Shown here: positions 1 through 64,000 of the stretch, piece after piece
How the letters are laid out: every line of letters begins with the position of its first letter
How positions within the stretch are numbered: position 1 is the stretch's first letter
Source of the DNA: Acidimicrobiia bacterium
GTDB lineage: Bacteria; Actinomycetota; Acidimicrobiia; Spongiisociales; Spongiisociaceae
Assembly: GCA_009841075.1 (NCBI GenBank)
Contig: VXMP01000068.1
Span: 1-64,000, forward strand
Reading direction: 5' to 3'
DNA: 64,000 nt
The notes under the pieces: model-generated
Databases searched by the model: none
What the model was told of the DNA's origin: nothing
What the model saw: only the letters and a program-made list of their open reading frames with translations
Position numbers and translations under genes: made by a program

Positions 1-54
1 CGGGAAGGCGGACGCACCGTGGGTGCGGGCACAGTCACCCAAATCATCCAATAA
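1..54 (+). CDS. tuf: Elongation factor Tu, C-terminal end (partial)
   Basis: The first 17 codons read REGGRTVGAGTVTQIIQ and then TAA. This is the characteristic C-terminal strand of EF-Tu domain III. The rest of the gene lies upstream of the window. EF-Tu delivers aminoacyl-tRNA to the ribosome as a GTPase. Its position 22 bp before rpsJ is the usual str–S10 junction, so the ribosomal operon probably continues from rpsL-rpsG-fusA-tuf. Only the tail is visible, but the match is distinctive. Confidence 0.9.
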   Translation, partial: REGGRTVGAGTVTQIIQ

Positions 55-76
55 CACCAGAAACAGATAAAAGGCC

Positions 77-385
77 ATGAACGAACAAAAAATCCGCATC
101 AAGCTCAAAGCCTACGACCACCAGGTGGTGGACGAGTCGGCGCGCAAGATTGCAGAGACCGTTATACGGACCCACGCCGTCGTCCATGGTCCCGTACCCC
201 TCCCCACCAAGATCCAGAAATACTGTGTGATCCGCTCCCCCCATGTCTATAAGGATTCGAGGGAGCACTTCGAGATCCGCACCCACAAGCGATTGATCGA
301 CATCTTCAAGCCCACCCACAACACCATCGAATCGCTCATGAGGCTGGACCTCCCGGCCGGCGTGGAAGTGGAGATCGAGACATGA
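77..385 (+). CDS. rpsJ: 30S ribosomal protein S10
   Basis: S10 is a small-subunit head protein and is also NusE in transcription antitermination. The 102 residues match the family length, with the typical start [19 protein letters not shown] and the conserved segment THKRLIDIF. It is the first gene of the S10 operon. Its stop overlaps the rplC start in an ATGA, so translation is probably coupled. The ATG at 77 is preceded by a weak AAAAGG. No odd residues were noticed. Confidence 0.98.
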
Positions 386-1023
386 CCCTCTCCGCGATCC
401 TCGGCGAAAAGGTGGGCATGACCCGCATCTTCGACGACCAGTCCCGGGCCATACCGGTAACGGTAATCAAGGCGGGACCCTGCCATATAACCCGGATCTG
501 TACCGAGGAGGGGGAGGGCTACTCGGCCGTTCAGATTTCCTACGGCGAGATACCGGCCCGTCGGGCGAACCGGCCCCAGGCGGGCCACTTCGCCAAAGCA
601 GGCGTAGCCCCCACCCGACATCTGGTGGAGGTCAGGGTGGAGGACGACTCTCTTTTCGAGCTGGGCCAGACCTTACGGGTGGAGGATGTGTTCGAGGCCG
701 GAACCCGGGCAGACGTAACCGGCGTTTCCAAGGGCAAGGGCTTCCAAGGGGTGATGAAACGCCACAACTTCCACGGCCAGGGTGCCGGCCATGGCGTTCA
801 CAAGGTTCATCGTTCACCCGGGGCGATCGGCGCCTGCGCCACACCGGCCCGGGTGATGAAGGGCACCAAACTACCGGGCAGGATGGGTGGCGAGCGCACC
901 ACGGTTCTCAACCTGGCCGTAGTAGGAGTGGATCCGGATCGCAACCTGCTGGTCTTGAAGGGGGCGGTTCCAGGACCCAAAGGTGGGCTGGTGTTGGTCC
1001 GCGAAGCGGTCAAGAACAGCTGA
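382..1023 (+). CDS. rplC: 50S ribosomal protein L3
   Basis: L3 is an early-assembly 23S rRNA-binding protein near the peptidyl transferase centre. The 213 residues begin with the family signature [12 protein letters not shown] and carry the conserved central loop ([13 protein letters not shown], then [16 protein letters not shown] and a GRMGGERTT segment). The start overlaps the rpsJ stop by ATGA, and the stop shares one base with the rplD start (TGATG). Confidence 0.98.
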
Positions 1024-1724
1024 TGACCATGACCGAACCAATTGCCCCCCGCTACGACTCGTCCGGCGTTCAGCAGGGCAAGGTCTCGTTGGACGCCGAC
1101 CTGTTCGGGGTAACGCCCAATCGGGAGGTAATGCATCAGGTGGTGGTGGCCCATCTGGCCGCCCGGCGTTCCGGCACGGCCCACACCAAAACCCGGGCCG
1201 AGGTAAGGGGCGGCGGCCGCAAACCCTGGCGACAAAAAGGCACCGGCCGGGCCCGGCACGGATCGATTCGCTCGCCCATCTGGGTGGGGGGCGGCGTCGC
1301 CCACGGCCCGCGTGACCGCAACTTTGTCCAGCGCACCCCCAAGAAGATGAAGGCGCTCGCCCTCCGTGGTGCCTTATCGGCACGGGCCTCCGAAGGTGCC
1401 GTCAAAATAATCGAGCAGTTCGATTGGGAGGTACCCCGCACCAAAACGGCCGCTTCCTTGCTGGAACAAATCGGAGTCAAGGGCAAGGCCCTGGTGATAA
1501 CCGAACGCACCGAAGAGGTAGCCGCCCGTTCTTTCCGCAACCTTCCCCAGGTCATCCTGGGTCATCCCCGCTCCCTCAACACCTACGACGTGCTCTGGGC
1601 TTCCACCATAATCTTTTCCGCCTCCGCCCTGGAAACGACCTCCGATCGGGAAAGCACCGCCGGCCGGCCGGTCCAGGACGACCAAGAGATGCCGGCAACA
1701 ACCGAAGGTCAGGACAGCCCATGA
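1023..1724 (+). CDS. rplD: 50S ribosomal protein L4
   Basis: L4 lines the peptide exit tunnel and in some bacteria represses the S10 operon. The conserved GTGRARHGSIRSPIWVGGG segment, which is the tunnel loop, is present at about residues 74–92. At 233 residues it is longer than the roughly 205–210 usual for the family. The extra length is a polar, acidic tail after the FSASALE segment, ending TTEGQDSP. It starts on the last base of rplC and ends overlapping the rplW ATG. Confidence 0.97.
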   Translation: MTMTEPIAPRYDSSGVQQGKVSLDADLFGVTPNREVMHQVVVAHLAARRSGTAHTKTRAEVRGGGRKPWRQKGTGRARHGSIRSPIWVGGGVAHGPRDRNFVQRTPKKMKALALRGALSARASEGAVKIIEQFDWEVPRTKTAASLLEQIGVKGKALVITERTEEVAARSFRNLPQVILGHPRSLNTYDVLWASTIIFSASALETTSDRESTAGRPVQDDQEMPATTEGQDSP

Positions 1725-2008
1725 AAGACCCGCGCGACCTGATCATCCAGCCGGTGATTTCGGAGAAGTCCTACGAGCTCATCGAGCGGACCAACACCTA
1801 CACCTTTGTGGTGGACCGTGGATCACGCAAAGAGGAGATTCGCCGGGCCGTAGAACAGCTCTTCGATGTGCAGGTGCTGAAGATCAACACCATCAACCGT
1901 AAAGGCAAGCTGAAGAGAACCAGATTCGGGGTGGGCAGGCGGTCCGACACCAAACGGGCCATGGTCACCTTACCCCCCGGCCAAACCGTGGACATCTTCG
2001 GAGTCTGA
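1721..2008 (+). CDS. rplW: 50S ribosomal protein L23
   Basis: L23 sits at the tunnel exit and is the docking site for trigger factor and SRP. The 95-residue product starts MKDPRDLIIQPVISEKS, typical of the family, and contains the conserved FVVDRGSRKEEIRRAVEQLF helix. The ATG at 1721 overlaps the rplD stop (ATGA) and is preferred over upstream in-frame codons, which lie inside rplD. It is followed by 15 bp containing GGGAGAG before rplB. Confidence 0.97.
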   Translation: MKDPRDLIIQPVISEKSYELIERTNTYTFVVDRGSRKEEIRRAVEQLFDVQVLKINTINRKGKLKRTRFGVGRRSDTKRAMVTLPPGQTVDIFGV

Positions 2009-2023
2009 GGCGGGAGAGAGCAT

Positions 2024-2857
2024 ATGGCAGTTAAAAAGAGAAAACCCACCTCCCCGGGACGCCGATTCCAGACGGTGGCGGACTTCGAGGAAATCACCAA
2101 GAAGAAGCCCGAAAAGTCGCTTATTGTCAAGAAGAAGCGCTCCTCCGGACGCAACGCCCAAGGGCGTATCACCTCCAGACATCGAGGCGGAGGACACAAG
2201 CGACGTTACCGACTGGTGGACTTCCGGCGGACCAAAGACGGTGTTCCTGCCCGGGTAGCGGCCATCGAGTATGACCCCAACCGCAACGCCCGGCTGGCCC
2301 TGCTGCACTATGTGGACGGGGAGAAGCGCTACATCCTGCACCCGGTGGGAGTCGCCGTAGGAGACATGCTGGAGTCCGGCCCGAAAGCCGAAATCCGCGC
2401 CGGCAACAGCCTTCCCCTGCGGAACATTCCGGCCGGCACGGTGGTGCACGCCATCGAAATGAAACCCGGCGGCGGGGCCCGAATGGCCCGGGCGGCCGGT
2501 ACCGGGGTACAGCTGATGTCCAAGGAAGGAAGCCGTGCCCTTCTCCGGTTGCCGTCCGGCGAAGTCCGTTATGTGCACCTTGACTGTCGGGCCACGGTCG
2601 GCCAGGTAGGTAATACCGAAGCCGAGCTAACCAAGCTGGGCAAGGCCGGAAGAAACCGCTGGAAAGGGGTTCGTCCCCAAACCCGTGGGGTGGCCATGAA
2701 CCCGGTGGACCATCCCCTGGGCGGAGGCGAGGGCCGATCCTCCGGGGGTCGGCATCCGGTTTCTCCCTGGGGTAAGCCGGAAGGTCGGACCCGAAATCGT
2801 AACAAGGCGAGCAATCGGGACATTGTGCGCCGCCGCACCAAGAAGGGCCGGAGGTAG
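2024..2857 (+). CDS. rplB: 50S ribosomal protein L2
   Basis: L2 is required for subunit association and peptidyl transferase. The 277 residues are the standard bacterial length. The C-terminal signature [20 protein letters not shown] contains the conserved histidine near the catalytic centre. The basic tail [16 protein letters not shown] is also intact. A GGGAGAG Shine–Dalgarno sequence lies about 10 bp before the ATG. Only 4 bp separate it from rpsS. Confidence 0.98.
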
Positions 2858-2861
2858 ATAA

Positions 2862-3146
2862 ATGGCTCGAAGCCGAAAAAAGGGTCCATTTGTGGACGAG
2901 CATCTGATGAAGAAGGTGGAGGCAGCCTCCAGTAGCGGCTACAAGCGGATGATCCGCACCTGGAGTAGGCGGAGCACCATCATTCCCGAAATGGTGGGCC
3001 TGACCATTGCCGTGCATGACGGCCGTAGACACATTCCTGTCTATATCACCGAGCAGATGATCGACCATAAGCTAGGCGAGTTCGCCCCCACCAGGACCTT
3101 CCGAGGGCATGCCGGGACCAAGAAGGAAAAGGCGGTCAGGCGGTAG
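2862..3146 (+). CDS. rpsS: 30S ribosomal protein S19
   Basis: S19 is a small-subunit head protein that contacts S13 and the A-site tRNA. The 94 residues open [18 protein letters not shown] and contain the family motif [16 protein letters not shown], with [12 protein letters not shown] near the C-terminus. A GGAGGTAGATAA Shine–Dalgarno region overlaps the end of rplB. Tightly packed in the S10 operon. Confidence 0.98.
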
Positions 3147-3156
3147 GTATCCGAAT

Positions 3157-3522
3157 ATGAAAGCCCACGCCCGCGCCCGCAACGTACGCCAATCACCCTA
3201 CAAGGTGAGGGTGGTTCTCAATCAGGTAAGAGGCCTGTCCGCCGCCGACGCGGAAGTGGCCTTGCTCTACTCCAACCGAAGGGCCGCCCACCCTATTCTT
3301 AAGTGCCTCCGATCGGCCGTGGCCAACATGAACTCCAAGTTCGAGTTAGGCGAAGACCTTTCCGCCCTGGCCGGAGAGGTTCGGGTGGTGGAGGCCTATG
3401 CGGATGAGGGCCCTACCATAAAGCGGTTCCGCCCCCGAGCCCGAGGGCGGGCCACCCGCATCCGCAAACGCACCTGCCACATCACCATTGTGGTTTCCGA
3501 CGGCATAGAAGAGGTGGACTGA
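3157..3522 (+). CDS. rplV: 50S ribosomal protein L22
   Basis: L22 has a globular domain on the large-subunit surface and a hairpin in the exit tunnel. The chosen ATG at 3157 gives 121 residues starting [18 protein letters not shown], the family's normal N-terminus. An in-frame ATG 48 bp upstream would add residues read through the end of rpsS and is rejected. The hairpin segment [19 protein letters not shown] is present. Its stop shares one base with the rpsC ATG (TGATG). Confidence 0.97.
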
Positions 3523-4478
3523 TGGGCCAGAAAACGCACCCCTACGGTTTTCGACTCGGCATTGTTACCGATTGGAAGTCGCGCTGGTACTCGGACAAGG
3601 ATTACACCGCCTTGGTCAACGAGGACTACCGGATACGCGATTATCTGCGCCGAGAGCTAAGGAGGGGGGCGGTTTCACGGGTGGATATAGAGCGCACCCG
3701 CGAGCGGCTTCAGGTGGATGTCCACACCTCCCGCCCCGGGGCGGTGATCGGACGAAAGGGTGCCGAGGCGGAGCGGATCCGTTCCGGTCTCGAAAAGATG
3801 ACCGCCCGCCGGGTCAAACTCAACGTGATCGAGGTGAAAGACCCGGAGACGGATGCCCATCTGCTGGCCCAAGGGGTGGCGGAGCAGCTGGAGAAGCGGG
3901 TTGCCTACCGAAGGGCGATGCGGCGCACCGTACAGACCGCTTTGAAGTCGGGAGCGGAAGGGGTACGGGTCGAATGTTCCGGACGCCTGGGCGGGGCCGA
4001 TATGAGCCGCCGAGAATGGTATCGGGAGGGCCGGGTCCCCCTCCACACCCTGCGGGCGGACATCGACTACGGATACGCCACCGCCGACACCAGCGTAGGC
4101 AGTATCGGTATCAAGGTGTGGGTTTACAAAGGCGATGTGGTGGCTTCCCTCAAGACCACCCGGGAGAAGATCGCCGCGGAAGCGGCTCTGGCGGCCGGAC
4201 GGCCATCGGGCCGGATGTTGTCGGTCAAGAGCCGGGCCGAACAGCGGGCCGGTGGACGATCCACTCCCCGGGTCATCGAAGCCGGAGGCGGCAAGCGGAT
4301 CATCGAGGCGGGAGGAGGCCGCAAGGTCAGCACCGCCGAGGCCAAGTCGGCCTACGACACCGCTCGGGCCGAGGCGAGCCGGGCTCCCGATCCAGATCAG
4401 GTCGATGACCAGTTCTGGGCCGCCGAGAATGAAGCGGCCGGCGCCGAAGAGACCCCGAGCGACGACCAGGAGCAGTAG
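3522..4478 (+). CDS. rpsC: 30S ribosomal protein S3 with extended C-terminus
   Basis: S3 lies at the mRNA entry pore and has a KH type 2 domain. The N-terminus [20 protein letters not shown] and the KH signature [15 protein letters not shown] are intact. The C-terminal domain motif [20 protein letters not shown] is also present. At 318 residues it is long for S3 (about 210–280). After about residue 220 it has a low-complexity tail with two similar VIEAGGGKR / IIEAGGGRK stretches and an acidic end DDQEQ. The tail is probably disordered, which is an inference. Confidence 0.97.
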
Positions 4479-4480
4479 GA

Positions 4481-4897
4481 ATGTTGATGCCGAAGCGCAC
4501 CAAATACCGCAAGGTCCACCGAGGCCGGATGCGCGGTTATGCCAAAGGAGGCACCACGGTCACGTTTGGCGATTACGGCATCCAGGCGCTCGAGCCCGGC
4601 CACATAACCGCCCGTCAGATCGAGTCGGCCCGGGTGGCCATCACCCGAACCGTGCGACGGGGGGGAAAGGTCTGGATCAACATCTTTCCGGATAAACCTA
4701 TGACGGCCAAACCCGCCGAGACCCGGATGGGATCCGGTAAAGGGAACCCCGAGTATTGGGTGGCGGTGGTCAAGCCTGGTCGAGTGATGATGGAGCTGTC
4801 AGGTGTGGACGAGAAGATGGCCCGAGAGGCTATGCGCCGGGCGGGACACAAGCTGCCGATCCGAACCCGATTCGTGGCCCGGGAAACGTTGGTGTAG
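4481..4897 (+). CDS. rplP: 50S ribosomal protein L16
   Basis: L16 organises the A site and central protuberance of the large subunit. The 138 residues start [19 protein letters not shown], exactly the family N-terminus, and contain [20 protein letters not shown] and the [18 protein letters not shown] segment. It begins 2 bp after the rpsC stop with AGGA nearby. rpmC follows after 19 bp. Confidence 0.98.
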
Positions 4898-4916
4898 TGA
4901 TGATGGAGATGACGCT

Positions 4917-5117
4917 ATGAAGGCTGTGGAATTACGAAGCCTAACCCCGGATGAGCTGGAGGAGAAGTTGGACGAGGCCAAAGAGGAGCTCTTCAACCTG
5001 CGTTTTCAGCTGGCGGTCAGCCAGTCGGAGGACACCGCTTCCCTGGGGAGACTTCGCCGTGATATCGCCCGGATAAAGACGGTAATGCATGAGAGCCAGG
5101 AGGCCGGCCGTGGCTGA
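4917..5117 (+). CDS. rpmC: 50S ribosomal protein L29
   Basis: L29 is a small two-helix protein near the tunnel exit, next to L23. The ATG at 4917 gives 66 residues, [20 protein letters not shown] onward, with the signature [20 protein letters not shown] lies about 10 bp upstream. The 3' end overlaps the rpsQ start by 8 bp. Length and motif fit the family well. Confidence 0.96.
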
Positions 5118-5367
5118 TCGACCCCGCCGTAAAACCAGGGTAGGCGTAGTGGTGTCCGACTCCCGTTCCCGTACCATCACCGTGCAGATCGAGCGGCGTA
5201 CCCGTCATCCTCGATACGGGAAGATCGTTCGTAGTGCCTCCAAGGTTCACGTCCACGACGAGGAGAACACGGCCCGCAACGGGGATCGGGTTCTGATTAT
5301 GGAAACCCGTCCCCTGTCCAAGACCAAGCGGTGGCGTCTGGTAGAAGTGGTGGGACGGGCCCGATGA
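5110..5367 (+). CDS. rpsQ: 30S ribosomal protein S17
   Basis: S17 is a primary 16S rRNA-binding OB-fold protein. I choose GTG at 5110, preceded by a perfect AGGAGG (5098–5103) with 6 bp spacing. It gives 85 residues starting [17 protein letters not shown]. The upstream in-frame ATG at 5089 lies inside rpmC without a ribosome site. The family motif [20 protein letters not shown] is intact. The stop overlaps the rplN start (ATGA). Confidence 0.95.
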
Positions 5368-5732
5368 TCCAGCAGGAGTCCCGTCTCAAGGTCGCCGACA
5401 ACAGCGGTGCCCGGGAGGTGTTGTGCATCCGCGTCCTGGGAGGATCGCGCCGTCGGTACGCCCGGATCGGCGACATTATCGTGGCCACCGTCAAACAGGC
5501 CGTACCCGGGGCCTCTGTTAAGAAGGGGGACAAGGTGAGGGCGGTGGTGGTGAGGACCGCCAAAGAGCAGCGCCGCCGGGACGGAACCTACATCCGCTTC
5601 GACGACAACGCCTGTGTGGTGATCAACGACAACCAACTTCCCCAAGGCACCCGCATCTTCGGGCCGGTGGCTCGGGAGCTACGCGACCGCAGGTTCATGC
5701 GCATCGTGTCGTTGGCGCCGGAGGTGATCTGA
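5364..5732 (+). CDS. rplN: 50S ribosomal protein L14
   Basis: L14 forms part of an inter-subunit bridge and is the first gene of the classical spc block. The 122 residues start [19 protein letters not shown], the near-invariant L14 N-terminus, and end in LAPEVI. The ATG overlaps the rpsQ stop. The motif [20 protein letters not shown] is present. It is separated from rplX by one base. Confidence 0.98.
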
Positions 5733-5733
5733 T

Positions 5734-6042
5734 ATGCCGTCTATCAGAGAAGGTGATCGGGTCATGGTGATCTCCGGTAAGGACCTGGGCCGAGAGTCGC
5801 GGGTGGCGAGGGTGCTACCCCGCCAGGGCAAGGTGATAGTCGAAGGTATCAACACCGCCAAACGCCATCAAAAGGCGCGTGGTCGGGAGCTGCAGGCCGG
5901 AATCGTGGACAAGGACATGCCGATCGACCTTTCCAATGTGATGCTGATCTGCGAAGACTGTGGACCGATCCGTACCGGAACCGGCCTGAGCGAGACCGGC
6001 CGAAAGTTCCGCCGGTGCACCAAATGTCACGGAGAGGTGTAG
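5734..6042 (+). CDS. rplX: 50S ribosomal protein L24
   Basis: L24 is an assembly-initiating 23S rRNA-binding protein with a KOW motif. The 102 residues contain the KOW region [18 protein letters not shown] and the conserved [11 protein letters not shown] segment. The C-terminal part has CEDC and CTKC pairs (residues about 73–76 and 96–99), a potential zinc site found in some bacterial L24s. Close spacing to rplN and rplE suggests co-translation. Confidence 0.97.
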
Positions 6043-6046
6043 TCCG

Positions 6047-6640
6047 ATGACCGCCGATAAGACCTCCTCCGCCACGGGTTACGTCCCCCGTTTGAAGTTG
6101 CAGTATCAGGACGGCGTTCGATCCCGACTTCTCGAGGAGCTGGGGTTGGGCAACCCGATGTTGATCCCGAACCTGGAAAAAATCGTGGTGAACATGGGGG
6201 TAGGCGAATCGGTGGGTGATCGCAAACAGGTGGGGTCGGCCATGGAGGATCTGTCCACCATTACCGGCCAGAAACCCCGTCTCAATCGGGCCCGCCGGTC
6301 TATTGCCGGTTTCAAGTTACGTACCGGGATGCCGGTAGGCTGTTCGGTGACCATTCGGGGAGATCGGGCCTGGGAGTTCCTGGACCGCCTGATTACGGTC
6401 GCCATCCCTCGTATACGGGATTTCCGAGGCCTCAAACCCTCCTCTTTCGACGGGCGAGGCAACTACAGCTTCGGGGTGAGCGAACAGCTCATCTTCCCCG
6501 AGATCGATTACGACAAGGTAACGGCCGTTCGTGGCATGGACATAACCATCTGCACCACCTCCAAGGACGACCGAGGGGCGCAGGCGTTATTAGAAGCATT
6601 CGGTTTCCCCTTCCGGCGACAGAATGTCGGTGCGGGATAA
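6047..6640 (+). CDS. rplE: 50S ribosomal protein L5
   Basis: L5 binds 5S rRNA in the central protuberance. The 197 residues contain [33 protein letters not shown] and RIRDFRGL, all hallmarks of L5. The C-terminus has [20 protein letters not shown]. The start at 6047 lies 4 bp after rplX. The short N-terminal extension before [10 protein letters not shown] is slightly longer than in many homologues. Confidence 0.98.
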
Positions 6641-6659
6641 ATAGGCAAAGAGGTACGAA

Positions 6660-6965
6660 ATGGCCAAGAAGTCGATGATCGCCAAAAACAAACAACGAGG
6701 TGAGCTGGTGGAGCGCTATCGAGAGCGCCGAGCCGAGCTCCTCCGCATCATTAAAGACCCGGAAGCAAGCCCCGAAGAAAAGCGCGAGGCCTACGCCCGG
6801 ATAGCGAAGATGCCCCGCGATGCCAGCCCGACCCGCTACCGGAACCGTTGCGGGATCACCGGGCGGCCCCGGGGTTATCTACGTAAGTTTGGGATGTCTC
6901 GGATCGCGGTTCGAGATCTGGCCCACCGAGGCGAACTACCCGGCGTCAAGAAGTCTTCCTGGTAA
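6660..6965 (+). CDS. rpsN: 30S ribosomal protein S14, long zinc-independent form
   Basis: S14 is needed for assembly of the small-subunit head. This 101-residue protein ([20 protein letters not shown] onward) is the long form. It keeps the C-terminal signature [20 protein letters not shown] but lacks the CxxC zinc pairs of the 61-residue short form. From general knowledge, many Gram-positive spc operons encode the short zinc form here, with the long form elsewhere as a zinc-sparing paralogue. The operon copy being the long form is therefore noteworthy. TACGAA precedes the ATG and the ribosome site is weak. Confidence 0.96.
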
Positions 6966-6981
6966 TGGAGTAGATGACGCC

Positions 6982-7383
6982 ATGATGACCGACCCTCTCG
7001 CCGACATGTTGACCAGGATTCGCAACGCCAACATCGCCTTGCATCCCAAGGTGAGCATGCCGTCGTCAAAACTTAAAGAACAGATCGCCAAGGTGCTGGC
7101 CTCGGAGGGTTACGTCGAAGGCTATGACGTCAACCCGGCCGACCAGGGCAACACCCTGACCATCCGCCTCAAGTACACCGGCAAGGGCAACCAGTACCGG
7201 ATTATCCAGAACCTGCAGCGTATCTCCCGTCCCGGTCGCCGCGTGTATAGCGGTGCCGATAAGCTGCCTCGCTCCCAAGGAGGCCTGGGCACGGTGATCG
7301 TTTCGACCTCCCAGGGCCTCCTGTCCGACCGGGAAGCCCGACGGCGTCGGCTGGGCGGCGAGCTCATGTGCGAGGTTTGGTGA
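6982..7383 (+). CDS. rpsH: 30S ribosomal protein S8
   Basis: S8 is a central 16S rRNA-binding protein and the spc operon repressor in E. coli. The start is ATG 6982, or the adjacent ATG 6985, after GGAG at about 6967. The product, MMTDPLADMLTRIRNANIAL onward, is 133 residues. The family C-terminus is intact: GLGTVIVSTSQGLLSDREAR, then LGGELMCEVW. The choice between the two ATGs cannot be made by eye. Confidence 0.97.
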   Translation: MMTDPLADMLTRIRNANIALHPKVSMPSSKLKEQIAKVLASEGYVEGYDVNPADQGNTLTIRLKYTGKGNQYRIIQNLQRISRPGRRVYSGADKLPRSQGGLGTVIVSTSQGLLSDREARRRRLGGELMCEVW

Positions 7384-7387
7384 TCCT

Positions 7388-7933
7388 ATGAGTCGGGTAG
7401 GAAAGGTTCCCATCCCCATTCCCGAAGGGGTAGAGATCGACATCTCCGGCCAGAAGGTCACGGTAAAAGGGCCGAAAGGCTCCCTTGACCGGGTTCTCGA
7501 AAACCGGGTGCGGGTCGAGGTAGCAGACGGTCGCTGCCTGGTCACCAGGATAAACGACGAACGACGCAGCAAAGCCCTGCACGGACTGTCCAGGGCATTG
7601 GTCAACAACATGGTGGTCGGGGTCACCGAAGGGTATCGCAAGACCCTGAAAATCGTGGGGGTGGGTTATCGGGCGCTGAACCGAGGTGAGGGGATCGAGC
7701 TCCAGGTGGGGTTCAGTCACAGCGTGGAAATTCCACCGGTAGAGGGAATAACCTTTACGGTGCCGGACGCCACCACCATCGTGGTGGAAGGGATCGATAA
7801 GGAGCTGGTCGGACAGGTCGCAGCCGAAATTCGCCGGGTCCGCCCACCGGAACCCTACAAGGGCAAAGGTATTCGCTACCAGGACGAGCATGTTCTGCGT
7901 AAAAGTGGTAAGGCGGGGGTGGCGGTACGATGA
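7388..7933 (+). CDS. rplF: 50S ribosomal protein L6
   Basis: L6 is a two-domain protein beside the factor-binding region. The 181 residues start [19 protein letters not shown] and end with the signature [20 protein letters not shown] followed by GKAG. The central motif VGVGYRAL is conserved. The stop overlaps the rplR ATG (ATGA). Confidence 0.98.
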
Positions 7934-8283
7934 GCGGCGCACGTAGCAGAGCTCGGATCCGCCGCCATCGACGGGTTAGGAAGCGGGTGTCGGGAACGGC
8001 GGCGCGGCCTCGTCTGGCGGTGTTCCGGAGCAATCGATACATTTACGCCCAGGTCATCGACGACGGCCCCGGACGGACCCTGGTGGCGGCTTCATCGCAG
8101 GAGGTGTCACTACGTGACGCCGGCTTGACCACCGAAACCGCTTCCGCAGTGGGACGTTTGATCGCCACCCGTGCTTCCGAGGCAGGTGTAAAAGAGGTGG
8201 TTTTTGACCGTGGTGGACATCCGTTCCACGGACGGGTGAAAGCTTTGGCCGATGCAGCAAGGGAGGCCGGACTTGACTTCTAG
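7930..8283 (+). CDS. rplR: 50S ribosomal protein L18
   Basis: L18 binds 5S rRNA together with L5. The 117 residues contain the basic N-terminus [20 protein letters not shown], then [17 protein letters not shown] and the end [19 protein letters not shown], all typical. The ATG overlaps rplF. The 3' end overlaps the predicted TTG start of rpsE by 11 bp. Confidence 0.97.
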
Positions 8284-8866
8284 ACCGAGAAGACGTCGCG
8301 ACGGCAGCTTCGACAGCAGCCCCCAGTTCGACGAAAGGGTTATCTTCATCAACCGGGTTTCCAAGGTCAGCAAGGGCGGCCGAAGGTTCTCGTTCACCGC
8401 CCTGGTGGCGCTGGGCGACGGCGCTGGTCGGGTAGGTATCGGCTACGGCAAGGCCAAGGAAATCCCCAACGCCATCCAAAAGGCTATCGAGTCGGCCCGG
8501 AAATCTATGTTTACCGTGCCGATGGCCGGCACCACCCTTATCCATAGGGTGATAGGTCGGCAGGGGGCCTCCAAGGTACTCCTGCAGCCGGCCGCCCCGG
8601 GTACCGGGGTCATCGCCGGCGGCGCTGTCCGCCAGATTCTCGAAGTAGCCGGGGTTCGGGACGCCCTCGCCAAATCATTGGGGGCACCCACCCACCTGAA
8701 CGTCGCCAAGGCCACCATCAACGGTCTTAAAGCCCAGCGGCGTCCCGAAGAGGTGGCCGAATTACGGGGCAAAACCCCGGAAGAGATCACTCCACCAGGG
8801 CTGCTGGCCTCCTACCGTTCGACAGAGATGATGCGGGCTTCGGGAGGAGAAAGTCGTTCACCATGA
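8273..8866 (+). CDS. rpsE: 30S ribosomal protein S5
   Basis: S5 contributes to translational accuracy and mRNA helicase activity at the entry site. I place the start at TTG 8273, with GGGAGG (8261–8266) 6 bp upstream. The in-frame ATG at 8252 has no ribosome site. The product is 197 residues, with the signature [20 protein letters not shown] and GVGYGKAKE-like [20 protein letters not shown]. The C-terminus is typical ([20 protein letters not shown]). It ends overlapping rpmD (ATGA). Confidence 0.95.
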
Positions 8867-9048
8867 GCGGGACCATGCTTCGGATCACCCTACGTCGCAG
8901 CCTGATAGGCGAGAAGCCCAAGGCCCGGGCTACGGTTAGGAGCCTGGGTTTGCGGAAGCTCAACGCCTCGGTTGAACGTCCGGACAGCCCGGAGCTACAG
9001 GGCATGCTGCACCGGGTTCGCCATCTGGTGGAAGTCCAGGAAGCATGA
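8863..9048 (+). CDS. rpmD: 50S ribosomal protein L30
   Basis: L30 is a small large-subunit protein. The 61 residues ([20 protein letters not shown], then [18 protein letters not shown]) match the bacterial L30 fold and length. The ATG overlaps the rpsE stop in an ATGA. A second in-frame ATG at 8875, nearer the conserved LRITLRRS, is possible. It is followed by a 33 bp gap before rplO. Confidence 0.95.
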
Positions 9049-9081
9049 TGAACGTCACAGAGTATTTAATGGAGAAACGTT

Positions 9082-9537
9082 GTGGCTAAAAACAACCAGC
9101 TGAAGCTGCACCATCTCCGCCCGGCGGAAGGGTCCAGGCGCAAGAAGATCCGAGTGGGTCGAGGCGAAGCAGGTCGCCGGGGCAAAACCGCCGGTCGGGG
9201 CATGAAAGGCCTCAAGGCTCGACGTAACCTTCGGCCCGGTTTCGAAGGCGGTCAAACCCCTCTGCAGGCCAGGATCCCCAAGCTGCGGGGATTCAAGCCG
9301 CATAACCGTGAAGAGTTCACGGCGGTCAACGTTGACGTACTGGACGGTTTTGAGGCCGGCAAGGTCATCGACCCCACCTATCTACGTGAGGCGGGGCTGG
9401 CCCGTAAAAGAGGCCGGATCAAGGTGCTGGGACGGGGAGAGATCAACACCGCCTTGACAGTGGAGGCCCATGCGTTCAGCGCTTCGGCCCGGGCCAAGAT
9501 AGAGGCTGCCGGTGGATCGTGCGTGATCGTAAACTGA
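9082..9537 (+). CDS. rplO: 50S ribosomal protein L15
   Basis: L15 is a late-assembly large-subunit protein. It starts at GTG 9082 with GGAGAA about 8 bp upstream and has 151 residues. The glycine-rich arginine segment RRGKTAGRGMKGLKAR and the FEGGQTPLQARIPKLRGF motif are characteristic. The C-terminus, VEAHAFSASARAKIEAAGGS, is conserved. secY follows after about 50 bp. Confidence 0.97.
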   Translation: MAKNNQLKLHHLRPAEGSRRKKIRVGRGEAGRRGKTAGRGMKGLKARRNLRPGFEGGQTPLQARIPKLRGFKPHNREEFTAVNVDVLDGFEAGKVIDPTYLREAGLARKRGRIKVLGRGEINTALTVEAHAFSASARAKIEAAGGSCVIVN

Positions 9538-9589
9538 CCTCTCCCCCCTACTTCTGGGGCCTTACGGAGGCTATCCGACCGGTTGAGTC

Positions 9590-10912
9590 ATGCTGAGCGT
9601 ATATCGCTACATGTTCATTATCCCCGACCTCAGGGGAAAGATACTTTTCACGCTGGGCGTCTTTGCCCTGTATAGGTTGGGTGCCACCATCCCGGTGCCG
9701 GGCATCGAGCTGGATCGGCTGGACGCCTTATCCGGCCAACAACCGGGCGGGGCCTTCGGACTGTTAAACCTGTTTTCAGGTAACGCCCTTGAGAACCTGT
9801 CCGTTTTCAGCCTGGGAATCCTCCCCTACATAACGGCCAGCATCATCATGCAGCTGCTGTCGGTGGTGATCCCCCGCCTGCAAAAACTCCAGGATGAGGG
9901 CCCGTCCGGCCGTACCGTCATCACCCGATGGACCAGAATCCTGACCGTGATCCTGGCCCTCCTCCAATCAACCGGCATCACCTACCTGTTCAGCCGAGGC
10001 AGCGGCTTTACCGGAGGGATCGTCCTGATCGACGATTACAGTCCCACCCGGGTGGTGCTGATGGTGGTCACCATGACCGCCGGAACCGCCTTCGTTATGT
10101 GGCTCGGCGAGCTGATCACCCAGCGCGGTATCGGCAACGGAATGTCGCTGTTGATCTTCATCAGCATCGTGGCCGCCTTGCCCAGCCAATTCACCCTGAT
10201 CTGGCAGTACACCGTTCCGGCGGGTCGGGCTACCTTGTTCTACATAATCATCCTGCTGTTCGTATTCATGGTGGTCGGCATCCTGTTTGTGGAGCAGGGC
10301 CAGCGGCGCATTCCTATCCAGTTCGCCAAGCGGATCCGAGGACGGCGGGTTATGGGGGGACAAAGCACTTACATTCCGCTGAAGATCAATATGGCCGGGG
10401 TTATCCCGGTTATTTTTGCCACTTCGATCCTGTTCTTCCCGGTGCTGATTTCTACCTCCATCCCCAGTACGGAAGGGTTTTTCCTCTCGGTTCGAGACTT
10501 CATCAACGTCCATCTGGCCCCGTCCGGCTATGCCTCCGGTGCCACCAGCTGGATATATATCGGGGTGTTGTTCTTCCTGATCGTGTTCTTCACCTACTTC
10601 TATACCGCCATCCAGTTTGATCCGGCCAGGCAGGCGGAGACCATCCAACGCCAGGGCGGATTCATCCCGGGCCAGCGTCCTGGTCGGCAAACCGCCCGCT
10701 ATCTGGAGCGCATCCTCAACCGCATCACCCTCCCCGGGTCCATTTTCCTCGGGTTGATAGCCATCCTGCCCGCCATCGCCTCGGCACTCTGGGCTATCCC
10801 GGTCGGATTCTCCGGAGTTTCGATCCTGATTGTGGTGGGCGTCGCCCTGGAAACCATGAAACAAATCGAGAGCCAGCTCACCATGAGGAACTACGAAGGT
10901 TTCCTGACATGA
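9590..10912 (+). CDS. secY: Protein translocase subunit SecY
   Basis: SecY is the pore of the Sec translocon in the cytoplasmic membrane. At 440 residues it is full length, with ten hydrophobic segments expected and visible. Signatures include RLGATIPVPGIELDRL, the plug-proximal NLFSGNALENLSVFSLGILP, ITQRGIGNGMSLLIFISIVA, and the C5 loop GQRRIPIQFAKRIRGRR. It ends with the C-terminal KQIESQLTMRNYEGFL. The stop overlaps adk (ATGA), as in many spc operons. Confidence 0.98.
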   Translation: MLSVYRYMFIIPDLRGKILFTLGVFALYRLGATIPVPGIELDRLDALSGQQPGGAFGLLNLFSGNALENLSVFSLGILPYITASIIMQLLSVVIPRLQKLQDEGPSGRTVITRWTRILTVILALLQSTGITYLFSRGSGFTGGIVLIDDYSPTRVVLMVVTMTAGTAFVMWLGELITQRGIGNGMSLLIFISIVAALPSQFTLIWQYTVPAGRATLFYIIILLFVFMVVGILFVEQGQRRIPIQFAKRIRGRRVMGGQSTYIPLKINMAGVIPVIFATSILFFPVLISTSIPSTEGFFLSVRDFINVHLAPSGYASGATSWIYIGVLFFLIVFFTYFYTAIQFDPARQAETIQRQGGFIPGQRPGRQTARYLERILNRITLPGSIFLGLIAILPAIASALWAIPVGFSGVSILIVVGVALETMKQIESQLTMRNYEGFLT

Positions 10913-11463
10913 AAATCCTTTTCCTCGGCCCCCCGGGGGTGGGGAAAGGTACCCAGGCCGTCCGAGTTGCAGAGGCACTTGAAATCCCCCATATCTCCAC
11001 CGGGGAAATGTTCAGAGAACACATGGATTCGGCCACAGGTCTCGGTAAGCAGATCAGCCGAATCGTGGCCCGAGGAGACCTGGTCCCCGATTCCCTAACC
11101 GTCGCCATGCTGCTGGAGCGACTCGGACATTCCGACACCGCCAACGGATATATCTTGGACGGATTTCCCCGTAACCTTCCCCAGGCCCACGCCCTGGATG
11201 AAGCAATCGGCGAGGCGGCCCTGGACGCGGTGGTGGTCTTGCAGGCCGAGTTCGACATGCTGAAGGAGCGCTTGTTAAATCGGGGGCGGGCGGACGACAC
11301 CGAGGAATCGGTTTCCAACCGGCTGGTGGTGTACGAACGGGAAACCGCCCCCTTGGTTCGTTTCTATGAAGACCGAGGGGTAACGGCCGGAGTCAACGGG
11401 GTGGGCTCGGTCGAAGAAATCACCGCAAACATTCTGGCCGCCTTGGCCCGCTTCCGGCCTTAA
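10909..11463 (+). CDS. adk: Adenylate kinase, short-lid type
   Basis: Interconverts AMP + ATP with 2 ADP in the cytosol. The 184 residues have the P-loop GPPGVGKGTQA, the AMP-site segment HISTGEMFRE and the GFPRNLPQA motif. At the lid position only a short loop is seen (LLNRGRADDTEESVSNRL), so this is the short form without the zinc-lid insertion. Coupled to secY by an ATGA overlap. map follows 40 bp later. Confidence 0.97.
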   Translation: MKILFLGPPGVGKGTQAVRVAEALEIPHISTGEMFREHMDSATGLGKQISRIVARGDLVPDSLTVAMLLERLGHSDTANGYILDGFPRNLPQAHALDEAIGEAALDAVVVLQAEFDMLKERLLNRGRADDTEESVSNRLVVYERETAPLVRFYEDRGVTAGVNGVGSVEEITANILAALARFRP

Positions 11464-11503
11464 GATCCATCGTTTGGGGCCGGGTTTCTAAAGGATATAG
11501 CCG

Positions 11504-12277
11504 GTGATCACCATCAAAAACCCGCGCCAGTTCGACAAGATGGCTACGGCCGGAAGATGCGTCGCCGCCGTCCATGAGGCCGTAGTCGAAGCCGCCGATG
11601 TGGGTGTGCAGCTGCAAGACCTGGACGAGCTGGCGGGCCAGGTTATAAGCGACCATGGATGCCGACCCTCCTTCCTGGGATACCAGGGTTTTCCGGCCCA
11701 TACCTGCATGTCCCCCAATGAGGTGGTAGTTCACGGCATCCCCGGCCCTTACCGTCTGGCCGAAGGAGACCTGCTTTCGATTGATGCCGGCGCTATCTAT
11801 AAGGGCTACCACGCCGACGCCGCCCTCACTATTCCGATCGGCGAAGTAGACGAGGAGTCCGCCCGGCTGATGGAGGTCACCCGCCAAGCCCTCTGGTCGG
11901 GTATCGACCAAACCCGGCCCGGCAACCGGGTGGGCGATATTGGTTACGCCGTCGAGATGGGAGCGGAACCCTACGGCTACGGGGTGGTCATCGATTATGT
12001 CGGGCACGGCATCGGCCGGGAAATGCACGAAAGTCCCCAGGTTCCCAACTACGGTCCCCCCGGAAAAGGGCCCCGATTACGGACCGGCATGGCGATTTGT
12101 GTGGAGCCGATGTTCAACCTGGGAACGGCGGAAACCCTGACCAAACCGGACGGTTGGACGGTGGTGACGGCAGACGGAAAAAAATCCGCCCATTTCGAAC
12201 ATACCGTGGCGCTTACAGAAGACGGGCCGGTAGTTCTTACCGTAAGCGACTTGCTAACCGCCCGCCCGTCGGGTTAA
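11504..12277 (+). CDS. map: Methionine aminopeptidase, type I
   Basis: Removes N-terminal methionine from nascent proteins. It starts at GTG 11504 (VITIKNPRQFDKMATAGR) and has 257 residues. The five metal ligands can be read in order: SIDAGAIYKGYHADAA (two Asp), YVGHGIGREMHE (His), CVEPMF (Glu) and FEHTVAL (Glu). The substrate-site His lies in PAHTCMS. The gene sits in the classic adk–map position, but the expected next gene, infA, is absent. Confidence 0.97.
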   Translation: MITIKNPRQFDKMATAGRCVAAVHEAVVEAADVGVQLQDLDELAGQVISDHGCRPSFLGYQGFPAHTCMSPNEVVVHGIPGPYRLAEGDLLSIDAGAIYKGYHADAALTIPIGEVDEESARLMEVTRQALWSGIDQTRPGNRVGDIGYAVEMGAEPYGYGVVIDYVGHGIGREMHESPQVPNYGPPGKGPRLRTGMAICVEPMFNLGTAETLTKPDGWTVVTADGKKSAHFEHTVALTEDGPVVLTVSDLLTARPSG

Positions 12278-12417
12278 TATGGTGGGCCGGACTTATTTTG
12301 TCGCGTCCTTCTGAATCCTACAGGGTAGAGGGGCGTGGTGGGTTCGACATAGGAAACCTAGGGCCGGATTGAACCAGCCCCCGGGATTTTGACGGTTACC
12401 AATCCAAAGGACCAACG

Positions 12418-12531
12418 GTGAAGGTACGACCCTCCACAAAGAAGATGTGCGATAACTGTCGCCTTATCAAACGCCGTCGCCGGGTTTGGGTGGTGTGCTC
12501 CAATCCCCGTCACAAGCAGCGGCAAGGCTAG
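12418..12531 (+). CDS. rpmJ: 50S ribosomal protein L36, zinc-binding form
   Basis: This 37-residue gene runs from GTG 12418 with AAAGGA 8 bp upstream. It reads [20 protein letters not shown] and then [17 protein letters not shown]. The C-x2-C ... C-x4-H zinc ligands are all present, so it is the zinc form. It is 140 bp after map and 23 bp before rpsM, the standard start of the alpha block. Confidence 0.96.
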
Positions 12532-12554
12532 AAGAGCAGAAAGGTAACCCACGA

Positions 12555-12932
12555 ATGGCGCGTATATCCGGGGTTGACCTCCCGCGGCAGAAGCGGCTGG
12601 AGATCGGACTCACCTATATATACGGTATCGGCGTCAGCACCTCTCGAGAAATGTGCTACCGGCTGGAGATCAACCCGGACACCAGGGTAGACCGGCTAAC
12701 CGATGACGAGGTGAGCCGGATACGAACCTACATCCAATCCAACCTTCGGGTGGAGGGTGACCTGCGCCGGGTGGTTGCCCAGAATATCAAGCGCAAGATG
12801 GAGATCGGCAGCTATCAGGGGCTTCGGCATCGGCGGGGACTTCCGGTCAGGGGCCAGCGCACCCACACCAACGCCCGAACCCGCAAAGGCCGCCGGATGG
12901 CCATAGCCGGCAAGAAGAAGGTCAAGAAGTGA
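12555..12932 (+). CDS. rpsM: 30S ribosomal protein S13
   Basis: S13 forms inter-subunit bridges in the head. ATG 12555 gives 125 residues starting [20 protein letters not shown]. It contains the helix-two-turn-helix region [17 protein letters not shown] and the C-terminal signature [20 protein letters not shown]. Upstream in-frame codons fall in rpmJ and are rejected. A GAAAGGTAAC ribosome-site region precedes the ATG. Confidence 0.97.
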
Positions 12933-12974
12933 TACGGCCCGAGCAGGCCGTCGAGCGAAGTAGCGGAGGACCGA

Positions 12975-13367
12975 TTGGCTAGAGAGCGACAGAAGAGGGT
13001 ACGACGCCGCGAGCGCAAGAACATAGCGTTCGGACAGGCCCATATCAGAGCCAGCTTCAACAACACCATCATCAACATCACCGACGTTAACGGCAACACC
13101 ATCGTTTGGACATCGGGTGGATCGGTGGGCTTTAAAGGCTCCAGGAAATCGACCCCCTACGCCGCCCAGGTAGCCGCAGAGGAGGCCTCCCGCCGAGCCG
13201 GGGAGCACGGCATCCGCAAGCTGGAGGTGATTGTCAGCGGCAACGGGTCGGGACGGGATACCGCCGTTAGAACCCTCACCAACATGGGCATAGAAGTGTC
13301 CGGAGTGCGTGATGTAACCCCGCTTCCTCATAACGGTTGTCGTCCCAAGAAGCGTCGTCGAGGCTGA
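12975..13367 (+). CDS. rpsK: 30S ribosomal protein S11
   Basis: S11 is a platform protein close to the E-site mRNA. It starts at TTG 12975, with GGAGGA (about 12965–12970) upstream, giving 130 residues. Signatures are [40 protein letters not shown] and the C-terminal [16 protein letters not shown]. It ends 6 bp before rpsD. Confidence 0.97.
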
Positions 13368-13373
13368 TTCCCT

Positions 13374-13991
13374 ATGGCGCGTTACACCGGTCCTCGCACC
13401 AGAAAAAGCCGACGCCTCGGCCAAATCCTGGACGACAACAAGGCGAAATACTACGACCGCCGACCCTACCCACCTGGCGAACACGGAAGGCGGAGGGGAA
13501 GGCGAAGCAGCGATTCCGACTACCTTCACCAGCTCAAGGAAAAACAAAAGATGCGCCAGATCTATGGGATCTTGGAGCGTCAGTTCCGCCGGTACTACGA
13601 AGAAGCCGCCCGGGTAAAGGGCATAACCGGAGACAACCTGCTCCAGATTCTGGAATGCCGTCTGGACAACGTGGTGTATCGGTCGGGTTTGGCCAGGACC
13701 CGTCCCCAAGCCCGCCAGCTGGTCAACCATGGCCACTTCCAGGTCAACGGCCACAAGGTGGACATTCCTTCCTATCGGGTCCGGGCAGGCGACCTGGTTA
13801 CGGTCAAGGAAAAATCTCGCAACATCATCGTCATCCGCCACGCCGCCGACACCTCAGGTGATCGCCGGATTCCCGAGTGGCTGGAGGTCGTACTTGACGA
13901 ACGACAGATCAGAGTGATCGATGTCCCGAACCGGGCGCAGATCGACACGGCGGTACGGGAACAGCTGGTGGTCGAGCTGTACTCAAGGTAG
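13374..13991 (+). CDS. rpsD: 30S ribosomal protein S4
   Basis: S4 is a 16S rRNA assembly initiator and, in E. coli, the alpha-operon repressor. The 205 residues start MARYTGPRTRKSRRLGQILD, with the S4 domain at about residues 95–160 (LECRLDNVVYRSGLARTRPQ, then ARQLVNHGHFQVNG). The N-terminal region has no CxxC pairs, so this is the zinc-free form. It is followed by about 100 bp of non-coding DNA with a hairpin before rpoA. Confidence 0.97.
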   Translation: MARYTGPRTRKSRRLGQILDDNKAKYYDRRPYPPGEHGRRRGRRSSDSDYLHQLKEKQKMRQIYGILERQFRRYYEEAARVKGITGDNLLQILECRLDNVVYRSGLARTRPQARQLVNHGHFQVNGHKVDIPSYRVRAGDLVTVKEKSRNIIVIRHAADTSGDRRIPEWLEVVLDERQIRVIDVPNRAQIDTAVREQLVVELYSR

Positions 13992-13995
13992 AGCC

Positions 13996-14036
13996 GGTCC
14001 AAGGGCTATCAAGCCGGTTCCGGTAATGCCTGGACC
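13996..14036 (+). promoter_or_regulatory. Stem-loop between rpsD and rpoA
   Basis: GGTCCA (13996–14001) pairs with TGGACC (14031–14036), extended by GG/CC after a bulged A, and CCGG-TT-CCGG nests inside. It lies in the only sizeable gap of the alpha block. No T-run follows, so a full terminator is unlikely. A processing or regulatory leader for rpoA is possible. Confidence 0.4.
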
Positions 14037-14093
14037 AGGATCGACTTTCTAAAAAACGTAATAAGTAACCCTCGAGAATTGGGGAAGAAAATC

Positions 14094-15038
14094 TTGCAAG
14101 TGCTGGTTGTTCAACGTCCGCAGATTGAACTGGAGCCGATCAGTGCCAACCGGGCCCGTTTTGTTATTAAGCCGTTGGAACCGGGCTTCGGTTACACGCT
14201 CGGTAACACTCTGCGGCGGACGTTGCTATCCCGGATACCGGGCGCTGCCGTCTCTTCCATCCGAATTGACGGGATATATCACGAATTCACTACCATCCCC
14301 GGCGTCAAAGAAGACGTGGTGGATATCATCCTCAACATCAAACGGCTGGTGGTGCGGATGAGCGACCTCGAACCGCTCACCATCAAACTTTCCGCCACCG
14401 GTCCTAAAACCGTGACCGCCGCCGATCTTGAGGCACCTACCGGAGTCGAAATAGTCAGCCGCGATCTGCATATCGCTACCTTGTCCGAAGGTGCCTCACT
14501 GGAGGCCGAAATGGTGGTCGAGCAGGGCGTAGGCTATCGCAGTGCCGTAACAGAAGCGGGCGATGCGATCGGGACTATACCGATAGACGCCATCTTTTCG
14601 CCGGTCCGTAAGGTGTCCTTTCGGGTGGAAGACACCCAAGTGGGTCAGATGACCAACTTTGATCGGTTGGAAATCGATATAGAAACCGACGGATCGATCA
14701 ATCCAAACGAAGCCCTGTCTTCGGCCGGCAAGACGCTGGGGGAGCTGCTGAACCTGTTCGCCGATATCGGCGAAGGGGTCGGGTTGGAATTGGGAGACGT
14801 GATGGTGGTGGAGGACGTTTCGCATGATCTGGACCTTTCGATCGACGCGCTCGACCTTTCCGAGCGTCCTCGTAACTGCTTGAGGCGGGCCGAGATACAC
14901 ACGGTCGGGGAGCTGACCCAACAAACCCGGGAAGACCTCCTTGATTTGACCAATTTCGGACATAAGAGCCTCGAAGAAGTAATTGCCAAACTCGACGAGC
15001 TGGGACTGGGCATCTCCCCGTCGGGTGACAGGAATTAG
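14094..15038 (+). CDS. rpoA: RNA polymerase subunit alpha
   Basis: Alpha dimerises to nucleate RNA polymerase, and its C-terminal domain contacts promoter DNA and activators. I choose TTG 14094 (LQVLVVQRPQIELEPI), with GGGGAAG upstream. TTG 14079 would add five residues and GTG 14100 would remove two. The N-terminal domain shows FVIKPLEPGFGYTLGNTLRR and the insert FSPVRKVSFRVEDTQVGQ. The C-terminal domain (about residues 245–305) shows LSERPRNCLRRAEIHTVGEL and NFGHKSLEEVIAKL. Normal length, about 314 residues. Confidence 0.96.
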   Translation: MQVLVVQRPQIELEPISANRARFVIKPLEPGFGYTLGNTLRRTLLSRIPGAAVSSIRIDGIYHEFTTIPGVKEDVVDIILNIKRLVVRMSDLEPLTIKLSATGPKTVTAADLEAPTGVEIVSRDLHIATLSEGASLEAEMVVEQGVGYRSAVTEAGDAIGTIPIDAIFSPVRKVSFRVEDTQVGQMTNFDRLEIDIETDGSINPNEALSSAGKTLGELLNLFADIGEGVGLELGDVMVVEDVSHDLDLSIDALDLSERPRNCLRRAEIHTVGELTQQTREDLLDLTNFGHKSLEEVIAKLDELGLGISPSGDRN

Positions 15039-15047
15039 TGAGCCGAA

Positions 15048-15398
15048 ATGCCTAGACCGCGAAAAGGTAAGCGCCTGGGGGGGAGCGCCTCCCACCAAAA
15101 GGCCATCCTGTCCAACCTCACCGAAGCCCTCATCTGGGATGAACAGATCACCACCACCCTTACCAAGGCCAAGGTGCTGAGGCCCTACGCAGAGAAAATA
15201 ATCACCAAGGCCCGTCGGGGCGATCTGCATTCCCGCCGCCTGGTGCTTAGGCATCTGTCGGATCTGGAGGTGATCACCAAGCTGTTCGACGAGATCGCAC
15301 CCAGATACAAGGAACGACCTGGCGGCTACACCCGGATCGTAAAGCTGGGCCCCAGGAGAGGCGACAACGCCGAAATGGCGATGATCGAGCTGGTTTAA
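15048..15398 (+). CDS. rplQ: 50S ribosomal protein L17
   Basis: L17 lies near the exit tunnel and is usually the last gene of the alpha block. The 116 residues contain [40 protein letters not shown] and the end [20 protein letters not shown], then MIELV. It is 9 bp after rpoA. truA, rplM and rpsI, common downstream neighbours, do not follow here. Confidence 0.97.
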
Positions 15399-15449
15399 TC
15401 CCCGCCTTCAGAACTTCATTTAGCACCTTTCTAAAAGCCGGTATCGCAA

Positions 15450-15477
15450 GCCCGAGAGGTTCCCCTTTCTCCCGGGC
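15450..15477 (+). terminator. Candidate terminator hairpin after rplQ
   Basis: GCCCGAGAG (15450–15458) pairs with CTCCCGGGC (15469–15477) with a single A·C mismatch, 52 bp after rplQ. There is no clear T-tract, so it may act as a Rho-linked or intrinsic-like pause at the end of the long ribosomal operon. Function inferred from position. Confidence 0.4.
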
Positions 15478-15530
15478 ACCAAATCTGAATCGGCTTGACC
15501 AAGGAACCCCTTTTTCCGTCCACTGCCTCT

Positions 15531-15591
15531 AGGAGGTTTGGGCCGTCATTCCATTTTCTGCGGGTCTAAACCTCCTGACCAAGGGAGGTTT
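15531..15591 (+). promoter_or_regulatory. Two mutually exclusive hairpins upstream of the ARPP-1 gene
   Basis: AGGAGGTTT (15531–15539) is perfectly complementary to AAACCTCCT (15568–15576). That same middle strand is also complementary to GGAGGTTT (15584–15591), with an 8 nt loop. Only one pairing can form at a time. Such three-part complementarity is seen in attenuators and riboswitch expression platforms. It lies 102 bp before the ARPP-1 start in an otherwise featureless gap. No ligand-binding domain is recognised. Confidence 0.4.
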
Positions 15592-15692
15592 CACGAACGA
15601 GGCGCGGTTTTTGTCACACCCGACTTGCATAATTAGATCACCTGGCCGGACAGGAGTTAGAAAACCGACCAGGAAAAAGGAGGAAACGAAAA

Positions 15693-16649
15693 ATGATCAG
15701 GCGCCCACCCATTCCCCCGCCGATAGTGGAACAACCCAGCCAAATATCCCGCATTCCGGTTCTGGATCGGGCAGCAGTGGGTCAACCCGTCACTCGCCGA
15801 GGAATCTCCCTGTTTCCGGTCTACCTTCCAGGCAACCGGCTGCCCGATATCGCCACCGGCACGGACGCCGGCCTCCAAATCGAGGAACTTCCGAACTCGG
15901 CGGTGCCGCATCTGCGCATCGGCAACCCCACCAAAAAGCCCATCTTCTTGCCGGAGGGCGTGCAGCTCATCGGCGGTCTGCAAGATCGTGCCCCCAACAT
16001 CAGTGTCCTGGTCGCCCCCGAATCCGAACTTGACCTTCCGGTGTCTTGTCTGGAACGGGGCCGCTGGGGAAGCCGTACCGGTTTCCGACATGGCGATGCG
16101 TTTGCTCCCCGGCGGACCCGCCGGACAAAAAACGCCCAGGTATCCCTGGCTGTCCAAAGAAACGGCAGCCGCCGAAGCGACCAAGCCCGAGTGTGGCACA
16201 CCATCGATCAGGAGTTAAAAGACCGCCGGATCGTAGCGCCCACCTCGGCTATTAGAGCCGTAGAAGAGTCCCTCCGGTATGACGCCGGTCGAGTCCGGGT
16301 GGTGGACGAGCTTCTGGAGAAGGGGCCTCTTCCCGAGCAGTGCGGAATCGCCGTCACCCACGGATGGAGAGTGGTAGCGGTCGACATCTTCGGGGATAGA
16401 AGCCTGTTGTCGGCTCATTGGCAAGGGTTGGTCCGTTCGTATTTGTCGGAACGTCCCACCGCCGACGGCAGACCCTCCCCGACCCGTACCCTGGGCCTGA
16501 TCAACCGGCTCAATCTGGTATCCGCCACCCAGAATCCGGGGTTGGGCATGGGAGTCGAGATGCACGTGACGGATCGGCTGATGACCGCCCAGGCCCTGGT
16601 CTTAGGCGACTCCCTGGTTCACGCCTCCGCCCTGATGCCTATCCGGTAG
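15693..16649 (+). CDS. ARPP-1 family protein of unknown function
   Basis: The 318-residue protein resembles the ARPP-1 domain family (ARG and rhodanese-phosphatase-superfamily-associated protein). Supporting segments are GISLFPVYLPGN, the central ITNPTKKP-like LRIGNPTKKPIFLPEGVQLI, and GGLQDRAPNISVLVAPESE, followed by a CLERGRW segment at about residues 118–124. No signal peptide or membrane span is visible. A strong AAGGAGG (15677–15683) precedes ATG 15693. Its biochemical role is not established. It converges with add, overlapping it by 11 bp at the 3' end. The family assignment is from remembered motifs and is moderately secure. Confidence 0.7.
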   Translation: MIRRPPIPPPIVEQPSQISRIPVLDRAAVGQPVTRRGISLFPVYLPGNRLPDIATGTDAGLQIEELPNSAVPHLRIGNPTKKPIFLPEGVQLIGGLQDRAPNISVLVAPESELDLPVSCLERGRWGSRTGFRHGDAFAPRRTRRTKNAQVSLAVQRNGSRRSDQARVWHTIDQELKDRRIVAPTSAIRAVEESLRYDAGRVRVVDELLEKGPLPEQCGIAVTHGWRVVAVDIFGDRSLLSAHWQGLVRSYLSERPTADGRPSPTRTLGLINRLNLVSATQNPGLGMGVEMHVTDRLMTAQALVLGDSLVHASALMPIR

Positions 16650-17709
16650 ACCTGTCCCACACGGATCGGATCATCTCGTCGATCAGGTCTTGTCGCTGGT
16701 CAGGGTGGAGGAAGGCCGCTTCCATAGCGTTCCGTGTCACCTGTTCAACCTCCCGTCCTGACCAGCCGAAGGCCCGACAACACCGACCCAGCTCCCGGGT
16801 GAGGGTGGTGCCGCTCATCAACCGATTGTCGGTATTCACCGTCACCCGGAACCCGAGATCCAACAGTTTTCCGATCGGGTGGGTCCCGATGGAATCCACG
16901 GCACCGATATGAAGGTTGGAGGTAGGGCATTGTTCCAGGACCAAACCACGGTCCCGAACCTCGGCAGACAGCGATCCCAGGGTCCCGTCCGGATGGATGT
17001 CGTCTGTGATACGGATTCCGTGGCCGATCCGATGGGCACCGCAGGTTTGTACCGCATCCCGGATCGAATCAACCCCGGCGGCTTCTCCGGCGTGAATGGT
17101 GAAGGGCATTCCGGCCCGGCGGAGAAGGTCAAAAGCGGCCAGATGGCCGGAGGGCGGAAACCCTTCCTCGGCACCGGCAATGTCAAAGCCGACCACACCC
17201 TGATCCCGGAAGCGAAGAACCAGCTCGGCCATTTCCAGACTCCGGTTGTCTGTTCTCATCGCACAGATCAACACACCCACCTTTATATTTCGTCCGGAAC
17301 TGCCGTCCTCAAACCCGGCCAAAGCCGCCCGGACTACCTGGTCGGGCGATAAACCTCCAATCGTGTTCAACTCGGGGGCAAACCGAACCTCGGCATAGAT
17401 CACCCCGTCATCGGCCAGATCCTCCGCGGATTCGGCGGCCACCCGGTAGATGGCATTGCGGGTCTGCATTACCCCTACCGTGTGGCGGAACATCTCCAGA
17501 TACAGGCCAAGATTACGGCGGCGGGCACCGGCCTGGAGATGGGTGGCCAGTTCATCCTGGTCACGGGTGGGGAGCCCGGTGTAACCAGCTTCGTCGGCCA
17601 GGTCGATAATGGTCGCCGGACGCAACCCCCCGTCCAGATGATCGTGCAGTACCACCTTGGGGAAGGCCGACAAATCCTCAAAGCCAGGAGCGAAATCGTC
17701 GGAACCCAT
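16639..17709 (-). CDS. add: Adenosine deaminase
   Basis: Deaminates (deoxy)adenosine to (deoxy)inosine in purine salvage. The 356 residues carry the zinc motif HDHLDG (His22, His24), the substrate-site GAEEGFPP, HAGE with the catalytic Glu, the third zinc His in HRIGHG, and NTDNRLMSGT with the zinc Asp. That is a complete active site. With deoC and two aldehyde dehydrogenases further upstream on the same strand, it suggests use of deoxynucleosides. The ATG follows GGAGGG and a TAGCCT hexamer. A copy of the structured repeat ends about 42 bp upstream. Confidence 0.95.
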   Translation of the reverse strand: MGSDDFAPGFEDLSAFPKVVLHDHLDGGLRPATIIDLADEAGYTGLPTRDQDELATHLQAGARRRNLGLYLEMFRHTVGVMQTRNAIYRVAAESAEDLADDGVIYAEVRFAPELNTIGGLSPDQVVRAALAGFEDGSSGRNIKVGVLICAMRTDNRSLEMAELVLRFRDQGVVGFDIAGAEEGFPPSGHLAAFDLLRRAGMPFTIHAGEAAGVDSIRDAVQTCGAHRIGHGIRITDDIHPDGTLGSLSAEVRDRGLVLEQCPTSNLHIGAVDSIGTHPIGKLLDLGFRVTVNTDNRLMSGTTLTRELGRCCRAFGWSGREVEQVTRNAMEAAFLHPDQRQDLIDEMIRSVWDRSTG

Positions 17710-17715
17710 CCCTCC

Positions 17716-17721
17716 AGGCTA
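17716..17721 (-). promoter_or_regulatory. -10-like TAGCCT before add
   Basis: TAGCCT on the minus strand is 6 nt before the add ATG. It matches the TANNNT hexamer seen before several starts in this window. Here a GGAGGG also lies in the spacer, so a leaderless start is less certain. Confidence 0.35.
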
Positions 17722-17751
17722 CCTAAGGCTCAAACCCTTGGATTAGGCGGA

Positions 17752-18067
17752 GGTTCAAGGCGCTTCGGGAACGTTTTTTTGCGTTCTTGAAATTAGGGGT
17801 TGAAAATGTCCCGGACTCATGATACGTAGGGGGTTGCCAAGCACCGAAGGCCGGGTAAAGAGGTAGGTATCCCGATCGGATCCCCGGCCCCAAGGGAACA
17901 TAAACGTATGGAGCGAACAGCCGAACCGCAGTCTCCCGGCTTCAGTCCGGGCATGGTTGACCACGCTCCGAATCAGGTGGTGTGCGGCGGGGGAGGGGAA
18001 CCCGGCGAAGCTGGGCGGCGTGTGCCGTTTTTTGCGTTCTTGTGAGTGTTTTCCCTGGTTATAGGTG
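17752..18067 (-). repeat. Structured intergenic repeat, copy A
   Basis: This about 316 bp element is one of four. It differs from copy D at only two positions over about 245 bp of core, although they are 40 kb apart. Read on the minus strand it begins CCTATAACCAGGG. It then has a CCCAGC/GCCGGG hairpin, a GGAGCG ... CGCTCC closing stem around TGGTCAACCA and CCCGG-N7-CCGGG hairpins, an ATACG ... CGTAT stem, and GGCCGGG ... CCCGGCC. It lies in the 531 bp gap between the truncated ALDH gene and add, co-oriented with both. Apparent reading frames inside it are not preserved between copies. Confidence 0.8.
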
Positions 18068-18145
18068 GTTTCTACGAACCTGAAGCTGTGAGCGTTTTAG
18101 GTGAGTTGGTGAGGAACTTAGGTTCAGGATGTTAACTGGTGGGCT

Positions 18146-18164
18146 GTGAACCTTAGCTTCAGGG
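18146..18164. repeat. Palindromic motif beside repeat copy A
   Basis: GTGAACCTTAGCTTCAGGG is an imperfect TGAACC-N3-GGTTCA palindrome. A second partial copy, GAACTTAGGTTCAGG, lies at about 18114–18128. Similar motifs flank the other three repeat copies. The remaining DNA from 18068 to 18240 shows nothing else I can support. Confidence 0.5.
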
Positions 18165-18240
18165 AAGCGGGCGGGCGATCAGGGATCTCGATTCGGAATA
18201 GGTCAATTCGCTATTACCAAGAGGGGTCAGATATGTCGGT

Positions 18241-19104
18241 TTACAGACCTTTGGGATGCCAGACGGTTTTGATCTCGGTAAAGGCGGCAATCATATAGGG
18301 ACTCTGGGCCTTGTCCCAGTCGAGCTTGGTCCGAGGAGGACGAACCACCCGTTTGGCCCCCCCGGCGGCAGCTTGTTCGATCTCCTCCATTTGGCCTGGC
18401 TCCGCACCGTAGGCATCAACCGCATTCACGTCCAGATGAGAGGAAAGATACGGCACCATTCCGTCTTTAGGGCCGGTCAGTATGTTGACCACCCCCCCGG
18501 GCACATCAGCCGTGGCCAAAGCTTCCGCCAGGGCAATCGCCGGGGTGGGCCACTGCTCGGAAGCCAGTACCACCGCGGTGTTGCCGGAAACAATCACCGG
18601 TGCCAACCGTGACACCAAACCGAGCAGAGGAGACGACTCGGCCGCAATAATCCCGACCACCCCGGTGGGTTCAGGGACCGAAATGTTGAAGAACGGCCCG
18701 GACACGGGGTTGAGGTTCCCTAACACCTGGGCGAACTTGTCGGCCCAACCCGCATACCAAACCAGGCGATCAATGCTGCCTGCGACCTCCCGTCGCGCCC
18801 CGGCGGAGCCGACCCCGAAAAGCCGAATCGCCGCGTTGAAGGCCGCCGCCCGATCCTCCACCATCTCCGCCACCCGATAGAGGATCTGCCCCCGGTTATA
18901 GCCGGAGCGGGCCGCCCACCCGGACTGGGCGCTACGGGCCGCTCGAACGGCCATACGAAGGTCCTTGCGGGTGCCGGCCGCTACCCGAGCCGCTATTTCG
19001 CCTCGATGATCCAGCGCCGGATAGGATCGACCCGACTCGGACCGGGGAAAGTTCCCGCCGATGTAAAGCTTGTAGGTCTTGCGGACCTCTAGTCGGCTCA
19101 CCAT
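18241..19104 (-). CDS. Truncated aldehyde dehydrogenase family protein (no catalytic Cys)
   Basis: From ATG 19104 the product is about 287 residues, starting MVSRLEVRKTYKLYIGGNFP. It covers the N-terminal cofactor-binding half of the ALDH fold (YAGWADKFAQVLG, VGIIAAESSPLLGLVSRLAP, GNTAVVLASEQWPTPAIALA, DVPGGVVNILTG). It then skips the catalytic cysteine region and ends EIKTVWHPKGL. Its start overlaps the stop of the full-length ALDH, so the two are likely co-translated. Paired full and short ALDH genes next to deoC occur in other actinobacteria, to my knowledge. A structural partner role for the full enzyme is inferred. It is too coherent and well placed to be simple decay. Confidence 0.8.
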   Translation of the reverse strand: MVSRLEVRKTYKLYIGGNFPRSESGRSYPALDHRGEIAARVAAGTRKDLRMAVRAARSAQSGWAARSGYNRGQILYRVAEMVEDRAAAFNAAIRLFGVGSAGARREVAGSIDRLVWYAGWADKFAQVLGNLNPVSGPFFNISVPEPTGVVGIIAAESSPLLGLVSRLAPVIVSGNTAVVLASEQWPTPAIALAEALATADVPGGVVNILTGPKDGMVPYLSSHLDVNAVDAYGAEPGQMEEIEQAAAGGAKRVVRPPRTKLDWDKAQSPYMIAAFTEIKTVWHPKGL

Positions 19105-20579
19105 CCACCCTCCAGGTAGGGAAGCAGACCATGACGGCCGCCCTCTCGGCCGAACCCTGATTCCCGGTAGCCCCCGAAGGGAGAGCCGGGGTCGAACTTG
19201 TTGTAGGTATTCGCCCACACCACCCCGGCGGCCAGCCGGTCGGCCATCCAGAGAATCCGTGAACCTTTGGTGGTCCAAACCCCGGCGGATAGTCCATAGG
19301 GGGTGTTGTTGGCCTTTTCCACCGCTTCGGCCGGCGTGCGAAAGGTCATTATCGACAGTACCGGCCCGAATATCTCCTCGGAGGCGATCCGATGACTCTG
19401 GGAAACCCCGGTGAACAGGGTGGGGGTAAACCAGTAGCCTCGCTCGGGCAGCTCGCAGGGAGGCTGATACATGGTCGCCCCCTCCGCCTGACCTATCTCC
19501 ACCAAACGGGTGATCTTGTCCAGCTGGGCCGGGCTGTTAATCGCTCCCACATCGGTGTTCTTGTCCAGAGGGTCTCCCACCCGCAGGGAACGAAGGCGGA
19601 GTTTCAGCCGGTCCATCAGCGCATCGAAGACAGATTCCTGAACCAATAGTCGACTTCCGGCGCAACACACGTGGCCCTGGTTGAAGAATATTCCGTTGAC
19701 GATTCCCTCGATAGCCTGATCGAGGGGGGCGTCATCAAAGATGATATGAGGGGCCTTGCCTCCCAGCTCCAGGGTGAGGCGTTTTCCGCTCCCGGCCAGT
19801 CGGTGTTGGATCTGCTTTCCCACCTCGGTCGAGCCGGTGAAGGCTACCTTGTCCACATCAGGATGCTCCACCAGCTCCGCTCCGGTTCTCCCATCGCCGG
19901 TAATGATGTTTACGGTTCCGGGGGGAAGGCCCGCTTCGGCGGTTAGCCGGGCGAACGCCAAGGCGCTCAACGGAGTGGTTTCGGCCGGCTTCAGCACCAC
20001 CGTATTGCCCGCCGCCAACGCGGGAGCCACCTTCCAGGCCACCATCAGCATCGGGAAGTTCCACGGGATGATCTGGCCTACCACCCCGATCGAGTCGGTG
20101 CCCAGTCCGGGGAAGGCGTATTCGAGCTTGTCGGCCCAACCGGCATAGTAGAAGAAGTGGGCGGAGCTCATCGGAAGGTCGAAGTCCCGCGACTCCTTGA
20201 TGGGCTTGCCTCCGTCCAACGTTTCCAGCACGGCGAACTCTCTGGATCGTTCCGCCAGCATCCGGGCGATCCGGTAAAGATATTTGGCCCGTTCGGACTT
20301 TTGCATCTTCCCCCAGGCACCGTTGTAGGCCTTACGAGCCGCCTCAACCGCCTTCTGAACATCCTTCCGACCGCCTTCGGCAACCCGGCTGAGGGCCTCT
20401 TCGGTAGCCGGATTTACGGTCTGGAAGTACCGGTTGGTAGAGGGTTTGGTGGGCGCGCCATCAATCCACAGGTCGTAGTTCTCCTGGATGGATACCACTT
20501 CGGTGGATTCAACTGAGGTCACATAGTCGAGGCCGGTGGGGACAATCTCAGGATGTTTAACGGGTTCGGAAGGGCACAT
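19098..20579 (-). CDS. NAD(P)-dependent aldehyde dehydrogenase
   Basis: A 493-residue full-length ALDH. It shows IPWNFPMLMVAWKVAPALAA, GNTVVLKPAETTPLSAL, the Rossmann-type FTGSTEVGKQIQ, the general-base LELGGKAPHIIF and the catalytic-Cys motif GHVCCAGSR. The C-terminal half ends with ANTYNKFDPGSPFGGYRESG. It lies 6 bp downstream of deoC in the same direction. Acetaldehyde released by deoxyribose-phosphate aldolase is a plausible substrate, oxidised to acetate. That assignment is from context only. Confidence 0.9.
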   Translation of the reverse strand: MCPSEPVKHPEIVPTGLDYVTSVESTEVVSIQENYDLWIDGAPTKPSTNRYFQTVNPATEEALSRVAEGGRKDVQKAVEAARKAYNGAWGKMQKSERAKYLYRIARMLAERSREFAVLETLDGGKPIKESRDFDLPMSSAHFFYYAGWADKLEYAFPGLGTDSIGVVGQIIPWNFPMLMVAWKVAPALAAGNTVVLKPAETTPLSALAFARLTAEAGLPPGTVNIITGDGRTGAELVEHPDVDKVAFTGSTEVGKQIQHRLAGSGKRLTLELGGKAPHIIFDDAPLDQAIEGIVNGIFFNQGHVCCAGSRLLVQESVFDALMDRLKLRLRSLRVGDPLDKNTDVGAINSPAQLDKITRLVEIGQAEGATMYQPPCELPERGYWFTPTLFTGVSQSHRIASEEIFGPVLSIMTFRTPAEAVEKANNTPYGLSAGVWTTKGSRILWMADRLAAGVVWANTYNKFDPGSPFGGYRESGFGREGGRHGLLPYLEGGW

Positions 20580-20585
20580 TTTCGA

Positions 20586-21548
20586 TCAGTCCTTGGTGAA
20601 ATAGTCGGGCGATTGGTATCGGCCCTCCTGTATCCAGCGGATCTGCATGAGCAGGTCGTTAAGCAGGCTGGAGGCACCGAACCGGAACCGATCGGGGGTC
20701 AGCCAATCCGATCCCAGGGTTTCTGCCAGCATCACCAGATAACGGATGGCGACCTTGGCCTTACTGATCCCTCCCGCCGGTTTCATCCCCACCGGCCTGC
20801 CGGTCCGGGCGTAGAAATCCCGGATCGCTTCCAGCATTACCAGCGTGACCGGCAGGGTGGCGGCGGGAGAAACCTTACCGGTGGAGGTCTTGATGAAATC
20901 CGCCCCCGCCTCCATGGCCAGCATCGAAGCCCGCCTTACATTGTCGAACGTGCTCAGCTCGCCGGTCTCCAGGATGACTTTAAGATGCGCCGTCCCGCAG
21001 GCCTCCTTTATGCTCGCTGTCTCCTCGAACACCCGGTAGTAGTCGCCGGACAGGAAGGCTCCCCGGTTGATCACCATGTCGATTTCTCCGGCACCGGCTT
21101 TTACCGCCCACTCCACCTCCCCGATCTTGACCTCAAGCGGTGCCTGGCCGGAAGGAAAGTAGGTTGCTACCGAAGCCACCGCCACCGGATGGCCGGCCAG
21201 GGCCTCAACCGCGTACGGAACCAGATTGGGATAAACACACAAGGCCGCTACCGACGGTATGCCGGGGTCGGTAGGGTCCGGCTGAACGGCTTTCGAGGCT
21301 AATTGAGCCACCTTGCCGGGCGTATCCCGGCCTTCCAGGGTGGTCAGATCGCACATCCGGATGGCCAGGTCAAGGGCAGCCAGCTTGGACTCCCGTTTTA
21401 CCGATCGGGTTGACAGAGCCGCAGCCCGTTCCGTCACCCCCACCTCGTCCACCGGGGTTACCCCGCCCACGTAGGAGGCGACCGTCTTCGGGGTTAGGGA
21501 ACGGTCGGGAAGCGAAGTCCTCAAGGCGGTTGATACTGTGGTTGACAT
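20586..21548 (-). CDS. deoC: Deoxyribose-phosphate aldolase
   Basis: Cleaves 2-deoxyribose-5-phosphate to glyceraldehyde-3-phosphate and acetaldehyde. The 320 residues show the class I aldolase sites: EIDMVINRGAFLSGDY, the Lys in HLKVILETGEL, the Schiff-base Lys in ADFIKTSTGKVS, and GMKPAGGISK. The roughly 60-residue N-terminal extension is longer than in E. coli DeoC but common in actinobacterial forms. It is the first gene of deoC–ALDH–ALDH. With add it points to deoxynucleoside catabolism. Confidence 0.95.
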   Translation of the reverse strand: MSTTVSTALRTSLPDRSLTPKTVASYVGGVTPVDEVGVTERAAALSTRSVKRESKLAALDLAIRMCDLTTLEGRDTPGKVAQLASKAVQPDPTDPGIPSVAALCVYPNLVPYAVEALAGHPVAVASVATYFPSGQAPLEVKIGEVEWAVKAGAGEIDMVINRGAFLSGDYYRVFEETASIKEACGTAHLKVILETGELSTFDNVRRASMLAMEAGADFIKTSTGKVSPAATLPVTLVMLEAIRDFYARTGRPVGMKPAGGISKAKVAIRYLVMLAETLGSDWLTPDRFRFGASSLLNDLLMQIRWIQEGRYQSPDYFTKD

Positions 21549-21673
21549 AAGAAAGCGGACGAATTGAACCTTTCCGGTTGTGGTCCGTGAGAGGCCGGTG
21601 GCTGGTTTATCCCGTCCTGATTATGGCAGCAAACCCGGGTTTCGCCGGAGTCCTCTTCGGGGAGAGACCAAAA

Positions 21674-22882
21674 ATGTCACACCCTCTCCCTACCATGTCG
21701 GGCATGGATAATTTGACAGTCATAATTATTACCGCCCTGGTGTCAGGGTTGGTGGTCAGTATCGGTTTCCTTCTGGGAGGCCGCCGTAAGGGAGAGTCGG
21801 TTTTCAAGCGTGACCCGGGCCCTCCGGAAGAACCTTCTCCTGCCGACATGCTTGATCCGATTATTCGTTTGGCAGGCCAAACCTTCCAATCCCATCTCCA
21901 GGCCGGCAATGCCGAATTAGCCCGGCAAAGGGAGGTTTTCGACACCAAATGGAGTCCCCTTGTGGCGGGTATGAACCAAGAGCTGTCGGATATTCGTGGG
22001 TTGGTCACCGACCTGCAAAAGGACCGTGCCGTCCAACACGAGGGCCTAACCGAAAAACTGCGAAACGCCGAAGAAGGCCAGCGCAATTTGTTGAGTTCCA
22101 CCCAACGCCTCAACGACATCCTGGGCAACTCTCAGGCCCGAGGCCAATGGGGCGAACGGATGGCGGACGACATCCTCCGGACGGTGGGCATGATCGAAGG
22201 GGTTAACTATCGCAAGCAGATGACCACCGCTTCCGGAACCCGGCCGGATTTCAGCTTTGAGCTACCGGACGGACGGCTTCTCCACATGGACGTTAAGTTC
22301 CCCCTGGAAAGTTACGTCCGCTATCTGGAATCCGAAAACAGCAGCGATCAGGCGGTAGCGGCCAAAGACTTCGGCAAGGCGTTGAAGGGGCACATCCTGG
22401 AAACCGCCGGAAGAGATTCCTACCAGGAGTCGATATCCACAGTGGGGTTCGTGTTGATGTTTGTCTCCAACGAAAGCATCTATTCCTTTATCCATGAACA
22501 TCACGGAGGGCTTTTGGAGCTGGCCCTTTCCAAAGGGGTGGTGGTGTGCTCCCCCTTCACCCTGTTCGGGATGCTGTCGCTGGTACGTCAGGCTATGGAC
22601 ACCCTGGCCTTGGAGAAATCTTCCCAAGAGATCTTGGATCATCTGGGAACCTTCTCCGAGGAATGGGCTCGTTATGTCGAAAAGACCGAGAAGGTAGCGC
22701 TCCATCTGGGCCGCCTTAACAAGGCGTTTCATGACCTGACCGGCACTCGTCAGAGAAAGCTGGAACGGGAGCTGGACCGCATCGACGAACTAAAGACCCG
22801 CCATTCGGGCCCCTCCCTCTCCATGGTCGAATCCCCTTATGTAGACCACGGCGAAAGGGAGGGCCTGGCCCTTTTAGGCTGA
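21674..22882 (+). CDS. rmuC: DNA recombination protein RmuC
   Basis: RmuC limits genome rearrangement and has a restriction-endonuclease-like core. The ATG at 21674 has GGGGAGAG upstream. ATGs at 21695 and 21704 are alternatives. The product, about 402 residues, starts with one transmembrane helix (NLTVIIITALVSGLVVSIGF), then a coiled-coil region. The RmuC domain (about residues 160–350) contains GQWGERMADDILRTVGMIEG, DFSFELPDGRLLHMDVKFPL (nuclease-core Asp and Lys) and SPFTLFGMLSLVRQA. Divergent from deoC. Confidence 0.93.
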   Translation: MSHPLPTMSGMDNLTVIIITALVSGLVVSIGFLLGGRRKGESVFKRDPGPPEEPSPADMLDPIIRLAGQTFQSHLQAGNAELARQREVFDTKWSPLVAGMNQELSDIRGLVTDLQKDRAVQHEGLTEKLRNAEEGQRNLLSSTQRLNDILGNSQARGQWGERMADDILRTVGMIEGVNYRKQMTTASGTRPDFSFELPDGRLLHMDVKFPLESYVRYLESENSSDQAVAAKDFGKALKGHILETAGRDSYQESISTVGFVLMFVSNESIYSFIHEHHGGLLELALSKGVVVCSPFTLFGMLSLVRQAMDTLALEKSSQEILDHLGTFSEEWARYVEKTEKVALHLGRLNKAFHDLTGTRQRKLERELDRIDELKTRHSGPSLSMVESPYVDHGEREGLALLG

Positions 22883-22924
22883 TCATGGCCGGAAGACCAG
22901 ACCGCGAACCTGACCGCGAAACAC

Positions 22925-22975
22925 GGGAAAGAAGCCAAAACCGCAATCTTCGGGCCAAAGGAAGGTAACGAATGA
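22925..22975 (+). pseudogene. 3' remnant of a duplicated small gene
   Basis: In the frame ending at TGA 22973–22975 the DNA encodes KEAKTAIFGPKEGNE. This is the counterpart of the KEAEAAIYGPREDDE tail of the next gene. Its stop overlaps the next ATG (ATGA), just as the next gene's stop overlaps a third copy. The 5' part is missing or replaced by the rmuC tail. The homology is visible at DNA level: about 55 bp shared with 23131–23187. Confidence 0.6.
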
Positions 22976-23175
22976 GCGACCGAAACAGAGACGACGATTT
23001 TGAGATGGACGAAGCAACCCGGCAACGTCTCGCCGCGAAATGGCAGTGGGTTCCTCCGTACACCGGAGAGGAAGCTGAACGTGTAGCCGCTAACTGGCAG
23101 CGGTGGCGGGAATCCGGTTACACCGATAAAGAAGCCGAAGCCGCAATCTATGGGCCAAGGGAAGATGATGAATGA
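22972..23175 (+). CDS. Small acidic Trp-containing protein, unknown
   Basis: A 67-residue product (MSDRNRDDDFEMDEATRQRL, then AAKWQWVPPYTGEEAERVAA and NWQRWRESGYTDKEAE). It is acidic, with repeated W-Q and R-W pairs, and has no signal peptide or membrane span. AAAGGAAGG lies about 7 bp before the ATG. It is the only intact member of a three-unit tandem array. I do not recognise the family. Its C-terminal SGYTDKEAEAAI looks like a short helix. Confidence 0.6.
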   Translation: MSDRNRDDDFEMDEATRQRLAAKWQWVPPYTGEEAERVAANWQRWRESGYTDKEAEAAIYGPREDDE

Positions 23176-23286
23176 GCGACCGAAACCTCAAACCGCTTGG
23201 AAGAAGAAACACGGGGACGTCTTGAGGCGAAATGGCAGTGGCCTCCCGATCCGGCTAGTGCTCCAGAGTATCCAGATCGACCGTAA
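23172..23286 (+). pseudogene. Frameshifted third copy of the small gene
   Basis: The ATG at 23172 overlaps the previous stop and starts MSDRN as before, but that frame soon hits TGA. In the +1 frame from about 23197 the DNA reads EETRGRLEAKWQWPPDPAS, clearly related to the EATRQRLAAKWQWVPPYTG of the intact copy, and stops at 23284–23286. One indel early in the copy explains the break. TTG 23197 could restart translation, so expression of a short form is possible. Confidence 0.55.
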
Positions 23287-23313
23287 GCCAACCCACTTCA
23301 GAGAGGAGATATC

Positions 23314-23481
23314 ATGACCACCAGAACGGCCACCAGGCCGGCACAATCGAGCAGGCCAACCCGGCCAGATGGTCACCTGACGACGATCAAAGCGGAGCCA
23401 GGCCACCGGGTCGAGTTCTGGGAGGGTACGACTCTCACGCTCCGCCCGGTTCACTTCGGCGGTGATTGGCAGCCGTCATGA
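23314..23481 (+). CDS. 55-residue hypothetical protein, first of a coupled pair
   Basis: ATG 23314 has a clear GAGAGGAG site 7–8 bp upstream. The product starts MTTRTATRPAQSSRPTRPDG and continues HLTTIKAEPGHRVEFWEGTT to ...GGDWQPS. The N-terminus is basic and Ser/Thr/Pro-rich, and the second half looks like a short beta fold. Its stop overlaps the next ATG (ATGA), strongly suggesting translational coupling. No family is recognised. A small two-gene module such as a toxin–antitoxin pair is possible but unsupported. Confidence 0.6.
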   Translation: MTTRTATRPAQSSRPTRPDGHLTTIKAEPGHRVEFWEGTTLTLRPVHFGGDWQPS

Positions 23482-23744
23482 GACCGGTCATTGTGATCGA
23501 CCTCGGCCAGCTATACGAAGACACGCACCTGGCCCGAGCGCTTAAGAGCCGCAGCAAAGAGCAGGACGTCACGATCTCCCTTATGGCCGAGACCATCGAG
23601 TCGATCCACGACGCCGGCTACGACATCCAATACCACCTCGGCGGCCTAGTCGGTCAATTGACCAGAGACTCCCGCTTCCGAGGCCGCCGAGGAGAGCTGA
23701 AGCAGGCGCTCGGCAAAGTGCTCGATACCATCAAACGGCTTTAA
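23478..23744 (+). CDS. 88-residue hypothetical protein, second of a coupled pair
   Basis: ATG 23478 overlaps the preceding stop. The product starts MRPVIVIDLGQLYEDTHLAR and is mostly helical by eye (AETIESIHDAGYDIQYHLGG, GELKQALGKVLDTIKRL). It is charged and probably cytosolic. A TTG at 23466 could add four residues but has no ribosome site. I see no known motif. It sits at the end of the small accessory patch between rmuC and the membrane protein gene. Confidence 0.6.
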   Translation: MRPVIVIDLGQLYEDTHLARALKSRSKEQDVTISLMAETIESIHDAGYDIQYHLGGLVGQLTRDSRFRGRRGELKQALGKVLDTIKRL

Positions 23745-23851
23745 GATCGCGTAGGCACCGAGACCAGATACACAGGAGAAGGCTTTTACCACATACAGAT
23801 CCAATCGCAACGACTGCCCAATGTGCCGGTTCTGCACGGGACCGGAATAGT

Positions 23852-24532
23852 TCAATCGAGGACGACTTCTCTCCGTCCCACCGCTATGCGATAGCCCAGC
23901 CAGATAAGCGTTACCGAGGTCAATAGAGAGCCGGCGAAACCCCATTCGTAACCAAAAGCCAGGACGGTTCCGCCGGTTGAAGCGGCCAAGGTCCCGGCCA
24001 CAATGGACAGATTACCGACCACCAGACGAGGATTGCGTCTATAGAACCGCACCATCGACACCAAAGCCAGGACGATGATAATGGTGGCCCCCATTCCTCC
24101 CCCTATGGCCGCCCAAAGGCGGGGCCCGAACATATCCAACCAAAGGTCCCGTCCATTCGGAACCCCTCCGTGAGGCAGGGCACCGGCATCGAACGGCTGC
24201 GCCAGAGCCATTGGAATCGATATGGCAAAAAACGGGAACAAGAGCATCAGCATTATGTGGCCGGCCCGCCGTCCCACCACCAGGAACATCGATCCCAGCG
24301 CCAGAACCGGTATGTTCACGATGGCCCCGAAGAGGAAAAATGCCCGATAGCTCGCAGAGGTCCATCCGGTGGCGGTTCCCAGCCAAAAGGCCCAGGTGGC
24401 CAGGGCGAAGAAGCCGATACCGGCCGCATATGCGGCGGTATGCGGGCGGGGAGAAACCCGATACCGGCGAGCCAGATCAAAGAAGAACAGCGTGGCTATC
24501 AGGGCAGCGACCAAAGAAACTGCTGTGCTCAT
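23852..24532 (-). CDS. Polytopic membrane protein, unknown
   Basis: This 226-residue protein has about seven hydrophobic segments. It starts with VSLVAALIATLFFFDLARRY and includes GIGFFALATWAFWLGTATGW, IVNIPVLALGSMFLVVG and a final LLTSVTLIWLGYRIAVG. A periplasmic-looking loop with FDAGALPHGGVPNGRD lies mid-protein. There are no catalytic motifs and I do not recognise the family. It is divergent from metG. A TACCAT hexamer lies 9 nt before its ATG. Confidence 0.7.
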   Translation of the reverse strand: MSTAVSLVAALIATLFFFDLARRYRVSPRPHTAAYAAGIGFFALATWAFWLGTATGWTSASYRAFFLFGAIVNIPVLALGSMFLVVGRRAGHIMLMLLFPFFAISIPMALAQPFDAGALPHGGVPNGRDLWLDMFGPRLWAAIGGGMGATIIIVLALVSMVRFYRRNPRLVVGNLSIVAGTLAASTGGTVLAFGYEWGFAGSLLTSVTLIWLGYRIAVGRREVVLD

Positions 24533-24580
24533 ATCCGGCCAATGGTAGGAGGGTAATCAAGGGTGAGCCGACAGATCCGG

Positions 24581-24586
24581 TACCCT
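24581..24586 (+). promoter_or_regulatory. -10-like TACCCT before metG (leaderless start)
   Basis: TACCCT ends exactly 7 nt before the metG ATG and no Shine–Dalgarno sequence is present. In actinobacteria this layout usually marks a leaderless mRNA. Confidence 0.5.
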
Positions 24587-24593
24587 AAGCCAC

Positions 24594-26225
24594 ATGGTTC
24601 GACATATTCTTGTGGCGGTAGCCTGGCCCTACGCATCCGGTTCCAGGCATCTTGGGCACCTAGCCGGTGCCTACCTACCCGCCGACATATTTGCCCGTTA
24701 TCACCGACTGTCCGGCAACCGAACCTTGATGGTCTCGGGAAGCGATGTCCACGGCACCCCCATTACCGTCCGAGCCGATGGGGAAGGGGTGCATCCGCAG
24801 GTCATCGTCGATCGGTACCATCACGAATTCGTAAACGGCTGGAAGGCCTTGGCCATACAGTGGGAGCTTTACACCTCCACAGGCACCGCCAACCATCACG
24901 AGGTCACCCAGGATATTTTTCGCCGCCTTCACGAAAACGGCTTTATCGACCGACGCACCTCCTGGCAGTTCTACGACCCGGCCGTAGACCGTTTCCTTCC
25001 CGACCGATACGTGGAGGGAACCTGCCCCCATTGCGACTACCACTACGCCCGAGGCGACCAGTGCGACGGCTGTAGCCGCACACTTGACCCGGTTGACCTG
25101 CTCTGCGCCCGTTCCAAACTTTCCGGGGTCAAGCCCATCCAGCGCGAAACCGACCACTTCTATCTTCGCTTGTCGGATTTTTCCGAGAGCCTGGAGGAGT
25201 GGCTGCGTTCCCGCCAAGGCTGGCGTAAACACGTCCTCAATTTTTCGCTGAGCTGGATCGAAGAAGGCCTCCAAGATCGGGCGATAACCCGTGACATTGA
25301 TTGGGGTATCGACATTCCGGTGGAAGGTTTGGGTGAAGGCAAGAAAATCTACGTCTGGTTCGACGCGGTTATCGGCTACCTTTCCGCCTCCAAGGAATGG
25401 GCGAAAATCCAGCGTCAGGACGAGGCCTGGAAAGATTGGTGGGAAAACCCCGACGCCGAACACGTCTACTTCATCGGTAAGGACAACATCCCCTTCCACA
25501 CCATTATCTGGCCGGCCATGCTGTTGGGCTACGGCGGCTTGGAGTTGCCCACCAACGTTCCCGCCAACCAGTATGTGACCTTCCTAGGGGGTAAGGCTTC
25601 GGCCAGCCGAGGCATCGGGCTGACCATCCGAAAAGCACTTGATCTCTACGAACCGGATGCCCTCCGCTATGCCTTGGCGGCCAACCTGCCCGAAAACAAC
25701 GATACCGAAGTATCCGAGAAGGAGCTGGACCGAAGGATCAACGACGAGCTGGTTGCCACCTGGGGTAATCTGGTATACCGGGTGCTTTCCATGACTCGAA
25801 CCAACTTCGATAACCGGATTCCCGAAAGGGTCGAACAGACCACGCAAGGCGACGAAATCCTGGCTGCGACCGGACAAACCCTTGATCAGGTGGCGGCCCA
25901 CATCGAGCGGGTGGAGCTTCGGGCCGGACTCAGAACGGCCATGGCGGGTGCTGCCCGGATCAACGCCTATCTGAACGCCACCGAGCCCTGGAAATTGGTT
26001 AAAACCGATCCAGCCCAAGCCGCTACCGTACTCAAGAACGCCCTCGACGCCATCAACCATTTGAAGGTGGCCTTCGCTCCCTACCTGCCGGTGACCTCGG
26101 AGCGACTTCATTCCATGATAGGACTACCGGGCAGGTTGTCAGATCGCGGCTGGGAAGGTGCCGAAGTACCGGCCGGTACCAAACTCGGCGAGATCACACC
26201 CCTATACCGCAAGGTGGACACCTGA
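24594..26225 (+). CDS. metG: Methionyl-tRNA synthetase with atypical KMSKS loop
   Basis: Charges tRNA-Met. The 543 residues show the ATP-site motif HLGH (WPYASGSRHLGHLAG), the zinc-knuckle cysteines in CPHCDYHYARGDQCDGC, FIGKDNIPFHTIIWPAMLLG and the anticodon-binding helix NDELVATWGNLVYRVLSM. The KMSKS loop reads GGKASASRGIG (Lys334–Ser338), so the second Lys is replaced by Ala. It has no C-terminal tRNA-binding extension. Since metG is essential, and this appears to be the main copy, it is presumably active. Some bacterial MetRS are known to deviate at this loop. Confidence 0.95.
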   Translation: MVRHILVAVAWPYASGSRHLGHLAGAYLPADIFARYHRLSGNRTLMVSGSDVHGTPITVRADGEGVHPQVIVDRYHHEFVNGWKALAIQWELYTSTGTANHHEVTQDIFRRLHENGFIDRRTSWQFYDPAVDRFLPDRYVEGTCPHCDYHYARGDQCDGCSRTLDPVDLLCARSKLSGVKPIQRETDHFYLRLSDFSESLEEWLRSRQGWRKHVLNFSLSWIEEGLQDRAITRDIDWGIDIPVEGLGEGKKIYVWFDAVIGYLSASKEWAKIQRQDEAWKDWWENPDAEHVYFIGKDNIPFHTIIWPAMLLGYGGLELPTNVPANQYVTFLGGKASASRGIGLTIRKALDLYEPDALRYALAANLPENNDTEVSEKELDRRINDELVATWGNLVYRVLSMTRTNFDNRIPERVEQTTQGDEILAATGQTLDQVAAHIERVELRAGLRTAMAGAARINAYLNATEPWKLVKTDPAQAATVLKNALDAINHLKVAFAPYLPVTSERLHSMIGLPGRLSDRGWEGAEVPAGTKLGEITPLYRKVDT

Positions 26226-26282
26226 ACCTTAAGCAATGAGAGAGTTACCGATTAAGCCCTCAACCTATAATTCAATAAATGC

Positions 26283-26594
26283 CCTATAAACTGGGTAAAC
26301 ACCCTACAGAATCGCAAAATTCGTACACCTCGCCCGGCTCCGCCGGGCCCCAGCCCCCGCCGCCGCCTCCGAAGAAGGAGCGTGGCCGGCCATGCCCGGA
26401 CTGAAGCCGGGAGACTACTGATTGGCTTTCGCTCCATACGTTTATGTTCCCTTGGGGCCGGGGATCCGATCGGGATACCTACCTCTAACCCGGCCTTCGG
26501 TGCTTGGCAACCCTCTACGTATCATGACTTTCCGATAATTTCAACCCCTAATTTTGGGAACGCGAAAAAAATCCTGAAGCACCTCAAATCACCT
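26283..26594 (+). repeat. Structured intergenic repeat, copy B
   Basis: Plus-strand copy in the 601 bp gap between metG and the ABC transporter genes, both in the same direction. It has the same order of elements as copy A. The first hairpin is here CCCGGC-TCC-GCCGGG and the TGG..CCA hairpin is TGGCCGGCCA, both compensatory to other copies. Similarity to copy C continues past 26594 to about 26660 (ACGGAC, CGGTTG, CCGAAAG, TTCAAG), so copies A and D may be shorter versions. A GTGAACCTT half-palindrome lies on the minus strand at about 26708–26720. Nothing else is recognised before 26827. Confidence 0.75.
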
Positions 26595-26826
26595 AAACGG
26601 ACGGTCGTGTCTCCCTCGGTTGTAGCAGGCCGAAAGACCGATTCAAGGAGTTCGTGGTGAGACAAATCGGGGGCTTTTCCGAACGAATCCTGGGTTTTCT
26701 CGCCCCTCCAAGGTTCACCGGAGATGGAGGTTGATCCGGGTAATATACCGGATACCGGTAGGTTCGCCTGTACCTTCCCCGTCATCCGCCCGAGAGGACT
26801 TTTGGTTGGTGATAAGTCAAGCTTCG

Positions 26827-27747
26827 ATGTCCGGGTCGGATCCGATCATCAGGTCCAAGAGCCTATCCAAAAGCTACGGCAAGGTTCGGGCTCTCCGGGA
26901 GGTGGACCTGGATATTCCGTCCGGCGTCACCGGTCTTATCGGTGCCAACGGTGCCGGCAAGACCACCCTACTTCGGATTCTGTTAGGGCTTATCCGTCCC
27001 ACCGCCGGACAAGCCGAGGTATTCGGCATCCCCGTGTCGGAAAATCCGGCCGGGCTCCGGGCGCGGATCGGGTACATGCCCGAGAACAAGTGCCTCCCTC
27101 CCGACCAAACCGCCGCCGATTTTGTTACCTATGCGGCCGAGCTGGCCGGGATACCCTCGGTAGACGCCCGCCGCCGAGCTTCGGAAACCCTGTTCTTGGT
27201 GGGTTTGGAAGAGGAGCGCTTCCGGTTTCTCGGTGACTATTCCACCGGTATGCAACAACGGGTCAAGCTGGCACAGAGCATCGTCCACGACCCCGAGTTG
27301 GTGTTGTTGGACGAACCGGCCTCCGGTCTGGATCCGTCCGGCCGGGAGGGCATGCTCCGGCTGATCTCCCGCTTCCGTGATTATGGGATCAACGTTCTGT
27401 TCTCCTCCCACATCCTCGACGACATCGAACGCACCTGCGACTGGGTGGTAATGCTCAACGAGGGGCGATTGGTGCATTCCGAACCCTTATCGAACGCCGT
27501 GGCAGGCAACCGGATATATGTAGAGGTGTTCGGCGATCCGCAACCCTTGATCCATGAACTCTCCGATCGAGGCGTAACCACCGGCCTGGATGGTTCGGTA
27601 ATCAACCTCAGCGGTCTGGGAGATGACCCGTTTCGGCTGCTGCAGGACGCCCTGGTGCGCTCGGGGTCGTCGGTCCGGAAAATGGGTACCGGCTTAAGCC
27701 GCTTGGAAGACGTTCTGGAATCCGCCGCCAGGTCCGATCGTGGCTGA
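26827..27747 (+). CDS. ABC-2 type transporter, ATP-binding subunit 1
   Basis: Powers an exporter by ATP hydrolysis. ATG 26827 gives 306 residues. An upstream GTG at 26809 is possible. Walker A is GANGAGKTT, the signature is YSTGMQQRVKLAQ, Walker B is LVLLDEPASGLDP, and the H-loop is FSSHILDD. The C-terminal about 80 residues form the regulatory extension usual in this class. It overlaps its permease by 8 bp. The overall layout (ATPase–permease–ATPase–permease) resembles NosFY/CcmA-like exporters. The substrate is unknown. Confidence 0.9.
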   Translation: MSGSDPIIRSKSLSKSYGKVRALREVDLDIPSGVTGLIGANGAGKTTLLRILLGLIRPTAGQAEVFGIPVSENPAGLRARIGYMPENKCLPPDQTAADFVTYAAELAGIPSVDARRRASETLFLVGLEEERFRFLGDYSTGMQQRVKLAQSIVHDPELVLLDEPASGLDPSGREGMLRLISRFRDYGINVLFSSHILDDIERTCDWVVMLNEGRLVHSEPLSNAVAGNRIYVEVFGDPQPLIHELSDRGVTTGLDGSVINLSGLGDDPFRLLQDALVRSGSSVRKMGTGLSRLEDVLESAARSDRG

Positions 27748-28654
27748 CGACCAACGTCCGCCAGACCAGGCGGTAATCGTCGACCGGGGCTACCGGCACT
27801 ATGAAGGGGAGCGGACCGGACGCCGAGGGGCTATGTCGGCCATCATCAAAGAAGGGTTCCGTAGAGTTCTTGGGTTCCGCCGTAAAGCCCGATTCAAGGT
27901 TTTCCCCTGGTTTCTGGTGGCCTTGGCTCTGGCCTCGGTGGTAATCCTGGTATCTATCGCCTGGGTGGGTTCCGGCTTGGATGGCAACGAAACGGTCGAT
28001 GATTTGATTCCCCGCTATGCGGGCTATTTCGATTTCATCTCGGTGGTAGCGCTCCTGTTCGCCGCCTATGCCGGGCCGCAGCTGCTGGTTCCCGATCGGG
28101 TGCACGGGGTGCTCAACGTCTATTTTTCCCGCCCTCTCACGGTCACGGACTATTTGGTGGCCAAGGTGGCCGCCTATGCGACGGTCATCTACAGTTTTTG
28201 GCTGGTGCCCCAGATTCTCCTCCACCTGGGTTTCGCCGCTCTTTCGCCCGACGGCTTCTTCGTGTATATGCGGGAAACCACCGACGTGTTGTGGAAGGTT
28301 CCGCTGGCCGCCACGGTCTACTTCGGGCTGCAAGCGGCGCTGATCTTCTTGGCTGCTTCTTTCATCGATCGGATCGGAGCGGCCAGCTCGGCCTTTCTGG
28401 CCGGACTCTTGGGGCTCAACCTGGTAGCGGTGTTCTTTAACGAGGCCACTACTGCTCCCGGTGCCCGTTGGGCCACTTTGGTGGCTCTGGAACAGCACCC
28501 CCGCTACATCCGGGACTGGATTTTTGGACGGAGCTCGGAGGTGGTGATCCCCGCCCAGGCCGGATTCGGCCCGGAGGCTTCTTTGGCGGTGATAATCGGA
28601 GTGGTAGCTGTGTCTGTCGGGCTGGTTTGGCGGCGCTATCGGCGGCTGGCATGA
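27740..28654 (+). CDS. ABC-2 type transporter permease 1
   Basis: Starts at GTG 27740, inside the end of the ATPase gene, and has 304 residues. After a polar N-terminus (about 50 residues) there are about six hydrophobic segments, including WFLVALALASVVILVSIAWV, FISVVALLFAAYAGPQLLVP, the LYARPLT-like FSRPLTVTDYLVAKV, and SLAVIIGVVAVSVGLVW at the end. It is the membrane partner of the upstream ATPase, and its stop overlaps ATPase 2 (ATGA). Confidence 0.85.
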   Translation: MADDQRPPDQAVIVDRGYRHYEGERTGRRGAMSAIIKEGFRRVLGFRRKARFKVFPWFLVALALASVVILVSIAWVGSGLDGNETVDDLIPRYAGYFDFISVVALLFAAYAGPQLLVPDRVHGVLNVYFSRPLTVTDYLVAKVAAYATVIYSFWLVPQILLHLGFAALSPDGFFVYMRETTDVLWKVPLAATVYFGLQAALIFLAASFIDRIGAASSAFLAGLLGLNLVAVFFNEATTAPGARWATLVALEQHPRYIRDWIFGRSSEVVIPAQAGFGPEASLAVIIGVVAVSVGLVWRRYRRLA

Positions 28655-29589
28655 CCGACGCACGGCACGTTTCCGACCCTACCGTGGTAGCCACAAACCT
28701 GTCCAAGTGGTTCGGCCCCAAAGTGGCGGTTTCCCAGGTGGACTGTTCCTTCGGCCCCGGCGTAACCGGCCTGCTGGGTCCCAACGGGGCCGGCAAGACG
28801 ACCTTCTTACGCCTACTGGCGGGATTGGCTTCTCCTTCCACCGGAGAGGTGTCCGTGTTGGGTCGGGCTCCTCGCCGTGACCCTTCGATCTATCGGCTCT
28901 TGGGGTTTGTACCCGAGGACGAAACGGTTTATGAGCACATGACCGCCCGCCGGTTTGTGGAGTGGAGCGCCGCGCTGACCAAGGTGGCCGATCCTGTCCA
29001 AGCCGCCCGCCGAGCCCTTCAGTCGGTAGAGCTGACCGAAAACGCCGACCGGCTTTTATCCACCTATTCGAAAGGGATGCGGCAAAGGGCCAAGGTGGCC
29101 GGTGCACTGGTGCATGATCCTCAGGTGCTTCTGCTGGACGAGCCTTTAAACGGTACCGACCCCATCCAGAGGGCCCGTCTAATAGAGATCGTCCGCCGAC
29201 TCGGCGAAGCAGGCCACACCATTATCGTTTCGTCGCATGTGCTGCGCGAGGTGGACCGTATGGCGGGCCGGGTGGTGGCGATGGTCGACGGTCGGATTGC
29301 GGCAGCCGGTACGGTATCCACCCTGCGGGACGCCATGTCGGATCAGCCCAGGTTGATCAGAATCGACACCGACCTTCCCCGTTCGTTGGCCCGCCGCCTG
29401 CTCGCCAAAGAGTGGATCGAGGCGGTGCGAATCGATCAGGCCGGAGTAGATATCCGCACCTCCGATGCCCGTGCCCTGGGAGGTGACATCGCCCGGGCAG
29501 CCCAGGAAGTCGGGGCGATAGTGACCTCGGTTTCTCCGGAAGACGAGTCGCTGGAGAGCGTCTTTTCCTATCTGGTCGAGACCCGATGA
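28651..29589 (+). CDS. ABC-2 type transporter, ATP-binding subunit 2
   Basis: ATG 28651 overlaps the permease 1 stop. The product is 312 residues with Walker A GPNGAGKTTF, signature STYSKGMRQRAKVAGALVHD, Walker B VLLLDEPLNGTDP and H-loop VSSHVLREVDRM. It is a paralogue of the first ATPase but divergent. It is co-translated with permease 2 (ATGA), giving two exporter modules in one operon. Confidence 0.9.
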   Translation: MTDARHVSDPTVVATNLSKWFGPKVAVSQVDCSFGPGVTGLLGPNGAGKTTFLRLLAGLASPSTGEVSVLGRAPRRDPSIYRLLGFVPEDETVYEHMTARRFVEWSAALTKVADPVQAARRALQSVELTENADRLLSTYSKGMRQRAKVAGALVHDPQVLLLDEPLNGTDPIQRARLIEIVRRLGEAGHTIIVSSHVLREVDRMAGRVVAMVDGRIAAAGTVSTLRDAMSDQPRLIRIDTDLPRSLARRLLAKEWIEAVRIDQAGVDIRTSDARALGGDIARAAQEVGAIVTSVSPEDESLESVFSYLVETR

Positions 29590-30347
29590 CCGTTTTATTC
29601 GTCATCTTCCGGGGCTTCATAACCCGCTTGTTGAACCGGCGACGGTTTTTTTGGCTGGCTCTGATCGGGGCGGCTCCGGCACCTATCTTGTTCCTCATCG
29701 CCCAGTCCGAATCCTCCGACTCGGTTGTCTCCTTATACAACGACCTAACAGTAACTCTGGGGATGTCGACCCTCTATCCGGTGGTGGCACTGATCATCTC
29801 CACCGCCGCCCTGGGCCAGGAATGGAAGAGCGGAACCCTACCGTTCCTGCTGGTTAAGCCGGTTTCCAGGTGGGGGATTGCGGCTGGTGCGCTGGCTGCG
29901 GCCGCCGTGGCCTCCTTTGTGGTGATCGAGGCCGGGGTGCTGCTCACCTGGCTGGTAGCCGGCCTGGTGGGAGGGGATTGGTCGGTCGGGTTGGCCACCA
30001 CCGTGGCCGTGGCCATCCAAAGCGTGGCTTCGGCGGCCATCTTTGTCCCGCTCGGATTAATCCTCGGACGGGCCACCCTGGTCGGTCTGGGCTATCTGCT
30101 GATTTGGGAGGGGATCCTCAGCAGCATCATCGCAGGTATTCAGGCTTCCTCCGTATACCGGATCGTGGTTTCGGCCTGGGCGGATCTGGCTTCCCTTGAC
30201 CTCGACAACCTGACTCTCGTCCTTGACATCATCGGACGGGTGGAGGTGGGGATCGGCGGCGCGGTGGCCAAGGTGTCGATAATGGCCTTGGTGTCGGTGA
30301 TGCTTACCGGATTGGTTTTACGCCACCGGGACCTGATCGGGGAATGA
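29586..30347 (+). CDS. ABC-2 type transporter permease 2
   Basis: The 253 residues have about six membrane segments: FFWLALIGAAPAPILFLIAQ, STLYPVVALIISTAALGQEW, GIAAGALAAAAVASFVVIEA and others. The short KSGTLPFLLVKPVSRW loop is typical of ABC-2 permeases (family WRSGTLPFLLSRPV-like). It is the last gene of the exporter operon, followed by the convergent sodN. Confidence 0.85.
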   Translation: MTVLFVIFRGFITRLLNRRRFFWLALIGAAPAPILFLIAQSESSDSVVSLYNDLTVTLGMSTLYPVVALIISTAALGQEWKSGTLPFLLVKPVSRWGIAAGALAAAAVASFVVIEAGVLLTWLVAGLVGGDWSVGLATTVAVAIQSVASAAIFVPLGLILGRATLVGLGYLLIWEGILSSIIAGIQASSVYRIVVSAWADLASLDLDNLTLVLDIIGRVEVGIGGAVAKVSIMALVSVMLTGLVLRHRDLIGE

Positions 30348-30393
30348 GGCCGGGCGAAACTGAGTGCGCTCCTTCAAGGGATCAGGAGAGCGT

Positions 30394-30810
30394 TCAGGAA
30401 GGCGGATAGAGCCCCACGTTGGCGGACTCGTCTGTCTGCCAGAAAACCCCGGCGATCCCATCTATCTGCGCAATCAAATCTTCCGCCACCGCCGGATCGG
30501 TCGACTTCTTGGCGTCTCCGGCTGCTTTTATGGCGTTCCAAAACATCTGGTGGAGCTCCGGAAAGCGCTCTAGATGGTGGGGTTTGAAAAAGTCTGTCCA
30601 GAGCACCGACAGATGGTGTTTTACCAACTCGGCCTGGGCTTCTTTAACCGAAATGCAGCGGGAACGAAACACTTCGTCGTCGCTGTCGTGATATTTTTTG
30701 GCGGCTTGCAGGACCGATTCGGCTTCAATCCGAGCCTGGGCCGGATCGTATACTCCGCAGAACAGGTCGCAGTGGGCGACCGCCCGCCTAGGTGACTCGA
30801 AAAACCCCAT
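30394..30810 (-). CDS. sodN: Nickel superoxide dismutase
   Basis: Dismutates superoxide using a Ni site at the processed N-terminus. The precursor is 138 residues. After a 12-residue leader (MGFFESPRRAVA) comes the nickel hook HCDLFCGVYDPAQARIEAES. His13, Cys14 and Cys18 are the Ni ligands. The usual hook is HCDLPCGVY, so the conserved proline is Phe here. The rest of the four-helix protein is typical (KKYHDSDDEVFRSRCI, LWTDFFKPHHLERFPELHQM). A good AAGGAG is 8 bp before the ATG. Divergent from its presumed maturation protease sodX. Confidence 0.93.
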   Translation of the reverse strand: MGFFESPRRAVAHCDLFCGVYDPAQARIEAESVLQAAKKYHDSDDEVFRSRCISVKEAQAELVKHHLSVLWTDFFKPHHLERFPELHQMFWNAIKAAGDAKKSTDPAVAEDLIAQIDGIAGVFWQTDESANVGLYPPS

Positions 30811-30988
30811 GAAGTACTCCTTGATTTCAAATGTTTCCGATTAGGGCTTCACAATACACCGATCAAAGAGTTTTTCGGAAAGCCGGTGTCCGTGGCTCCC
30901 GCCCTCTTTATCTTCCCTCCTACCCTTCGGACTCGAAGAACCTATATCCGATCCCCCAAACCCATCTGCATGGCAACCTTCCTGGATC

Positions 30989-31432
30989 ATGGCGAGATAC
31001 ACCCGGTTCTTTGTAGAGGATCATTCCATGTCGCCTCACATCCTGCCTGGTGACCGCCTGGTGACCGATCAGCAGTGGAGACGAAGGGGGCTAAAGTCGG
31101 GCGATGTAGCCATATACCGTTCCGAAGATGTGTATCTGGCGAAGCGGGTGGTTGGACTACCAGGAGATAACATCGCCGTTGTGGGTGGAGTGCTGGTGGT
31201 AAACGGCCTTCCTTTCCCCGACCCCTGGTGGGCCGCCGCCACCCGCCCCGAAGGCGAATGGTCTGTACCGCCGGATTGCTGGTTTTTTCTGGGAGACAAC
31301 CGGGCTAATTCCGGCCTTGACAGCCGGGTGCTGGGGCCGATAGAAGGCAGGAAAATCCACTCCCGTGTGGTATTGCGCTACCGCCCTTGGCGGCGGGCAG
31401 CCCGGTTTAAATCCACCGAGATTAGAGGGTGA
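30989..31432 (+). CDS. sodX: Nickel-type SOD maturation protease
   Basis: A 147-residue S26 signal-peptidase-like protein. It has the catalytic Ser in EDHSMSPHILPGDRL, the Lys in AKRVVGLPGDNIAV, and the box GDNRANSGLDSR. It lacks the N-terminal membrane anchor of ordinary signal peptidases, as expected for SodX, which removes the NiSOD leader in the cytoplasm. The head-to-head arrangement with sodN supports the assignment. Confidence 0.9.
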   Translation: MARYTRFFVEDHSMSPHILPGDRLVTDQQWRRRGLKSGDVAIYRSEDVYLAKRVVGLPGDNIAVVGGVLVVNGLPFPDPWWAAATRPEGEWSVPPDCWFFLGDNRANSGLDSRVLGPIEGRKIHSRVVLRYRPWRRAARFKSTEIRG

Positions 31433-31464
31433 TATCTGTGAGGGTCGGCGGGTTCTCCGGGGCC

Positions 31465-31470
31465 TATAGT
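31465..31470 (+). promoter_or_regulatory. -10-like TATAGT before the DUF3048 gene
   Basis: TATAGT ends 8 nt before the ATG at 31479, and no ribosome site is visible. This fits the leaderless pattern found at several genes here. Confidence 0.5.
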
Positions 31471-31478
31471 GATTCTTA

Positions 31479-32729
31479 ATGAAGCGTCCGATATTCCTTC
31501 GAGTTGGTGCGGTCGTAGTGGCCGGCCTTATGCTGCTGGGGGCCTGCCAAGGAGAAGACGAAGCGGTTGATCCAAGCGATTCCACTTCGGATCTAACCGC
31601 CCCGGCCGGCACCGTTGTTACCAGCACCGGCGATCCAACCGCAGAGGAACCCCCGAACACCGAGGAACCCACCGATAACGGCATCTCCGCTTCCGAGGTG
31701 TCGAGCACCACCGAAGCCCCCCTTGAAACCACTACAACCACTACCACTACGGGTGTGATAGCCGGATCATCTTCGACAATTTCCGCATCGGAGGACAACT
31801 TTCCTCCTTCCACCACAACCACCACCCTATACATTCCGGTATCACCCGTCAGCGGCCTGCCGGTTGACGACCTCTCGCTACTGGATCGTAGGTTGGTCGC
31901 CGTCAAGATAGACAACCATAGGATGGCCCGCCCCCAGTCGGGAATAGAGGAAGCAGACGGGATGATCGAATTGGTGGTCGAAGGCGGAGTGACCAGGTTT
32001 ATAGCGCTCTTTCATCACAGTGACTCTTCCTGGTTGGGGCCGATGAGGTCGATTCGTCCTACCGATTGGACCCTGGCCAAAGCCCTAAACGGGGTACTGG
32101 TGATCAGCGGGGGACAGCCCTGGATATTGAATCAGGTGGTGTCCAACGATGTGCCGATGATCGGCGATCTAGGCCCCCCTTTGACCACCCGCCTGAGGGA
32201 GCGGGCGGCCCCGCACAATCTCTATGTCAACACCTTTGAGGCCCGCCTGATAGCTGAAGAACGCAACCTGGATCCCCGCCCTCCTCCGGCCCTGTTCAAC
32301 CGAGGACCGACCAGCGCTTCTCCGCTGTCTCCTGCTACCTACATCTTTTTCGACTGGACGGACTCCATCGATGTGGTGTGGCATTGGGACGGTTCCCAAT
32401 ATCTTCGCTCGACGAACGGCCAATCCCATCAATGGTTGACTCAGGAAGGAGATAGCGGCCCGATCACGGCTGACGTGCTGGTGGTGCTGAGTGCCGAGCG
32501 CTACACAGCCTGCCCTACCGGGTCGGGTTCCTGCGTCCCGGCCTGGCGAACCGTAGGCGAAAATCGGGCGGTGGTGTTTGCCGAAGGCCGCGCCGAGGAA
32601 GGGCGATGGACCCGGGCCGATACCAGCGACTGGTTCACCCTGACCGGACTGACCGGCGAACCGATTATCGTTCCGCCGGGCCGAACCTGGATCATGATCT
32701 ACCCGGAGACCGCCGAGCTGGTCTGGTAG
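31479..32729 (+). CDS. DUF3048 (YerB-like) lipoprotein
   Basis: The 416 residues start with a lipoprotein signal, FLRVGAVVVAGLMLLGAC, with Cys as the lipid anchor. A Thr/Ser/Glu-rich linker follows to about residue 125. The DUF3048 region then shows VSGLPVDDLSLLDRRLVAVK, IDNHRMARPQSGIEEADGMI and FHHSDSSWLGPMRSIRPTDW, and the C-terminal part has WHWDGSQYLRSTNGQSH. It is exported and membrane-anchored. The function is not established for the family. The amidase starts 6 bp downstream. Confidence 0.88.
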   Translation: MKRPIFLRVGAVVVAGLMLLGACQGEDEAVDPSDSTSDLTAPAGTVVTSTGDPTAEEPPNTEEPTDNGISASEVSSTTEAPLETTTTTTTTGVIAGSSSTISASEDNFPPSTTTTTLYIPVSPVSGLPVDDLSLLDRRLVAVKIDNHRMARPQSGIEEADGMIELVVEGGVTRFIALFHHSDSSWLGPMRSIRPTDWTLAKALNGVLVISGGQPWILNQVVSNDVPMIGDLGPPLTTRLRERAAPHNLYVNTFEARLIAEERNLDPRPPPALFNRGPTSASPLSPATYIFFDWTDSIDVVWHWDGSQYLRSTNGQSHQWLTQEGDSGPITADVLVVLSAERYTACPTGSGSCVPAWRTVGENRAVVFAEGRAEEGRWTRADTSDWFTLTGLTGEPIIVPPGRTWIMIYPETAELVW

Positions 32730-32735
32730 CTGTTC

Positions 32736-34139
32736 GTGTCCGGTACCGATTCCATAGACACCATCGTCGACGAGGTTCGAAAAGGGGTACGCACCGCCCA
32801 TCAGGTACTGGACCACTACCTGGAGAGAGCGGAACGACTGAATCCGGCCCTAAACGCCTTCTACGAAATCCACCAGGAGGAAGCCCGTGAACAAGCCGAC
32901 TCGATCGACTCTCGACTCCGGGCCGGGGCCGCGCCAGGGCGATTGTGCGGGGTGCCGATCGCCCTCAAGGATCTGATCGACCAGGCCGGACAGGTAACCA
33001 CGGCGGGTTCGGCCTTCTACCGGCATAGGGCGAAGGAGTCGGCCACTGTGGTGCGGAGGTTGGAGGCCGAGGGGGCTGTGATTATGGGAAGGACCGTGCT
33101 TCATGAGTTCGCCTTCGGGTTTTCGTCCGAGAATCCTTGGTTCGGGCCGGTTCGTAACCCCTGGAATCTCCGACTATCTCCGGGCGGGTCGTCTGGCGGG
33201 TCGGCGGTGGCGGTGGCCGCCGGAATGGCTCCGGCCGGGATCGGGACCGACACGGGAGGTTCGGTGCGGGTACCGGCAGCCCTGTGCGGCCTGGTGGGGT
33301 TGAAGGTAACCCACGGGGCTATTCCCCTCACCGGTGTGTTCCCCCTGGCGGGATCGCTTGATACGGTCGGGCCGATGGCTAAAACAGTTCGGGATGCCCG
33401 GGTACTGTTCCGGGTGATGAGCGGGTACGATCCGAGAGATCCTTGGTCCACCCCCTCCCCCGCAGGCGCGGATCGGATTGACCGCCTCCAAGGGTTGCGG
33501 ATCGGCGTGCCGAGCGATTGGCTATCCGCCGTCCCCACCTCGGCGATGGTTCGAGATTCCTTCGGTTTGTTCTGCGAAGACCTGTCCGACCTCGGTGCCG
33601 AAGTCGAGGTGATCGAGGAGTCGGGATTGAAGCCCGGCCCGCTGCTGCAGATGGTGCCCGCCGCCGAAGCCGCCGCCGTCCATCGAAGATGGTTTGCAGA
33701 TCCGGACAAACCCTATGGGCCCGACCTGGAGATCCGTCTGGGGGCGGCGATGGAGGTCCCGGTTGACCGGTACACCGAGGCGATGCGATGGCGGGCCGGG
33801 GTAAAAAATGCCGCTGCGAAAATCTTTGACGACTTTGACTTGCTGGTCACCCCCGCCGTCGGTCACGCCGCCAAGACCATCGGCGAGGACACGATTGAGA
33901 TCAACGGACAGCCGCTGTTCTATCGGGAGGTACTGAACGGCTACAGCGCCCTGGTCAACATGATCGGATGCCCGGCCCTGGCGTTGCCGACCAACCGGCC
34001 GGGTTCGCCGCCGCCCGCTATCCAGCTGCTAGCCCCCTGGTGGGGAGAAGAAGCCCTCTTGGACGTAGGGACGCTGTTCGAACAAACCGGGCTGATCGGA
34101 TTCACCCCACCACCTCCCTTACCTGAATTGCCTGCCTAA
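32736..34139 (+). CDS. Amidase signature family hydrolase
   Basis: A 467-residue protein starting at GTG 32736. The Ser–cisSer–Lys triad is present: Lys in GVPIALKDLID, then SPGGSSGGSAVAVAAGM and the nucleophile region GIGTDTGGSVRVPAALCGLV. It may be a general amidase or a GatA relative. The usual gatC/gatB neighbours are absent, so I do not call it GatA. It could be co-transcribed with the DUF3048 lipoprotein gene. Confidence 0.88.
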   Translation: MSGTDSIDTIVDEVRKGVRTAHQVLDHYLERAERLNPALNAFYEIHQEEAREQADSIDSRLRAGAAPGRLCGVPIALKDLIDQAGQVTTAGSAFYRHRAKESATVVRRLEAEGAVIMGRTVLHEFAFGFSSENPWFGPVRNPWNLRLSPGGSSGGSAVAVAAGMAPAGIGTDTGGSVRVPAALCGLVGLKVTHGAIPLTGVFPLAGSLDTVGPMAKTVRDARVLFRVMSGYDPRDPWSTPSPAGADRIDRLQGLRIGVPSDWLSAVPTSAMVRDSFGLFCEDLSDLGAEVEVIEESGLKPGPLLQMVPAAEAAAVHRRWFADPDKPYGPDLEIRLGAAMEVPVDRYTEAMRWRAGVKNAAAKIFDDFDLLVTPAVGHAAKTIGEDTIEINGQPLFYREVLNGYSALVNMIGCPALALPTNRPGSPPPAIQLLAPWWGEEALLDVGTLFEQTGLIGFTPPPPLPELPA

Positions 34140-34349
34140 CCTCCTCGGGCGGTACCCCTTCGGATAGCCCGATTCCGAATCCCTGGCCACTACAATTCCC
34201 CTCAAGCACCCTCTTCTAGTCTTTGGCTTGGGGGTAGACTTCAGGACACCTTTCCCAGGCTGGGAAGGGATTTATCAGGATGCCTGCTTGGTCAGGTAGC
34301 TCAGGCTTTTTCCAGCCCAACCCGTAATGCATATAGAGGAGCAAGGACG

Positions 34350-36254
34350 GTGGAAAACGACCACAACCCGAACGATCACCCGCCCGAGGGGTCTCAGATG
34401 ACGGTTCCCAACGGCGGGGTGACAGTAGACCGAACCGACCGGATGGTGATTCGCTTTGCCGGCGATTCGGGTGACGGAATGCAGTTGACGGGTAATCGCT
34501 TTACCGATGCGGCCGCTATTTTCGGTAACGATCTGGCCACCCTCCCCACCTTCCCGGCCGAGATTCGGGCACCCGCCGGTACCCTGCCGGGGGTTTCCTC
34601 CTTCCAAATCCAGATCGCCGACTGGGATATTCTTACCCCCGGCGACCGTCCCGATGTCCTGGTCGCTATGAACCCGGCCGCCCTGAAGGTGCATCTAAAA
34701 GACCTGATCGACAACGGCATTCTGATCATCAACCAGGAGGCCTTCGACGAACGCAACCTCTACAAGGCGGGCTTCGACTCCAACCCTCTGAAGGACGGCA
34801 CCCTGGCCGGTTACGACCTGCACAGCGTGCCCATGCAAACCCTCACCAAGGAGGCGGTTAAAGGCACCGGCGTCAGCGGAAGAGCGGTGCTGCGGTCCAA
34901 GAACTTTCTGGCCTTGGGCCTTATCCTGTGGATGTTTGGACGGGATACCAAGGTGACCGAAGCCTGGGTCGCCCAGAAGTTCCGAAGGGTGGAGGCGGTG
35001 AAGAACGCCAACCTGGCCGCCCTCAAAGCAGGATACAACTACGGGATAACCACCGAAAGCTTCGCCCGCCAGATCGAGGTTCGGCCAGCCGAGCTCCCGC
35101 CCGGTACCTACACCAACGTCAACGGCAACGCCGCCCTCTCCTGGGGGCTGATCGCCGGGGCCCGGTTGGCCGACCTGCCCCTCTTCTACGCCTCCTATCC
35201 GATAACCCCTGCCTCCGAAATCCTGCACGAGCTGGTTCGTCATCGCAATTTCGGGGTCAAAACCTTCCAGGCGGAAGACGAGATCGCTGCCGCCGGTGCC
35301 GCCCTTGGGGCCGCCTTCACCGGATCCCTGGCGGTAACCGGAACCAGCGGTCCTGGCCTGTCGCTGAAAGGCGAGACCATCAGCCTGGCGTTGATGACCG
35401 AGCTTCCGATGGTGATCGTGGATGTCCAAAGAGGCGGCCCTTCCACCGGCCTCCCCACCAAACCGGAACAGTCCGACCTCTTCCTGGCGGTATGGGGACG
35501 ACACGGCGAATCTCCGCTGCCGGTTCTGTCGGCCTCCGCACCCTCCGACGCCTTCGAGGTTGCCATAGAAGCCTGCCGGATCGCCCTTAAATACATGACC
35601 CCGGTGATCCTGCTGTCCGACGGCTACATTGCCACCAGCTCGGAACCCTGGCGGCTCCCCGACATCGAAGCCCTCCCCCAGCTGGAGGTGCCTTTCGCCA
35701 CCGCCCCCAATGCAGGCGACAAATTCCTACCGTATTTGCGGGATTTGGACACCATGGCCCGCCCCTGGGCACTACCGGGAGTGCCCGGACTGGAGCATCG
35801 GGTGGGCGGACTGGAGAAGGAGGAAGTAACCGGTAACGTCTCCTACGACCCGGCCAACCATCAGCTGATGACCGACATCCGGGCGTGGAAGATAGCCAAT
35901 ATCGCCAACGACATACCCGATATCGAAGTTGACGACCCGGATGGTGCCGATCTGCTGGTACTAAGTTGGGGATCGACCTTTTCGGCGGTCAAGGCCGGGG
36001 TGGGTAACGCCCGTTCCTTGGGAGCTTCCGTAGCCTATGCCAGGATTCGCTACCTAAGCCCCTTCCCGCCCAACATGCCCACCGTACTGGGCAATTACAA
36101 AAAGATCATGGTCCCGGAAATGAACATGGGCCAGCTGTCAAGAATCATCAAGGCCGAGTTTGTGACGCCGGTTATATCGGTGAACAAGGTGGAGGGCAAG
36201 CCGTTCACCTCCGACGAAATCTGTGACGAAATAATGAAAGCGGCGGGACAATGA
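34350..36254 (+). CDS. korA: 2-oxoacid:ferredoxin oxidoreductase, gamma–alpha fusion subunit
   Basis: Part of 2-oxoglutarate:ferredoxin oxidoreductase, which oxidises 2-oxoglutarate to succinyl-CoA with ferredoxin as acceptor. The 634 residues start at GTG 34350. The gamma domain comes first (MVIRFAGDSGDGMQLTGNRF, TFPAEIRAPAGTLPGVSSFQ, to about residue 200). The alpha/pyrimidine-binding part follows (SYPITPASEILHEL, FQAEDEIAAAGAALGAAFTG, VDVQRGGPSTGLPTKPEQSD). This fused arrangement is usual in actinobacterial KorA. It overlaps korB (ATGA). The 210 bp upstream holds a TTCCCA/TGGGAA hairpin at about 34253–34267. Confidence 0.93.
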   Translation: MENDHNPNDHPPEGSQMTVPNGGVTVDRTDRMVIRFAGDSGDGMQLTGNRFTDAAAIFGNDLATLPTFPAEIRAPAGTLPGVSSFQIQIADWDILTPGDRPDVLVAMNPAALKVHLKDLIDNGILIINQEAFDERNLYKAGFDSNPLKDGTLAGYDLHSVPMQTLTKEAVKGTGVSGRAVLRSKNFLALGLILWMFGRDTKVTEAWVAQKFRRVEAVKNANLAALKAGYNYGITTESFARQIEVRPAELPPGTYTNVNGNAALSWGLIAGARLADLPLFYASYPITPASEILHELVRHRNFGVKTFQAEDEIAAAGAALGAAFTGSLAVTGTSGPGLSLKGETISLALMTELPMVIVDVQRGGPSTGLPTKPEQSDLFLAVWGRHGESPLPVLSASAPSDAFEVAIEACRIALKYMTPVILLSDGYIATSSEPWRLPDIEALPQLEVPFATAPNAGDKFLPYLRDLDTMARPWALPGVPGLEHRVGGLEKEEVTGNVSYDPANHQLMTDIRAWKIANIANDIPDIEVDDPDGADLLVLSWGSTFSAVKAGVGNARSLGASVAYARIRYLSPFPPNMPTVLGNYKKIMVPEMNMGQLSRIIKAEFVTPVISVNKVEGKPFTSDEICDEIMKAAGQ

Positions 36255-37252
36255 CCTACACCAGGGTTGATTTCCAGACCGATCAGGAGGTTCGATGGTG
36301 CCCGGGATGCGGCGACTACACCATCCTCGCCTCCGTTCAGAACTTCATGGCCAACGCAGGCGTGGACCGGGAAAAAGTGGTGTTCGTATCCGGAATCGGC
36401 TGCGCGGCCCGTTTCCCCTACTACATGAATGTGTACGGAATGCACAGCATCCACGGACGGGCCCCGGCCATAGCCACCGGGGTGGCCATCACCAACCCGG
36501 ACCTTTCGGTTTGGGTGGTCGGCGGCGACGGTGACCTGCTCTCCATCGGCGGAAACCATTTGATCCACGCCATGCGGCGCAACCTGGATCTCACCATCCT
36601 CCTGTTCAACAACCAGATATACGGTCTGACCAAAGGCCAGTACTCCCCCACCTCAGAACCGGGTAAATCCACCAAATCCTCTCCCGGCGGTTCGATCGAC
36701 TACCCGTTTAATCCGGTCAGCCTGGCGCTGGGATCGGAGGCCACTTTCGTAGCCCGCACCCTGGACATGGACCGCAAGCACACCACCGACATCCTCACGG
36801 CGGCCCATACCCACAAGGGGGCGGCGTTGATCGAGATATACCAGAACTGCAACGTTTTCAACGACAAGGCCTTTATCCAGCTGACCGGCAAAACCGAGCG
36901 GTACGCCAACCGGATCGACCTGGTCCATGGGGAGCCGATCATCTTCGGTGCCGACAAGGAAAAGGCGGTGGTCTGGTCGGAAGGTGGGGCGAAAATTGTG
37001 GACCGGGCTTCGGTCAACCCGAACGACATCATCGTTCACGACGCCCACGCCGAGGACGTCTCCGCCGCGTTCGCCCTGTCTCGAATCTCGCATGGACCCT
37101 ACGGCCCCACCCCGCTCGGGGTTTTCCGCGACGTTTACCGGCCTGTCTACGACCAGGTTCTTGACGAGGAAGTGGCTTCCTCCCAGGCGGCTCGGGGGAA
37201 GGGAGACCTTTTGGAGTTGATTACCGGTCTGGGTACCTGGACGGTGGACTAA
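36251..37252 (+). CDS. korB: 2-oxoacid:ferredoxin oxidoreductase, beta subunit
   Basis: Binds thiamine diphosphate. The 333 residues have the CPGCGDYTILASVQNFM motif, SGIGCAARFPYYMNVYGMHS, and the TPP-Mg motif GGDGDLLSIGGNHLIHAMRR ending in LFNNQIYGLTKGQ. The cysteines CPGC and GIGC are typical iron–sulphur or structural positions in KorB. It is coupled to korA by ATGA. The substrate 2-oxoglutarate, rather than pyruvate, is inferred from the actinobacterial pair. Confidence 0.93.
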   Translation: MTYTRVDFQTDQEVRWCPGCGDYTILASVQNFMANAGVDREKVVFVSGIGCAARFPYYMNVYGMHSIHGRAPAIATGVAITNPDLSVWVVGGDGDLLSIGGNHLIHAMRRNLDLTILLFNNQIYGLTKGQYSPTSEPGKSTKSSPGGSIDYPFNPVSLALGSEATFVARTLDMDRKHTTDILTAAHTHKGAALIEIYQNCNVFNDKAFIQLTGKTERYANRIDLVHGEPIIFGADKEKAVVWSEGGAKIVDRASVNPNDIIVHDAHAEDVSAAFALSRISHGPYGPTPLGVFRDVYRPVYDQVLDEEVASSQAARGKGDLLELITGLGTWTVD

Positions 37253-37361
37253 GCCCACAATAATTACACAACCCGCCGTACCACAGAAGACATCCCAAGT
37301 ACACCTGGGTATTGAGCGCGAGAGATCAACCCACGACGGTGCCAGGGGACAGGCTCGTAAA

Positions 37362-40300
37362 TCAGTCGTTGTCGATGATGGTGCCGGTGGCGGTGGCGTT
37401 GTCGGCTATTACGGCACCGTCGGCTTCTGTTAACTCGATAACGAGGGTCTCGTCTCTCTCCCGTAAACGGTCGTCTCTGACGTTCACACCGGTTGTGGCC
37501 CTTGTCCAACCGGCCCAAATCGTTACCTGACCTATGCTGCCCCAATAGTCCAATCCATTGACGGCCGTGCCCGAAAGAATCCTAAAACGAACCGTAACAT
37601 CCTGCTCTGAAGGTTCGCTCAGCGTAACCTGGAACTCCAGTAGCGAGAGGAACCCGAACTCTCCCTCCACAACTGACCCGTCAGCGACCGACACCACAGG
37701 CAACCCCGGCTGTAGCGGGTCATCATTATCGGCAACCTCAACCGTGACCGAACCCTGCGTGGCCGACACCGTATAACCAGCCCGTCCGTTGACTGTCACA
37801 GTCACCGACCCGTCCAGCTCATCGGTGGTGTCATCAGAAGTCGAAACCGTCACCGTCGCCGTGCCGCTGATAGGAACCGTCACCGACCGTGAACCCGTAG
37901 ACACACCAAAATCACCCACCTGAGTGACCGTCACCGTAACCGACAAAGGCGCAGACGGAGCCGGGTTGGCGGTGACCGTAAACGAAACATCACCACCCTC
38001 CACGACCCCAGCCCCCGCCGTCACACTGATCTCCGGTGTCACAGGCAGAGGAACATCATCATCCGCCACAACAACAGTGGCAGTGCCCTGCGAAGAGGAG
38101 ACGGTATAGCCGCTGTAGGCGTTGACCGTCACAGTCACAGACCCGTCAGTTTCGTCGGTGCTGTCATTCGACGTCGAAACCGTGACGGTGGCTGTGCCGC
38201 TCGTGGGGACGGTAACCGTCCGCGAACCGGTAGAAGTTGCGTAGTTACCCTGCTGGCTGACCGTAACCTTCACCGAAAGCGGAGCAGACGGGGACGGGGA
38301 GGCGGTAACAGTAAACAAAACATCACCGCCCTCTGTGATCCCACTACCCGCAGTGACGCTGATTTCAGGTGTCACAGGCGGCGGAACATCATCATCCGCC
38401 ACAACAACAGTGGCAGAACCCAGCGAAGAAGAAACCGTATAACCGGAACCCCCGTTAACCGTAACCGTCACAGACCCGTCAGTTTCATCCGTGCTGTCAT
38501 CCGACGTCGAAACCGTCACCGTCACGCTCCCAGTAGTGGGTACGGTGACCGTGCGGGACCCCGTGGATGCACCATAATCCCCGTTTTGGCTGACCGTCAC
38601 CGACACCGACAACGCCGACGTAGGAGCGGGATCAGCCGTAACCGTAAACACCGCATCACCGCCCTCGGTGATCCCGCTTCCTGCAGTCACACTTATCTCT
38701 GGAGTGGCAGGCGGTGGGTCGTCGTTATCTGCCACATCAACCGAAGCAGAACCCTGCGAAGACGACACCGTATAACCAGAGCCCCCGTTCGCTGTAACAG
38801 TCACAGAACCGTCAGTCTCATCCGTACTGTCATCAGAAGTCGAAACCGTCACCGTCGCGGAGCCGCTCGTGGGGACAGTCACCGTCCTCGTCCCAGTAGT
38901 AGCCCCGAAATCACCGGTCTGGGCAACCGTCACCGACACCGACAAAGGTGACGAGGGTGCAGGACTGACCGTGACCGTAAACAAAGCGTCCCCGCCCTCA
39001 GTCACCCCACTACCGGCGGTCACGCTCACCACCGGAGTCGCCGGCGGCGGGGTGCCCTCCAAACACTCCAACGCCACCCTAAACCGAGACCAACGCCCAT
39101 CACCCAACTCCAACACCACAGCCTCAGCCGCCGACAACGGCGTGTTAAACGTACCGGTCACAGCCGACAACGCAATCCACGCCCGCCACCAATCATTCCG
39201 CTCCTTACGATTCGCTGCCGTATTCGCCAACCCATCATGATTCCCCTTCGCCTCCAAACCCAACGCATCCGTATCCCCACACCCCAACACCGGCGGAACA
39301 TCATCATCCGACACAACCACACTGTCTGTCCCCTGCGTGCTGGACACCGTATAACCCGACCCACCACCCACCGACACCGACACAGAACCATCCACCTCGT
39401 CCGTACTGTCATCCGAAGTCGAAACTGTCACGGTTGCGGAGCCGCTCGTGGGGACGGTAACCGTTTGCGAACCCGTAGCCACCCCAAAATCACCGTCTTG
39501 GACAACCGTCACCGACACCGAAAGCGGGGCCGTAGGTGCAGGACTGGCAGTAACCGTAAACGAAGCATCACCACCCTCGGTAACCCCACTACCCGCAGTC
39601 ACACTCACCACCGGAGTCACCGGCGGCGGGGTACCCTCCAAACACTCCAACGCCACCCTAAACCGACTCCAACGCAAATCACCCGACTCCAACACATTTG
39701 CCTCCGCAGCCGTCAACGGCGTGTTAAAGGTGCCGGTCACAGCCGACAACGCAATCCACGCCCGCCACCAATCGTTGCGCTCCTTCCGGTTCGCCAAAGT
39801 ATTCGGCAATCCATCATGATTGGCCCGTGCCTCCAACCCCAACGCATCAGTATCCCCACACCCCAACACCGGCGGAACATCATCATCAGACACCACCACA
39901 GAAGCCGAACCCTCCGACGAAGAAACCGTATAACCCGACCCACCGGCAACCGTCACCGACACCGACCCGTCGACCTCATCCGCATCGTCATCGGAAGTAG
40001 ACACGGTCACGGTCGCGCTGCCGCTCGTCGGTACCGTCACCGTCCGAGAACCCACCGACACACCGAAATCACCCACCTGGGCCACCGACACATCAACCGA
40101 CAACGGCGCGTTTGGTGCCGGGCCGGCAGACACCGTGAACACCGCATCGCCGCCCTCGGTCACTCCCGTACCCGCGGTGACGCTCACCTTCGGCTTCTGC
40201 GACGACGTGTCAGAAAACACCCAGGGACGGGCTTGTTTGATGGCCAGCGTGTTGTCGGCTGTGATCTTGAACTCGATCTCGATAGCGAACCGGTCACCGT

Positions 40301-42662
40301 CTTGTATGTTGTAGAGGGTTTTGAATCTGTCGTGGATGGTCTTGAGGTTGTTGCGGAGTTGCACCATCTGGGTATCGCTCATCAGCAGCGTCCCCGACGA
40401 GACCAGGTTGGAGCGGGCCAGCACGGTTGCCTTGCCCTTAGAATCCAGCAATAGCTGCTCGGGGTGCGACTTGGCTTCGGGGTTGGTAACCAGGTCCTCG
40501 CCCAGCTGCGAGTTCACATAGTAGGCATCAGGAGAGAAGGTGACCGGGTCGTAGCTGACGGCTACCCCGTTCACCCGCTCATCAGAAAAGTTGGGATGTA
40601 CCAACACCCCCATAGCCACCGACTTGTGATCCACCCGGTAATAATCCCGTTCCAAAAACGCCCGAAAGTTCCACAAACTCGCCCACACCGCCTTAATCGA
40701 CTTATCAATACCATCCTCAGCAGTCTCATCAGGATCCTGTGTTTTAGAGTCATATAGCCCGGCCCCGTTGAACGCGGAGAGATCTTCGTTGTTCGTGCTT
40801 GACCGATACCGCAAAGACGTCCCCACCGGATACTCCTCATGCAAATCCTCCAACGCCTCAACAATCCAATCAGGGCTGTCGGCGTCTTTGATGGCGTCGC
40901 GCAGGTCGTCCAGCATCTCCTCCTGGATGTCGTAGTCCGCCTGGAAACGCGGGTGTGCGAGGATCTGGGTCACAACCGCGCTGAGCTTCGTGCCTGCAGG
41001 CAGCGTGAGCTTGTCGGCGTCCGGCCACTTCTTCTTACCGAAAAGGGTTTCATCTGCCAGCCCGGCATTCTTCATAAACTCGTCATAAAAGTAGAACGGC
41101 ACCGCGAATCCCGTCGGCACCGTACCCTCCGGCAAACCCAACTTGCTGAGCTCCGCCAAATTCGCCGCCTTAACCCCGAAAGCATCCCAATCATCAAAAG
41201 AGACATCCGCCAACGAAGCGATTCCAGTGACGGTCAGGTCACGAACCAGCGTCTGAGTCCCCGCAGGCCTACGGCTCTGGTGAAACTCATCCACCTCCGC
41301 CTTCAACGCCTCACGCAAAACAAAACCATCAGCAGCCACAGAAAAATACACAAACTGGCCGAACAGTCCCTTCAAATCCTCATCCTTCAAAATGTCACGA
41401 ATGAAAGCATTCGGCACACCATTCTGAATCGCCCGCAAATTCACATGCGACAAAGGGGTCTGCGGCACCGTAGTAATCGACCCCGCCACCCGCGGTAAAT
41501 CATTCGGCAACGACTCATAAACCGGAATCTCATGAGGCCGAGGATCATCATCATCAGGACCCATCAACCGCAACCGACCAAAACCCTCCGCCTGATTCAA
41601 AGGCATATAATCCGCAATAGGACGAATGTCTTCGTGCAGTAGGACATTGATCCTTTTGGCACTGAAGGCGGCTTTGTTGGCCTTGTAGCGGGATTCAAAC
41701 TGCGGTTTTGAAGGGGTATACACCAAATTATTCTCAACAAAAGGCAGGGCAGACGCCAACAACTGATTCATATGGCCTGCATATGGAGTGGGAGGCAACT
41801 TCGTACCTAAGTTGTAGACATACACGCCTAAAGAACCGTCCGGAGCCATGACGTTCTCGAAATAGCTTATAGTGCCGGAAAGTCGCGATCGTGTAGAGAT
41901 GTCATCTATTCCAACCCGACGCAGCTCCTTAATAATTTCATGGTGATAGCAATCATCAGCTTGGCTGTGATCCAAGAAATACACAGATGGATTACTCGTG
42001 AGCCAATCCACAATAACGAACTTGATATGAACCTCGTGCCAGGCCTTGCAATGGTCTTGAGTGGCGTACAGGCTTGAAATCTCTTCGAAACTCTCGTGAG
42101 AGTCGATACCCACCCTGCCGACCGTGCTGCTGATTTCTCTGGCCGGATTGAGCGGGTTGTAGGCACCCAAATCATCAAGTTCGGTGATGTCATCAACACA
42201 ATCGCCGTCCAGATCGCCCGGCCGGGCCACCTCATATTTCTCAACCCGATACTTGGCCGGACCAACCGCCTTCAGGTTGTCCCGCAAGACGGTGGTTCCC
42301 TCCAGCCCACGAGTAACCGAAACCGCAATGTGTGTCGGGTTCACCTCATTGTGCCTCGGGTTGCCGATCTTGCCCGGATTCGGATGGTTCACATACAGCA
42401 CGAAATAGTCGGCAACGGTCGACGCCACAACAACCGGTACCTCGCTCACCGCCACCGACACCGGAGTCGGCGCTACATAACCATCCTCGCAAGGGCCCGG
42501 TAAAGACCCGTGATCTTCGCTGCTATCTGCGGCTACGGTCCCCCATGACGACGGCCCAACAACGCTTGCGACCGTGAGCCCCAACGCCAACCACCAAAGA
42601 CCCCCCCCCATCGACCTCATACCCCTAACCCTGGAAGGGATCTTGTGAGTGCGTCTAATCAC
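37362..42662 (-). CDS. Giant secreted protein: PEP/pyruvate-binding (PPDK-like) domain plus Calx-beta repeats
   Basis: A 1766-residue protein starting at GTG 42662, or internal ATGs at 42620 or 42611. A signal peptide (GLWWLALGLTVASVVG) is followed by a region with a calcium-loop-like DLDGDCVDDITELDDL (about 151–166). Next comes a phosphohistidine-swivel motif TPLSHVNLRAIQNGVPNAF (His406). A PPDK N-terminal ATP-grasp-like domain spans about 480–815, with SLRYRSSTNNEDLSAFNGAG, GLYDSKTQ and LAIKQARPW. Residues about 823–1763 are seven Calx-beta-like domains, six nearly alike and the last divergent, interrupted by two Trp-rich modules. No membrane anchor is seen. The substrate and role are unknown. 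An extracellular PEP-type enzyme lacking cytosolic ATP would be odd, so binding or carbohydrate recognition is also possible. Confidence 0.85.
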   Translation of the reverse strand: MIRRTHKIPSRVRGMRSMGGGLWWLALGLTVASVVGPSSWGTVAADSSEDHGSLPGPCEDGYVAPTPVSVAVSEVPVVVASTVADYFVLYVNHPNPGKIGNPRHNEVNPTHIAVSVTRGLEGTTVLRDNLKAVGPAKYRVEKYEVARPGDLDGDCVDDITELDDLGAYNPLNPAREISSTVGRVGIDSHESFEEISSLYATQDHCKAWHEVHIKFVIVDWLTSNPSVYFLDHSQADDCYHHEIIKELRRVGIDDISTRSRLSGTISYFENVMAPDGSLGVYVYNLGTKLPPTPYAGHMNQLLASALPFVENNLVYTPSKPQFESRYKANKAAFSAKRINVLLHEDIRPIADYMPLNQAEGFGRLRLMGPDDDDPRPHEIPVYESLPNDLPRVAGSITTVPQTPLSHVNLRAIQNGVPNAFIRDILKDEDLKGLFGQFVYFSVAADGFVLREALKAEVDEFHQSRRPAGTQTLVRDLTVTGIASLADVSFDDWDAFGVKAANLAELSKLGLPEGTVPTGFAVPFYFYDEFMKNAGLADETLFGKKKWPDADKLTLPAGTKLSAVVTQILAHPRFQADYDIQEEMLDDLRDAIKDADSPDWIVEALEDLHEEYPVGTSLRYRSSTNNEDLSAFNGAGLYDSKTQDPDETAEDGIDKSIKAVWASLWNFRAFLERDYYRVDHKSVAMGVLVHPNFSDERVNGVAVSYDPVTFSPDAYYVNSQLGEDLVTNPEAKSHPEQLLLDSKGKATVLARSNLVSSGTLLMSDTQMVQLRNNLKTIHDRFKTLYNIQDGDRFAIEIEFKITADNTLAIKQARPWVFSDTSSQKPKVSVTAGTGVTEGGDAVFTVSAGPAPNAPLSVDVSVAQVGDFGVSVGSRTVTVPTSGSATVTVSTSDDDADEVDGSVSVTVAGGSGYTVSSSEGSASVVVSDDDVPPVLGCGDTDALGLEARANHDGLPNTLANRKERNDWWRAWIALSAVTGTFNTPLTAAEANVLESGDLRWSRFRVALECLEGTPPPVTPVVSVTAGSGVTEGGDASFTVTASPAPTAPLSVSVTVVQDGDFGVATGSQTVTVPTSGSATVTVSTSDDSTDEVDGSVSVSVGGGSGYTVSSTQGTDSVVVSDDDVPPVLGCGDTDALGLEAKGNHDGLANTAANRKERNDWWRAWIALSAVTGTFNTPLSAAEAVVLELGDGRWSRFRVALECLEGTPPPATPVVSVTAGSGVTEGGDALFTVTVSPAPSSPLSVSVTVAQTGDFGATTGTRTVTVPTSGSATVTVSTSDDSTDETDGSVTVTANGGSGYTVSSSQGSASVDVADNDDPPPATPEISVTAGSGITEGGDAVFTVTADPAPTSALSVSVTVSQNGDYGASTGSRTVTVPTTGSVTVTVSTSDDSTDETDGSVTVTVNGGSGYTVSSSLGSATVVVADDDVPPPVTPEISVTAGSGITEGGDVLFTVTASPSPSAPLSVKVTVSQQGNYATSTGSRTVTVPTSGTATVTVSTSNDSTDETDGSVTVTVNAYSGYTVSSSQGTATVVVADDDVPLPVTPEISVTAGAGVVEGGDVSFTVTANPAPSAPLSVTVTVTQVGDFGVSTGSRSVTVPISGTATVTVSTSDDTTDELDGSVTVTVNGRAGYTVSATQGSVTVEVADNDDPLQPGLPVVSVADGSVVEGEFGFLSLLEFQVTLSEPSEQDVTVRFRILSGTAVNGLDYWGSIGQVTIWAGWTRATTGVNVRDDRLRERDETLVIELTEADGAVIADNATATGTIIDND
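39045..39291 (-). repeat. Trp-rich insert module, copy 2
   Basis: Second copy of the same module, between Calx-beta units 2 and 3, with few substitutions (for example ARANHDGLPNT becomes AKGNHDGLANT). The alternation Calx–module–Calx–module suggests that a Calx–module pair was duplicated as one block. Confidence 0.75.
39627..39870 (-). repeat. Trp-rich insert module, copy 1
   Basis: An about 80-residue module between Calx-beta units 1 and 2. It runs from GCGDTDALGLEA through NRKERNDWWRAWIALSAVTG and TFNTPLTAAEA to RWSRFRVALECLEG. It has two cysteines, near its start and end, that could form a disulphide outside the cell. It is nearly identical to the second copy at 39045–39291. Confidence 0.75.
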
Positions 42663-42758
42663 GGTCGAACAGTCCCTCGTGGAAGGCTAAGTTCGTCCAT
42701 CTTAGCTAAGTAGAAGAGGGTGCGAAGAAGGGTGCAGCCCGCCCGGGCCGTCCTTCTT

Positions 42759-43085
42759 CTATCCATTTTCCTCCGAAGAGATCTCGTCTTCTTCGGTGGC
42801 TTCTTCGGTGGCTTCTTCTACCGGAGTGGTGTCGTCCGTAACCTGTGGCAAGGGGGCCGTAGTGCCGGTATTGTCGGGGAGGGTGGTAACAACGGGGACG
42901 GTGTCCTCTCCGTTTCCTCCGCCGGTCAGCAGGTTCCCGACCACAAAGACCCCCACCACCAAGACAGCAATGATCACCCAGGAGTAAATCCGCCGCCGCC
43001 ACTTGTCTCGGGTGGCGACCCGCTTTTCCTCCTCCAGTCGGACCTGGCGGTTTTTCTTCTGTCGGGCTCGTTTTTCGCTCCCCAT
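42759..43085 (-). CDS. Small single-span membrane protein with acidic tail
   Basis: A 108-residue product with a very basic N-terminus (MGSEKRARQKKNRQVRLEEE), one transmembrane helix (YSWVIIAVLVVGVFVVGNLL, about 34–53), and an exported Thr/Glu-rich tail. The N-terminal half looks like the anchor of actinobacterial membrane-bound cyclophilin-type isomerases, but no catalytic domain follows. It may be a truncated relative or an independent small protein. A TAGAAT hexamer lies 8 nt before the ATG. Confidence 0.7.
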   Translation of the reverse strand: MGSEKRARQKKNRQVRLEEEKRVATRDKWRRRIYSWVIIAVLVVGVFVVGNLLTGGGNGEDTVPVVTTLPDNTGTTAPLPQVTDDTTPVEEATEEATEEDEISSEENG

Positions 43086-43093
43086 AGGACACT

Positions 43094-43099
43094 ATTCTA
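43094..43099 (-). promoter_or_regulatory. -10-like TAGAAT before the small membrane protein
   Basis: TAGAAT on the minus strand ends 8 nt from the ATG at 43085. This is another example of the short-spaced TANNNT pattern that suggests a leaderless mRNA. Confidence 0.45.
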
Positions 43100-43182
43100 A
43101 AGGAGGGCTGGATCGTTAGAATGCGAAATCCGTCCGGCCGAGCGAAAAATGTCGGCCTTCTCCTCTTTCAGGATCCCTGCAA

Positions 43183-44412
43183 ATGTCTTTGGTTGTTCAA
43201 AAATACGGCGGCACGTCGGTGGCCGATTCGACCCGCATCAAGGCGGTAGCCCGGCGGGTGGCACACACCAAACGGGCCGGAAACGACGTGGTGGTGGTGG
43301 TTTCGGCTATGGGAAAACAGACCGACGAGATGATCGATCTGGCCAACCAGGTGAGCGCCCGCCCACCGGCTCGGGAGATGGACATGCTGCTCACCGCCGG
43401 CGAGCGGATTTCCATGGCTCTGCTGGCCATGGCGCTCCATGATGAGGGCATCCCGGCCCTTAGCCTTACCGGTACCCAGGCCGGGATTTTGACCGACTCT
43501 TCCCATGGAGAGGCCAAGATCACCGAGATCAGGGGAGACCGGGTTAGCCAAGGGATCGCCGCCGATCAGGTGGTTATCGTGGCCGGTTTCCAGGGCGTAA
43601 ACCCCGATTCCATGGATGTGACCACCCTGGGACGGGGAGGCTCGGACGCTACCGCCGTTGCCCTGGCAGCCGCCCATTCCGCCACGGTGTGCGAGATCTA
43701 TACGGATGTCGAGGGGGTTTACACAGCCGACCCCAGGATCATTCCCGACGCCCGCAAACTGGACGAGATCTCCTACGACGAAATGCTGGAGTTGGCCGCC
43801 GGAGGGGCGGGGGTGCTGATGGCCCGTTCGGTGGAGGTAGGCAGAAAGTTCAATATCCCACTCCATGTGAGGTCGTCTTTCATGGAAAGAGAAGGTACAT
43901 GGGTCAAGGAGGAGGTTATGGAAGAAGCGATTATCAGCGGCATAGCATATGACACTTCGGAGGCGAAGGTAACCCTAAGGGGGGTACCGGACCGGCCGGG
44001 TGTGGCGGCGACTATTTTCCAAAAGCTGGCCGACGCCAAGGTGAACGTGGACATGATCGTCCAAAACGTGGCGGAGGACGGATGCACCGACATCAGCTTC
44101 ACCGTCCCGGACTCCCACGTTGACAGCGCCCAAGCCACCACCACCCAACTGGAGTCGGAGCTGGACGCCACCGGAACCTCGGTGGATACCGATGTTGGCA
44201 AGGTGTCGCTGGTCGGTGCCGGGATGCGGTCTACCCTGGGAGTGGCCGCCCGGGTTTTTCGGGCCCTGGGCGATGCCGGGATCAATATCGAGATGATTTC
44301 TACCTCTTCGATCCGGATCTCCTGTGTAGTAGCCAAAGGGGTGGTGGAGGATGCGGTACGGGTCCTGCACGCCGAGTTCGATCCTCCGGTGATAGCCGAG
44401 GATGTGGGCTGA
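43183..44412 (+). CDS. lysC: Aspartate kinase (alpha chain)
   Basis: First step of the aspartate family pathway (Lys, Thr, Met, diaminopimelate). The 409 residues start MSLVVQKYGGTSVADSTRIK. The kinase domain has VSAMGKQTDEMIDLA, LTAGERISMALLAMAL and TLGRGGSDATAVALAAA. Two ACT domains for feedback control occupy about 265–405 (LRGVPDRPGVAATIFQKLAD and VSLVGAGMRSTLGVAARVFR). It overlaps asd by one base (TGATG). An internal beta-subunit start is likely. Confidence 0.96.
   Translation: MSLVVQKYGGTSVADSTRIKAVARRVAHTKRAGNDVVVVVSAMGKQTDEMIDLANQVSARPPAREMDMLLTAGERISMALLAMALHDEGIPALSLTGTQAGILTDSSHGEAKITEIRGDRVSQGIAADQVVIVAGFQGVNPDSMDVTTLGRGGSDATAVALAAAHSATVCEIYTDVEGVYTADPRIIPDARKLDEISYDEMLELAAGGAGVLMARSVEVGRKFNIPLHVRSSFMEREGTWVKEEVMEEAIISGIAYDTSEAKVTLRGVPDRPGVAATIFQKLADAKVNVDMIVQNVAEDGCTDISFTVPDSHVDSAQATTTQLESELDATGTSVDTDVGKVSLVGAGMRSTLGVAARVFRALGDAGINIEMISTSSIRISCVVAKGVVEDAVRVLHAEFDPPVIAEDVG
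43906..43920 (+). promoter_or_regulatory. Internal ribosome site and start for the LysC beta chain
   Basis: AAGGAGGAGG (43906–43915) lies just before the in-frame ATG 43918, which begins MEEAIISGIAYDTSEAKVTL. The beta subunit of the Corynebacterium enzyme starts at the equivalent MEEAV... position. A 164-residue ACT-only chain ending at 44412 is therefore predicted, giving an alpha2beta2 enzyme. Confidence 0.65.
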
Positions 44413-45428
44413 TGCCTGATCCGGGCGTAGCGATAGTCGGTGCTACCGGAGCGGTGGGTCGCACCATGCTCGCCATCCTTGAGGAGCGCAACTTTCCCCT
44501 GTCCTCGCTGCGCCTGATGGCTTCGGCTCGGTCGGCCGGGCGGGTTATATCCACCCGATGGGGTGAAGTGTCGGTCGAGGATTTGGCCACCGCCGATCCG
44601 GCCGGAATCGACATTGCCCTGTTCTCTGCCGGGGGAGGGAGAAGCCGGGAATATGCTCCAGGGTTCGCCACCGAGGGCGCGGTGGTGATCGACAACTCTT
44701 CTACGTTTCGGATGGTGTCCGAGGTGCCATTGGTGGTGGCCGGGGTCAACGATCATGCCCTAGCTGCTCACGAGGGGATTATCGCCAACCCGAACTGCAC
44801 CACCATGGCCCTGATGATGGCGGCCGGGCCACTCCACCGCCGGGCCGGTCTGTCTCATATGGTGGCCATGTCCTATCAATCGGTTTCCGGTGCCGGAATG
44901 ACCGGAATGGACACCTTATGGAACCAGACGGCTGCCCTGAGCCACCAGCGGGAGGCGCTGGTCCAGGGGGGTTGGGAGGCTACCGAACAACCACCTTTTC
45001 CACGGCCGATAGCCTTCAACGTGGTGCCCCTGGCCGGGGGTATGGCGGAGGACGGACACACCGACGAGGAATGGAAGCTGGTCAACGAAACCCGCAAGAT
45101 ACTAGAACGGGACGACATAGCTGTCGATCCCACCTGTGTAAGGGTGCCGGTTTTGGTCGGCCACGGCATCTCGGCTTCGATGTGGTTTGATTCCCCGCTA
45201 GAGGTCGATGCCGCCCTAAACGTGCTGGAGAAGGCACCCGGCGTAGAAATTTGGGATGACGCCCGGGTAGCCACCCCTCTGGACTCCGCCGGAAGGGATC
45301 CGGTTTTGGTCGGACGGGTTCGCCCCACCATCGGAGCTCCCGGCGGGATCAGCCTGTGGGTAGTGGGCGACAATCTCCGCAAAGGGGCCGCTCTAAACGC
45401 CATCGAGGTCGCCGAGCTGCTTCTGTAA
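44412..45428 (+). CDS. asd: Aspartate-semialdehyde dehydrogenase
   Basis: Reduces aspartyl phosphate to the semialdehyde with NADPH. The 338 residues show VAIVGATGAVGRTMLAILEE, FSAGGGRSREYAPGFA, the catalytic Cys in IIANPNCTTMALMMA, SYQSVSGAGMTGMD, and the RVPVLVGHG segment with the catalytic His. It is translationally linked to lysC. The pair supplies lysine and the DAP of peptidoglycan, fitting the wall genes in this window. Confidence 0.96.
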   Translation: MPDPGVAIVGATGAVGRTMLAILEERNFPLSSLRLMASARSAGRVISTRWGEVSVEDLATADPAGIDIALFSAGGGRSREYAPGFATEGAVVIDNSSTFRMVSEVPLVVAGVNDHALAAHEGIIANPNCTTMALMMAAGPLHRRAGLSHMVAMSYQSVSGAGMTGMDTLWNQTAALSHQREALVQGGWEATEQPPFPRPIAFNVVPLAGGMAEDGHTDEEWKLVNETRKILERDDIAVDPTCVRVPVLVGHGISASMWFDSPLEVDAALNVLEKAPGVEIWDDARVATPLDSAGRDPVLVGRVRPTIGAPGGISLWVVGDNLRKGAALNAIEVAELLL

Positions 45429-45510
45429 AGACCCCCCAAAGCGAACCCGGGATGGGAAGGGGCGTCTTAATATCCCCGGATCTGGCAGGTATTGGATCTT
45501 AAAGAAACAC

Positions 45511-45859
45511 ACTATAAACTGGGAAAATACCCTCTCAAAAGCAAAAATCTACGCACGCCGCCCAGCTTCGCTGGGTTCCCCTCCCCCGCCTCGCACCACC
45601 TGATTTGGAGCGTGGTCGGCCATGCCCGGACAGAAGCCGGGAGACTGCAGCCAGAAGACTTGCTGTCGGCTGTTCGCTCCATTGGTCTATGTTCCCTCCA
45701 GACTACATTCCCTTGGGGCCGGGGATCCGATCGGGGTTTTCCTACCTCTAACCCGGCCTTCGGTGCTTGGCAACACCCTACCTATCATGACTTTGGTACA
45801 TTTTCAACCCCCTTGTTTGAGAGCGCTGAAAAACGGTGCCGAAGTGCCTCAAATCGCCT
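45511..45859 (+). repeat. Structured intergenic repeat, copy C
   Basis: This plus-strand copy lies in the 607 bp gap between asd and the PHP gene. It is the most divergent of the four. It has two insertions (about 20 bp extending a CAGCC...GGCTG arm, and about 16 bp after TGTTCCCT). The ATACG:CGTAT helix is ATTGG:CCTAT here (compensatory G–C swap, but a new T–T mismatch), and the first hairpin is CCCAGC-TTC-GCTGGG. Similarity to copy B runs on to about 45925. The rest of the gap holds only the palindrome at 45998. Confidence 0.75.
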
Positions 45860-45997
45860 CCACGGACAGCGTCGATATTTCGGTTGGTGGGCTCCGAAAG
45901 CCCTGTTCAAGCAGGTTATTGATGGCCAACCGGGACCAATTGCGAATGAAGCCCAGGTTTCGCACCTGCTTAGGTTCGGGACGCTTTCAGCGGTGTG

Positions 45998-46014
45998 GTG
46001 AACCTTGGGTTCAG
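45998..46014. repeat. Palindromic motif beside repeat copy C
   Basis: GTGAACCTTGGGTTCAG contains the inverted repeat TGAACC-TTG-GGTTCA, perfect over six bases each side. It sits just before the TAGCCT hexamer and start of the PHP gene, so it could be an operator or a terminator-like fold. A partial copy, TAGGTTCGGG, is at about 45971. Confidence 0.5.
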
Positions 46015-46035
46015 GTGGGGTAGCCTTTGGTTGGA

Positions 46036-46878
46036 ATGGCTGTCGATCTTCATGCTCACTCCGCCGCCTCCGACGGCAGCGACACCCCCGCCGAGCTGGT
46101 GGGGTTGGCCGCCCAAGCCGGACTCAGCGCTATTGCTCTCACCGACCACGACACCCTGGAAGGCATCCCCGAAGCCCGCAAGGAGGCCGGACGGGTCGGG
46201 ATCGAGCTGATTTCGGGAGTGGAGCTGGCTTGTCGATGGGATCGGGGCGGGCTCCACATCGTGAGTCTGTTTATTGAGCCTGAGGCCGGCCCTCTTCAAG
46301 ATCGTTTGGCGGAGTTTCGGGCCGGACGGGAGGTTCGAAATCGGAAAATATGTCGTCTCCTCAAGGAAATCGGCATTGAAATCGACTACCCGGAGGTGCT
46401 GGATCAAGCGCAGGGCGACAGCGTAGGGCGTCCTCACTTCGGTGCCCTTTTGGTGGCCAAAGGGTACGTCCCGGATATTTCGGCCGCCTTTCGGGACTAT
46501 CTGGGACCCGACGGGGTCGCCTATGCCGTCCGTCCGCTGCTTCCTCTTGAAGAGGTGGTCGGTTTGGTACGCAATTCGGGCGGGGTCCCGGTGTTGGCCC
46601 ATCCGCATACCCTGGGGCTGAATACGGCGGATGAATATGCGGACTTTTTCGGTAAGGCGGCCTCATACGGGCTGGTCGGAGTCGAGTGTTATTACAGCGG
46701 GTATTCGACCGAGACCCGCCGACAACTGGAGGAAAGTATCCGATCGTTCGGGCTGCTCCCTTCTGGTGGGTCGGATTATCACGGTTCCTACAAACCCGAC
46801 CTGCAGGTGGGGGTTGGAAAGGGAGACCTGATGGTTCCGGACCGAATCCTGGAGGACCTGCGGGCCAGGCGGAGTTAG
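46036..46878 (+). CDS. PHP-domain phosphoesterase (RNase AM / TrpH-like)
   Basis: ATG 46036 gives 280 residues. TTG 46027 is an alternative. Metal-binding PHP motifs are DLHAHSAASDGSDTPAELV, LTDHDTLEGIPEA, SGVEL, GRPHFGALL, VLAHPHTLG and SGGSDYHG. The family includes nucleoside 3',5'-bisphosphate phosphatase and 5'-3' exoribonuclease activity on short RNAs. The exact substrate cannot be read from sequence. TAGCCT (46021–46026) lies 9 nt before the ATG. murJ follows after 12 bp. Confidence 0.85.
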   Translation: MAVDLHAHSAASDGSDTPAELVGLAAQAGLSAIALTDHDTLEGIPEARKEAGRVGIELISGVELACRWDRGGLHIVSLFIEPEAGPLQDRLAEFRAGREVRNRKICRLLKEIGIEIDYPEVLDQAQGDSVGRPHFGALLVAKGYVPDISAAFRDYLGPDGVAYAVRPLLPLEEVVGLVRNSGGVPVLAHPHTLGLNTADEYADFFGKAASYGLVGVECYYSGYSTETRRQLEESIRSFGLLPSGGSDYHGSYKPDLQVGVGKGDLMVPDRILEDLRARRS

Positions 46879-46890
46879 GTCGAGAGCCAC

Positions 46891-48450
46891 TTGTCCGAAC
46901 CCACCCGAGGTATCGCCCGAGCCGCTTCGGTGGTGGCTATCGGGATATTGCTTTCTCGAATCTTAGGATTCGCCCGGAACGTGGTGTTGGCCAACCGGCT
47001 GGGAAACAGCCCCGCCGCCGACGCCTACGAAGCGGCCTTTATCGTCCCCGACTTCCTTAACTACCTATTGGCCGGAGGGTTCCTGGCCATCACCTTCATC
47101 CCGATCATCAGCCGACATTTGGCCGCCGACGATCCCTCCCGCGCCCGAGCTTCCTTTCGGGCGGTGTTCGGGCCGGTAGCCACGCTGATCGTCGGGCTTA
47201 CCGCCGTGGCGGTGATAGCCGCCGACCCCTTGGTGGGACTGCTGTTCGGATCCGGAGATCGCCTCGACCAGGCCCAGCTCGCCGAGGTGGTTCGTCTGAC
47301 CAGGCTGGTGTTACCCGCCCAGATCTTTTTCGTGATCGGAGGCCTCTTCACCGCCGTTCAGTATGCCCACGGCAAGTTCCTGGTTCCGACCCTGGCCCCG
47401 ATCATCTACAACCTGGGGATTATCGCCGGTGGCCTGGTGGGGACCTGGGCGGGCGAACCCTCTCCGACCGGGTTCATCGTCGGTGCAGTGGTAGGGGCAT
47501 CGGTCGGCAACTTCGCCCTGCAAGGGTGGGGGGCCGCCCGGTTGGGCTATCGGCCCCAGTTCGGTCGGCCCGATTTTCGGCATCCTTTCTTCAAGGAATA
47601 CTTCTGGCTGGCCTTCCCGCTCATGGTGGGCCAATCGATCGTGGTCTTGGATGAATCCTTGGGCAAGGTGGTGGCGGCGGCCGCATCGGACGGGTCGATT
47701 TTCGGACTGAACCTGGCCCGACGGGTCAATATGGTGCCGGTGGGGGTGATAGGCCAGGCGGCGGGGGTGGCTGCCTTCCCCTATCTGGCCCTTCTGGTTG
47801 CCAAAGGACGTCACGCCGAGATGCGGGAGGCCATGGGACGTACCATCCGAACGGTGGTGTTCGCCTCCGGTGCGGCGGTAGCAGCGGTATTGGCGGTCAG
47901 CCAACCGGCCGTTCGGGTGGCCTTCCAGCACGGCGCTTTTGACGAGGACGGCACCGTGTTGGTGGCGGCGGCCTTGATCGGATATTCGCTCGGCATCCCC
48001 GCCTGGGGAATCCATCAGCTGTTCGCCAGGAGCTTCTACGCCCATCGCCAGATGTGGGTGCCGGTGGTCGCCGGTACGATCTGGGTTCTTCCCGCCATCC
48101 CGGTTTACCTGCTCGGATACAGGATCGGGGACGTCCCTGGCATCGCCGTGGCCAGTTCCATAGTCATCACCGGCCATGCCGTGACCATGTGGCTGCTATG
48201 GCTACGACAACACGGAAGCGATGGGCTGCAAGGGATGCCGGCCACGGTCGGTCGGGCCGGATTGGGATCTCTCGTGGCCGGAGGAGCGGGATGGCTGGTC
48301 AGCCGGGGGCTAACCGGAGGGGCTATCCCTGACCTGGAGACCGGAATCCTCGCCGCCGTGGTCGGAGGGGTGGTAGTGGTGGCGCTGTATTGGGTGACTA
48401 CTTTTTTGGCCGGCGCGCCCGAGGCGAGGGCGGTCTTTCGACGCCGTTGA
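46891..48450 (+). CDS. murJ: Lipid II flippase MurJ
   Basis: Moves lipid II across the cytoplasmic membrane for peptidoglycan synthesis. It starts at TTG 46891, 12 bp after the PHP gene, and has 519 residues with about 14 hydrophobic segments. Conserved sites include ILLSRILGFARNVVLANRLG, FIVPDFLNYLLAGGFLAITF, and the MVGQSIVVLDESLGKVVAAA and GIPAWGIHQLFARSFYAHRQ segments. The 3' end overlaps the convergent small gene by 53 bp. Confidence 0.92.
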   Translation: MSEPTRGIARAASVVAIGILLSRILGFARNVVLANRLGNSPAADAYEAAFIVPDFLNYLLAGGFLAITFIPIISRHLAADDPSRARASFRAVFGPVATLIVGLTAVAVIAADPLVGLLFGSGDRLDQAQLAEVVRLTRLVLPAQIFFVIGGLFTAVQYAHGKFLVPTLAPIIYNLGIIAGGLVGTWAGEPSPTGFIVGAVVGASVGNFALQGWGAARLGYRPQFGRPDFRHPFFKEYFWLAFPLMVGQSIVVLDESLGKVVAAAASDGSIFGLNLARRVNMVPVGVIGQAAGVAAFPYLALLVAKGRHAEMREAMGRTIRTVVFASGAAVAAVLAVSQPAVRVAFQHGAFDEDGTVLVAAALIGYSLGIPAWGIHQLFARSFYAHRQMWVPVVAGTIWVLPAIPVYLLGYRIGDVPGIAVASSIVITGHAVTMWLLWLRQHGSDGLQGMPATVGRAGLGSLVAGGAGWLVSRGLTGGAIPDLETGILAAVVGGVVVVALYWVTTFLAGAPEARAVFRRR

Positions 48451-48676
48451 TCTTGGCCCCGTTGGAGAACCGAGGTGAGACATATCGTTGGTTGAGGCCG
48501 GCCAAGGTCCAGTTGGTGAAGCCTCTGGTTTTAGGCCCTGAACCGTTGCGGCGTTCCTCTGCCAACCGGTGCTCGAGCACGGCGGTGATGACCGCCACCT
48601 CGTATGGCCCGGCAGCTCCCTGGATACGGAATCTCATCCCACCCTGATGGTGGGTTTTTGGAGGGTTTTTGTTCAT
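48398..48676 (-). CDS. Small protein resembling an acyl-CoA carboxylase epsilon subunit
   Basis: A 92-residue product coupled to mce by an ATGA overlap. From Met14 it reads MRFRIQGAAGPYEVAVITAV, then LEHRLAEERR, a linker with a Trp (NWTLAGLN) and a basic end. The layout (short beta strand, E-E/Y-E-V-A helix, linker, Trp) resembles the small epsilon subunits of actinobacterial acyl-CoA carboxylases. The link to methylmalonyl-CoA epimerase supports propionyl/methylmalonyl-CoA metabolism. The similarity is weak and the call tentative. Confidence 0.5.
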   Translation of the reverse strand: MNKNPPKTHHQGGMRFRIQGAAGPYEVAVITAVLEHRLAEERRNGSGPKTRGFTNWTLAGLNQRYVSPRFSNGAKINGVERPPSPRARRPKK

Positions 48677-49080
48677 CTAGGTAGTTGGACTAATTCGACC
48701 AGGGTTTGGTTTCCTCCTTGCGGGTGGACAAACGCGATTCGGGTACCTCGTCCCCCTTTTCTGGGGGTTTTATCGACCAGCCGGGCACCTTCGGCCTTCA
48801 GATGAGCCAGCGCCACCTCGATGTCGGCGACCGTGTAGGCGATGTGATGCAGTCCTTCTCCCCGTTTGGCCAGGAAGCGTCCCACCGGACTATCGGCATC
48901 GAGGGGCTGGATCAGCTGCAGGAATGATCCGCCTATCGCCAGCATCGCCTCCTCCACCCCTTGGTCTTCGACCACCTCCCGGTAGAGGGGTTCGATCAGA
49001 TAGCGACGCCGATACTCGGAAAGGGCTTGATCAAGGTCGTGAACGGCGATGGCCACATGGTCGAGATTGAGGAGCATCAT
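48673..49080 (-). CDS. mce: Methylmalonyl-CoA epimerase
   Basis: Interconverts (R)- and (S)-methylmalonyl-CoA. It is a 135-residue VOC-fold protein. Metal ligands are visible as LDHVAIAV (His), HHIAYTVADIEVAL (His) and TLVELVQL (Glu), with FLAKRGEGLHHIAY characteristic of the family. The ATG at 49080 is followed by a second ATG. A TAACCT hexamer is 8 nt upstream. Coupled to the downstream small gene. Confidence 0.93.
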   Translation of the reverse strand: MMLLNLDHVAIAVHDLDQALSEYRRRYLIEPLYREVVEDQGVEEAMLAIGGSFLQLIQPLDADSPVGRFLAKRGEGLHHIAYTVADIEVALAHLKAEGARLVDKTPRKGGRGTRIAFVHPQGGNQTLVELVQLPR

Positions 49081-49088
49081 CTCGTGGG

Positions 49089-49094
49089 AGGTTA
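49089..49094 (-). promoter_or_regulatory. -10-like TAACCT before mce
   Basis: TAACCT on the minus strand ends 8 nt before the mce ATG at 49080, and no clear Shine–Dalgarno sequence lies between. Leaderless-type promoter inferred. Confidence 0.45.
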
Positions 49095-49222
49095 CCCTTG
49101 CGGATCCCGGGCCGGGCCGCCGCTTCTCCAGGAATCATGGGATAACAATTAGAGTCAGGTGCCCGACTACCTTTTCCAGGAGACAAACCGACCCGGGTTC
49201 GATCAATCGAAAGGAAACCAGC

Positions 49223-50368
49223 TTGCGGGTAGGAATATTGACCGGAGGAGGCGATGTCCCGGGCTTGAACCCGGCCATCAAGGCCTTCACCAACCTGATG
49301 AACGAGGCGGGCGCGACTGTTCTCGGCCTAAGGAGAGGATGGGGGGCTCTTCTCGATATTGACCCCGATGATCCCGACTCGATAGCCGGCCACACCATGT
49401 CTCTCGACCCCGCCGCCGTACGTACTATAGACCGAGCAGGCGGGACCACTCTGCATTCCAGCCGCACCAATCCCGGCCGGGTAGATAGCCGGCGACTGCC
49501 CGACTTCCTGTCCCCTTTAGACGGCGAGCCTCCCTTTGACCTCACCGACCACGCCCTGAAGGTGGTAGAGCGGCTCGGCCTGGATGCCTTGGCGGCCATC
49601 GGGGGTGACGACACACTTTCGTATGCACTGCGTATGCATAAGGAAGGGGTTCCGGTGGTGGCGATCCCGAAGACCATGGACAACGACGTACCTGGAACCG
49701 ATTACTGCATCGGCTTTTCCACGGCGGTTACCCGTTCGGTCCGATTCATCAACCAGCTCCGCAGCGCGGTGGGAAGCCATGAGAGGGTGGCGGTGGTGGA
49801 GTTGTTCGGGCGCTATTCGGGGGAGACCAGCCTGATGTCCGGCTATCTGGCCTCGGCCGACCGGACCCTGATCGCCGAGGTTCCTTTTGATATTGAACGG
49901 CTGGCCGAGATGGTTAAGGCCGACCGTGACCACAACCCGAGCCGTTACGCGGTGGTGGTGTTGTCCGAAGGTGCCACCATGCTGGGGGGCGACCGGGTGG
50001 AGAGCGGCGAAGCCGACGCCTACGGCCATCGTAAGTTGGGCGGGATCGGAGAGATGACCGGGCAGATGCTCAAGCAGATAACCGGCATCGGGATTATGAA
50101 CCAACGGATCGGATATCTGATGCGAAGCGGTCCGCCGGATGTTCTGGACCTGATGGTGGGCACCAACTTCGGCACCATGTCGGCAGAGATGCTGCTGGGC
50201 GGCTCAAGTGGGCAGATGGTGGCGATCCGAGCGGGCGTCTACACCTCCACCGGCCTTGAGGTTTTAGCCCGGGGTGCCCGCCAGGTTGATGTGGAAGCCT
50301 TTTACGACCAGGACGCCTACCGTCCCAGGATCCGCGCCCTGGCCGGCAAGCCTATGTTCCTCCACTGA
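49223..50368 (+). CDS. pfkA: 6-phosphofructokinase, pyrophosphate-dependent type by motif
   Basis: Phosphorylates fructose-6-phosphate in glycolysis. TTG 49223 is chosen, with AAGGAAACC upstream. It gives 381 residues starting LRVGILTGGGDVPGLNPAIK. The donor-site residues are GGDDT (about residue 127) and PKTMDND (about 149). Asp and Lys at these places mark PPi use, whereas ATP enzymes have GGDGS and PGTIDND. Fructose-phosphate binding shows in GRYSGETSLMSGYL. The PPi assignment rests on known group rules, not an assay. Confidence 0.9.
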   Translation: MRVGILTGGGDVPGLNPAIKAFTNLMNEAGATVLGLRRGWGALLDIDPDDPDSIAGHTMSLDPAAVRTIDRAGGTTLHSSRTNPGRVDSRRLPDFLSPLDGEPPFDLTDHALKVVERLGLDALAAIGGDDTLSYALRMHKEGVPVVAIPKTMDNDVPGTDYCIGFSTAVTRSVRFINQLRSAVGSHERVAVVELFGRYSGETSLMSGYLASADRTLIAEVPFDIERLAEMVKADRDHNPSRYAVVVLSEGATMLGGDRVESGEADAYGHRKLGGIGEMTGQMLKQITGIGIMNQRIGYLMRSGPPDVLDLMVGTNFGTMSAEMLLGGSSGQMVAIRAGVYTSTGLEVLARGARQVDVEAFYDQDAYRPRIRALAGKPMFLH

Positions 50369-50382
50369 GGATTCTTGTCAGG

Positions 50383-50456
<74 letters not shown>

Positions 50457-50517
50457 TGTGCTATCCCCAAGCATACCCCCGGCAGACTTAAAGGTTGAGA
50501 GCACCCTTTTTTGCCAC

Positions 50518-50533
50518 CCCCCAGCCCTGGGGG
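50518..50533. terminator. GC-rich hairpin between tRNA-Pro and the CNNM gene
   Basis: CCCCCA-GCCC-TGGGGG forms a 6 bp stem (7 with a tight loop), 12 bp beyond the stop of the minus-strand CNNM gene. No T-run follows on that strand, so it is only a candidate terminator for that gene. Confidence 0.35.
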
Positions 50534-50544
50534 TTACCGGTGCA

Positions 50545-51819
50545 TTATGACGTCAAGGCGGGAAGGTCGGTCTGTTCCACACTGAGGGTGGCGATACGGT
50601 GTCGGTCCATCTGTTCCACCGTCAACCGTATTCCGACATGATCAACCTGGTCACCCGCCGTCGGGATTTGGCCGAACAGGCTTAGGAAGAGCCCGGCCAC
50701 GGTCGAATAAGGCCCGTCTTCAATGCTTACCCCGATGATCTCCTCAAGTTCGTCGATCGGAGTGCGACCGTCCGCCTTCCACACCCGGCTTCCGACCGCC
50801 TCGACAGCGGGTATCGGAGAGTCGGTTTCGTCTTGGAGCTCGCCTACCAGCTCGCCGACCAGATCCTTGACCGTTACCAGGCCGTCCACGCCTCCGTGCT
50901 CGTCGGTGACAATGGCCAGACCGATGCGATGGGTTCGTAGATGTTCCAACACCTGGATCACCGAAGCGCTTTCCGGGGCGTAGTAGGGGGTCTTGACCAG
51001 ACGGGCTACCTCATGGTCGGACATTTCCGCGGTGGCGCTGAACACGTCCTTCGCATAGAGCACCCCAACGATCGAGTCCAGGTCACCCTCGTTCTTAACC
51101 ACTGGAAAGCGAGAATGGGCCGAGGTCGCCACCGCCTCCCTCACGTCGGACGAAGAAACCGGCCAGGTCAGGGTCAAAATGTCCATTCTCGGGGTCATGA
51201 CATCACGAACCGGCTGATCGGCAGCCATAAAAAGGCGGTCGATGATCTCCCTAACCCCCGGCTTGATCTCGCCATCCCGTTCGCCGAGGACGGTCAGCGC
51301 CCGCACGTCCTCCTGGGTGATCCCTGGTTCCGCGCGGGCCGGCGAACGGAACAGGCCGATAATGCTTTGGCCCAGCCTCACGAAAACCCGGGCGATCGGT
51401 CTCAGGGCGATAGAGATGCCCCACACCGGAACCGCCACCGTCATCGCATACCATTCCGGGTAGCGAGCGGCCAGGGTTTTGGGGGTTACCTCCCCGATTA
51501 TCAGAACCATGATCGTTACCAACACCGTGGACAAGATGGTTCCCCAGGTCTCACCCACCAAGTCGAATACCAGAGCCGCCGCGACGGTTGTGGCCAGGAT
51601 GTTGACGAAGTTGTTGGCCAGCAGAATGGTGCCGATGGTGCCCTCCAGGTCGCCGGTGAGCAGCCCCAGTCGACGCCCTCTTCTACCGGTAGCGGCCAGC
51701 TGCTCAACGCGCTCTCTGGCTATGGCGGTGAGGGCGGTTTCGCTGCCCGAAAGGAATCCCGACAACATCAGACAGATGGCGAAGATGATCAGCAGCGTCA
51801 GGTTATGCGGAGTGATCAT
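50545..51819 (-). CDS. CNNM/CorC-family membrane protein with CBS pair
   Basis: A 424-residue protein of the HlyC/CorC/CNNM family linked to Mg2+/Co2+ or Na+ transport. The DUF21 domain (about 1–180) has several membrane segments and FLSGSETALTAIARERVEQL near its start. Two CBS motifs follow (VMTPRMDILTLTWPVSSSDV and MRTHRIG-like HRIGLAIVTDEHGGVDGLVT). The C-terminal transporter-associated domain includes DGRTPIDELEEIIGVSI. A single gene, transcribed towards the tRNA. Confidence 0.92.
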   Translation of the reverse strand: MITPHNLTLLIIFAICLMLSGFLSGSETALTAIARERVEQLAATGRRGRRLGLLTGDLEGTIGTILLANNFVNILATTVAAALVFDLVGETWGTILSTVLVTIMVLIIGEVTPKTLAARYPEWYAMTVAVPVWGISIALRPIARVFVRLGQSIIGLFRSPARAEPGITQEDVRALTVLGERDGEIKPGVREIIDRLFMAADQPVRDVMTPRMDILTLTWPVSSSDVREAVATSAHSRFPVVKNEGDLDSIVGVLYAKDVFSATAEMSDHEVARLVKTPYYAPESASVIQVLEHLRTHRIGLAIVTDEHGGVDGLVTVKDLVGELVGELQDETDSPIPAVEAVGSRVWKADGRTPIDELEEIIGVSIEDGPYSTVAGLFLSLFGQIPTAGDQVDHVGIRLTVEQMDRHRIATLSVEQTDLPALTS

Positions 51820-51844
51820 TAGGACACCAGGGGCGTCGATCCTT

Positions 51845-52210
51845 TCAGCCGACCGCTCCGATGGGCATAATGTCGGCCAGTGCCTTCCTCAGTTCCTGCG
51901 GGTTGAAGGGCTTGACCAGCCACGAATCCGCTCCGGCCCGTTTGGCGAGGAAGGAGTCGGCAGAGCGATCCAACAGCAGTAGGATCGGTCCGGTTTGAGA
52001 GCCCAAAGCTTTCAAGGTTCGGGTTATGGCCATGCCCCCCATCGAACCGACCTGCATGTCCACTATCGAAAGGTCCATACCCTTAGCCGTGGTTTCGACC
52101 TGATAAGGGTCGGCCACCGGCACAATCTGGGCAGAGCCACTCAGGGCGGCCCCTACCTGGTTACGTACCCAGGAGGCGTCGGACACCAACATAACTTTCA
52201 CGCCCACCAC
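51845..52210 (-). CDS. Stand-alone response-regulator receiver domain
   Basis: A 121-residue REC domain starting at GTG 52210 (VVGVKVMLVSDASWVRNQVG). The phospho-acceptor Asp is in LSIVDMQVGSMGGM and the conserved Lys in SWLVKPFNPQEL. The usual acidic pair at the N-terminus is reduced to one Asp, and the Thr/Ser switch position reads LLLLD. No output domain is present. No histidine kinase is in the window, so the partner is unknown. TAACCT lies 7 nt before the GTG. Confidence 0.82.
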   Translation of the reverse strand: MVGVKVMLVSDASWVRNQVGAALSGSAQIVPVADPYQVETTAKGMDLSIVDMQVGSMGGMAITRTLKALGSQTGPILLLLDRSADSFLAKRAGADSWLVKPFNPQELRKALADIMPIGAVG

Positions 52211-52217
52211 TGTAGCC

Positions 52218-52223
52218 AGGTTA
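52218..52223 (-). promoter_or_regulatory. -10-like TAACCT before the receiver gene
   Basis: TAACCT on the minus strand ends 7 nt before GTG 52210, with no ribosome site between. Same leaderless layout as at metG, crgA and pknB. Confidence 0.5.
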
Positions 52224-52310
52224 TGGGAGGGTGGGGAATACCAAACCTAAGGAGGGATCCGGTATTCGGCTTGCAACCGGAGCGGTGCATCTAAAATCGG
52301 TAGCCTGTTC

Positions 52311-53621
52311 ATGAAGGTTCGACTCTCCCACCTCCTCCTGCTCTTCTCTTTTCTGGCGGCCCTGGCCGGCCCGGTTATCGCACAGGATGACGGGGAACGC
52401 ATCGAGATCATCAAGGTCGGGGGCAACCTGGACCGCTCGGTTCTGAGCTTCGTTTCCTCACAGGTTGATGCGGCCGCCCAAAATGGTGCCACCGCCGTAA
52501 TAATCCAGCTCGACTCGGGTGCCACCCTCTCCGACCAGATCCACCATCTGGCCGCCCGGATCGCCGACCCCGCCCTTCCGCTGGTGGTTTGGGTGGGCCC
52601 GGCTCCGGCCCGGGCCTATGGAGGGGCCGCCCTTCTGCTCTCGGCTGCCCCGATCGGTGCCGCCGCCCCGGGAGTGTGGGTCGGCCACACCCAACCGGTG
52701 GTAGCGGGCGGGCCACCTTCCGGCTCCGACTTTCTCGGCTCTTCTTTGGAAGGACTGGCCTCCGAGTCATTCGAGGTTGCCGACCCCACCGCCGACGGGC
52801 TGATAGACATAGTGGCCCCTTCTATCAGCAATCTGCTGGTGGAGTTGGAGGGGGCTTCGGTCATGGTCCGGGGCGAATCCCTAACCTTAAGGACTCTCCA
52901 CCCCACCGAAGACGGAACCGCCGCCATTCGCACCGTCTTCTATGAGCCGCCCCTAGGTGTGGGTATCCTGCGCCTGGCCACCGGGGTGGAAGCGGCCTTC
53001 TTCTTCCTGGTGGTGGGGCTGGCAGTGGCAGCCTTCGAGTTCTATGCCCTGGGTCCGGGGATCGCTTCCGCAGTGGCGGCGCTGATGTTGCTGATCGGCG
53101 GTTACGGACTGACGGTTCTTCCCTTCCGGGGCTGGGCACTGGGCTTGACCTTCCTAGGCCTGGGTCTGCTGACGGCCGACTTCCAAAGGGGCCGAACCGC
53201 GCTGCTCTCGGCGCTGGGCGGGCTCGCCTTGCTGGTAGGGGGCCTATTTTTTACCGACGCCGCCCCCCAGATCCGGCCTTCCTGGTGGATCGTGGCCATC
53301 ATTGTCGTTTCGGTGGTGGCGTTCTATGCGGTGGGTATGCGGACGGTGGCCCGGGCTCGGTTCTCTACCCCCACCCTGGGCCGTACCCACCTGATCGGAC
53401 GGCTTGGTCGGGCGATCACCCGATTTGATCCGGGAGGAATAGTCGAGGTGGAAGGGGCTCGATGGCACGCCACCGCCCATCGCGAAGCGGGTCTCGGGCC
53501 GGGCGATCCAGTGGTGGTTCGAGCCGTGGAGGGGCCTATCCTTGAAGTTGATCCCCTTCCGCCACCGCCTCCCGAGGAGGAACCAGACTCGGATAGGCCG
53601 CCGGAACCAGAACCCACCTGA
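52311..53621 (+). CDS. NfeD/ClpP-class membrane protein lacking the protease serine
   Basis: A 436-residue protein with a signal peptide (LSHLLLLFSFLAALAGPVIA). A ClpP-like domain (about 28–210) follows with IKVGGNLDRSVLSFVSSQVD, AVIIQLDSGATLSDQIHHLA and VVWVGPAPARAYGGAALLLS. About five membrane helices and a C-terminal NfeD OB-fold (LIGRLGRAITRFDPGGIVEV, GARWHATA) complete it. In active members the loop reads like GARAASAG with the nucleophile Ser. Here it is PARAYGGA with no Ser. A scaffold rather than a protease is inferred. The tail is Pro/Glu-rich. Confidence 0.85.
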   Translation: MKVRLSHLLLLFSFLAALAGPVIAQDDGERIEIIKVGGNLDRSVLSFVSSQVDAAAQNGATAVIIQLDSGATLSDQIHHLAARIADPALPLVVWVGPAPARAYGGAALLLSAAPIGAAAPGVWVGHTQPVVAGGPPSGSDFLGSSLEGLASESFEVADPTADGLIDIVAPSISNLLVELEGASVMVRGESLTLRTLHPTEDGTAAIRTVFYEPPLGVGILRLATGVEAAFFFLVVGLAVAAFEFYALGPGIASAVAALMLLIGGYGLTVLPFRGWALGLTFLGLGLLTADFQRGRTALLSALGGLALLVGGLFFTDAAPQIRPSWWIVAIIVVSVVAFYAVGMRTVARARFSTPTLGRTHLIGRLGRAITRFDPGGIVEVEGARWHATAHREAGLGPGDPVVVRAVEGPILEVDPLPPPPPEEEPDSDRPPEPEPT

Positions 53622-53754
53622 TCCCGGGTAATCCATCCTGGATTGCCTACAACAAGACAGGGTTTGTGCCCGACCCGATCTTTTTGTCGTATTTCCGTGG
53701 CACCTCTCTGAAATCATCTCGGGCGTTCCTCGGCTGAACCGGCCCTACGTTGAA

Positions 53755-54084
53755 TTGGCTCGCTATGTGGCCGAGTTTCGGAATCATCATTGGGAACAAA
53801 TGATGAGCCATAGAAAGTCATCAAAAGTAATAGTGTCCTCGGCGTCCAATCCATACCCAAAGAAGGCAGACAAGATCTCAGATCGGGCTGAAAAAGATGC
53901 AGGAAGGAACTTTGGAAGGATCGCCCGCACCGGAATCCTGGATCAATTTGTTGACCGGGCCGGAAACAGGCTGCTTGTAGGCATTCCGGCTCGCTATTGG
54001 AGGGGGTTCCTGAAAATATTTACCGAAACGGCGACCGAAGAAAACATCAAGACCGCTCGGGCCCGTTTTAGCGAACAGGTATAA
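53755..54084 (+). CDS. Hypothetical small basic protein
   Basis: From TTG 53755 the product is 109 residues. ATG 53800 or 53803 (MSHRKSSKVIVSSASNPYPK) may be the real start, giving about 93. It is Lys/Arg-rich, ends FTETATEENIKTARARFSEQ, and has no membrane span. I recognise no family. The base composition of this stretch is more A/T-rich than neighbouring genes. It is convergent with crgA. It could be a real accessory gene or a chance frame. Confidence 0.4.
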   Translation: MARYVAEFRNHHWEQMMSHRKSSKVIVSSASNPYPKKADKISDRAEKDAGRNFGRIARTGILDQFVDRAGNRLLVGIPARYWRGFLKIFTETATEENIKTARARFSEQV

Positions 54085-54092
54085 GGTCGAGG

Positions 54093-54341
54093 TTAGTGGT
54101 AGTTGGTGGTCATCAGGAAGCCGACTCCGATCAGGCCGAGACCTCCTAGAAGCAGCCAAGACGAGGTGTCTAACACGTAGCGGGTTACCACCGCCAGAAC
54201 CCCGATACCCATTATTCCGAACATGGAAACCACATAGAGAGTGGATGACTGTTTGTTCTTGGCACCCCCGCTGCTGCTCTGGGGTGGCGTAGGGCGGCCC
54301 GGCGGCCTGGACTTCTTGGCTCGACCTTTCGACTTCGGCAT
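54093..54341 (-). CDS. crgA: Cell division protein CrgA
   Basis: CrgA is a small actinobacterial membrane protein that helps recruit divisome and wall proteins. ATG 54341 gives 82 residues starting MPKSKGRAKKSRPPGRPTPP, with a basic N-terminus and two membrane helices. It ends GLIGVGFLMTTNYH, matching the G-L-x-L-T-x-x-W-H type terminus of the family. Position next to trpG and the pknB locus matches mycobacteria. TAGTCT lies 7 nt before the ATG. Confidence 0.85.
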   Translation of the reverse strand: MPKSKGRAKKSRPPGRPTPPQSSSGGAKNKQSSTLYVVSMFGIMGIGVLAVVTRYVLDTSSWLLLGGLGLIGVGFLMTTNYH

Positions 54342-54348
54342 AAAGAGA

Positions 54349-54354
54349 AGACTA
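54349..54354 (-). promoter_or_regulatory. -10-like TAGTCT before crgA
   Basis: TAGTCT on the minus strand ends exactly 7 nt before the crgA ATG and no Shine–Dalgarno sequence is present. Leaderless start inferred. It is back-to-back with a similar hexamer for trpG. Confidence 0.5.
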
Positions 54355-54405
54355 ACACCCCTCGCCCATATAAAGAGTGGGCACATAAAAATCAGGGAAC
54401 TCCAT

Positions 54406-54411
54406 TAGGCT
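54406..54411 (+). promoter_or_regulatory. -10-like TAGGCT before trpG
   Basis: TAGGCT ends 8 nt before the trpG ATG at 54420. It forms a divergent pair with the crgA hexamer, 51 bp away. Confidence 0.5.
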
Positions 54412-54419
54412 CAACCTCT

Positions 54420-54980
54420 ATGCGGGTGCTGGTACTTGACAACTACGACAGCTTCACGTTCAACCTGGTCCAATATCTAGGCGAACTCGGTGCCGAACCT
54501 ATCGTGGTCCGTAACGACCAGATGGAAGTACCGGAAGCTGCCCTTATAGAACCGGAGCGCTTGGTTATTTCGCCGGGCCCGGGTCGGCCCGAGCAGGCGG
54601 GCTACACGGAGGACTACATCAAACACTTCGCCGGACAAATACCCGTACTGGGAGTATGTCTAGGACAGGAGGCTATAGTCACCGCCTTCGGTGGCACCAT
54701 AGACCTGGCACCCCGGATCATGCACGGTAAAACCTCCACCATACGTCATGACGGCCGGGGGGTATTCGCCGGGCTGAAAAACCCTTTCCTGGCCACCAGG
54801 TACCACTCCTTGGCAGCCAGTTCTCTTCCTGAGGTGTTGGAGCCATGTGCCTGGAGCGAAGACGACGTGATCCAAGGTATAAGGCATCGGGAGATGTCGG
54901 TCCACGGCGTCCAATTCCATCCGGAAAGTATCCTCACCGACCAGGGAATGGACCTGCTGGGAAACTTCCTGACCGGTTAA
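54420..54980 (+). CDS. trpG: Anthranilate/aminodeoxychorismate synthase glutamine amidotransferase
   Basis: Supplies ammonia from glutamine for anthranilate or p-aminobenzoate synthesis. The 186 residues start MRVLVLDNYDSFTFNLVQYL. The class I triad is present: Cys in VLGVCLGQEAI, then His and Glu in QFHPESILT. Many relatives read GVCLGHQ; here it is LGQE. In actinobacteria this locus carries trpG/pabA beside crgA and pknB. No trpE or pabB is in the window. Confidence 0.92.
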   Translation: MRVLVLDNYDSFTFNLVQYLGELGAEPIVVRNDQMEVPEAALIEPERLVISPGPGRPEQAGYTEDYIKHFAGQIPVLGVCLGQEAIVTAFGGTIDLAPRIMHGKTSTIRHDGRGVFAGLKNPFLATRYHSLAASSLPEVLEPCAWSEDDVIQGIRHREMSVHGVQFHPESILTDQGMDLLGNFLTG

Positions 54981-55028
54981 ACCTCCGCCCCGGTATCAAC
55001 CACCCCTTATCAACAAAACGGCCTGCCC

Positions 55029-55856
55029 CTAACGGACGTGGGTGTAGTGCTCGCCGGTCTCTACATGGTGGGGGTCATCCAGGAAAAGATGGTTGCCCTC
55101 GGCGTTCAACAGGCCCATCCCGTAGGCGGCCGTCATGTGGTGGGCCTGGAAAACCTCGCCGGGAGAACCGGCTACCACTACCCGACCGGACAGGAGCACC
55201 ACATAGTCGGCCTCCCAGGCCTCGCCCAGGTTATGGGTCGCCACGATAACAGTGCACCCGTGGACGAGTTCAGAATGGATGGTGTTGCGGACCGCCTGGG
55301 CAGAAACCACGTCCAAACCGGTTGCAGGCTCGTCCAGTAAAAGGACATCATGATCCTGGGCCAGGCCCTGAGCCAAAAGAACCCGATGGCGTTCCCCTCC
55401 TGACAAACGGGACAGGTGCCGCCTAGCCAGATGGGTGACATTCGTCCTTTCCATGGCCTCGGCCACCCTTTCACGGTCGTCCTTGGTGAGCATACGCAAA
55501 GGGCTTCGATTGGCATAGCGGCCCATGCTTACCACCTCTTGAACGGTTACGGGCAAGGTAGCGTTAACCTTGGTTTCTTGGAGAACATAGGAAGTGCGGT
55601 AGGTACGGCCCTCGCAGCAACCCATCTCCACCTGGCCGGACACAGGATGGATCAATCCGGCGATAGCGTTCAGGAAGGTGGACTTTCCGGCACCGTTGGG
55701 GCCGATCAAAGCGGTGATTTGTCCGGCCGGAATATTCACGCTTGAGGTTTCGAGCACCGTCTTGGCCCCGTAGCGAAACACCGCGTCCTTGATCTTCACC
55801 GCCGGCCCGATAGCCTCCAGGTCTTTATCGGGTATGTGGTCGTTACAGAGCTCCAT
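55029..55856 (-). CDS. Zinc/manganese-type ABC transporter ATP-binding protein
   Basis: A 275-residue ATPase. Walker A is GPNGAGKSTF, the signature is LSRLSGGERHRVLLAQGLAQ, Walker B is DVLLLDEPATGLD, and the H-loop is VIVATHNLGEAW. The switch region VLQETKVNATLPVTVQEVVS and the His-rich end (DDPHHVETGEHYTH) resemble ZnuC/MntB-type metal importers. No permease or binding protein lies beside it, so the partners must be elsewhere. It begins 12 bp after pknB and is probably co-transcribed with it. Confidence 0.85.
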   Translation of the reverse strand: MELCNDHIPDKDLEAIGPAVKIKDAVFRYGAKTVLETSSVNIPAGQITALIGPNGAGKSTFLNAIAGLIHPVSGQVEMGCCEGRTYRTSYVLQETKVNATLPVTVQEVVSMGRYANRSPLRMLTKDDRERVAEAMERTNVTHLARRHLSRLSGGERHRVLLAQGLAQDHDVLLLDEPATGLDVVSAQAVRNTIHSELVHGCTVIVATHNLGEAWEADYVVLLSGRVVVAGSPGEVFQAHHMTAAYGMGLLNAEGNHLFLDDPHHVETGEHYTHVR

Positions 55857-55868
55857 TATCCGCCTAGG

Positions 55869-57998
55869 CTACCCGTTGCCGTTCGATTCCGGATCATCAA
55901 CTCCGGCGGAAGTCGTCGACACCGGGGCTTGGCCCAACACCACCAGAACTGTATCGCCCCGCATGGCTTCCTCTCCGGGACCGGGGGCTTGGCGGACAAT
56001 CCGACCCACCAGATCGGGCGAGCCGACCGTAACCCGAGAAATACCTACCTCCATTTGGAACCCGGACTCGGCCAGCAGCAGATCGGCGTTTGCCGGGGTA
56101 AAGCCGGTTAGGTCGGGAACGCTTACCACATCCGGGCCGATTGATTCGAAAAGGGTCACCGAGTTCCCTCGGTCGGTAGTGGTACCGGCGGCCGGCTCGG
56201 TTGAGATAACCAGCCCGATCTCGAAATCGAAGCTGTTTAGCCGGATCACCTGAACCTGCATTCCGGCCTGCTCCAACGCGTCAATGGCTTCGGCTATCGG
56301 CCTGCCGGACAGATCTTCGACGGTGTAGGTGGCACTGCCTTGGGATATCACCAACAGAACATCCCGTCCCGGATTGATATCCGAACCGGCAGGAGGCACT
56401 TGACTGACCACGAAACCCACTTCTACCAGGTCGTCAAAATCCTGGGTGGAGGAAACCTCCAATCCCAGACCTTCGAGAATGCCCTCCGCTCGATCACGGC
56501 TTAGCCCGATCACCTCGGGCATCTCGATAGGCTCCGGGCCGGCCGAAATCACCAATTCGATCGCCGAGCCGGACGAGGCCTGGGTTTCCCCCGAAGGGCT
56601 CTGGCTGATCACCAGGCCTACCCCGACCGTATCGTGGCGGGCGGTGTTGATGGTTACCGAGAATCCTTGCCCTTCTAGTTGGCTGATAGCCCGCTCCTCG
56701 GTAGAGCCAACCACATTAGGAACCTGGATTTGGGCCGGTCCGCTGGAGATAACCATCGTTATAAAGGCGTCCTCCGTGACTGTTCCCACACCCGGTTCCG
56801 TCCTTAAGACCAGCCCTACCGGCGAATCGCTCGCTTCCCGACTCAACCTGACCCGGAAACCTTCCTCCTGCAATACCAGCAGCGCACCTTCCTCGGATAG
56901 ACCATTGACGTCCGGAACCTCCAAGACGACATTCGGCACGGTGGTGGAGGGCGTGGGGTCGTTGGACAAGCTGTTAAGCAGCAGGTAAGCCCCATAGACC
57001 ACTCCGGCGGCCAGGATCAGTGCGGTTAGGACGAACGGCAGTTGGGAAGGTGGTCGGCGGGAGGGTGCCTTGGTCGGGGTAGCCCCCTCCCTGGCACCGG
57101 CCGGTCGGGAGGAGCCGGTCTGAGCCGGGATGGTGCGGGTTGGTGGGCCGGTGGTGGAAAGAGATTGGTGGGAGGGCTTTCCATGCAGAACTACCACCAT
57201 GTCGTGGTGCATATCAGCGGCGTTCTTGTAGCGCTTCTGCGGGTCCTTTTCGAGGGCTTTCATAACGATGTCCTCAAGCTCCAAGGGCACATCCGTGTTA
57301 ATCCGGCTGGGCGGAACCACTTCGGCGGTTACGTGTTGGTAGGCCACCGATACGGCGCTTTCTCCACGAAATGGCGGACGGCCTACCAGCATCTCGTACA
57401 ACACCACCCCCAGGCTGTATACATCAGACCGTTCGTCGGCGGGATCGCCGCTGGCCTGTTCCGGACTGAAATAGGTGGCGGTGCCGATAACCGAACCCGC
57501 CTTGGTGAGACCCTGCGTTGAGCTGCGGGCCCGGGCCACCCCGAAGTCGGTGACCTTGACCGAGCCGTACGTGGTCAGGAGAACGTTGCCGGGCTTGATG
57601 TCGCGGTGGATGACATCGTTGTGATGGGCGGCATCCAAGGCTTTGGCGATCTCGATGGCTATCTCGGTGGCCCGTCGGGGTTGGAGCCGGCCTTCAGAAT
57701 CAAGGATGTCCCGCAGGGATCGGCCTCTTATCAATTCCATGACCATGTAGTAGGTGGAATCTTCTTCACCCCAGTCGTAAACCGAAACGATGTTGGGATG
57801 ACTCAGGTTGGCTACGGCCCGGGCCTCCTTACGGAACCGAGCCACGAAGGTGCCCGCCTCGGCATAACGTTCGTGCAGTATCTTGACGGCCACCTGCCGA
57901 TCAAGCAGACGATCACGGGCCTCGAACACGTCGGACATACCGCCCCTGGCGATCTGGGCGGTCAGCTCGTAACGTCCCAGCGAATTTCGAGATTCCAT
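55869..57998 (-). CDS. pknB: Ser/Thr protein kinase PknB with five PASTA domains
   Basis: Transmembrane sensor kinase for cell-wall growth. ATG 57998 gives 709 residues. The upstream in-frame ATG at 58127 would add 43 unrelated residues. The kinase domain (about 10–270) has GRYELTAQIARGGMSDVFEA, VAVKIL, HRDIKPGNVLLTTYGSVKVT and DFGVARA. A Pro/Thr-rich linker and one helix (FVLTALILAAGVVYGAYLLL) follow. Five PASTA repeats then extend outside (starts VPDVNG, VPNVVG, MPEVIG, TVEDLSG, VPDLTG). M. tuberculosis PknB has four. TAGGCT lies 7 nt before the ATG. No pknA is adjacent. Confidence 0.95.
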   Translation of the reverse strand: MESRNSLGRYELTAQIARGGMSDVFEARDRLLDRQVAVKILHERYAEAGTFVARFRKEARAVANLSHPNIVSVYDWGEEDSTYYMVMELIRGRSLRDILDSEGRLQPRRATEIAIEIAKALDAAHHNDVIHRDIKPGNVLLTTYGSVKVTDFGVARARSSTQGLTKAGSVIGTATYFSPEQASGDPADERSDVYSLGVVLYEMLVGRPPFRGESAVSVAYQHVTAEVVPPSRINTDVPLELEDIVMKALEKDPQKRYKNAADMHHDMVVVLHGKPSHQSLSTTGPPTRTIPAQTGSSRPAGAREGATPTKAPSRRPPSQLPFVLTALILAAGVVYGAYLLLNSLSNDPTPSTTVPNVVLEVPDVNGLSEEGALLVLQEEGFRVRLSREASDSPVGLVLRTEPGVGTVTEDAFITMVISSGPAQIQVPNVVGSTEERAISQLEGQGFSVTINTARHDTVGVGLVISQSPSGETQASSGSAIELVISAGPEPIEMPEVIGLSRDRAEGILEGLGLEVSSTQDFDDLVEVGFVVSQVPPAGSDINPGRDVLLVISQGSATYTVEDLSGRPIAEAIDALEQAGMQVQVIRLNSFDFEIGLVISTEPAAGTTTDRGNSVTLFESIGPDVVSVPDLTGFTPANADLLLAESGFQMEVGISRVTVGSPDLVGRIVRQAPGPGEEAMRGDTVLVVLGQAPVSTTSAGVDDPESNGNG

Positions 57999-58005
57999 AA
58001 TCTTT

Positions 58006-58011
58006 AGCCTA
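58006..58011 (-). promoter_or_regulatory. -10-like TAGGCT before pknB
   Basis: TAGGCT on the minus strand ends exactly 7 nt before the pknB ATG, without a Shine–Dalgarno sequence. It supports both the chosen start and a separate promoter for pknB, which the repeat element cuts off from pbpA. Confidence 0.55.
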
Positions 58012-58185
58012 AATGCACCGAGGGCGGTTAGAGGGTTGGGGCGGACTTCAGGCCTAAAATCTAGTAGGGAAAAGGAAGTATTGGGTGGAGGTTTATTGGT
58101 GGGAGGCCGGGTGTTATTCGACTCCACGGTGTCTTCTGCCCCCTGTCTCTACCCATAGCCTGGATCCGCCTACGGGAGGGGGGTT

Positions 58186-58496
58186 CAAGGCGCTTCGGGA
58201 ACGTTTTTTTGCGTTCTCGAAATTAGGGGTTGAAAATGTCCCGGACTCATGATACGTAGGGGGTTGCCAAGCACCGAAGGCCGGGTAAAGAGGTAGGTAT
58301 CCCGATCGGATCCCCGGCCCCAAGGGAACATAAACGTATGGAGCGAACAGCCGAACCGCAGTCTCCCGGCTTCAGTCCGGGCATGGTTGACCACGCTCCA
58401 AATCAGGTGGTGTGCGGCGGGGGTGGGGACCCGGCGTAGCCGGGTGAGGTGGGCGGATTTTGCGATTTCTGTGAGTATTTCCCCAGTTTATAGGCG
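58186..58496 (-). repeat. Structured intergenic repeat, copy D
   Basis: Minus-strand copy in the 570 bp gap between pbpA and pknB, co-oriented with both. Its core differs from copy A at two positions over about 245 bp. The first hairpin is CCCGGC-TAC-GCCGGG, fully paired, where copy A has CCCAGC-TTC-GCCGGG. It occupies the spot where pknA lies in related actinobacteria. The DNA from 58012 to 58185 shows no feature I can support. Confidence 0.8.
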
Positions 58497-58537
58497 GTAT
58501 TATGAGCTTTCTGGTCAGGGTCTTTATCGGTGACGCT

Positions 58538-58555
58538 GTGAACCTTAGGTTCGGG
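58538..58555. repeat. Palindromic motif beside repeat copy D
   Basis: GTGAACCTTAGGTTCGGG, with TGAACC-TTA-GGTTC inverted symmetry, sits between the end of pbpA and copy D. It matches the motifs at 18146 and 45998. Confidence 0.5.
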
Positions 58556-58568
58556 GAGGCTAACGGGT

Positions 58569-59669
58569 TTAGGCTTCGGCTTCTAGCACACTCACCCAGG
58601 CCCGGAGGACTCTCCGGCCGATTCGGTTCGCCTGGTTTTCGTTTGTGTCTTCGATTACCACCGCCACGATAATGGCCGGATCGGTGGCGGGCATCGACCC
58701 GAAAAACCAGGCCGTGGCCTCCCCGCTTTCGCTCTGGTGCCTCCCCATGCCGCCTTGGCCTTCGAGGGTACCGTGTCCAGAACTTTGGATGGTAAAAGGG
58801 CGGAGGTTCGGGCCGATTTCAAATGTCCCCTCGCTCAGGCTATCTGCTTCGTCAAAAGGTTGGGGTTCGGCAGAGAAGACCTGGTTGGAGTCGGCATCGA
58901 ATATTCTCGCCACCACATAGGGGCGCATTCGAAAGTCGTCGCGGGTAACGGCCGCCACCTTTATGGCGAGGCCGAGAGGCGATGCACGATCAAAGGAATC
59001 GGACGAAACCGTCTCCTCAAGGGTCAGAAAATCCAGGGAAGAAGCCCCGATCGCCCGGTTATAAAGAGGGCGATCCGGATGATCCACCAGCTCGTCCCGG
59101 TATGCTGCCGCTTCGCTTTCCAATAAGGCGTTGGGATTGAAGGACGGCGAACCGGCCATAACCAACACCTGACCGGAGGAAGGCTCCATAGCTACAACCC
59201 CTCCCTTGTGGTCGCCCAATGCCCTTACGGCAGCCGTTTGGATCTCATGGTTTAGGGTCAGCTGAATGGAATAAGGGCGCAGGTCTTCGCCTATTAGGGC
59301 ATCGAAGATTCTTCCCGGGGTCAGGCCGGCGCGGGATCGAAGGGTATCGTCCAAAGCCGCTTCCAGTCCTTGATCTCCGAACCGGCGCGAGGAAAATCCG
59401 ATCAGGTGGGCGTATTCGGTTCCATACAGATACTCGCGCCGGTAGGAATACGAATCAGGTTCCACAGGAACTGATCGGGCCAGCACCGCTGTGTCGGCCG
59501 AAATTATCGTTCCCCTCTCCTGACCGGACTCTTCCCTGGATCGACGGGGGTTTTGATCGTGATCCTGAAGTTGGTCGGCGGCTATGGCCTGCCAGTAGGT
59601 GAGTCCTACCACCAAGGCCAGCACGGCCACCCCGAATACCAGGACGGCCAGTCGGATCGGGCGGTTCAT
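58569..59669 (-). CDS. pbpA: Penicillin-binding protein (PbpA-like) lacking transpeptidase motifs
   Basis: A 366-residue PBP2-family protein with one N-terminal membrane helix (LAVLVFGVAVLALVVGLTYW). Its family segments are recognisable: RGTIISADTAVLARS, IQLTLNHEIQTAAVRALGDH, GGVVAMEPSSGQVLVMAGSP, DRPLYNRAIG and AWFFGSMPATDPAIIVAVVI. But where PPGSTFK is expected (SxxK) it reads ASSLDFLTLEETV. Where KTG is expected it reads SSGHGTLEGQG. At about 110 residues shorter than usual it looks like a pseudoenzyme. It is coupled to rodA (ATGA), in the conserved pstP–rodA–pbpA order. Confidence 0.88.
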   Translation of the reverse strand: MNRPIRLAVLVFGVAVLALVVGLTYWQAIAADQLQDHDQNPRRSREESGQERGTIISADTAVLARSVPVEPDSYSYRREYLYGTEYAHLIGFSSRRFGDQGLEAALDDTLRSRAGLTPGRIFDALIGEDLRPYSIQLTLNHEIQTAAVRALGDHKGGVVAMEPSSGQVLVMAGSPSFNPNALLESEAAAYRDELVDHPDRPLYNRAIGASSLDFLTLEETVSSDSFDRASPLGLAIKVAAVTRDDFRMRPYVVARIFDADSNQVFSAEPQPFDEADSLSEGTFEIGPNLRPFTIQSSGHGTLEGQGGMGRHQSESGEATAWFFGSMPATDPAIIVAVVIEDTNENQANRIGRRVLRAWVSVLEAEA

Positions 59670-60979
59670 AGGTGTTCCAGGTGGCTGATCCGAGCCAGGA
59701 TCGCCAGTACCATGAAGCCGGCCATATTCAGGGAAAGCCCGTAGGACAAAAAGGGAATAGGTATCGCCGTGGGGGCAAGCCCGATAGCCGCCGCCGCCGA
59801 TAGCGCCAACTGGGACCCCATCAGCAGGGATAAGCCGGCAGCTACCAGCTTATGGAAGATGCCTCGGGCGCGTAAGGCCAGACCGAAACCGGTCAAAACC
59901 ACCAGGGAGTAGGCAACGATCGTCAAGACGGAACCGACCAACCCTAGTTCCTCGCCGATAACCGCAATAACCAGGCTGGTGGTCGCCTCCGGGATCAGAT
60001 GGGGACTACCTTGGCCGAGACCTACACCGAAGATTTCGCCGGAACCGAGGGCGAATAAACCGGGGGCGGAGGAGAAAACCGCATTATCCGGCTGCGACAG
60101 GGGATCGGTCCAGATCAACGAATAACCGTCTGCACCCGCCGACAGAACGATCAACACGACCAGACCGGCCAGGCCCAGTAATCCGCCGATCAGAAAAACC
60201 GGCCGATTCGATGCCAGGTAGGCCATAACCAGGAAAAGCCCCAACAGCAATAGGGCCGTACCAGGATCTCGTAGGGCGGTGCCGACCAGGATAAGCAGCA
60301 GCCCGATGGTCGTGGCAAGGAAGGATCGGCGGGATGGAAAAAACACCGAACTCCACCGAAGCTCGATCAAGGCATCCTGCTGATTGGCTAGAAAGGAGGC
60401 AAACAAAAACACCGCCACCAGCAAGACGATGGGGCCGGGATGAAAAAAGACCGAAGGGTCGGTGCTCCAGGCCACCAGGGTCAGATCGGCATCTACTTCC
60501 AGAACGGGAAGGGCTATTAAACCGAGGGCCAGGAACAAAAGGCCCATGGACAACCGGTGTTGGTTCTCCAGGAACCCGTGCTTGACCTCGACAATCCACA
60601 GCCAGGCCAGGCCGGCGCTTAGCAGCAACCACCAAACCTGACGCCCGGCCTGGTCCTGATCCAGGCGATATATGGTCACAAATCCCAAAGCGGTCAGTAC
60701 CGAAGAGGTGGCAAGTAACAGTGGGGTGGCGGTTGGTGCCCCAACCCAGATTCCGGCCAGCATCAGCCCGAAGGTAATGGCCAAGACCAAAAAGGTGGTT
60801 AAAGCCGGAAGAACCCAACTTTCCTGTTGGGCCAGGTTGACCAGCAGGACACCGAAACCGGCCAGGGCGGCGGCGCTAAGCACATAAAAGGGTTCGAAGG
60901 TCCGGCCTGCTGATCGGCGATAAGGCCACTTCCCCCCTATTGGTTTCAGCCCGGTTCTAAACCGAGAAAGGATAATCAA
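59666..60979 (-). CDS. rodA: SEDS-family RodA/FtsW protein with altered signature loops
   Basis: SEDS proteins polymerise lipid II together with a class B PBP. The 437 residues have about ten hydrophobic segments and the recognisable core GSGEIFGVGLGQGSPHLIPE, then VIGEELGLVGS and FLSYGLSLNMAGFMVLA. The loop usually containing DP...GYQ reads WTDPLSQPDNAVFSS, and the usual TDF after IPEA reads TTSL. Together with the motif-less partner PBP this suggests loss or change of activity. It overlaps pstP and pbpA by 4 bp each. Confidence 0.9.
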   Translation of the reverse strand: MIILSRFRTGLKPIGGKWPYRRSAGRTFEPFYVLSAAALAGFGVLLVNLAQQESWVLPALTTFLVLAITFGLMLAGIWVGAPTATPLLLATSSVLTALGFVTIYRLDQDQAGRQVWWLLLSAGLAWLWIVEVKHGFLENQHRLSMGLLFLALGLIALPVLEVDADLTLVAWSTDPSVFFHPGPIVLLVAVFLFASFLANQQDALIELRWSSVFFPSRRSFLATTIGLLLILVGTALRDPGTALLLLGLFLVMAYLASNRPVFLIGGLLGLAGLVVLIVLSAGADGYSLIWTDPLSQPDNAVFSSAPGLFALGSGEIFGVGLGQGSPHLIPEATTSLVIAVIGEELGLVGSVLTIVAYSLVVLTGFGLALRARGIFHKLVAAGLSLLMGSQLALSAAAAIGLAPTAIPIPFLSYGLSLNMAGFMVLAILARISHLEHL

Positions 60980-61698
60980 TCGTCACTTTCGTCAGGCACC
61001 GCCTCCACCAGGACCACCGATATGTTGTCGAGCCCCCCCGCTTCGTTAGCCGCCTCGATCAGTCCCCAGACCGCGTCGGAGAGAACCTCCGACCCGAGTA
61101 TTTCGGCTATATGCTCATCGGTGATCATAGAAGTCAAACCATCCGAGCACAGCAGCAGACGATCCCCTTCCTCCACCTTCCTTTGCAACACGTCAACCTC
61201 TACCGAATCTTCAAGCCCTACGGCCCTGGTGATAATGGCCGACGCCGGATGGATTCGGGCCTGCTCGGGCGTGAGCAGACCGGCCTCAACCTGTTCCTGA
61301 ACCCAGGTGTGATCACGGGTCAGCTGGCGGAACCGGCCCAAATGGAGCCGGTAGGCCCGACTGTCACTGACATGGCCGATGTTGACCGTACCGTCAGACA
61401 ACAGCTCGGCAATCGTAAGGGTGGTACCCATTCCGGCTTTTTCCGGGTCTCTCTCACTCTCTTCCCAGACGGCCTGGTTGGCCGCTTTAATCCGATTTTT
61501 TACGGTTCCTTCGGTAGCGACCGCGGTTTCTATGGCTAAACGGCTGGCTACATCTCCACAAGCGTGCCCCCCTAATCCGTCTGCCACCGCCACCAGAAGC
61601 GGACCATCTTCTCGCCCGTCATGCTCCGGGTAGATCGAGTCCTCGTTATAAGGGCGAACCATTCCTTTATGGGTACCGGATGACCAGACGAACCTCAT
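60976..61698 (-). CDS. pstP: PP2C-family Ser/Thr protein phosphatase
   Basis: Reverses PknB phosphorylation. The 240 residues carry the metal-binding motifs MVRPYNEDSIYPE, VAVADGLGGHACGDVAS, LLLCSDGLTSMI and EAGGLDNISVVLVEA. The membrane anchor and external domain of mycobacterial PstP are missing, so this is a soluble catalytic-domain form. It is coupled to rodA by ATGA. An 88 bp partial duplication of its start lies just upstream. Confidence 0.93.
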   Translation of the reverse strand: MRFVWSSGTHKGMVRPYNEDSIYPEHDGREDGPLLVAVADGLGGHACGDVASRLAIETAVATEGTVKNRIKAANQAVWEESERDPEKAGMGTTLTIAELLSDGTVNIGHVSDSRAYRLHLGRFRQLTRDHTWVQEQVEAGLLTPEQARIHPASAIITRAVGLEDSVEVDVLQRKVEEGDRLLLCSDGLTSMITDEHIAEILGSEVLSDAVWGLIEAANEAGGLDNISVVLVEAVPDESDD

Positions 61699-61789
61699 CC
61701 CACAAACCCTACCACCAAGGCTTCAACGACCCCGGTGTCGTCACGCCTAACCCGTGATGTGCCGGATGACCGGATACGAACCTCATCCC
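61675..61789 (-). repeat. Short tandem duplication of the pstP start region
   Basis: TGGGATGAGGTTCGT followed by a GGTCATCCGG segment occurs at 61763–61789 (end of fhaB) and again at 61675–61701 (start of pstP), a period of 88 bp. The first copy's ATG (61786) overlaps the fhaB stop as ATGA and opens a 25-codon frame (MRFVSGHPAHHGLGVTTPGS, then LKPWW) ending at 61709. The ancestral layout was probably fhaB–pstP overlap. The duplication created a mini leader ORF. Confidence 0.65.
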
Positions 61790-62196
61790 ACCTCCAGCAC
61801 CGTCTTGCCGATCTGGATGGAATCCCCTTTGGCCAAACCGGTCGGCGACAAAACCCGTTTACCGTTGACATAGGTTCCTACGGCGCTGTCCAGGTCCACC
61901 AGGGTGGTAAGGCCGTCCTGATAGTCAAGTCGGACGTGAAGATCCGAAGCGTAAGGATCGCCGATATGCACATCTGCCCCTTCGCCCCTTCCCAGGATCA
62001 TGGGCGGTTTAACTACGAAGGTCCGTCCGATCTGGGTGTCGCTTCGTACCACAGTAAGTCGGGTGCCTTGACGCCTTCGGGCTGACCAGGGGTTTATTCC
62101 GATCCCCTTACCCAGCGCCGTGGCCGCCTTCCAGATCAAGAGATAGGCCAGGGCAACATAGACGAACTTGAGGGCAACCAGTACCGCACCCGACAT
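61783..62196 (-). CDS. fhaB: FHA-domain membrane protein FhaB
   Basis: Binds phosphothreonine on partners of the Ser/Thr kinase pathway, such as divisome and wall proteins. The 137 residues have an N-terminal membrane helix (LVALKFVYVALAYLLIWKAA). A C-terminal FHA domain follows (PPMILGRGEGADVHIGDPYA with the conserved Arg, SDLHVRLDY, and AVGTYVNGKRV). It starts directly at the end of fhaA with no spacer. Confidence 0.92.
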   Translation of the reverse strand: MSGAVLVALKFVYVALAYLLIWKAATALGKGIGINPWSARRRQGTRLTVVRSDTQIGRTFVVKPPMILGRGEGADVHIGDPYASDLHVRLDYQDGLTTLVDLDSAVGTYVNGKRVLSPTGLAKGDSIQIGKTVLEVG

Positions 62197-62829
62197 CTAG
62201 CCCTCCAGTCTCAGTTGGGCTTCAACCTTCCCGAAACGGATCGGGGTCCCGATGGGGATGGGCTGCGACCGGGCGGCGGTTTCATGGCCGACCAACGTGC
62301 CGTAGGTTGAACCCAGGTCACGTACCCGAACCTGACCGGCCTCCCACCAGATCAAGGCATGGTCGGGACTTAAGGAATCGTGGTCGATTATTACATCGGC
62401 GTGGCCGGCTCGGCCTACAACCGCTTGGTTGTGGGTGATTTCCAGCGCCTTGGTGCCCAGAAACAGGCAGGCCCAGGCCGGTCGCCTGCCCTTGCGTTCC
62501 GTCGCCCGGATTTCCACCTTGCCCCGCTCGGCGGGCGGGTGCTTTTCGAACCAGACCCGAACCGGGCCTTCCATTCGGCGTCCCCGCTCCATAGACTCGT
62601 CCTCGACCTGGCGCTCCAGTTCCCGCCCGATGGCTCGAAGGTCGGACCGAACGGCCCAATCACGGGGATGGAGCCTCACCGCAAAACGATTGGGTGCCAC
62701 CAAACCGAAGCGGCCCGAGCGGCTGGCCGCATCCGACTCCATCATGATCTGTGAGGCCATTTCGGCGGTGGAGACGGAAAAAACCGCAGTTTGATCCCGC
62801 CTTCCATTGCCTTCATAATGGTTCGCCAT
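62197..62829 (-). CDS. fhaA: FHA-domain protein FhaA with shortened N-terminal domain
   Basis: ATG 62829 gives 210 residues. A longer in-frame start at 62946 adds sequence that does not look like the family. The DUF3662 region is represented only by its second half (TAEMASQIMMESDAASRSGR, FAVRLHPRDWAVRSDL), lacking the usual QRFE...EGLVEGAF segment. The FHA domain (about residues 130–210) has NQAVVGRAGHADVIIDHDSL, SPDHALIWWE and GSTYGTLVGHE. It is the first gene of the fhaA–fhaB–pstP–rodA–pbpA run. TAGACT is 13 nt upstream. Confidence 0.87.
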   Translation of the reverse strand: MANHYEGNGRRDQTAVFSVSTAEMASQIMMESDAASRSGRFGLVAPNRFAVRLHPRDWAVRSDLRAIGRELERQVEDESMERGRRMEGPVRVWFEKHPPAERGKVEIRATERKGRRPAWACLFLGTKALEITHNQAVVGRAGHADVIIDHDSLSPDHALIWWEAGQVRVRDLGSTYGTLVGHETAARSQPIPIGTPIRFGKVEAQLRLEG

Positions 62830-63029
62830 TCCCACCTGGTCCAGTCTAGGAGGGTACTGAAAAAATATCCCCGTTGGCCCGCCGACAGGAACGAAATCCC
62901 GGTTAGAAGGAAGCCAAGGGGCCGACCCATCCCCGTTTTTCAACACCCTCCTAGGAGGGCCTCCCGTATAGGGTTGTATATCGGAAAGTGGTCAGGCAAA
63001 ATCTGGTAGTCACAAAGGAGACGGTAAAA

Positions 63030-63989
63030 GTGTCATCAGAGAGGCGGCCGGTTGTGGTACTGGCCGAGGTTTTGTCGGACGTATGTGCCGAGTACCTGAG
63101 CAGGAAATGCCAGGTGGTTAACGCAAAAGGTGAACCGCGCACCCGCCTAATGGAGCTTTTGGAGGACGCCGAGGCACTGATCGTTCGTAGCGGTACTTCG
63201 GTCGACCGGGAGCTGATGGATGCCGCCCCTCGGTTGAGGGTAATCGGTAGGGCGGGGGTGGGCGTGGACAATATTGACCTTGACGAGGCCACCCGCCGGG
63301 GCATCCTGGTGGCAAACGCTCCGGATGCCAACAGCATTTCGGCCGCCGAGCACGCATTCGGGTTGATGCTCGCCCTGGCTCGTAACATCGCCTCCGGTGA
63401 TGCCTCCATCCGAGCCGGGCGCTGGGACCGAGCCTCCTTCCGGGGAGTGGAGTTGGCGGGCAAAACCCTGGGGCTGGTGGGCTTGGGCAGGATCGGAACC
63501 CTGGTCACGGCCCGGGCGCGGGCCTTTGAGATGCGGGTGGTGGCCTATGACCCCTACGTCTCGGCCGAGGCGGCCCGACAGATAGGTTGCACCCTTCTGG
63601 ATTTGGATGACCTACTGGCCGAATCGGACTTCCTTTCCCTTCATCTTCCCAGAACCCCTGAAACCGCCAACCTGCTGGGGGCGTCCGCCTTTGCGAAGAT
63701 GAAACCGGGGGTAAGAATCGTCAACGACTCTCGCGGCGGGATCATCGACGAGGAGGCCCTGGTCGATGCCATTCGCTCCGGGCAGGTGGCCGGAGCGGCC
63801 TTGGACGTGTTCGCTACCGAACCTATGGTGGGCGGCCCGCTGGTTGAACTACCTCAAGTGGTGTTGACCCCTCATCTCGGGGCTTCAACCATCGAAGCCC
63901 AGAACAAGGCCGGCCTTCATGTGGCCGAATCGGTGGTGGCGGGCCTGTGGGGGGAACCGGTCAAAGCAGCCGTTAATCGGGTGACCTGA
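63030..63989 (+). CDS. serA: D-3-phosphoglycerate dehydrogenase, short form
   Basis: Oxidises 3-phosphoglycerate as the first step of serine synthesis. GTG 63030 has AAAGGAG 8 bp upstream. It gives 319 residues from VSSERRPVVVLAEVL. Signatures are GRAGVGVDNIDLDEATRRGI, the Rossmann GLVGLGRIGTLV, catalytic Arg in NDSRGGIIDEEAL, Glu in DVFATEPM, and His in LTPHLGASTIEAQ. It ends without the intervening and ACT domains of the long actinobacterial SerA, so it is the short type without C-terminal feedback domain. A related 2-hydroxyacid dehydrogenase is possible. Confidence 0.87.
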   Translation: MSSERRPVVVLAEVLSDVCAEYLSRKCQVVNAKGEPRTRLMELLEDAEALIVRSGTSVDRELMDAAPRLRVIGRAGVGVDNIDLDEATRRGILVANAPDANSISAAEHAFGLMLALARNIASGDASIRAGRWDRASFRGVELAGKTLGLVGLGRIGTLVTARARAFEMRVVAYDPYVSAEAARQIGCTLLDLDDLLAESDFLSLHLPRTPETANLLGASAFAKMKPGVRIVNDSRGGIIDEEALVDAIRSGQVAGAALDVFATEPMVGGPLVELPQVVLTPHLGASTIEAQNKAGLHVAESVVAGLWGEPVKAAVNRVT

Positions 63990-64000
63990 CCATCATCGGC

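Follow-up and report, generated by a model that had tools for sequence, protein, structure and literature searches.

The minus strand of the window analysed here (a stretch of 64,000 nucleotides from an Acidimicrobiia bacterium) encodes a protein of 1766 aa that belongs to a widespread family of apparently exported, probable dikinases in which the phosphohistidine-type domain lies ahead of the ATP-grasp domain; a literature search, with subscription journals mostly outside its reach, turned up no study devoted to such proteins. In the reading that we prefer, to which we give about an even chance, this protein is a competent dikinase that is exported and probably kept at the surface by its Calx-beta array, with a swapped N-domain that would choose the acceptor. 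Phosphohistidine dikinases are regarded as enzymes that act inside the cell, in central or starch metabolism, in aromatic catabolism or in drug inactivation. An exported branch that spans several phyla and retains an intact engine raises the questions of where the ATP originates and what is phosphorylated outside the cell.

Domain architecture of the window protein

The gene is a single uninterrupted open reading frame with a GTG start that is immediately preceded by a GAGG box; an ATG at 42620 is a possible alternative start. It is flanked by a convergent pair of genes resembling 2-oxoacid:ferredoxin oxidoreductase and by an aspartokinase-like gene (names assigned by sequence reading), and no operon is evident from these flanking genes. 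The host genome contains at least two more copies of the family, one on contig C88 and a partial one on contig C69. The features of the gene are listed below, with the basis of each in brackets.

37362..42662, minus strand: whole gene, 1766 aa, GTG start (sequence)
42528..42662, minus strand: signal peptide, residues 1-45 (sequence; hydropathy rule)
42138..42512, minus strand: strand-rich N-terminal region, residues 51-175, with the conserved Cys pair C58/C155 (predicted model; Cys co-occurrence)
42177..42215, minus strand: DLDGDCVDDITEL calcium-type motif, residues 150-162 (sequence, motif by eye, without a Pfam match)
41613..42137, minus strand: N-domain, residues 176-350, with invariant H240; proposed acceptor domain, exchanged between genes (alignment, trees, fold searches, dS)
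41223..41612, minus strand: phosphohistidine-type (swivel) domain, residues 351-480 (motif, position, sub-threshold profile matches)
41445..41459, minus strand: TPLSH motif, residues 402-406, with H406 (invariant in 50/50 sequences)
40188..41222, minus strand: ATP-grasp domain (PPDK_N), residues 481-825 (Pfam; fold matches; residue mapping)
37365..40187, minus strand: C-terminal array of six Calx-beta-like repeats, two W-rich modules and a terminal Calx-beta domain (Pfam; self-similarity)
37365..37637, minus strand: terminal Calx-beta domain (PF03160), residues 1676-1766 (Pfam; recurs in other large proteins of the genome)

The original prediction described a secreted, PPDK-like protein with a signal peptide, a TPLSH phosphohistidine-type motif, an ATP-grasp-like domain and seven Calx-beta-like repeats, and this inventory of parts is borne out; neither of the results named as refuting it, a failed signal peptide prediction or a lack of the ATP-grasp residues in a domain unrelated to PPDK, was obtained. 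The signal peptide, recognized by a hydropathy rule rather than by a trained predictor, comprises a basic n-region, a core of LWWLALGLTVASVVG and a cleavage site between VAA and DSS. The Pfam search matched PF01326 (PPDK_N) to residues 495-824 (E 5.6e-23, 82 bits), and both SLRYRSSTNNEDL and QARPW, as quoted in the prediction, fall inside this match. The seven repeats resolve into six mutually similar ones, which begin at about residues 826, 1018, 1211, 1322, 1433 and 1544, and a divergent terminal one; the likeness to Calx-beta proteins passes the PF03160 cut-off in this terminal domain only (31.7 bits versus 27), the other six scoring below the model.

Missing from that description were the His-first domain order, the N-domain, for which there is no Pfam match, the strand-rich region with its DLDGDCVDDITEL motif, and a pair of W-rich modules, each about 77 aa long, situated between repeats (residues ~936-1012 and ~1129-1205; window 39627-39857 and 39048-39278, minus strand). 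These modules follow the pattern GCGD...KERNDWWRAWIALSAVTGTFNTPLTAAEA...ALECLEG and match no Pfam family; related modules (HVLRWxRVLxALG) are found in L016, L017, L020, L022, L031, L034, L040 and L041.

Two further observations concern the variable parts of the protein. A stretch of about 25 residues in the ATP-grasp domain, LFGKKKWPDADKLTLPAGTKLSAV (residues ~541-593, window region 40886-41040), occurs in only some members, which are scattered over the core tree (in comparison with L010, L020, L032 and L039); this suggests another segment subject to exchange or to repeated loss. Copies of the terminal Calx-beta domain are found in many further open reading frames of the host genome (2.3 Mb; C1, C40, C41, C43, C69, C77, C81, C83 and C88), including one of 4898 codons on C41 that carries many copies, and giant surface-type repeat proteins are abundant in this genome.

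Catalytic residues and relation to known dikinases

The predicted model of the dikinase module, obtained with a 50-row alignment, has a mean pLDDT of 89.4 and a pTM of 0.72, and its best PDB matches in a Foldseek search are rifampin phosphotransferase (RPH; E 2.6e-16), HpeI, PEP synthase and PPDK. The comparison with PPDK and RPH envisaged in the original prediction thus yields fold matches to both enzymes, and K498, R620 and S639 align with the RPH active-site residues Lys22, Arg117 and Thr136. In RPH, the Lys22Ala mutant is inactive, whereas Arg117Ala and Thr136Val no longer phosphorylate rifampin (PMC4844700). All three positions, along with E797, Q810, R812, H406 and H240, are invariant in the 50 aligned rows, although the invariance of E797 alone proves little because the Glu297Ala replacement is tolerated in RPH (PMC4844700). 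In more distant members, TPLSH is replaced by APLGH or TPLAH with the His retained, and the catalytic residues are otherwise kept.

The dN/dS of the core ranges from 0.06 to 0.38 in the compared pairs, indicative of purifying selection. Because the ATP-site residues and H406 are invariant and core dN/dS is low, the engine is most likely working, that is, competent for the ATP-to-His half reaction. The catalytic state, which the original prediction left open, is resolved only in part, for this half reaction; the suggestion that the protein might be a fossil of an enzyme is at odds with the invariance of all the catalytic positions checked in the 50 aligned sequences and with the selection acting on the core.

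The putative phosphohistidine domain is assigned from its motif, its position and a GWD1_pHisD match that stays sub-threshold, not from a confident profile match. GWD1_pHisD is the best Pfam match for this domain in 13 of the 29 members, always below the curated cut-off, and falls on the TPLSH segment in several family members; this GWD phosphohistidine profile (PF22973) is sub-threshold in many members, with a best E of 8e-4 and an E of 0.28 for the window protein. An hhalign comparison of the domain with one PEP synthase sequence placed TPLSH over the catalytic His motif with a probability of 0.3% and was not used as evidence.

With an ATP-grasp domain, a phosphohistidine-type domain and intact residues in both, the window protein can be regarded as a dikinase in the broad sense. 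It shares with PPDK and PEP synthase the PPDK_N ATP-grasp with its ATP-site residues. However, the PEP/pyruvate TIM barrel is missing (there is no PEP-utilizers_C Pfam match in the 1766 aa, and the fold matches of the module cover the ATP-grasp only), the protein appears to be exported, and H406 lies ahead of the ATP-grasp domain (481-825), in the reverse of the PPDK order. Because the barrel is absent and the order reversed, the protein is not a PPDK, and the description "PPDK-like" does not hold for the substrate; the names "PEP/pyruvate-binding" and "phosphoenolpyruvate synthase" under which the databases list such proteins are misleading for the exported, His-first family.

In plant glucan water dikinase (GWD), the phosphohistidine domain is followed by a C-terminal ATP-grasp domain. 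The window protein resembles GWD and phosphoglucan water dikinase (PWD) in having the phosphohistidine-type domain N-terminal to the ATP-grasp, but it has no CBM45 starch-binding Pfam match and is bacterial and seemingly exported rather than plastidic; the best Pfam match of its His domain, GWD1_pHisD, is below cut-off. No GWD structure has been solved (PMC12892837), and this tentative likeness is one of Pfam profile and domain order, as distinct from a direct comparison with a GWD structure or sequence. With RPH and the HpeHI-type small-molecule dikinases, the protein shares the ATP-grasp fold and the ATP-site residues. It differs from these enzymes in the opposite domain order, the lack of a rifampin-binding domain and the predicted export; the full-length model RIF_Ptrans_rph reaches 42.7 bits against a cut-off of 999, on the ATP-grasp part only, and a search of the PDB with the N-domain returned no RPH match. 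The same order of N-domain, His domain and ATP-grasp is found in Streptomyces proteins annotated as "PEP/pyruvate-binding domain-containing protein" (for example, WP_331760287.1), which are 28-30% identical to the window protein over the aligned part but, unlike it, have neither a signal peptide nor repeats.

Distribution and predicted export of the family

Relatives were sought with strict peptide patterns over the contigs of 84,980 species genomes; 129 loci matched and 80 were kept. These 129 pattern-matched relatives, combined with the mean pLDDT of 89 of the model based on the 50-row alignment, place the family far beyond chance. The closest relatives among the 80 kept loci belong to Acidimicrobiia and Chloroflexota/Dehalococcoidia metagenome bins, and others come from Bacteroidota, Verrucomicrobiota, Planctomycetota, Fermentibacteraceae-type bins, an alphaproteobacterium (Hellea) and Streptomyces; the 50 aligned sequences represent at least six phyla. 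The occurrence is patchy: members were found in 8 of 395 genomes of the class, in 3 of 289 and 9 of 396 genomes of two other phyla sampled, and in none of the nine genomes of the same genus at E 1e-10. Phages and viral contigs yielded no relative, and plasmids only distant ones. The search for the same architecture in other phyla, which the original prediction proposed together with a search for shared neighbours, revealed an apparently exported, multi-phylum family, but no conserved partner and no clue to the substrate among the neighbour genes of the scanned loci.

In four genomes of the Flavobacteria type, and in a further one from Bacteroidota whose other neighbours differ, the sole gene that stays next to the minimal exported dikinase is one for a DUF4956 membrane protein, convergent with it (tail-to-tail). 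The five DUF4956 genes are located as follows.

L144, 5267-5821: DUF4956 gene
L145, 7936-8490: DUF4956 gene
L146, 5122-5676: DUF4956 gene
L147, 5207-5764: DUF4956 gene
L148, 7363-7917: DUF4956 gene

A Roseibacillus genome (L052 / G397) has three family copies, and in L058 and L059 EF-hand-like DxDGD repeats lie ahead of the engine. Several of the bin series that hold relatives come, we assume, from marine sponges. In Ircinia sponge metagenomes, Calx-beta has been reported as enriched, and Actinobacteriota were not found to be enriched for eukaryotic-like proteins (PMC9531527).

Export appears to be the rule across the family, with relatives bearing Sec signals. A hydrophobic, signal-like segment precedes the module in 43 of the 47 relatives under a rough hydropathy rule used in place of a trained predictor, and the minimal Bacteroidota members, of about 630 aa, consist of a signal peptide and the engine, with nothing more. 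A lipobox is present in one Acidimicrobiia member, the T9SS sorting domain TIGR04183 scores above cut-off in two members from Bacteroidota, and the Hellea member (L063 2644-4695) starts with NISRRAVLTSLGAGALPAHFSIAQA, a Tat-like signal which, if it is one, would imply export in the folded state, possibly with nucleotide bound. The cysteines C58 and C155 are both present in 30 rows and both absent in 17, with three more rows having Cys only in the signal-peptide stretch, a co-occurrence that fits a disulfide. Only the Streptomyces versions, which have no signal peptide, look cytosolic. Because Calx-beta arrays are carried by only part of the family, the array is a lineage-specific add-on; in the window protein, it probably serves to hold the enzyme at or near the cell surface.

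N-domain exchange and proposed function

Folded alone, the N-domain is predicted with a mean pLDDT of 93. All its PDB matches have a TM below 0.35, the leading ones, to APOBEC and ADF proteins, with an rmsd mostly above 10, and viral models gave nothing better; all of these were treated as no match. Across the 50 rows, H240 is invariant and K214 nearly so.

The evolution of this domain follows that of the rest of the module poorly. Pairwise identity in the N-domain correlates with that in the ATP-grasp domain with a Spearman coefficient of 0.23, somewhat lowered by saturation of the N-domain, compared to 0.91 and 0.80 for the flanking segments. Because saturation depresses this coefficient, the trees and synonymous rates carry more weight. 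The N-domain tree places the window gene with L016, L017 and L019, whereas the core tree makes it the sister of L018. The AU test on the N tree rejected a clade of the window gene and L018 (p 4e-9), and that on the core tree rejected the grouping of the window gene with L016, L017 and L019 (p 9e-6), the groups in both cases having been named after the trees were seen, which weakens the p values; a single shared tree for the N-domain and the core is rejected. Between the window gene and its paralogue on C88, dS over four successive segments is 0.59, saturated (N-domain), 0.01 (His domain) and 0.59. Two tracts of identity were found, one with this paralogue and one with L018.

41115..41517, minus strand: 403-bp tract identical to the C88 paralogue, with divergent sequence on both sides (sequence comparison)
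39782..40586, minus strand: 805-bp tract identical to L018 (genome of another family), reaching the end of that contig

In the cross-phylum pairs L028/L022 and L037/L044, dS is lower in the N-domain than in the core. Positive selection as the source of N-domain variety is unsupported, dN/dS being 0.11-0.47 in the compared pairs. Taken together, these comparisons indicate that the N-domain comes in discrete types that are exchanged between otherwise similar genes.

The exchange, although not the enzyme itself, would be called into question if look-alike genes had been joined at identical repeats during metagenome assembly. Such a join could account for the identity with L018, which extends to the end of a contig, and the contig C88 breaks off at the same position in the gene. 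However, the 403-bp tract in common with C88 lies inside the sequence and is bounded by divergent DNA at either end, the same kind of pattern is seen in L037/L044 and L028/L022, where the partners come from different phyla, and the tree and Spearman signals draw on rows from many contigs, several of them longer than 90 kb. We consider an artefact of this kind improbable.

Because it is exchanged between genes with near-constant engines, the N-domain most likely sets acceptor specificity. An acceptor role is also suggested by elimination, since apart from the two engine domains this one alone is retained by every member, those of Streptomyces included, and is in line with the interchangeable acceptor domains of known swivel-His dikinases (PMC12167813). 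In the proposed mechanism, the ATP-grasp domain would bind Mg-ATP and transfer a phosphate to H406 of the swivel domain, releasing AMP and Pi, and the swivel domain would then deliver the phosphate to an acceptor bound by residues 176-350. By analogy with GWD, a glycan hydroxyl is our first guess for this acceptor, a tentative one with perhaps one chance in four. Somewhat more speculative still is the broader scenario in which such exported dikinases phosphorylate extracellular or host glycans, or other acceptors, with ATP from outside the cell, and cohabiting phyla swap the acceptor-domain cassette. The natural chimaeras, with one domain swapped and engines that are nearly identical, offer a direct way to test what the acceptor is.

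The scarcity of ATP outside the cell counts against an exported dikinase; the simplest source would be extracellular ATP from the host or from lysed cells. The main rival readings dispense with either the acceptor or the chemistry. An extracellular enzyme that merely consumed ATP, converting it to AMP and Pi through hydrolysis of phospho-His without a special acceptor, could serve, for example, in phosphate scavenging or in lowering extracellular ATP signals; the ATP half-site is complete, and in vitro ATP cleavage persisted in RPH variants devoid of the second half reaction (PMC4844700). Nevertheless, every member retains the N-domain, which has an invariant His and evolves under purifying selection; this suggests a second substrate, and we regard the ATP-consuming reading as rather unlikely. 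Less probable again is a pseudo-enzyme, a dikinase derivative that holds nucleotide or glycans at the surface without phosphotransfer: the extracellular location, the adhesion-type Calx-beta array and the lack of a known ATP supply would all suit it, but the invariance of the catalytic residues and of TPLSH is unlike a decaying site, and even the distant members keep these residues, the APLGH and TPLAH variants retaining the His. The possibility of an enzyme that works in the cytosol, with its signal peptide a membrane anchor or a start-codon artefact, seems very slight; it draws on the Streptomyces relatives and on the uncertainty of the start codon, against which stand independent export signals in many phyla, the T9SS tails, the lipobox, the Cys pairing and the surface-type repeats within the same chain.

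Beyond the exported, competent dikinase with a swapped acceptor domain that we favour, the His-first order has a counterpart on two Streptomyces plasmids (L013 2076-5449 and L014 2142-5518), where the apparently cytosolic homologue follows the gene of an ATP-grasp protein, with overlapping ends, and precedes that of an MFS transporter. This gene set is likely to be a small biosynthetic operon that could reveal an acceptor for the His-first order.
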